Below are positions 1 through 21,585 of a DNA stretch of 21,585 nucleotides, one piece after another; the first letter of the stretch is position 1; every line of letters starts with the position of its first letter. A program made the translations under genes and the position numbers. The DNA is from a virus. Under the pieces are notes generated by a model. It made no database searches, was not told where the DNA came from, and saw only the letters and a list, made by a program, of their open reading frames with translations. Location: IMG/VR virus record IMGVR_UViG_3300010160_000272, positions 1 to 21,585 of that record. One strand, given 5' to 3'.

Positions 1-491
1 GTGATGCCGTAGAGATTGAATGTGCTGCCAGTTGAGAAGTTACTTGCCCCTGCAATAGTTAGCACAATGGAAGTAATAGCAGAAGTGCTTCTCCAAAGAT
101 TTACAGAAACTAGCGCAGTTGTATCAGCAGATGAACTTCTACCGAGTAATGTTTTATAGGTAGTTGCGTTGGAATAATTCATAAAGTTAAAGATGTTTGT
201 TGTTGGGTTTGTGTAAAGCGTTGAATAATAACCAGTATAAGCATAACTTTCATTTGAGCCTCGATAAGATGCTGTGGTGGTTCCGTTACCTGCGAGAATA
301 GTTCTTGAATAATTAGTGCCTGTATCCCCGTTCAAACGAATGGCAATCTGGTCATTTGTAGTTGTAGTTATTGGATTACAAACCAAAACCAAATCAGTAT
401 AGGTACCCGCAATGCTTGAGAATGTAACGCTTGATGCTGCCGAACCAAGAGTGGTTGAGGCAATCTGACTAAAAGTATTACCGGCTGCCAT
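1..491 (-). CDS. Tail / surface protein, paralog of the gene at 899-1465 (3' end cut by window edge)
   Basis: I translated this from the sequence: it starts with ATG at 491 (MAAGNTFSQIASTTLGSAAS) and stays open for 163 codons to the window edge, ending in YGI plus a partial Thr codon. It is rich in Ser, Thr, Asn and Gly, with no membrane segment, and looks like an all-beta virion surface protein. The core motif (SSVTFSSIAGTYTDLVLV, about residues 20-37) and the near-terminal LYGI match SSITFSSIPATYRHLQIR and LYGVR in the gene at 899-1465, so the two are paralogs. By that alignment only a few codons are missing. Its start overlaps the stop of the HNH gene in a TAATG junction, which suggests translational coupling. 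Proteins with this SVTFSSI-TY-DL pattern are, as I recall, common at the tail end of marine and freshwater phage genomes. A receptor-binding or fibre-decorating role is inference. Confidence 0.75.
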   Translation of the reverse strand, partial: MAAGNTFSQIASTTLGSAASSVTFSSIAGTYTDLVLVCNPITTTTNDQIAIRLNGDTGTNYSRTILAGNGTTTASYRGSNESYAYTGYYSTLYTNPTTNIFNFMNYSNATTYKTLLGRSSSADTTALVSVNLWRSTSAITSIVLTIAGASNFSTGSTFNLYGI

Positions 492-898
492 TACGCGCTC
501 ACTTTCTTGGCAGCCCAAACAGCCCTGGCTCTTACTCGATTACATTCAGCGCACTCACGATGACCGTTCTTGCGAGTCATTATATTCTCCTTAATAAACG
601 GATGACCTTGATTACAGTGGCTACGATTGTCAATGCTATGACGCCCAGCCATAACATTTTCTTGTTGGGTTACTAGGCGCATATGATCTACATTTACGCA
701 AGCACGATGTACGCAGGTAAGCGCATCAGCACATATCTTTGGATCGTGGCAGGTATGGTCTACTACGAATCCTTTAGGGATTGGACCGTTGACTTCCATC
801 CAAGCCACCCTATGAGAACCAACAGATTTGTTTTTGTACACAGTAAATGTGTATCCGTTGTACTGTATTTTTTTATCTGGAATAATGCAGTCAGTCAT
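491..898 (-). CDS. HNH endonuclease (free-standing, homing type)
   Basis: This 135-aa protein has the HNH (HNH_3-like) layout: an HR-AW segment near residues 29-33, the metal-binding DH pair at D47-H48 (FVVDHTC), several cysteines (C50, C56, C62, C67) that could form a zinc-stabilised core, then CVNVDHMRLVT with N69 and H72, and N81. A C-terminal zinc-finger-like part follows (C95, H99, C116, C119) and a basic RVRARAVWAAKK tail that could contact DNA. Members of this family nick or cut DNA and often spread as homing genes in phage genomes. The ATG directly follows the TAA of the upstream gene, and the TAA overlaps the next ATG (TAATG), so the gene sits inside the late operon without disturbing it. 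It lies exactly between two paralogous surface-protein genes, as expected of a mobile intergenic endonuclease gene. Its cleavage target cannot be read from sequence. Confidence 0.88.
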   Translation of the reverse strand: MTDCIIPDKKIQYNGYTFTVYKNKSVGSHRVAWMEVNGPIPKGFVVDHTCHDPKICADALTCVHRACVNVDHMRLVTQQENVMAGRHSIDNRSHCNQGHPFIKENIMTRKNGHRECAECNRVRARAVWAAKKVSA

Positions 899-1465
899 TT
901 AGCGCACCCCGTAAAGTGCGAAGGAACTGTATTGAACAAAGTTTGCTGCGTTTGCTGAAGTAATAGCAATGGTAGTGATTGCTGCTGTATTCATCCATAA
1001 ACCAGAACTTAAACGAACTTGTCCTGCTCCATTGTTATCATATCCATTGAGCGAACGCACAGTTTTATATTTGTTGGTGTCTTTGTAGTCAAGAATGTCA
1101 ATTACTCCAACACCAAAGACACCAGATGTAGATGATGCTGCTGCTACAACAGAACGAGTGTTAAATGTAATAGATGAGCCATCTGAAAATGCGCCAGCAG
1201 TTGCGCCGTCACCATATAAAACGTGTGCTGCATAATTGCCAGCAGAATCAGAGTTAAACCTCAACTGATTATTATCTTCTTGATTGGCTCTATCTGTTCT
1301 TGTTAAGAATCTAATTTGTAAATGGCGATAGGTAGCAGGAATAGAACTAAAAGTTATGCTTGAGGCAGTAGTTGAAAGCGTAGTTGTCGCGATGCTGTCA
1401 AAGTCTGTACCTGGCGCCCAGAGGTTGCCTGAAATGGCACTAGCCATAATTCCTAGCATTGGCAT
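899..1465 (-). CDS. Tail / surface protein, paralog of the partial gene at 1-491
   Basis: This 188-aa Ser/Thr/Asn-rich protein has no catalytic motif. It shares with the partial gene on the far side of the HNH gene the segment SSITFSSIPATYRHLQIR (about residues 36-53), a LW-(N/S)T-AIT-I-(I/L)T segment, and the terminal LYGVR, so the two arose by duplication. The chosen ATG at 1465 overlaps the stop of the upstream gene (TAATG), and a GGAG lies about 10 bases upstream. An in-frame ATG six codons later (MASAISG) would give a start closer in length to the paralog and cannot be excluded. The predicted fold is beta-rich. By position, at the distal end of the tail module after fibre-like genes, it is probably a virion surface or host-recognition protein, but this is inference. 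Confidence 0.75.
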   Translation of the reverse strand: MPMLGIMASAISGNLWAPGTDFDSIATTTLSTTASSITFSSIPATYRHLQIRFLTRTDRANQEDNNQLRFNSDSAGNYAAHVLYGDGATAGAFSDGSSITFNTRSVVAAASSTSGVFGVGVIDILDYKDTNKYKTVRSLNGYDNNGAGQVRLSSGLWMNTAAITTIAITSANAANFVQYSSFALYGVR

Positions 1466-2304
1466 TAGGAAAGGTCTCCGATCACCGTAAATACGTTAGA
1501 AGCAGTACAGACAATAGTACAAGCTGAGTACTGTGTTCTTAGGTTCGGAGCAGCCGAGGTAGCGCCGGTTGAGGTAATCGTTACACCAGAACCAGCAGCA
1601 AAGGTAGTAATACCAGCGCCGATAGACTGAACGTTAATCTGTTCACCAGCTGTAAAGATTGCTGGTGGAATTGTAACTGTCACAGCCGAAGCATTTGAAG
1701 TGGTAACTAACTTACTTGAGTCAGAGGCAACCAAAGTATAGGTAGTACCTGTCTGGGCATTAAGGGCAAGGTTTATCTTTGCGCTGTTAATAGTAGGACT
1801 GGTTAAGGTCTTATTGGTTAAGGTATCTGTTGTTGCCTTACCCACCAAAGTATCACTCGTTGTTGCTGGCAATGTCAGCGTATTAGTGCCAGCAATGGCA
1901 GTTGCCTGCACTGTGGTAGTTCCAGAGGTAGATCCGCTAAAGGCAAAAGATGCTACAGGTGAGGCGTTGTTACGAAAAAATATAAGGTCATCACTTGTCA
2001 GTACGTGCTTGATTGCCGCCCCTGAAGTATGAGCAATACCAGATACACCTGGGGTACCAGTACCAGCTTGACCTCGACTAATAGTTAGCGTGTCACCACT
2101 TCTTGCTGTTACATAAACAATTTCTTCATTGACTGTATCTGGATCTAATGCAACAGTAAAGATATCAACGTTACCACCGGCTAGTGTTACACCACCCATA
2201 AGCGCTGTGCCGGTACCAGTTGCTACCGTTAGACTGGTAACTGTAGTGTTAATAGAACTAGCAAGTGTTGTCGCATTACTAGTGCTGGAGTATTGTCTGG
2301 TCAT
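1465..2304 (-). CDS. Tail fibre-like protein sharing C-terminal modules with the collagen-like fibre
   Basis: This 279-aa Thr/Ser-rich protein has three parts. Residues 1-105 resemble a phage module with the pattern NEEIVYVTARSGDTLTISRG (about 59-78) followed by AHTSGA (91-96), found in my experience at the N-terminus of tail fibres. Residues 151-170 ([20 protein letters not shown]) match a segment of the 492-aa fibre at 19 of 20 positions. The C-terminal 90 residues also resemble the end of the 492-aa protein: (S/V)TGATSA-P-LR near residues 245-256 and a final GD(L/I). The ATG at 2304 has AAGG seven bases upstream and follows the upstream stop by nine bases; the stop overlaps the next start. 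Role: probably a trimeric tail fibre or fibre adaptor. The family resemblance is from memory; the internal homology is directly visible. Confidence 0.78.
   Translation of the reverse strand: MTRQYSSTSNATTLASSINTTVTSLTVATGTGTALMGGVTLAGGNVDIFTVALDPDTVNEEIVYVTARSGDTLTISRGQAGTGTPGVSGIAHTSGAAIKHVLTSDDLIFFRNNASPVASFAFSGSTSGTTTVQATAIAGTNTLTLPATTSDTLVGKATTDTLTNKTLTSPTINSAKINLALNAQTGTTYTLVASDSSKLVTTSNASAVTVTIPPAIFTAGEQINVQSIGAGITTFAAGSGVTITSTGATSAAPNLRTQYSACTIVCTASNVFTVIGDLS
1795..1854 (-). repeat. Fibre module shared with 5031-5090
   Basis: This is the partner of the segment at 5031-5090. It encodes [20 protein letters not shown] (residues 151-170 of the 279-aa fibre), with one Lys/Arg difference. 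The DNA is similar but not identical. Confidence 0.8.
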
Positions 2305-2313
2305 TAGTTTGCC

Positions 2314-3210
2314 TTACTTACTGTAGTGGATTCTTATTGGGTACTTGTCTTGCAGTTTAAGAGCTTCATCATTTAGTTTTTGTTGGTATAGAGCATAGAT
2401 ATAACGAGAAGATGCCACACCTGCTGTGCTTGGGATCTTGGTATCGTTAAGATCAGCTTCTGCTGAACTCAAGTTAATTCGACCGGCATCTACATAAGAT
2501 AGTAATTTGTAACAAGCTCCAAGAGTTATTACCTCTACGGATGAAGCAGGTAAGCCTGTTACATCTGCGTAATCATCTGTATTATTGTCTAAAGTATTAG
2601 GAATGGTTGTGTACCATACCTGTACTGTGCGTCCAGGTTGGATATTTTCATAAAGGTTTACTGTCTTTTGTGTATTAAATGTTGCTACGTTTGCCATTAA
2701 GTCTGCACGCCAACGGTTAATTGGTAGCCATTCAAGGCTAGAACCTGTTGTCTGCCAAGACATATAAAGTATTGATTCTAAATCATCTGGCAGGGCATAG
2801 GTGGTTTGGCTTGCATTAAAGGTAAAGGTATATGAGGCTACAGACCAAAGTTTAGGATAGACACTATTGATAACATCATTGATAGCTTTCTTAATCATTA
2901 CTCGCGGAAATGTTGGAGTAAGAGTTATCTGTGCATACTGGGCGTGCGGTGAAGCTGGTGTATTTTGGTAACCTCTACCAAATCCTGGTGCTGCATTAAG
3001 CGTGCTACTTGACTGGTTAAAGTTATCAATCCAAATAAGTTCATCATCAATTTCAATGATGCCTTTGGCTAAGTTAGAACTTGAACCAATAGTCATAGCT
3101 GTATCAGTAGATGTTATAGCAGCATTAAGATACGTTATTCTATCTTGACGCAGGGTGTATCCAGCTAAGGAGGCCCTAACCTCGTCTATCATATCGCTAA
3201 GCGTTGGCAT
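2314..3210 (-). CDS. Putative head-tail connector / tail adaptor protein
   Basis: This 298-aa protein starts with a short helix (MPTLSDMIDEVRASL), followed by a beta-rich segment with the pattern GIIEIDDELIWIDNF (about residues 49-63) and GFGRGYQNTPASPHAQYA (about 75-92). The helical FPRVMIKKAINDVINSVYP and beta-rich repeats follow. An N-terminal helix, an embedded 'IEIDDEL...RGY-T--H' module, then an FPR-IN--I--VYP helix is a layout I have seen in proteins annotated as head-tail adaptor or tail-tubular-like in aquatic phages. It would bridge the portal ring and the tail. Its place among fibre genes rather than next to the capsid gene is somewhat unusual. The ATG at 3210 overlaps the glycosyltransferase stop (TAATG), with AAAGGA just upstream. 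A fibre or baseplate-like protein is the main alternative. Confidence 0.6.
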   Translation of the reverse strand: MPTLSDMIDEVRASLAGYTLRQDRITYLNAAITSTDTAMTIGSSSNLAKGIIEIDDELIWIDNFNQSSSTLNAAPGFGRGYQNTPASPHAQYAQITLTPTFPRVMIKKAINDVINSVYPKLWSVASYTFTFNASQTTYALPDDLESILYMSWQTTGSSLEWLPINRWRADLMANVATFNTQKTVNLYENIQPGRTVQVWYTTIPNTLDNNTDDYADVTGLPASSVEVITLGACYKLLSYVDAGRINLSSAEADLNDTKIPSTAGVASSRYIYALYQQKLNDEALKLQDKYPIRIHYSK

Positions 3211-4271
3211 TATTTCCTTTCATACCAGCCATCTCCCCATAGAGTTAGCAGTCTTCCAAAGTATTGCTCGTATTGTGGTGCTATGGCATCTAACGAATAA
3301 GTCGCTACTGCCCTCTTATGTATTGCTACTGGGTCTAAGTCCTTAACCCACTCTGTTGCTGCTGCAAACTCCATTGCATTTCTACAACGGTATCCAGTAA
3401 CACCTTGTGGGTTAGTCTCTGTAAAGGCTCCCCAGTCTGTAGTAATTGTTGGAGTACCGCACATCTGCGCCTCAATTACTATGTTACCGAAAGGTTCTAT
3501 GTATAACGTTGGGGCAAATAGTGCGATAGCACCGCCCATTAACTTTGTTCGTTCTTCTACACCTACTGGCCCAACCCAATCGCCATACTCAATCTTTGGG
3601 TCTTTACCAGGTCCTGCCATAATGAGCTTTAAGTTCATCTCTTTACAGACGTGCTGAACGATCTCAATACCTTTACGATCTATCATACGTCCAACGTATA
3701 GGTAGTAATCTTCTTTCTTTTCTTGCAGCGGAAACATCTCTGGTTCTATGTATCCTGGTATAACAGCATCGTAGAAGTTGCCATCTACTAACGCCGGATT
3801 CTTAAAGGCAGAATAGACTGAGTGCATCCAAGCGTAAGACTCAAAGACTCGATACTTAGCAAACGTGCCAGCGTAACCAATACCAAACTCAACTGTCATA
3901 TGATCTGGGAAAGCATCAGCAATTGGTTTGTGTGATGCTCCACCAATAACGCAGATAAAATCTTTTTCTTCTATCCGCTTGCCAAGTTCTTCTATAACTT
4001 TGCCATTAAAGATCTGCCAGTGCGGTAGTTCATTGTTAAATTCTGCTTCGGTAAAATGTTTACCAGCTAGCGCTTCTTGCTGTTGCTCTTTGGTGATACA
4101 AGTAATTAACTCATCACACGGTGCTTCGTTCTCTTCGCTAGCATAAAGATAGACTGTATGCCCAAGACCATTCATCATCATACAGAAGCGTCGTACCTTT
4201 TCAGTAAAGGCACAGATAATGTATTCTTTAGTTGTTTGCGTATGCGGCAGGCTTATTACGTGGAATCTCAT
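3210..4271 (-). CDS. Glycosyltransferase, GT-B fold, family 4-like
   Basis: This 353-aa protein has the architecture of GT4 glycosyltransferases, which transfer a sugar from a nucleotide-sugar donor. The N-terminal domain has a divergent acceptor side (GLGHTVYLYAS near 35-45). The C-terminal nucleotide-sugar domain begins at LYVGRMIDRKG (191-201), continues with LKLIMAGPG (214-222), and contains the conserved E-x7-E motif in IEPFGNIVIEAQMCGTPTITTDWGAFTE (E259 and E267; read as two parts), followed by TGYRC. No signal peptide or membrane helix is visible, so it should act in the host cytoplasm. Start ATG 4271 lies nine bases after the upstream TAG; no strong ribosome-binding site is visible, so translation may be coupled. 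It lies directly behind a collagen-like fibre gene in the tail module. The acceptor is unknown; virion proteins and host surface glycans are both possible. Confidence 0.88.
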   Translation of the reverse strand: MRFHVISLPHTQTTKEYIICAFTEKVRRFCMMMNGLGHTVYLYASEENEAPCDELITCITKEQQQEALAGKHFTEAEFNNELPHWQIFNGKVIEELGKRIEEKDFICVIGGASHKPIADAFPDHMTVEFGIGYAGTFAKYRVFESYAWMHSVYSAFKNPALVDGNFYDAVIPGYIEPEMFPLQEKKEDYYLYVGRMIDRKGIEIVQHVCKEMNLKLIMAGPGKDPKIEYGDWVGPVGVEERTKLMGGAIALFAPTLYIEPFGNIVIEAQMCGTPTITTDWGAFTETNPQGVTGYRCRNAMEFAAATEWVKDLDPVAIHKRAVATYSLDAIAPQYEQYFGRLLTLWGDGWYERK

Positions 4272-4280
4272 AGAACTAGT

Positions 4281-6093
<1,813 letters not shown>

Positions 6094-6097
<4 letters not shown>

Positions 6098-6378
6098 GAT
6101 GAGATTCCTCTGAGAGCCTGCGCTGCAGGTAGTTGAGAAGTACTAGCGAGAGCGTTACATACGTTAGCAAGATCAAGGCGATTGGTGCTAGTCGTGCCTT
6201 GAATCGCATTGAGAACCCCCACTGTGTCTGTTAAGTTTGTTGTTACTGAACGTGCTACTGCCCATTGACGGGCAGCGAGTGCTCGTCCAACCATTGCCCC
6301 TGGTGCTCGATAGGTGCCACCATTAGCTAGACGATTTAGTTCATCTAATAACGTTGTTCCTGCTACTCCTAGTGCCAC
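6094..6378 (-). CDS. Small conserved protein of the tail module, function unknown
   Basis: This 94-aa, mainly helical protein starts with GTG at 6378 behind a strong AAGGAGATATAG ribosome-binding site. Its N-terminus (ALGVAGTTLLDELNRLANGG) and its C-terminal NVCNALASTSQLPAAQALRG form an alternation of short Leu/Ala helices. I have seen similar small proteins with an LDELNRLANGGTY-type start beside fibre genes in aquatic phages, but I know no function. It overlaps the next gene by four bases (GTGA) and lies just upstream of the fibre adaptor-like protein, so a small structural or fibre-associated role is plausible. Confidence 0.65.
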
Positions 6379-6389
6379 CTATATCTCCT

Positions 6390-6554
6390 TTACTTCTTCT
6401 TGTTTTTCTTTACTGCAGCGTTATCTACTAGATTTGGATATGGTCGTCCTGCTGCTTTTGCTCTAGCCTTAGCAGCAGATTTCTGCGCTGGCGTTAAAGG
6501 TGTTGATTTCTTATTAGGATTCTTTGTATCCCAAAATGCTACTTTCTTTTTCAT
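6390..6554 (-). CDS. Small lysine-rich protein (54 aa)
   Basis: This gene was found by direct reading. ATG at 6554 overlaps the upstream TGA in an ATGA junction, and TAA ends at 6390. The product starts MKKKVAFWDTKNPNKKSTPL, continues with a TPAQKSAAKARAKAAGRPYP stretch, and ends in KKNKKK. It is very basic, with about one third Lys or Arg and a Pro-rich middle. The AKARAKAAGRPYPN portion recalls short basic phage proteins that I cannot assign. The tight junctions on both sides and the ribosome-binding site of the next gene right after its stop support a real gene. DNA packaging, condensation or nucleic-acid binding would fit the charge but is speculation. Confidence 0.72.
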   Translation of the reverse strand: MKKKVAFWDTKNPNKKSTPLTPAQKSAAKARAKAAGRPYPNLVDNAAVKKNKKK

Positions 6555-6853
6555 TTTTTCTTCTTGTTTCTTTTAGATATGGCTGCAGCCTTAGACTTAG
6601 CATCAGCTTTAGATGATGCACCCCAGGCTTGTAAAGACAATAGTAATCTAGTTGGCTCTCCATTGGGTTTGCGTTCAGGTCCTGGGTTACCAGCAGCGCG
6701 AGCAAGATAACTTGCTCTACGTGGGTTATCGCCAGATTTAACAGGTGCTTTAATGTCTTGACCTACAGCCTTTAATGAGGCACGGCCTTTTGCATTAAGC
6801 CCACCTTTAGGGTTTTGTCCTTCTTTGCGTTGCCACGCTGGAGTCTTTGCCAT
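6551..6853 (-). CDS. Conserved basic phage protein, DUF6321-like
   Basis: This 100-aa basic protein has a highly recognisable pattern: TPAWQRKEGQNPKGGLNAKG at residues 4-23, then PVKSGDNPRRASYLARAAG (about 37-55), PGPERKPNGEPTRLLLSLQA (about 57-76), WGASSKADA and a Lys-rich end. I recognise this as the family called DUF6321 in cyanophages and other aquatic phages; the name is from memory and unchecked. No function is established for it to my knowledge. The ATG at 6853 directly follows the stop of the upstream 57-aa gene, and its TGA overlaps the next ATG. The basic charge and the position among small virion-module genes suggest a nucleic-acid- or capsid-associated protein, but this is inference. 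Confidence 0.82.
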   Translation of the reverse strand: MAKTPAWQRKEGQNPKGGLNAKGRASLKAVGQDIKAPVKSGDNPRRASYLARAAGNPGPERKPNGEPTRLLLSLQAWGASSKADAKSKAAAISKRNKKKK

Positions 6854-7027
6854 TTACTTCTTTTTACCCATTTTCTTACTAGACATTTTTGCTTGAGATA
6901 ACGCAATAGCAATTGCTTGCTTCTTGCCTTTAACTATTGGACCTTTACTAGATCCTGAGTTCAAAGTCCCAGCCTTAAATTCTTTCATAACCTTGGCTAC
7001 TTTAGCTTTTTGTTCTGCCTTGTTCAT
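6854..7027 (-). CDS. Small conserved protein, DUF6496-like (57 aa)
   Basis: This gene was found by direct reading from ATG 7027 to TAA 6854. The product begins MNKAEQKAKVAKVMKEFKAG and continues with TLNSGSSKGPIVKGKKQAIA, IALSQAKM and a Lys-rich tail. The order KV-KVM-EFK-G-L-SGS-KGP-V---KQAIAIALS-A is, as I recall, the DUF6496 signature, which occurs in phages and in bacteria. Its function is unknown; the small size, high charge and conserved SGS-KGP loop suggest nucleic-acid contact. It abuts the genes on either side (its TAA is directly followed by the next ATG). Confidence that the gene is real is high because the family pattern spans nearly the whole product. Confidence 0.85.
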   Translation of the reverse strand: MNKAEQKAKVAKVMKEFKAGTLNSGSSKGPIVKGKKQAIAIALSQAKMSSKKMGKKK

Positions 7028-7093
7028 TTAGCACTTACACATCTTGTCTGACTTACCGCACTTGCGACATTTACCAGGCTTCTTAACTGCCAT
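7028..7093 (-). CDS. 21-residue four-cysteine micro-protein (possible zinc-binding)
   Basis: This very short gene was read directly: ATG at 7093, TAA ending at 7028. The product begins MAVKKPGKCRKCGKSDKMCK and ends with one more Cys (21 residues). C9, C12, C19 and C21 form a CxxC-x6-CxC array in a very basic chain, the arrangement expected of a minimal zinc ribbon or knuckle. It fits between two other micro-genes without a gap: its ATG follows an upstream TAA, its TAA precedes the next ATG, and an AAAGG lies about 11 bases upstream. The even spacing of cysteines and the exact tiling argue against chance, but at 22 codons the evidence is limited. Metal binding and any role in nucleic-acid or capsid binding are inference. 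Confidence 0.62.
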   Translation of the reverse strand: MAVKKPGKCRKCGKSDKMCKC

Positions 7094-7231
7094 TTACTTT
7101 GCTGCCTTTCCCATAGCACCGGTCTGAATTGATTCATAAGTTTCGTATTTAGAGTTGCTTGGATATTGCTTATCTGTTGGTGGATAGACAGGCATATTTT
7201 GTGCTGCTTCTAATGTTGCATAATCTTGCAT
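7094..7231 (-). CDS. Small protein of unknown function (45 aa)
   Basis: This gene was read directly: ATG at 7231, TAA at 7094. The product begins MQDYATLEAAQNMPVYPPTD and continues KQYPSNSKYETYESIQTGAM before GKAAK. It is rich in Tyr, Pro and Gln and less basic than its neighbours. AAAGG stands about nine bases before the ATG. The upstream gene ends in TAATAATG, so its stop is joined to this start. I do not recognise a family. It belongs to the chain of micro-genes behind the capsid gene and may be a minor structural protein. Confidence 0.68.
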   Translation of the reverse strand: MQDYATLEAAQNMPVYPPTDKQYPSNSKYETYESIQTGAMGKAAK

Positions 7232-7233
7232 TA

Positions 7234-7383
7234 TTATTTACCTTTCTTCATAGCAGAGTTACTCATCATTTTGCCATTAGGCATTTTGTGCATACCTTTT
7301 TTTGCTTCAGCCTTTTTCTTAGCAGAAGATTCTTTCTTCTCGTGCTTTGCTTTGACTGCCTTGCTCTTGTAAGATTCCATCAT
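7234..7383 (-). CDS. Small Lys/Met-rich protein (49 aa)
   Basis: This gene was read directly: it starts with two adjacent ATG codons (7383 and 7380) behind AAGGAG, with TAA at 7236-7234. The first part (ESYKSKAVKAKHEKKESSAK) is a charged, probably helical segment. The second part carries GMHKMPNGKMMSNSAMKKGK, unusually rich in Met. Short phage proteins with an MPxGKMM ending are, as I recall, common in marine and freshwater viruses, without known function. The strong ribosome-binding site overlapping the end of the upstream gene supports high expression. Confidence 0.75.
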   Translation of the reverse strand: MMESYKSKAVKAKHEKKESSAKKKAEAKKGMHKMPNGKMMSNSAMKKGK

Positions 7384-7385
7384 AA

Positions 7386-7658
7386 CTACTCCTTAAAGGT
7401 CATTGAGATCCCATCAAAAGCCTTACCGCCTTCGTTGGAAAGTTTAACTGCTGCGTCTATATCAGCTTTTTTGGTAGAACGTGGTTCTATGCCTTGCCTT
7501 GTAGCATCAAAGTAAGACTGTAATTCTTTATCGTGCTGCTTAGCAGTAGGCAATTCTCTATGGTTTGCCATACCTACGCTCAACTCTAGTTCGCCTATCT
7601 TGCAACCAAAGCAACCTTCTACATAATCAAGGTGCGTGGTGCGTCTATGTAAACTCAT
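7386..7658 (-). CDS. Conserved small actinophage-like protein with EGCFGC motif
   Basis: This 90-aa protein begins MSLHRRTTHLDYVEGCFGCK and continues IGELELSVG; it has C16 and C19 in a CxxC pair. A helical half follows with DKELQSYFDATRQGIEPRST (about residues 43-62), KKADIDAAVKLSNEGGKAFD and a short end. A VEGCFGCK start followed by D-EL--Y---R--G--P and a helix with (A)--S---G-AFDG is a layout I recall from actinobacteriophage structural regions. The function is not known. The single CxxC pair could bind metal in a dimer or be a redox pair. Its ATG overlaps the upstream TGA (ATGA). Confidence 0.78.
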   Translation of the reverse strand: MSLHRRTTHLDYVEGCFGCKIGELELSVGMANHRELPTAKQHDKELQSYFDATRQGIEPRSTKKADIDAAVKLSNEGGKAFDGISMTFKE

Positions 7659-7975
7659 ACTATTGGTGTCACGTAATCACTGTAGCCAGCAGCGATAAGA
7701 ACCGCTGCTTGCTCGTTGCTAATCACGTACTCGTGTCCACCAAGGAAGTAGTAACTACACGCTGCTAGATCATCTTGGCTTGGTGTCTGCGTCATTACAA
7801 CAGTAGTACCAGTAACTAATAACGATTGACCACGTGCTACATCTGTAATACTGGTAGGAATGGCGCCAGTAACAGTTCCACCAGTAAGGCGCCGACCTGC
7901 AAGACGAGCATACTTAGAGTATGGCTCTGATACGTATGTCTCCCACCGCCAAGGTGTCGTTAATGTATATGCCAT
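7655..7975 (-). CDS. Small putative head-completion or tail protein
   Basis: This 106-aa protein is the first gene after the capsid gene and its terminator-like hairpin. ATG 7975 has AAAGG seven bases upstream. The N-terminal part is aromatic (MAYTLTTPWRWETYVSEPYS); the middle holds beta-type segments rich in Thr, Val and Gly; the end reads YVISNEQAAVLIAAGYSDYV. SDYVTPIV-type C-termini following an 'A--L-AAGY' helix occur in small phage head-tail proteins as I recall, but the match is weak. Position directly after the major capsid protein is typical of head-completion or head-tail connector proteins. Function inferred from position. Confidence 0.7.
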   Translation of the reverse strand: MAYTLTTPWRWETYVSEPYSKYARLAGRRLTGGTVTGAIPTSITDVARGQSLLVTGTTVVMTQTPSQDDLAACSYYFLGGHEYVISNEQAAVLIAAGYSDYVTPIV

Positions 7976-7993
7976 ATCTACCTTTCATAAGTA

Positions 7994-8021
7994 GCAGAGG
8001 CGGGTTTGACCCCGCCCCTGC
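7994..8021 (-). terminator. Strong GC-rich hairpin behind the capsid gene (terminator or attenuator)
   Basis: On the minus strand, ten bases after the capsid stop codon, GCAGGGGCGGG and CCCGCCTCTGC form an 11-bp stem with one G-U wobble and a six-base loop (GTCAAA). It is by far the most stable inverted repeat I noticed in this AT-rich window. Only a few scattered U residues follow, so it is not a classical intrinsic terminator. It could act as a partial terminator or as a 3' mRNA stabiliser, raising capsid output over the downstream genes. Confidence 0.72.
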
Positions 8022-8031
8022 CGAACGGAAA

Positions 8032-9213
8032 TTAACCGTTAGTTGCGGCTGACTCAATACGATAGAGTGCAGACTCACGAAGGCGAGCAAAGCCGCCGAA
8101 GTAGTACCAACCGATTGTGCGGAAACGACGTAGTGCGTCAATCTCTGGACCGATAACGGTTGAGATGTCTGCAGCTTGTGCTTCAGCCAATGCTTCACGA
8201 CCGGCAACAATTGCACGGTAGTTGTTGGTGAATGTAACAGTACCTGTATCAGCAGCTGAAGTAACGTTAGCTGTTGTCTTAGAATAGGTAAATGTTGTTG
8301 TTGTAGGTACAGATGCGATTGTAAATGTACCGTTAAGTGTTGTTGCAGTTGTAGCAGCAACTGTCACAACTTGGCCTACGCCAAGACCGTGAGCAACTGC
8401 TGTAGTAATTGTTGCAACGTTTGATGTCAGCGCAACGTTTGTGATAGTTGTGCTTGTTGCGATACCTGTAGCCAGCTTTAGACCGTTAAGAACACGTGGT
8501 GTCTCAACGATGAAAGCACCTTCAATTACGCCAACTGCGCCAGCCACGAATGGTGTGCGATCAACATACTTTGAAAGTTCCTGGAATCCACCAGTACCAG
8601 TTTCAGCACGAAGATCGGCTGATTGGCGTGGGTGTAGGTATGCAGCATACAGTTCGCCCATACGAGGCAGAGCCTTGTTTGTGCGTAGTGATACAACAGC
8701 GTTACGGATATCCGCAACTGTCATTGTGTCTACTGGCAGAACTTCTGCTGATGAAGTCGGAGTAGTTCCTGTTGGACCGTTTGAGTAGATAACGCCAGTA
8801 CCTGCTGACAGGACCTGACCTACTACGTTGTCAATGGAATCTGCTGCGTTGTAAGCGATGATATCAGCTAGTGCTGAGTCAACATCGTTGAATGAAGTTA
8901 GGTTTAACTTCTTTGTTGTTGTTACTGCTGAACCGTATTCGTTCAAAGTAACGGTAACCTGTGATGGGTTACCTAAAGCAATGGAAGATACATCAGATGT
9001 TTCTGTCAATGTTGAAGTGGCTTGTGCCAAATCTGAATAGATTGAGAATACAACTGATGATCCTGGCATTGCCTGTTGCACTGGCTTGACGTCAGCAAGA
9101 TTACGCATAACAGGAATGGAGCGAAGCGCCATTCTAACATACTGGTCGTATGCTGCTTGTACGAGATTGCTAATCGTCGAGCTAGAGGTGGTAGTACCTG
9201 TTGGAATTGCCAC
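8032..9213 (-). CDS. Major capsid protein, N4-gp56-like, with an inserted beta-rich domain
   Basis: This 393-aa protein follows the pattern of the N4-gp56 type HK97-fold capsid family: an N-terminal AAYDQYVRMALRSIPVMRNL helix (about 20-39), GSSVVFSIYSDL (51-62), the beta element VTVTLNEYGSAVTTTKKLNL (86-105), a spine-helix-like DVDSALADIIAYNAADSIDN (110-129), and a C-terminal YRAIVAGREALAEA followed by RTIGWYYFGGFARLRESALYRIE. Residues about 252-328 (nt 8230-8460) look like an insertion with VATITTAVAHGLGVGQVVTV and NGTFTIASVPTTTTFTYSK, a small beta domain seen elsewhere in phage virion proteins. The start is GTG at 9213; AAAGG lies ten bases upstream. It follows a scaffold-like gene. It would form the icosahedral shell. 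The family call rests on pattern memory. Confidence 0.88.
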   Translation of the reverse strand: MAIPTGTTTSSSTISNLVQAAYDQYVRMALRSIPVMRNLADVKPVQQAMPGSSVVFSIYSDLAQATSTLTETSDVSSIALGNPSQVTVTLNEYGSAVTTTKKLNLTSFNDVDSALADIIAYNAADSIDNVVGQVLSAGTGVIYSNGPTGTTPTSSAEVLPVDTMTVADIRNAVVSLRTNKALPRMGELYAAYLHPRQSADLRAETGTGGFQELSKYVDRTPFVAGAVGVIEGAFIVETPRVLNGLKLATGIATSTTITNVALTSNVATITTAVAHGLGVGQVVTVAATTATTLNGTFTIASVPTTTTFTYSKTTANVTSAADTGTVTFTNNYRAIVAGREALAEAQAADISTVIGPEIDALRRFRTIGWYYFGGFARLRESALYRIESAATNG

Positions 9214-9243
9214 TTTGGTCTAGCCTTTCGTTAGGATCGGATA

Positions 9244-9714
9244 TTAGAGTCCAGACAACTTAATCAGTTCGTCCAGTTCTTCTTTGCTATTTGTATTGAG
9301 TAGACGTTGCATAATGTCTGCGTTATGTTCTGGTGAAGCACCAGAGTCTGCAGTGTTTGTCATTCTCTTATACGAAGCAGCGTCGGCTGGATTCACATTA
9401 GGTGTTGCCTGGGTTTGGCTAGATTCATAGCCGAATACATCGGCGTAATCCTCTAACCATTTAGACACGGACTCCTCAGTTGGGTCAATGTCCTGTGGGA
9501 TAAATGAAGCGATCTTCGGATTTATCCCGCGACTTGCGAGGGCATCCTTGATTGATCTTTCGCGCTGCGCCTTGCTTAGTCCATCGAACTGTGAACGAAG
9601 TTCAGCAAGTTCTTTATCCTTTTGCTTGGATGCTTTGCGTAGTTGTTTAACAAGGTCGTTGCCGGTGTCTTCCATTGTGAAGTCATCGTCATCCTCGTAG
9701 TCGTAATTGGACAT
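9244..9714 (-). CDS. Scaffold-like protein for capsid assembly
   Basis: This 156-aa acidic, hydrophilic protein lies immediately upstream of the capsid gene. Residues 1-17 hold an acidic run (DYEDDDDFTMED). Residues about 22-55 (VKQLRKASKQKDKELAELRS and on) form a likely coiled coil. Then come RGINPKIASFIPQDIDPTEE (about 63-82), a WLEDYADVFGY segment and a disordered tail with a final helix (RLLNTNSKEELDELIKLSGL). The coiled coil, the INPKIASFIP-D segment and the WLE-YADVFG segment resemble scaffold proteins of actinobacteriophages as I recall. It would guide shell assembly and leave the head before packaging. The ATG has GGGAGAAGGA upstream. No protease domain is visible. Confidence 0.83.
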   Translation of the reverse strand: MSNYDYEDDDDFTMEDTGNDLVKQLRKASKQKDKELAELRSQFDGLSKAQRERSIKDALASRGINPKIASFIPQDIDPTEESVSKWLEDYADVFGYESSQTQATPNVNPADAASYKRMTNTADSGASPEHNADIMQRLLNTNSKEELDELIKLSGL

Positions 9715-9804
9715 TAGTCCTTCTCCCTATCAGTTGGTTTGATCGTTAGCCTCATATCCAATCGGGGAACTGGTATGGCTCTAACTCCTGGTCTTCTTAT
9801 CGCT

Positions 9805-9828
9805 CCACTAGGCCAGTAGTTCTAGTGG
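9805..9828 (-). other. Inverted repeat in the gap before the scaffold gene
   Basis: A perfect 7-bp inverted repeat (CCACTAG and CTAGTGG around a ten-base spacer) sits in the 127-base gap 9715-9841, the longest non-coding stretch in this half of the window. On the minus strand no U-run follows, so it does not look like an intrinsic terminator. It could be an operator, RNA processing site or weak hairpin, and chance cannot be excluded. I did not find a convincing sigma70-type promoter pair in the gap. Confidence 0.35.
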
Positions 9829-9841
9829 CAGGTTTATTTAT

Positions 9842-11632
9842 TTAGTAAGCGCCAGCTCTATCTCTAACTAGTGCTGTGCTGGTTGCTCCAGATTGACCAC
9901 TAAAAGTGGCCTTCTCAAGTCCTGTAATTTTCTTGCGCTGCGTAGCAGCTGCTGTTTTTCCAGCAAGACCAAAGACTTCTGTCTCTGCTGTGGTCTGTGT
10001 ATAAGGATCTTGACCGTATATTGATGCTAGTTGTCCACCACGTGGAGCACCGCCAGCTACTGTCTCAAAGCCTTGTTGGGCTACAGCTTTAGTAACACCA
10101 GCAGCGCCAAGTTCTTCAGCGCGAGCCATACCAGTTTTAAGTCCGGCTTGTGTGGCTGCGCCACCGATTTCTGCTGCTGTAATCTTGCGCTTAATCTGTT
10201 CAATTGCGTTCTTAGGATCTAATGCGTAGGCAAGAATTTCACCATTTTTAATATCAGGGTAGAAGTCTTTTAGCGCTGCTAATACTTCTGGGTTAGATTT
10301 AAGAACACGATTTTGTGCGTTCATAATGCGATCTTCTAATTCAACATTACTTACGTCGTTAGCAATAAGTTCTTGAAAACCTAACTGCACTCCATTTTTA
10401 CCACGAGCATAGTAAGACTCTGGTAATCCATAGTTACGCATAATGTTTTGGTATTGATCTTCAAGGGCAAGATAAGTTGCTTCGTTAATAGCGGCATAAC
10501 CATTTTTAATACGATCTGCGTTAGCAGCAAAACGATCTAGGTATGGCTTAGTCTGGCGCAGACGAATGGCGTATTCAGATGGAGATACGTTTTCATCTTG
10601 AATCAAAGCACGGATAGGTTCTACTAGATCACCTAAACCCCATACATCAAATTGATCTTTTAATAAATCAAAAGCTGAAGTGCGGTTAGCCAGTGCTTGA
10701 GCACGAGCATTGCCTGCTGCCAATTCAGTAGCAGCGTTAGTTGCTACTTGCCCTGATTGAACTTTCCAAGTTTCAACAGCGGCATCCATTTCCGCTTGTG
10801 TAGCAAAGTATTCTGTTTGGCCAGTAGTTGGATTATTCCAAGTAAACTTTTTACCAGTAGTATCTGTACTTTCAGATGGTTCAAAAGTTACGTTGCCATC
10901 AGGATCGGTAACTTCATATCCAATAAACTTACCGGTTATGTCATACTTTGGAGCTTTCTTTGTGGTCTTAGCAACTGTTGCTGCTTCAAAGCCAACGGTG
11001 TCATCGCTATAAACAATGTCATAACCAATTAGTTTTCCGTTTTCATCATACTTTGGAGTCTTGGACTTAACAGTTCTTTCTGCAGGTGGCCCTGTTGCGC
11101 CAGTAACGCCTGTAGGCCCTGTAGCACCTGTTGCACCAGCACCAGTAGCGCCTGTTGCGCCTGTACCTGTAGCACCTGTAGGCCCTGTAGCACCTGTTGC
11201 ACCAGCACCAGCACCAGCACCAGTAGCGCCTGTTGCGCCTGTACCTGTAGCACCTGTAGGACCAGTAGGTCCTGTTGCTCCGGTAGGCGTACCAAGACTA
11301 TAACGTGCTAGTGCATTTGCAGCATTTATAGCGTCTTGCTTTTTAATTAATTCATCACCTGTTGTACTTCTTACATTGTAAGGACTTTTTTCTGTTGCTA
11401 CTCTTTCTGCCTCTAAACGGGCAGCGTTCTGTGAATCAGTAAAACCTCCACCACCAGACTTGGTAGGGATACCAGCACCTTGTGCTGCTTTAGCTGCTTC
11501 CGCAGCAGCTGCTTTTTTAGTTTGTTCATCAGGCATCCCACCAGGGTCAGTAGTAATATAAGTTACAACTACTGCTTCTGCTAAAGGAACAACTTTTCCC
11601 TTTGTTGGGTCGTATGTATATTGAGCCATCAT
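9842..11632 (-). CDS. Putative internal virion protein with an interrupted collagen-like segment
   Basis: This 596-aa protein has an Ala-rich helical start ([16 protein letters not shown] near 39-54), a Gly/Thr segment at about residues 115-182 made of GAT, GPT and GVT triplets broken by single-residue G-T-G and G-A-G steps, and a pair of beta-hairpin repeats ([20 protein letters not shown] and [20 protein letters not shown]). A long helical C-terminus contains [20 protein letters not shown] and [17 protein letters not shown]. That last pattern recurs, to my memory, in structural proteins encoded near the capsid gene in aquatic phages. The ATG overlaps the upstream TAA (TAATG); a second ATG follows directly. 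Position between large virion proteins and the scaffold gene suggests a head-interior or ejected protein; a fibre is the alternative because of the collagen-like segment. Confidence 0.66.
11087..11133 (-). repeat. 47-base exact repeat inside collagen coding DNA (copy 2)
   Basis: This stretch is identical over all 47 bases to 5598-5644 in the tail fibre gene. Here it codes the C-terminal end of the Gly-X-Thr segment of the 596-aa protein. The upstream and downstream sequences of the two genes differ immediately outside the match. Confidence 0.9.
11109..11260 (-). repeat. 66-base tandem duplication with an in-frame 12-base expansion
   Basis: Plus-strand bases 11109-11182 recur at 11175-11260. 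The period is 66 bases (22 codons), and the second copy carries an extra gcaccagcacca (two 6-base units coding Ala-Gly steps). Apart from this insertion the copies are identical, so the duplication is recent. Because 22 residues are six triplets plus two G-x-G interruptions, each copy brings its own breaks in the triplet register. Confidence 0.88.
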
Positions 11633-12594
11633 TACCCCATAAATCCGAAGTCGCGGCCAATGTTAAGCACTGCTTTGGAAATCTCATCCTTAGCATCAGC
11701 TGTATATTGCCAGCGACTATCTTTGCGTAGTGCTCGTTGGAAATCGAATAGTGACATTTCGCCCTTATCTGTAATAGCAGAACGAAGTGTTGGGTCGTAC
11801 ATAGAAATAGTTTCTTCGTTGATTCCTAGTACGTTAGACATTAGTTGCTTGTATGGAGAATAAATAGAGCTAACGTCTGTTCCTTTTTCTACCATTGCTT
11901 TCAAGGTAGGAGGCAAACCAGTACCGGCAATACCACGAATGATCTGCTTGTAGTCTTCAACTGATTGACCAGAGGCAATCTTCTGTAGCCATCCTTGTAG
12001 TTGACCACCAAAGTTCTTTTGTAGATCAACACCGTTAGCGGTAGCAGTTGCTTGGAGTTCTTTTAGGGCATTACCCATAGCACCAGTTGGTTTAACTGTG
12101 CCTAAAGTAAATCCTTTAACAGCCTCATTAAAAATAATACTTTCTGGAGTACCATCTTTGTAATAGTTATCAAGTTGTTGATCTGTTAATTCTAAACCCT
12201 GACCTAGCAATTCACGCTTAACCCCTATTTTCCAAGCGTCTAAACTTTGCTTGTATAAAGGGGTATTTTCTAGGCTTAATAAGTAACGATTACGAGCATC
12301 GCTAGATAGTTTAGCAAAAGTAGTTTTACTAAAAGCATCTTGTGCTTCGGTATATTTCTTTTGCTTCCAGAGATCAAAGATATTTTTTAACTCATCAGCA
12401 TACTTAGAGTCTGGACCTAAGAGTGCTTCACCGATACCAAGGTTCTGACGGATGCTAGAAGATCCTGGACGGCCTGCTGGATACTTTAGGTCAAATGCTT
12501 CCTTAGCCTTAACACGCATACCGCCTTCGGGCATAGCATTTAAGGCAGCAAGATCTTGGTCGTACTGGAGTTGCTCGGTTGTGTTATCAGCCAT
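11632..12594 (-). CDS. Putative internal virion protein (320 aa)
   Basis: This 320-aa, mainly helical soluble protein has no catalytic signature that I recognise. Visible landmarks are [20 protein letters not shown] (about residues 21-40), an [20 protein letters not shown] helix near 105-125, a [20 protein letters not shown] segment near 200-220, and a C-terminus with [20 protein letters not shown] ending in DFGFMG. A terminal KD-RWQYT--A--EI------I-RDFGF pattern is familiar to me from structural proteins of freshwater phages of unknown role. It starts with ATG 12594 in an eight-base overlap with the upstream gene and has AGGAGG five bases upstream. Neighbours on both sides carry collagen-like segments. 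It is probably a head-interior or tail-related structural protein. Confidence 0.65.
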
Positions 12595-13708
12595 TGCTGC
12601 CTCCTAATTGTTTGAACATCCAGCTAGTAAAGTCAACGCGTTCTTTGCGTGCTAGATCTACGGGAGCTGCTTGTTTCAAGCCAGTCTCAATAGCCTGTGT
12701 TGCTTTCTCTGCTGTGTAACCAGGTGTGGTTTCATAAGTAGTGTTAGTACCAGACTTATTAGTTTTGGTAATAGTTCCTTCTTTAGCCATTGTTTTAATA
12801 GTATTAGTAAGGCTCTTGTACCAAGCCGTTGTTTTATCAACATCGCTAATCTCACGACCTAATAAACTAAGGGCGCTTTTGTTAACCATATCTTGAATTT
12901 CAGCATCAGTTAAATTAGTAATTGATTTTTGTGTTTTTGATGTAGGCCCACCAGCAGCAGCAGAAGTTACTTGTACTCCAGGACTAGCAATAAATGCTCG
13001 AAGATCTTTAATTTGCAGAGATGCTGGCAGTGATTGCAACGTTGCTGCTGCATCGCCTACAGCATTTTGAAATGCTATAGACCAAGTTCCATCAGTTGGA
13101 CCTTTATAGCCAAAGTTTTTCTTTAGGTCATTTTGAGCAGCAATAAGTAACTTTTTATTTTTAGGATCAGCAAGAGTATTGATTAAATCTGTAGCAGTTA
13201 TTTGTACTGGACCTGTGCCACCAGTACCGCCAGTACCGCCAGTAACACCTGTTCCGCCAGTTGGCCCTGTTGGACCAACAGGTTTGTATTTGCCAACGCC
13301 GGCTAACTTATCTTCGGCATCTTTAATGCCTTTTTCAATAAGAGTTGTATCTAAACCCTGTGCTTTGTAACGAGCAAGTAAAGATTTAGCATTATCAATG
13401 TTTGCTTGACTTGCTTTGTCAGATAGCGCTTTGCTAGCAGCAGTAATCTTATCCTTGTATTTATTAAAGTGGTCTGTGGCATCTGCAATTACTTTATCGG
13501 CAGCAGCCTTAGTAGCAGTTGCTGCTTTTCTAGCAGCTTCAAGTTCAGCAATTTTCTTTTTTCTTAATTCTTTGTAAGAGTCACCAGTAGGAACTCCAAC
13601 AGCTGCTCTTTCAGCGTCGCTTAAAGCGCCTTTGGCTTTGTCTAAAGCCTTTTTTGCTTTGACTACATCATCTCTATTCTTGAGATAGTCTTTTAGAGTT
13701 GCTGCCAT
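12587..13708 (-). CDS. Virion protein with coiled coil, short collagen-like linker and possible peptidoglycan-binding segment
   Basis: This 373-aa protein has an N-terminal charged coiled coil (about residues 1-140: AKKALDKAKGALSDAE, KKKIAELEAARKAATATKAA). A short Gly-X-Y linker follows (residues 145-166: GPTGPTGGTGVTGGTGG and on), then a segment near 185-215 (LLIAAQNDLKKNFGYKGPTD, GTWSIAFQNAV) resembling the Q--L---G-Y-G--DG-W---F--A pattern of peptidoglycan-binding domains. A final helical part contains LSLLGREISDVDKTTAWYKS. The ATG at 13708 has GGAGA eight bases upstream. Cell-wall contact during genome entry would suit a protein encoded beside the large virion proteins, but the peptidoglycan-binding match is partial and no lytic catalytic domain is visible. 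Confidence 0.62.
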   Translation of the reverse strand: MAATLKDYLKNRDDVVKAKKALDKAKGALSDAERAAVGVPTGDSYKELRKKKIAELEAARKAATATKAAADKVIADATDHFNKYKDKITAASKALSDKASQANIDNAKSLLARYKAQGLDTTLIEKGIKDAEDKLAGVGKYKPVGPTGPTGGTGVTGGTGGTGGTGPVQITATDLINTLADPKNKKLLIAAQNDLKKNFGYKGPTDGTWSIAFQNAVGDAAATLQSLPASLQIKDLRAFIASPGVQVTSAAAGGPTSKTQKSITNLTDAEIQDMVNKSALSLLGREISDVDKTTAWYKSLTNTIKTMAKEGTITKTNKSGTNTTYETTPGYTAEKATQAIETGLKQAAPVDLARKERVDFTSWMFKQLGGSNG

Positions 13709-13712
13709 TTAT

Positions 13713-16700
13713 TTAATCTCCAAGTAATCTTCCGAATAGAACGTCATAAGCTGCCTGTGTATTTTCATTAAACTGTGCTAGTTCACGCATTTTGATAATT
13801 GTTTGACTCTTAACAGAATCAATATATCTTTTTGATCCACCAATAGCGTCATAACGATCACGTTCATTACGGTAATTTTGATAAGTATTTAACATATCAC
13901 GTAGTGCTGATTCAGTCTTGGGACGAATACCCAAGTTAGCATTTAGCATTAAACTTAATTCATCTAAAGTCTTTAGACGCTTGATTGCTGTAGCGCTACC
14001 CTGTGACAGTTCTTCTTGTACCAATGGACGGCCAGCAAAGAACACTGTCTTCCATTGGTCAAACTCACGACGCAACATAGTGCGTTCTGAATCCACTAGG
14101 GAAGTACTTAATGACATATCAAAAGTGTCTTTACGACGGTAGTATTCTTGTAGATCGGCTGCTGTTTGAACTTCACGTAAGTAATCATCTACTCGTTTGT
14201 TCTGTAATAAGCCTAAGTCTTTCATAGACTTGTAAGCATCCCAAGAAAATCCGGTCTTGTGAGGAATCAAAAATCCAGCAGCTGATGGGAATTGCTGGAA
14301 TACATCCTTGTTTTGATCTACAAAGTATCCTGCTTCTTCTGCGTAACGCAGTGGAGCAATTGACTTCTTTTCAGATTCAGTAACAGTAAATGGGATCTGA
14401 TTAGGAAATAGTTCTACCCACTTAGCAAATGCTTTATCGTATTCACCAGGGTACTGATCTAATAATTTATTAAAGGCTTGCTTAAAGTTAGCGCGACCAT
14501 TATCACTAATCCATTGAGCCATATCAGACTTTAACTGCACTTGTGGTGAAGCTGGAGCAAAGAAACCAAATACAAAGCGTAAGCCTAAAATACCTAACGT
14601 TGTGTTCTTTACAGATAAACGATAGTTCTCTAACTCTTGTGCAGTAGGAGCCTTTAAGACACCTTGCTCATCATATGTCTTTGGAATACCATTGCCTGAT
14701 GCTTCGAGATAAGTAACCGCTTTACGCCAAGCACTTGCATACTGGGAATTGCGGTCATCTTGATTCATAGCAGCATATAGACGGTTAATATGTGCTGGTA
14801 ATATTGCTGAAAGAATAGGTTGATCTACGGCGTACTTACCAAGGGTATAACCCTTAATAGTATCTGCCGCACCTTTATCAAAGATGCCGACCAAAGATGA
14901 AACAGTTGTAATACCAACACCGGCTAATGGACCTGAAAATGTAGGAACCAAAGAATCTGGGTTCAAAGATGGGGTAAGCATCTTTAATTGAGCACCAAAT
15001 TGAATTGGGAATGGAACCTTAAATTCTTGCTTAATGCCTAGACGATTTAGTACTTCTTGTACAGCGTTATACACTGGAGCAATACCAGGATAAACAAAAT
15101 ATGGCTGACCTTGATCGTCTTTTTGGATCCAACCTGAGTGAGTTACACCTTCATAAGTAAGGGCAGCTTTAACAATAGCCTCTGGGTTGTATCGAACAAC
15201 GCGATACATACGACGATAGAAGTCCTCAGTGGCACGATAGAAACGAGCAAAGTTACGAGATGAGAACGCTATCTGAGTTCTAATCAATGGATTATCTACA
15301 TAAGCCAAAGTTTGACCAAGTGCTCGTTCTTCAATAATCATTGCTAAATCTTTTTTAGCTGCTTGTGTTGCAGCAGTAACTTTACCCAATTGTCCAGGGT
15401 TAATGCCTCTAGTATAGGAATTGATCCAAGCCTTTTCAAAACCTGATTTCTGAAACTGCTTACGGATAGTAAGCATCTCTTGAATAACAATTGGTTGACG
15501 TGACAGACGGGCGTTAGCAAGACCAAGAAATGTCCAACCGTTAGTCATAATGTTTGAAGTAACTTCTCTAGCATCTACTGCTGGAATAAGAGTAGGACCT
15601 ATAACTACAGCAGGGACATCTGCTTCTAGTGTAGGCAAGTCATCTAATGAAAGAGTTCCAGTAACTTTATAGTTACCAAATTCATCTTTTGAACGAATCT
15701 TATTAAGTAAATCTAAGTTTAGAGTAGTGCCATCTTTCTTAACAAAGTTTTCTTTGGCACGATTAAAGGCAATACGAAGGATGCTGTCAGCGTCCATATT
15801 ATTAGATAGACGAGCATCTTCTAAAAACTTCTGACCCTTTGCGGTTTGTGTCCATTCACGCATTAAGTTAATAGCTTTAACTTGTTCATCTAAATTAGCA
15901 ACAGCAATAGTACCTAATTCATCATTAGCATAGTAACCAATACGCATCATCCAAGTAACCATAGATGCTTCATCTTGTGGTGATACAGCTTGTAAGCGGT
16001 ACCCTAATTCACCTGGTTTTTTAACAAACTTACCAGTTGGGTAACTCATTTCTAATGCGTGTACACGAACACCAGTTTGACGAGCAAGATCCGTAGCACG
16101 GCTAATGTAGTCATTACCAGTAACGAAGTTCATCCCACCTTCAGAAGCTACTGACATAGTGTTTTGAATATCACCATAGATAAGTTGCTCTTTAAGTAGT
16201 TCTGCTTCTTTTTGATTCATTGGCTTTAAGCCAAGTGATTGACGGAAACGGTTAACGCGACCAGAAGTTAAAGCACTGGCAAATACTTCACGAGCCTGTT
16301 GTGTTGCTCCACCACGAATACTATATTCAACTTCTTTAATGCGAAGTTCAATATCTGAAATATCAATAGGGTCTTTAGCCGCAGCAAGTTCTTTGCGCAG
16401 TTTAGGCAAGACAGTCTTTGCTTCTTCAAACTTTTTCTTAATATAGTTTAGATCGCCTACATACTTGTCAACTTCTTTACGGTTAACAATGCGCATAGCC
16501 GCACCTAATGGGTTATTAGCCCAGTTATTAGCGCCACCTTCTACTTTTTGAGCAGCTGCTAAGTAAGTATTAACGCGAGTCTCAAGCATACGAGATTTGG
16601 CTAAACCCCAAGGTGAAACACCAATTGCTAGGTTAACCATTAAGTCTTCACCGGCGTTACGGATAGCATAACGTGGACCAGCAAGAGTTAAGAAAGACCA

Positions 16701-18560
16701 AGCGCTGGTTGCCTTATTAGCAAAGTCGCTATTGGCTATACCAATAAACTTTTGAGCTATTGTATTACGCGCTGCTGCTCGATCTAAGTCCTGAAGTGTA
16801 GGAACAGATACGAACTGATTAAAGTCAGATGGGATTGCACCCATATTACGGTAAGCATCATCAGCTGCGCTGACTGAGTGAATCGTCGCTCCCTTACCAG
16901 TAAGATAACGAGTAATGGCTTGGCCAGGAAGGGTGGTATTTAGACCACGAACCTCAGCAATTGTCTTCCATAAACCGTAATAAACATCTTTACGCTTACC
17001 AATCTCTGGTATAGCACCAAATGCTTCAGCAATAATGCGTGATTCACGTGTCGGCATAGCCAATACTGCTAGACGGTAGATCTTTTCTGTAGCATCTACT
17101 GCCATTACATCAAATACATCGCCTTCAAATACTGGAGCAAATGTAAATTTTGACTTAGCCTTATCAATACGGTTCATAATGTAGGAAGTTGAGAAACGTG
17201 CTACATCTTTGCCCTTGGCTGTTGCCTTAACTTGATTGATAAACTGTTCTTTACCATCAATAAGTACTTTTGCTACACCATCTGTAGTAGGTGCTGAGCC
17301 AAAAAAGTAATCATTAGTTAATTTTGGACCAACTAAATCAATGTTAAACACTTTACGACCAGTAGTAACAGCAGCGATACGTGCTTTACGAATAGGATCC
17401 ATACGAGGCATAAGCACACGTTGGCGTCCTGCGCTACCAGCCATAATTTCTGTTAAATTTTGAGTATTCTCAAAGAAAGCCTTAGCAGTTATTGCGTTAG
17501 TAATAGGAACTTCAGGTGCCATAAATGATTTGATAACAGCTGGACCGAACTCTGGAGCTAAAGTTGCTAATTCTTTTTTAGCAATAGCAATTGCTTCAGG
17601 GCTATTAGATGCTTGAGCCTTACTAAGTTGTTGTAATTTAGTACCGTATTGATTCCAAAAATTAACAACTGTTGGCTTAGCAAATACTTCTGCTACTTTA
17701 GCGCCACCGGTTACTACATCTAATGAATACTTAGTTACATCATATAAACGTTTTGCTTTACCAGCTACTAATAATGGATCGGCAAGTATTCGGTAAGCCG
17801 CATCAAATGTGCCAGAAACAGCCTTGTAGAAAAGACCGGATCCTTCCATCTCTGCTGGAGTTACCAAGTTAGCAATGTAACGACCAAAAGAATACTTAGA
17901 TGCGTTTACCGAATCAAGAGTATCTTGAAAGTTAGCGCGAGCCGCAGCTACATCTTCTGGTGTAGCAAATCCTGGAATGTTATTATTATTAGGATCAGCA
18001 AGCATTATGTACTTTTGTTGTTCTGGTGTGGCTGATGCCATAATCTTTTCTGGTGCTTCACCAGAGGCAATGCGCATAGCAATATCTACTGCATCGTTGC
18101 CAAATTTTCTTTTTGCATCATCAATGCGATTAGGGCTAAATACTTTATCGCCTTTATCGTTAGCGATAGTCCACGCTTCGCCAAGGTTTACACCTTGATC
18201 TCCAGCGATCTGAGCAGTACGCCAAGCACGTGTAGAGAAATCAGATACATTTCCTAAACCAGCAAGTATGTGGCTACCGGCATAACCAATAGCGTTACCT
18301 AGTGCGCCACCTGTGTAATGCCAAGCGGTGCCAAAAAAACCACGCTGTGGTTTGACAGTTGGATCTTCGTTACCAAAGTTTTTAACAAGGCTTGCTTGTT
18401 GAGCAGGAGTGTACTGAGCAAACTTAGTAGTAGCAGCATCAGCAGGTAGTTTAGATAATTCTTTGTGCGCTTGATATGCTTTGTAAAACTCATCAAGTTT
18501 CTGAGTTTCAGTAGATGATAGACCAGCAGCAAATCCAGCTGCTTTCATATTGTCAGCCAC
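13713..18560 (-). CDS. Very large virion protein (1615 aa), probable ejection / internal protein
   Basis: This is the largest gene in the window. The start is GTG 18560, overlapping the upstream TAG (TAGTG) behind GGGG; an ATG four codons in is an alternative. Features in order: a helical head; a Gly/Ala-rich, possibly membrane-active stretch near 74-110 (GALGNAIGYAGSHILAGLGN); long alpha-helical regions; GPRYAIRNAGEDLMVNLAIG near residue 620-650; Lys/Glu-rich coiled coils near 700-760; an aromatic YFVYPG region near 1150; and a hydrophobic TTLGILGLRFVFGFFAPASP near 1315-1335. No polymerase, protease or lysozyme active site is recognisable. Its size, helix content and place directly after portal-linked small genes fit a protein packaged in the head and ejected into the cell. 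A tape-measure role is less likely, because no tail-tube or chaperone genes adjoin. Confidence 0.7.
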   Translation of the reverse strand: MADNMKAAGFAAGLSSTETQKLDEFYKAYQAHKELSKLPADAATTKFAQYTPAQQASLVKNFGNEDPTVKPQRGFFGTAWHYTGGALGNAIGYAGSHILAGLGNVSDFSTRAWRTAQIAGDQGVNLGEAWTIANDKGDKVFSPNRIDDAKRKFGNDAVDIAMRIASGEAPEKIMASATPEQQKYIMLADPNNNNIPGFATPEDVAAARANFQDTLDSVNASKYSFGRYIANLVTPAEMEGSGLFYKAVSGTFDAAYRILADPLLVAGKAKRLYDVTKYSLDVVTGGAKVAEVFAKPTVVNFWNQYGTKLQQLSKAQASNSPEAIAIAKKELATLAPEFGPAVIKSFMAPEVPITNAITAKAFFENTQNLTEIMAGSAGRQRVLMPRMDPIRKARIAAVTTGRKVFNIDLVGPKLTNDYFFGSAPTTDGVAKVLIDGKEQFINQVKATAKGKDVARFSTSYIMNRIDKAKSKFTFAPVFEGDVFDVMAVDATEKIYRLAVLAMPTRESRIIAEAFGAIPEIGKRKDVYYGLWKTIAEVRGLNTTLPGQAITRYLTGKGATIHSVSAADDAYRNMGAIPSDFNQFVSVPTLQDLDRAAARNTIAQKFIGIANSDFANKATSAWSFLTLAGPRYAIRNAGEDLMVNLAIGVSPWGLAKSRMLETRVNTYLAAAQKVEGGANNWANNPLGAAMRIVNRKEVDKYVGDLNYIKKKFEEAKTVLPKLRKELAAAKDPIDISDIELRIKEVEYSIRGGATQQAREVFASALTSGRVNRFRQSLGLKPMNQKEAELLKEQLIYGDIQNTMSVASEGGMNFVTGNDYISRATDLARQTGVRVHALEMSYPTGKFVKKPGELGYRLQAVSPQDEASMVTWMMRIGYYANDELGTIAVANLDEQVKAINLMREWTQTAKGQKFLEDARLSNNMDADSILRIAFNRAKENFVKKDGTTLNLDLLNKIRSKDEFGNYKVTGTLSLDDLPTLEADVPAVVIGPTLIPAVDAREVTSNIMTNGWTFLGLANARLSRQPIVIQEMLTIRKQFQKSGFEKAWINSYTRGINPGQLGKVTAATQAAKKDLAMIIEERALGQTLAYVDNPLIRTQIAFSSRNFARFYRATEDFYRRMYRVVRYNPEAIVKAALTYEGVTHSGWIQKDDQGQPYFVYPGIAPVYNAVQEVLNRLGIKQEFKVPFPIQFGAQLKMLTPSLNPDSLVPTFSGPLAGVGITTVSSLVGIFDKGAADTIKGYTLGKYAVDQPILSAILPAHINRLYAAMNQDDRNSQYASAWRKAVTYLEASGNGIPKTYDEQGVLKAPTAQELENYRLSVKNTTLGILGLRFVFGFFAPASPQVQLKSDMAQWISDNGRANFKQAFNKLLDQYPGEYDKAFAKWVELFPNQIPFTVTESEKKSIAPLRYAEEAGYFVDQNKDVFQQFPSAAGFLIPHKTGFSWDAYKSMKDLGLLQNKRVDDYLREVQTAADLQEYYRRKDTFDMSLSTSLVDSERTMLRREFDQWKTVFFAGRPLVQEELSQGSATAIKRLKTLDELSLMLNANLGIRPKTESALRDMLNTYQNYRNERDRYDAIGGSKRYIDSVKSQTIIKMRELAQFNENTQAAYDVLFGRLLGD

Positions 18561-18967
18561 TAATTACCCCGCGATAATGCTTCTTGGTATAGAACGCCTA
18601 TTTCTCCAGTAGTATCAAATGGAAGCATCTTTACTAGAATATCTGAAAGTTTTTCGCCAGACTTAGCCATCATAAGTGCGCTAGATCCCGCACCTGCACC
18701 CATATCAATACCAGCAGTTACTGGTTCGCTTGGCTTTTGAGTTGGAGCATATAAACCTGTGACCGGTGCCTGCATTGCGGCGTCGCGTACTTCAGCGGCT
18801 GGCATTGGGCGTTGATCTGGAGTTGAAGCTAGTGGCGCACCTGACTTAATTGCTGCGGTGTCTACGCCTTCGCCGTATGCAGTAGAACCCATACTTAATT
18901 TATCTGTGCGAACAGCATATTTGCCAGGACCTGAAACTCCGGCCAATGGATTCATTGGTTCAGCCAT
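18560..18967 (-). CDS. Small structural-region protein (135 aa), unknown function
   Basis: This 135-aa protein is rich in Ala, Gly, Pro and Met and begins MAEPMNPLAGVSGPGKYAVR. It continues with a low-complexity middle (DQRPMPAAEVRDAAMQAPVT) and ends in a helix (EIGVLYQEALSRGN). The MNPLAGVSGPGK start is one I recall from short proteins between portal and large internal protein genes in aquatic phages; no function is known. The ATG at 18967 overlaps the upstream gene by eight bases with GGAG nine bases upstream; the TAG overlaps the GTG of the next gene. Probably disordered in the middle, and perhaps a virion component or assembly factor. Confidence 0.68.
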   Translation of the reverse strand: MAEPMNPLAGVSGPGKYAVRTDKLSMGSTAYGEGVDTAAIKSGAPLASTPDQRPMPAAEVRDAAMQAPVTGLYAPTQKPSEPVTAGIDMGAGAGSSALMMAKSGEKLSDILVKMLPFDTTGEIGVLYQEALSRGN

Positions 18968-19175
18968 CTGTTTCTTCTCCTAACTTTTCTAAATCTGCGG
19001 TCATATCTTCCCAAGCACGAATTGTTTCCGTCTTTTGGTTAGAATGATAAATGGATAGTTCCATTAGTTCACCTGTCATAGCTTCAAATGTTTGAGCTAT
19101 GTTGTGAATAAAACCTGTAAGTATTACTAGAAAATCAGAAAGGCGCACTGGGCGAGGAATCTTATCGTTACTCAC
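18960..19175 (-). CDS. Small helical protein (71 aa), start moved to second GTG
   Basis: The open frame reaches GTG 19184, but that GTG lies inside the AGGAGG ribosome-binding site (19184-19189). The next in-frame GTG, at 19175, has this site eight bases upstream and is the better start, giving 71 aa. The product reads MSNDKIPRPVRLSDFLVILT, then a helical GFIHNIAQTFEAMTGELMEL and an acidic tail. It has one moderately hydrophobic helix (LVILTGFI) but no clear signal peptide. It is mostly helical and may form a small coiled coil. The function is unknown; its place between portal and the large internal protein suggests a portal- or head-associated role. Confidence 0.7.
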   Translation of the reverse strand: MSNDKIPRPVRLSDFLVILTGFIHNIAQTFEAMTGELMELSIYHSNQKTETIRAWEDMTADLEKLGEETDG

Positions 19176-19183
19176 CCAGTACA

Positions 19184-19189
19184 CCTCCT
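19184..19189 (-). promoter_or_regulatory. Ribosome-binding site AGGAGG that decides the 19175 start
   Basis: AGGAGG on the minus strand is followed by eight bases (TGTACTGG) and GTG 19175. The alternative GTG at 19184 begins within this site and so cannot use it. Confidence 0.75.
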
Positions 19190-19198
19190 ATAAAAAAT

Positions 19199-19339
19199 TT
19201 ATCCTTTTTTAACTGCTTTGCCTTTGCGTCCTGCTGCCATCATTCCGAAGAATACCTTGCCACCTTTTGGCTTTGAGGTATCCATCTTGCCTTCCTTTGG
19301 CTGAGACATAGGTGCTGCTGCACGTGATCCTTTATTCAT
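19199..19339 (-). CDS. Small basic Gly/Lys-rich protein (46 aa)
   Basis: This gene was read directly: ATG 19339, TAA 19201-19199. The product begins MNKGSRAAAPMSQPKEGKMD and continues TSKPKGGKVFFGMMAAGRKG before a basic end. A GGAGG lies six bases before the ATG, overlapping the sequence just behind the portal stop, which supports real translation. The chain is mostly disordered, with a short hydrophobic FFGMMAAG element. The function is unknown. Confidence 0.74.
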   Translation of the reverse strand: MNKGSRAAAPMSQPKEGKMDTSKPKGGKVFFGMMAAGRKGKAVKKG

Positions 19340-19355
19340 ATTACACCTCCCTCAT

Positions 19356-21119
19356 TTATGCGGCGCCGGTAATACCAGCTAGTAGTTGGGCTATATCGGG
19401 TTTTTGACCAGCAGCAGGGGCCGTACCACCTTGTTGATTTGGAGGTTGCTGCGAGGCGTTGGCGGAGGCCACACCTGCTGCTGGAATCTGTGATTGCATA
19501 CCAGCCTGTGCCATATCTGGTGGCGTTACTGGTACTGGTGCTGGTGCCGGTGTAAATGCTTTTTCAATAATGTTCTCTAGTGCTTGGCCCTTTTGCCGAC
19601 CTTGGATAACAGTTGCGATACGGCTGATAATCTCGGAAGGGTCTTGGCCTTGCGCCGCGAGAGCCGGAATTGCCTGAGCATACTGTGCAACAGCAACACG
19701 GAGAGAATCGCGCATTTCTTCAATATCAACACGTTGTTCCTCCTGAGTAACATTTAGATCCATAGGGATTTCACGACGTACATAGTCACGAGAAACAAGT
19801 TTGTCTGAACGCATTTGTAGTAAAGCAATAATGGCACGGTTAGGATCCATACCAGACATAATTCCGTAGCGTACATCTACGCCGTACTCGCCTTTAATGT
19901 CACGAGATGGAATATATTTAAGTACGTAAGGTGTACCGTCATCGGTTCCCTTAATAGTCTTAGGGATTCCACCAAAGATTTTCTCATCTGCTTCAAAGCA
20001 AAGTGAGGCAAGTTCGGTAAACAATCTAGCAAACTGTGCTTGTGCTGCCTTGATCTGTGTATCAAAGCCAGCTTGTAGCGCTTGAACTCCGCGACCTGTA
20101 ACTACTGAGGCGTCAATGTTACCCGAACGTGACTCTGGGTATCTAGCACCCATACGAAGTTCACGTTCTAATACACCGGATTCAGTAAATACTCCAGGTG
20201 GAAGTTCTAATGGAACACGACGGATGCCTTGCGGATTAGCAGAACGCATAATGGCATCAGGGCCGAGGGCAAGTTCCTGAACATCTTGTGGAATAGCAAT
20301 AGGTGCCTGGATAGATTTCTCTGCTGCTTGGATCTGTAAGATTGCAAAGCGAGCACGAGCAAGCTGAACGGAGAGCACATCATCAAACTGACCGCGTGCT
20401 TCGCCATCTAAAGATGAGCGCATCACGGTACGTGCCATAGACTTACCAAGAACGTTAGGAGTACGTGATAGTACTAGGTTCTTTCGTTCCGGTAAGTAAA
20501 GCAAGTCTTGATCTTTGTCGTGGTATTTAACCATTGACACATAAGGAGATCCTAGTTGGTAGTTGTTTCTACCAAGGATTTGTTCGTAGAACTCTGGATA
20601 CTGGGCAGCTAGCGTCTCAGCATCGCTGATAATAACCTGAGTTAAAGATAAAGTGCGACCATAGCGATCTAACTCTGGGTAAGTTCCAAATGGATTGAGC
20701 ATACGGATACGTGGGTTGTTGTCATCGTAATCCATCTCGACCATACCGATACACATACCATAGGTGTTATACCAGTCTGCTGCGGTATACATCTGTAGCT
20801 GTAGATCAGAGTTTGAAACATAGAAGTTAGCAATACGAGTTCTAGTATCTGCGGCTTTGCGAGCAGCATCTGAAACCATATTAGTTGCTGAGCAGTTAAA
20901 AGATGGCAGTGGTGCCATTGCTTCAGCTAAGTCGCGTGCTGCTACGTCAATGAAGTTTGCAACCAGAGGCTTTGGATAGTCCTCTGAAAACATTGAAGGA
21001 AATACCTTAGAGATATCTCCCTGACGCACCGAGAGCACATCGCGCATACGTTGGTCACGTGCTGAAGAGCGCGTGCGTAGGCGCGATAACTTCGCGTCAA
21101 CTTCTTTGACTGATAGCAA
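19356..21119 (-). CDS. Portal protein
   Basis: This 587-aa protein has the layout of a phage portal: an N-terminal helical part with PKPLVANFIDVAARDLAEAM (about residues 49-68), a beta-rich wing (WYNTYGMCIGMVEMDYDDNN near 115-134, then PRIRMLNPFGTYPELDRYG), an ARARFAILQIQAAEKSIQAP helix (about 254-273), a GARYPESRSGNIDASVVTGR segment, and a long stem/crown helix (ALQAGFDTQIKAAQAQFARL). The C-terminus is Pro/Gln/Ala-rich and disordered. As portal it would form the dodecameric DNA entry ring. It starts with TTG at 21119, six bases after AAGGA; the first in-frame ATG is not until codon 24. Its length and neighbours (large virion proteins, scaffold and capsid downstream) fit the call. Confidence 0.85.
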   Translation of the reverse strand: MLSVKEVDAKLSRLRTRSSARDQRMRDVLSVRQGDISKVFPSMFSEDYPKPLVANFIDVAARDLAEAMAPLPSFNCSATNMVSDAARKAADTRTRIANFYVSNSDLQLQMYTAADWYNTYGMCIGMVEMDYDDNNPRIRMLNPFGTYPELDRYGRTLSLTQVIISDAETLAAQYPEFYEQILGRNNYQLGSPYVSMVKYHDKDQDLLYLPERKNLVLSRTPNVLGKSMARTVMRSSLDGEARGQFDDVLSVQLARARFAILQIQAAEKSIQAPIAIPQDVQELALGPDAIMRSANPQGIRRVPLELPPGVFTESGVLERELRMGARYPESRSGNIDASVVTGRGVQALQAGFDTQIKAAQAQFARLFTELASLCFEADEKIFGGIPKTIKGTDDGTPYVLKYIPSRDIKGEYGVDVRYGIMSGMDPNRAIIALLQMRSDKLVSRDYVRREIPMDLNVTQEEQRVDIEEMRDSLRVAVAQYAQAIPALAAQGQDPSEIISRIATVIQGRQKGQALENIIEKAFTPAPAPVPVTPPDMAQAGMQSQIPAAGVASANASQQPPNQQGGTAPAAGQKPDIAQLLAGITGAA

Positions 21120-21128
21120 TGGGGTTCC

Positions 21129-21413
21129 TTACTTAGACTTCTTGTATAATCCTGGATACTTCTTGTCAAGGCCCTTCTTAGCGCCTGATTCAGTTTTCTT
21201 AACACCTTTAGGTGATACTTGGCGCTGATATTCTTTAACAGCAGCAGGTCCAGTTGATTTAGATTTAGGCTTTGCAGGTGTTGCTTTCTTAGGCGCCTTC
21301 TTAGGTTCTTCTTTACCAACAAGTGCGTTCATAGTCATTAACCTAATGTTAAACGGTTTTGTGTTTGAACCATCTGATGACTTCTTTGTTGTAGCTTTCT
21401 TCATAGCTGCCAT
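21129..21413 (-). CDS. Basic protein upstream of the portal (94 aa), unknown function
   Basis: This 94-aa Lys-rich, largely disordered protein begins MAAMKKATTKKSSDGSNTKP. The first structured element is NIRLMTMNALVGKEE; then come a Pro/Lys-rich stretch (EEPKKAPKKATPAKPKSKS) and a terminal KKYPGLYKKSK. GAGGAGATAACA precedes the ATG at 21413, a strong ribosome-binding site. The chain has histone-tail-like Ala/Lys/Pro composition, which might bind DNA or RNA; no family was recognised. It ends nine bases before the portal start. Confidence 0.7.
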   Translation of the reverse strand: MAAMKKATTKKSSDGSNTKPFNIRLMTMNALVGKEEPKKAPKKATPAKPKSKSTGPAAVKEYQRQVSPKGVKKTESGAKKGLDKKYPGLYKKSK

Positions 21414-21426
21414 TGTTATCTCCTCA

Positions 21427-21585
21427 TTAGATTACTTGCATACGGTTTTGTTCAGCGAAGGCTTCATCTAAATTGATAACAGTTCGCTTGCCTATCTCTT
21501 GCCGAGATAGAAATGGATTCTTCATATGGTGGGTGGCATACTGACCATAGTTAAGTAGTTCGCGTGCTCTGATCTCACAGAACCA
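21427..21585 (-). CDS. C-terminal fragment of an unidentified gene cut by the window edge
   Basis: The minus strand is open from the right edge to TAA at 21429-21427, giving 52 residues: WFCEIRARELLNYGQYATHH, MKNPFLSRQEIGKRTVINLD, EAFAEQNRMQVI. The fragment is helical and charged and shows no motif. Since it lies upstream of the portal gene, the end of a large terminase or a small packaging gene is possible, but nothing in these residues proves it. Confidence 0.5.
   Translation of the reverse strand, partial: WFCEIRARELLNYGQYATHHMKNPFLSRQEIGKRTVINLDEAFAEQNRMQVI

Follow-up and report, generated by a model that had tools for sequence, protein, structure and literature searches.

The major capsid protein encoded by the virus record IMGVR_UViG_3300010160_000272 contains a beta-barrel domain of about 80 residues inserted in its A domain. 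The whole 21.6-kb record (21,585 nucleotides) was analyzed and is hereafter called the window. The domain was gained once, evolves faster than the rest of the protein, and has a homologue in a second virion-type protein of the same phages. Taken as a whole, the account that we favor, and consider probable, is that the insert is an accessory capsid domain that was acquired from a tail-type module, faces outward, and is likely weakly adhesive.

Most insertion domains known from HK97-fold capsid proteins are fixed and shared by entire groups, and their origin and use are therefore hard to test. In the present case, phages with and without the insert have capsid cores that are 83% identical, an unrelated insert occupies the same loop in other phages, and a homologue of the domain exists in another virion-type protein. 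With such material, the origin of the domain becomes traceable and its function testable by removal of the domain. The comparison also marks a loop of the capsid A domain as a site that tolerates whole domains.

The capsid protein contains an optional inserted domain

The capsid gene (8032-9213; like all its parts given below, on the minus strand) starts with GTG and encodes a 393-aa protein of the N4-gp56 family. The protein scored 96.8 bits against TIGR04387, for a cut-off of 60, with a match spanning residues 10-248, that is, up to the insert. It also matched phrog_1357 (E 2.6e-71) and, across the matched stretch, exceeded the profile by about 60 residues.

A sequence-only reading of the window had proposed that a beta-rich domain interrupts the C-terminal part of this protein at 8230-8460, which corresponds exactly to residues 252-328. 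This was borne out, as the segment was missing in aligned relatives. The actual limits were slightly wider, at about residues 245-329 (8227-8481), with predicted strands spanning residues 253-328. The insert is preceded by a conserved A-domain segment, ETPRVLNG (residues 237-244; 8482-8505), whose ETPR is kept family-wide and which aligned with N4 gp56 around VPEML, up to gp56 residue 300. It is followed by a second conserved segment, NNYRAIVAGREALAEA (residues 330-345; 8179-8226), kept in the forms with and without the insert.

The Beephvirinae of Streptomyces have a 320-aa capsid protein, ~43% identical to that of the window, in which a loop of 15-18 residues links ETPR to the G-x-[EQ]-A-[LM] segment, both of them conserved; the window has ~92 residues in this interval. 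Freshwater IMG/VR relatives (L272-L317) had a 13-15-residue loop in place of the insert, for instance ETPRVPYAINTNSPAVNVYKAIVAGREALAEA; their capsid proteins are 309-318 aa long and show 78-82% overall identity to that of the window. In one phage without the insert (L284), the capsid core was 83% identical to that of the window. Every one of the roughly 80-86 capsid proteins parsed from the window's clade carried the insert in frame. The segment is not present in all close family members and does not belong to the core; since close relatives do without it, we regard it as an optional add-on.

A few individual cases are worth recording. At L080:3733-3933, part of the inserted domain was deleted in frame, the rest of the capsid gene being intact and open. 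In Streptomyces phage JXY1 (L087:3025-3893), the record shows two CDS for the capsid gene, which a frameshift appears to have split. Last, annotated phages yielded no match in a tblastn search with the insert (77 aa), which the low-complexity filter probably masks.

The insert is predicted to fold on its own as a beta-barrel of the FCCH/endosialidase type

In the AlphaFold2 model of the whole capsid protein, the core was poorly modeled (mean pLDDT 61.5), but values of mostly 71-89 were reached in the strands of the insert (residues 254-328). Modeled alone, the insert gave an eight-stranded fold with a pLDDT of 86.8 and a pTM of 0.77, this being the best of five models that spanned pLDDT 62.8 to 86.8 and were built on a shallow alignment. 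These residues were thus modeled as a separate beta domain and not as an E-loop or as part of the core A domain, and the insert is predicted to be a small, autonomous, self-folding beta domain.

A Foldseek search with the insert alone against solved structures returned, with probability 1.00, the endosialidase 4hiz (TMq 0.68) and the FCCH domains of Uba1/Uba6 (TMq 0.61-0.72). This indicated a fold shared with the endosialidase beta-barrel (PF12195) and with E1_FCCH (PF16190). Among predicted viral proteins, the top match had a TMq of 0.86 at 1.6 Å, and a baseplate J-like protein and a baseplate wedge subunit (TMq 0.81) were among the matches, which lay at 1.5-2 Å. These hits to phage baseplate and tail proteins agree with the earlier recognition, from the letters alone, of a beta domain known from such proteins. 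Sequence profiles also pointed, weakly, to endosialidase-barrel/FCCH kinship: the best E-values within the clade were 0.0011 for PF12195 and 0.0019 for PF16190, which fall short of the Pfam cut-offs, and the window's insert scored 15.7-16.3 bits against PF12195, for a gathering threshold of 35, and so does not qualify as a Pfam member. TAL effector entries of the PDB also matched the insert with strong E-values; we rejected these because they added up numerous very short repeat matches.

The insert likely faces outward and does not appear to stand in for a decoration protein

With the full capsid model as query, the top Foldseek matches were the coat proteins of P22, CUS-3, and Sf6. N4-like capsids came next, those of N4, Moo19, and B2 being matched with E-values of 4e-5 to 8e-4 and probabilities of 0.99-1.00, in agreement with an HK97 fold. 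Direct similarity to N4 gp56 was weak (hhalign probability 7.8). Residues 193-244 of the window's protein aligned with gp56 residues 250-300, from which it follows that the insert begins where the gp56 loop 300-328 begins.

In N4, gp56 loops 184-203 and 300-328 are reported to build an outer-surface protrusion by which domain DIII of the decoration protein is directed, and loop 300-328 contacts this decoration protein, gp17 (PMC11768535). In P22, a short stretch of the A domain separates the I-domain (222-345) from the P domain that comes after it (PMC9965877). Because the insertion site corresponds both to the outer-surface loop of N4 gp56 and to the position of the P22 I-domain, the insert is likely to face outward. 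Projection from the capsomer surface, as suggested in the sequence-only reading, is thus probable by analogy with these two systems. The capsid protein has a second variable surface loop (residues 136-165; 8719-8808), the only other internal region with markedly low identity within the clade; by sequence inspection, it sits opposite the gp56 loop 184-203.

The same reading had gone further and suggested that the insert takes the place of a separate decoration protein, which relatives without the insert would then encode. The contact between the corresponding N4 loop and gp17 is in line with this idea, as is the fact that the window has no recognized decoration gene close to its capsid gene. 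Gene content argues otherwise. The capsid gene is flanked by genes for a 156-aa scaffold-like protein, upstream (9244-9714, minus strand; phrog_7813, with weak matches to head scaffolding families), a 106-aa protein, downstream (7655-7975, minus strand; phrog_8987), and a 90-aa protein (7386-7658, minus strand; phrog_10483). A neighborhood comparison showed that these three genes flank it in phages with and without the insert alike, the gene order of the capsid region being identical. The 106-aa protein, the nearest candidate for a head accessory protein, is therefore common to both groups. Moreover, a comparison of five long contigs with the insert and five without it revealed no small structural gene specific to the latter. 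The only families found in at least three phages without the insert and in at most one with it were a glycosyltransferase-like protein, a cytosine methyltransferase (in two pieces), and a 102-aa protein that has no recognized structural role. Replacement of a decoration protein is thus not supported by the gene content of the relatives, and we consider it very improbable.

Other features of the window are noted here for completeness. Three proteins with collagen-like repeats are encoded in one structural gene block (4281-5759, 9842-11632, and 12587-13708, minus strand), and a putative glycosyltransferase-like gene, as judged from its sequence, lies among the structural genes (3210-4271, minus strand). 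Two proteins encoded at 3-518 and 899-1465 (minus strand) have similar starts, FSQIASTTLGSAASSVTFSSIAGTY and FDSIATTTLSTTASSITFSSIPATY, and probably arose by duplication, with an HNH-like gene (491-898) lying between the copies.

The insert was gained once, at a site prone to change

In a maximum-likelihood tree of capsid cores, built with the insert left out, the sequences that carry the insert formed a single clade (100/99) that arose among branches lacking it (99/94, 99/92), and a quicker tree with more rows concurred. The nesting of this clade in a grade without the insert indicates one gain. A second clade, which includes Caudovirales sp. ct2KA10, carries at the same place a different insert of ~90 residues (type B), whose origin on the tree is separate. 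Common ancestry of this insert with that of the window (type A) was considered and rejected, as profile comparison found no relation (probability 3.7). In one pair of sequences (L325:3188-3436 and L327:1565-1834), the capsid cores were 87% identical and the inserts at the same site only 42%, which makes the site a hotspot of change.

Within the window's clade, mean identity was 95% in the core versus 77% in the insert, the gap fraction 0.2% versus 11%, and the median dN/dS 0.097 versus 0.295. The insert is thus retained as a coding sequence under weaker constraint than the core, as expected for an exposed accessory domain. One could go further and view it as a neutral passenger of a surface loop in which beta domains are gained, swapped, or lost at little effect. 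The presence of at least two unrelated insert types in this loop, the divergence of inserts between L325 and L327, and the partial deletion in L080 would all suit this view. However, the dN/dS of the insert is well below 1, and the reading frame is kept in all of the ~80 clade members, so that neutrality appears improbable to us.

Selection for a structural role is the main rival to an accessory surface domain. The insert would then be an I-domain as in P22, stabilizing the subunit and contacting neighboring capsomers as a built-in cement. It does occupy a P22-like place, preceded by an A-domain strand and followed by the short A stretch into the P domain (PMC9965877; PMC5701804), and the coat proteins of P22, CUS-3, and Sf6 head the matches of the full model; yet the insert itself best resembles FCCH/endosialidase barrels, no P22 entry being present among the best 50 matches listed for it. 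Likewise, the domain is kept by nearly all clade members, and such retention under purifying selection after one gain would also be compatible with a structural role, but relatives whose cores are 83% identical do without it, it varies far more than the core, and the capsid gene of L080 is still open despite the partial deletion of the domain. We therefore consider a structural I-domain unlikely.

A homologous domain is found in a second virion-type protein

A profile of the capsid inserts matched the same domain in a virion-type protein of ~740 aa (about 725-746 aa; phrog_11667) encoded elsewhere by phages of this kind. Capsid and phrog_11667 copies were up to 71% identical, and phrog_11667 copies also occurred in phages without the capsid insert and in a single phage from the second clade. 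In the remaining phages, from both groups, the phrog_11667 protein was about 636-659 aa long and lacked the domain. Both of these virion-type proteins thus exist with and without the domain, which has come and gone in each.

We infer that the phrog_11667 protein is a tail protein, and its domain is a plausible source of the capsid insert. Transfer from phrog_11667 to the capsid protein would be the simplest order of events, because the branches without the insert that surround the insert clade have the tail-type copy; a tree of the domains alone (75-80 residues) was compatible with either direction. The tail-type copy was present in about 10 and absent from 15-17 of the phages with the capsid insert, versus present in 9 and absent from 4 of those without it. 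A reciprocal pattern, in which the domain would occur in the capsid or in the tail-type protein and not in both, faded with more contigs and was abandoned.

Loci encoding the phrog_11667 protein with or without the barrel were collected at L328-L333 and L339-L376. In L333, a phage with the other capsid insert, the barrel lies at residues 447-535, versus about 172-260 usually. In the contig of L005 (G001, 21581-23486), the phrog_11667 coding sequence is interrupted and occupies two frames, of 369 and 296 aa.

A proposed origin and role for the insert

We propose that a beta-barrel of the FCCH/endosialidase type, a common module of phage tails and baseplates, entered the capsid protein once, in the ancestor of one phage clade that would be, by its kin, of freshwater origin. 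The point of entry would be the A-domain loop that lies on the outer surface in N4-like capsids, and the likely source would be the homologous domain of the ~740-aa phrog_11667 protein of the same phages. The barrel would fold independently and, since it is part of the major capsid protein, would be displayed on the outside hundreds of times per particle. Its likeliest function may be the weak binding of cell-surface or extracellular material, in the manner of Hoc-type or tail adhesion domains, with capsid reinforcement as a second choice. That the domain is dispensable in close relatives, varies fast, and has a fold of tails and tailspikes, one of which binds polysialic acid through its barrel (PMC12632334), makes an optional surface domain with an adhesive role likelier than a structural one. 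Taken by itself, adhesion is a tentative assignment by analogy, possible and somewhat short of probable. A broader view is more doubtful still, namely that one HK97 A-domain loop might act as a docking site at which a phage group repeatedly gained beta domains of unrelated types, including one that came from a tail-type protein of its own, and so turned its shell adhesive.

Comparison with known systems

In the broad sense, an insertion domain is an autonomous unit that sits within the A domain and that relatives lack, and the window's capsid protein contains one. The closest parallel is the I-domain of P22-like phages (P22, Sf6, CUS-3), also a beta-barrel in the A domain of an HK97 fold and at the same topological place (PMC9965877, PMC5701804). 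The P22 I-domain has ~124 residues arranged in a six-stranded Greek key with D- and S-loops, whereas the window's insert has ~80 residues and eight predicted strands and is FCCH/endosialidase-like. Unlike the P22-like I-domain, it occurs in the N4-gp56 family and is missing from close relatives. N4 gp56 and the capsid proteins of other Schitoviridae (Moo19, B2) belong to the same capsid family, and the insert occupies the site of gp56 loop 300-328; N4 combines this loop with a separate Ig-like decoration protein, gp17, whereas the window phage has a whole domain built in.

In predicted fold and, weakly, in sequence, the insert resembles the endosialidase beta-barrel (PF12195; K1F, phi92) and the E1 FCCH domain (PF16190). 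The K1F barrel contains a polysialic acid site (PMC12632334). Those barrels belong to a tailspike or to the E1 enzyme, whereas the window's barrel sits in a capsid protein. Promiscuous Ig-like domains of virion proteins, such as BIG2 of the phi29 capsid, Hoc, and gp17, are also beta domains and occur in tail, capsid, and decoration proteins (PMC7602432); by its best matches, the insert, unlike them, does not have an Ig fold. Capsid insertion domains are thus already known as a kind, and what is new here is the fold, the capsid family, and the existence of pairs of phages with and without the domain.
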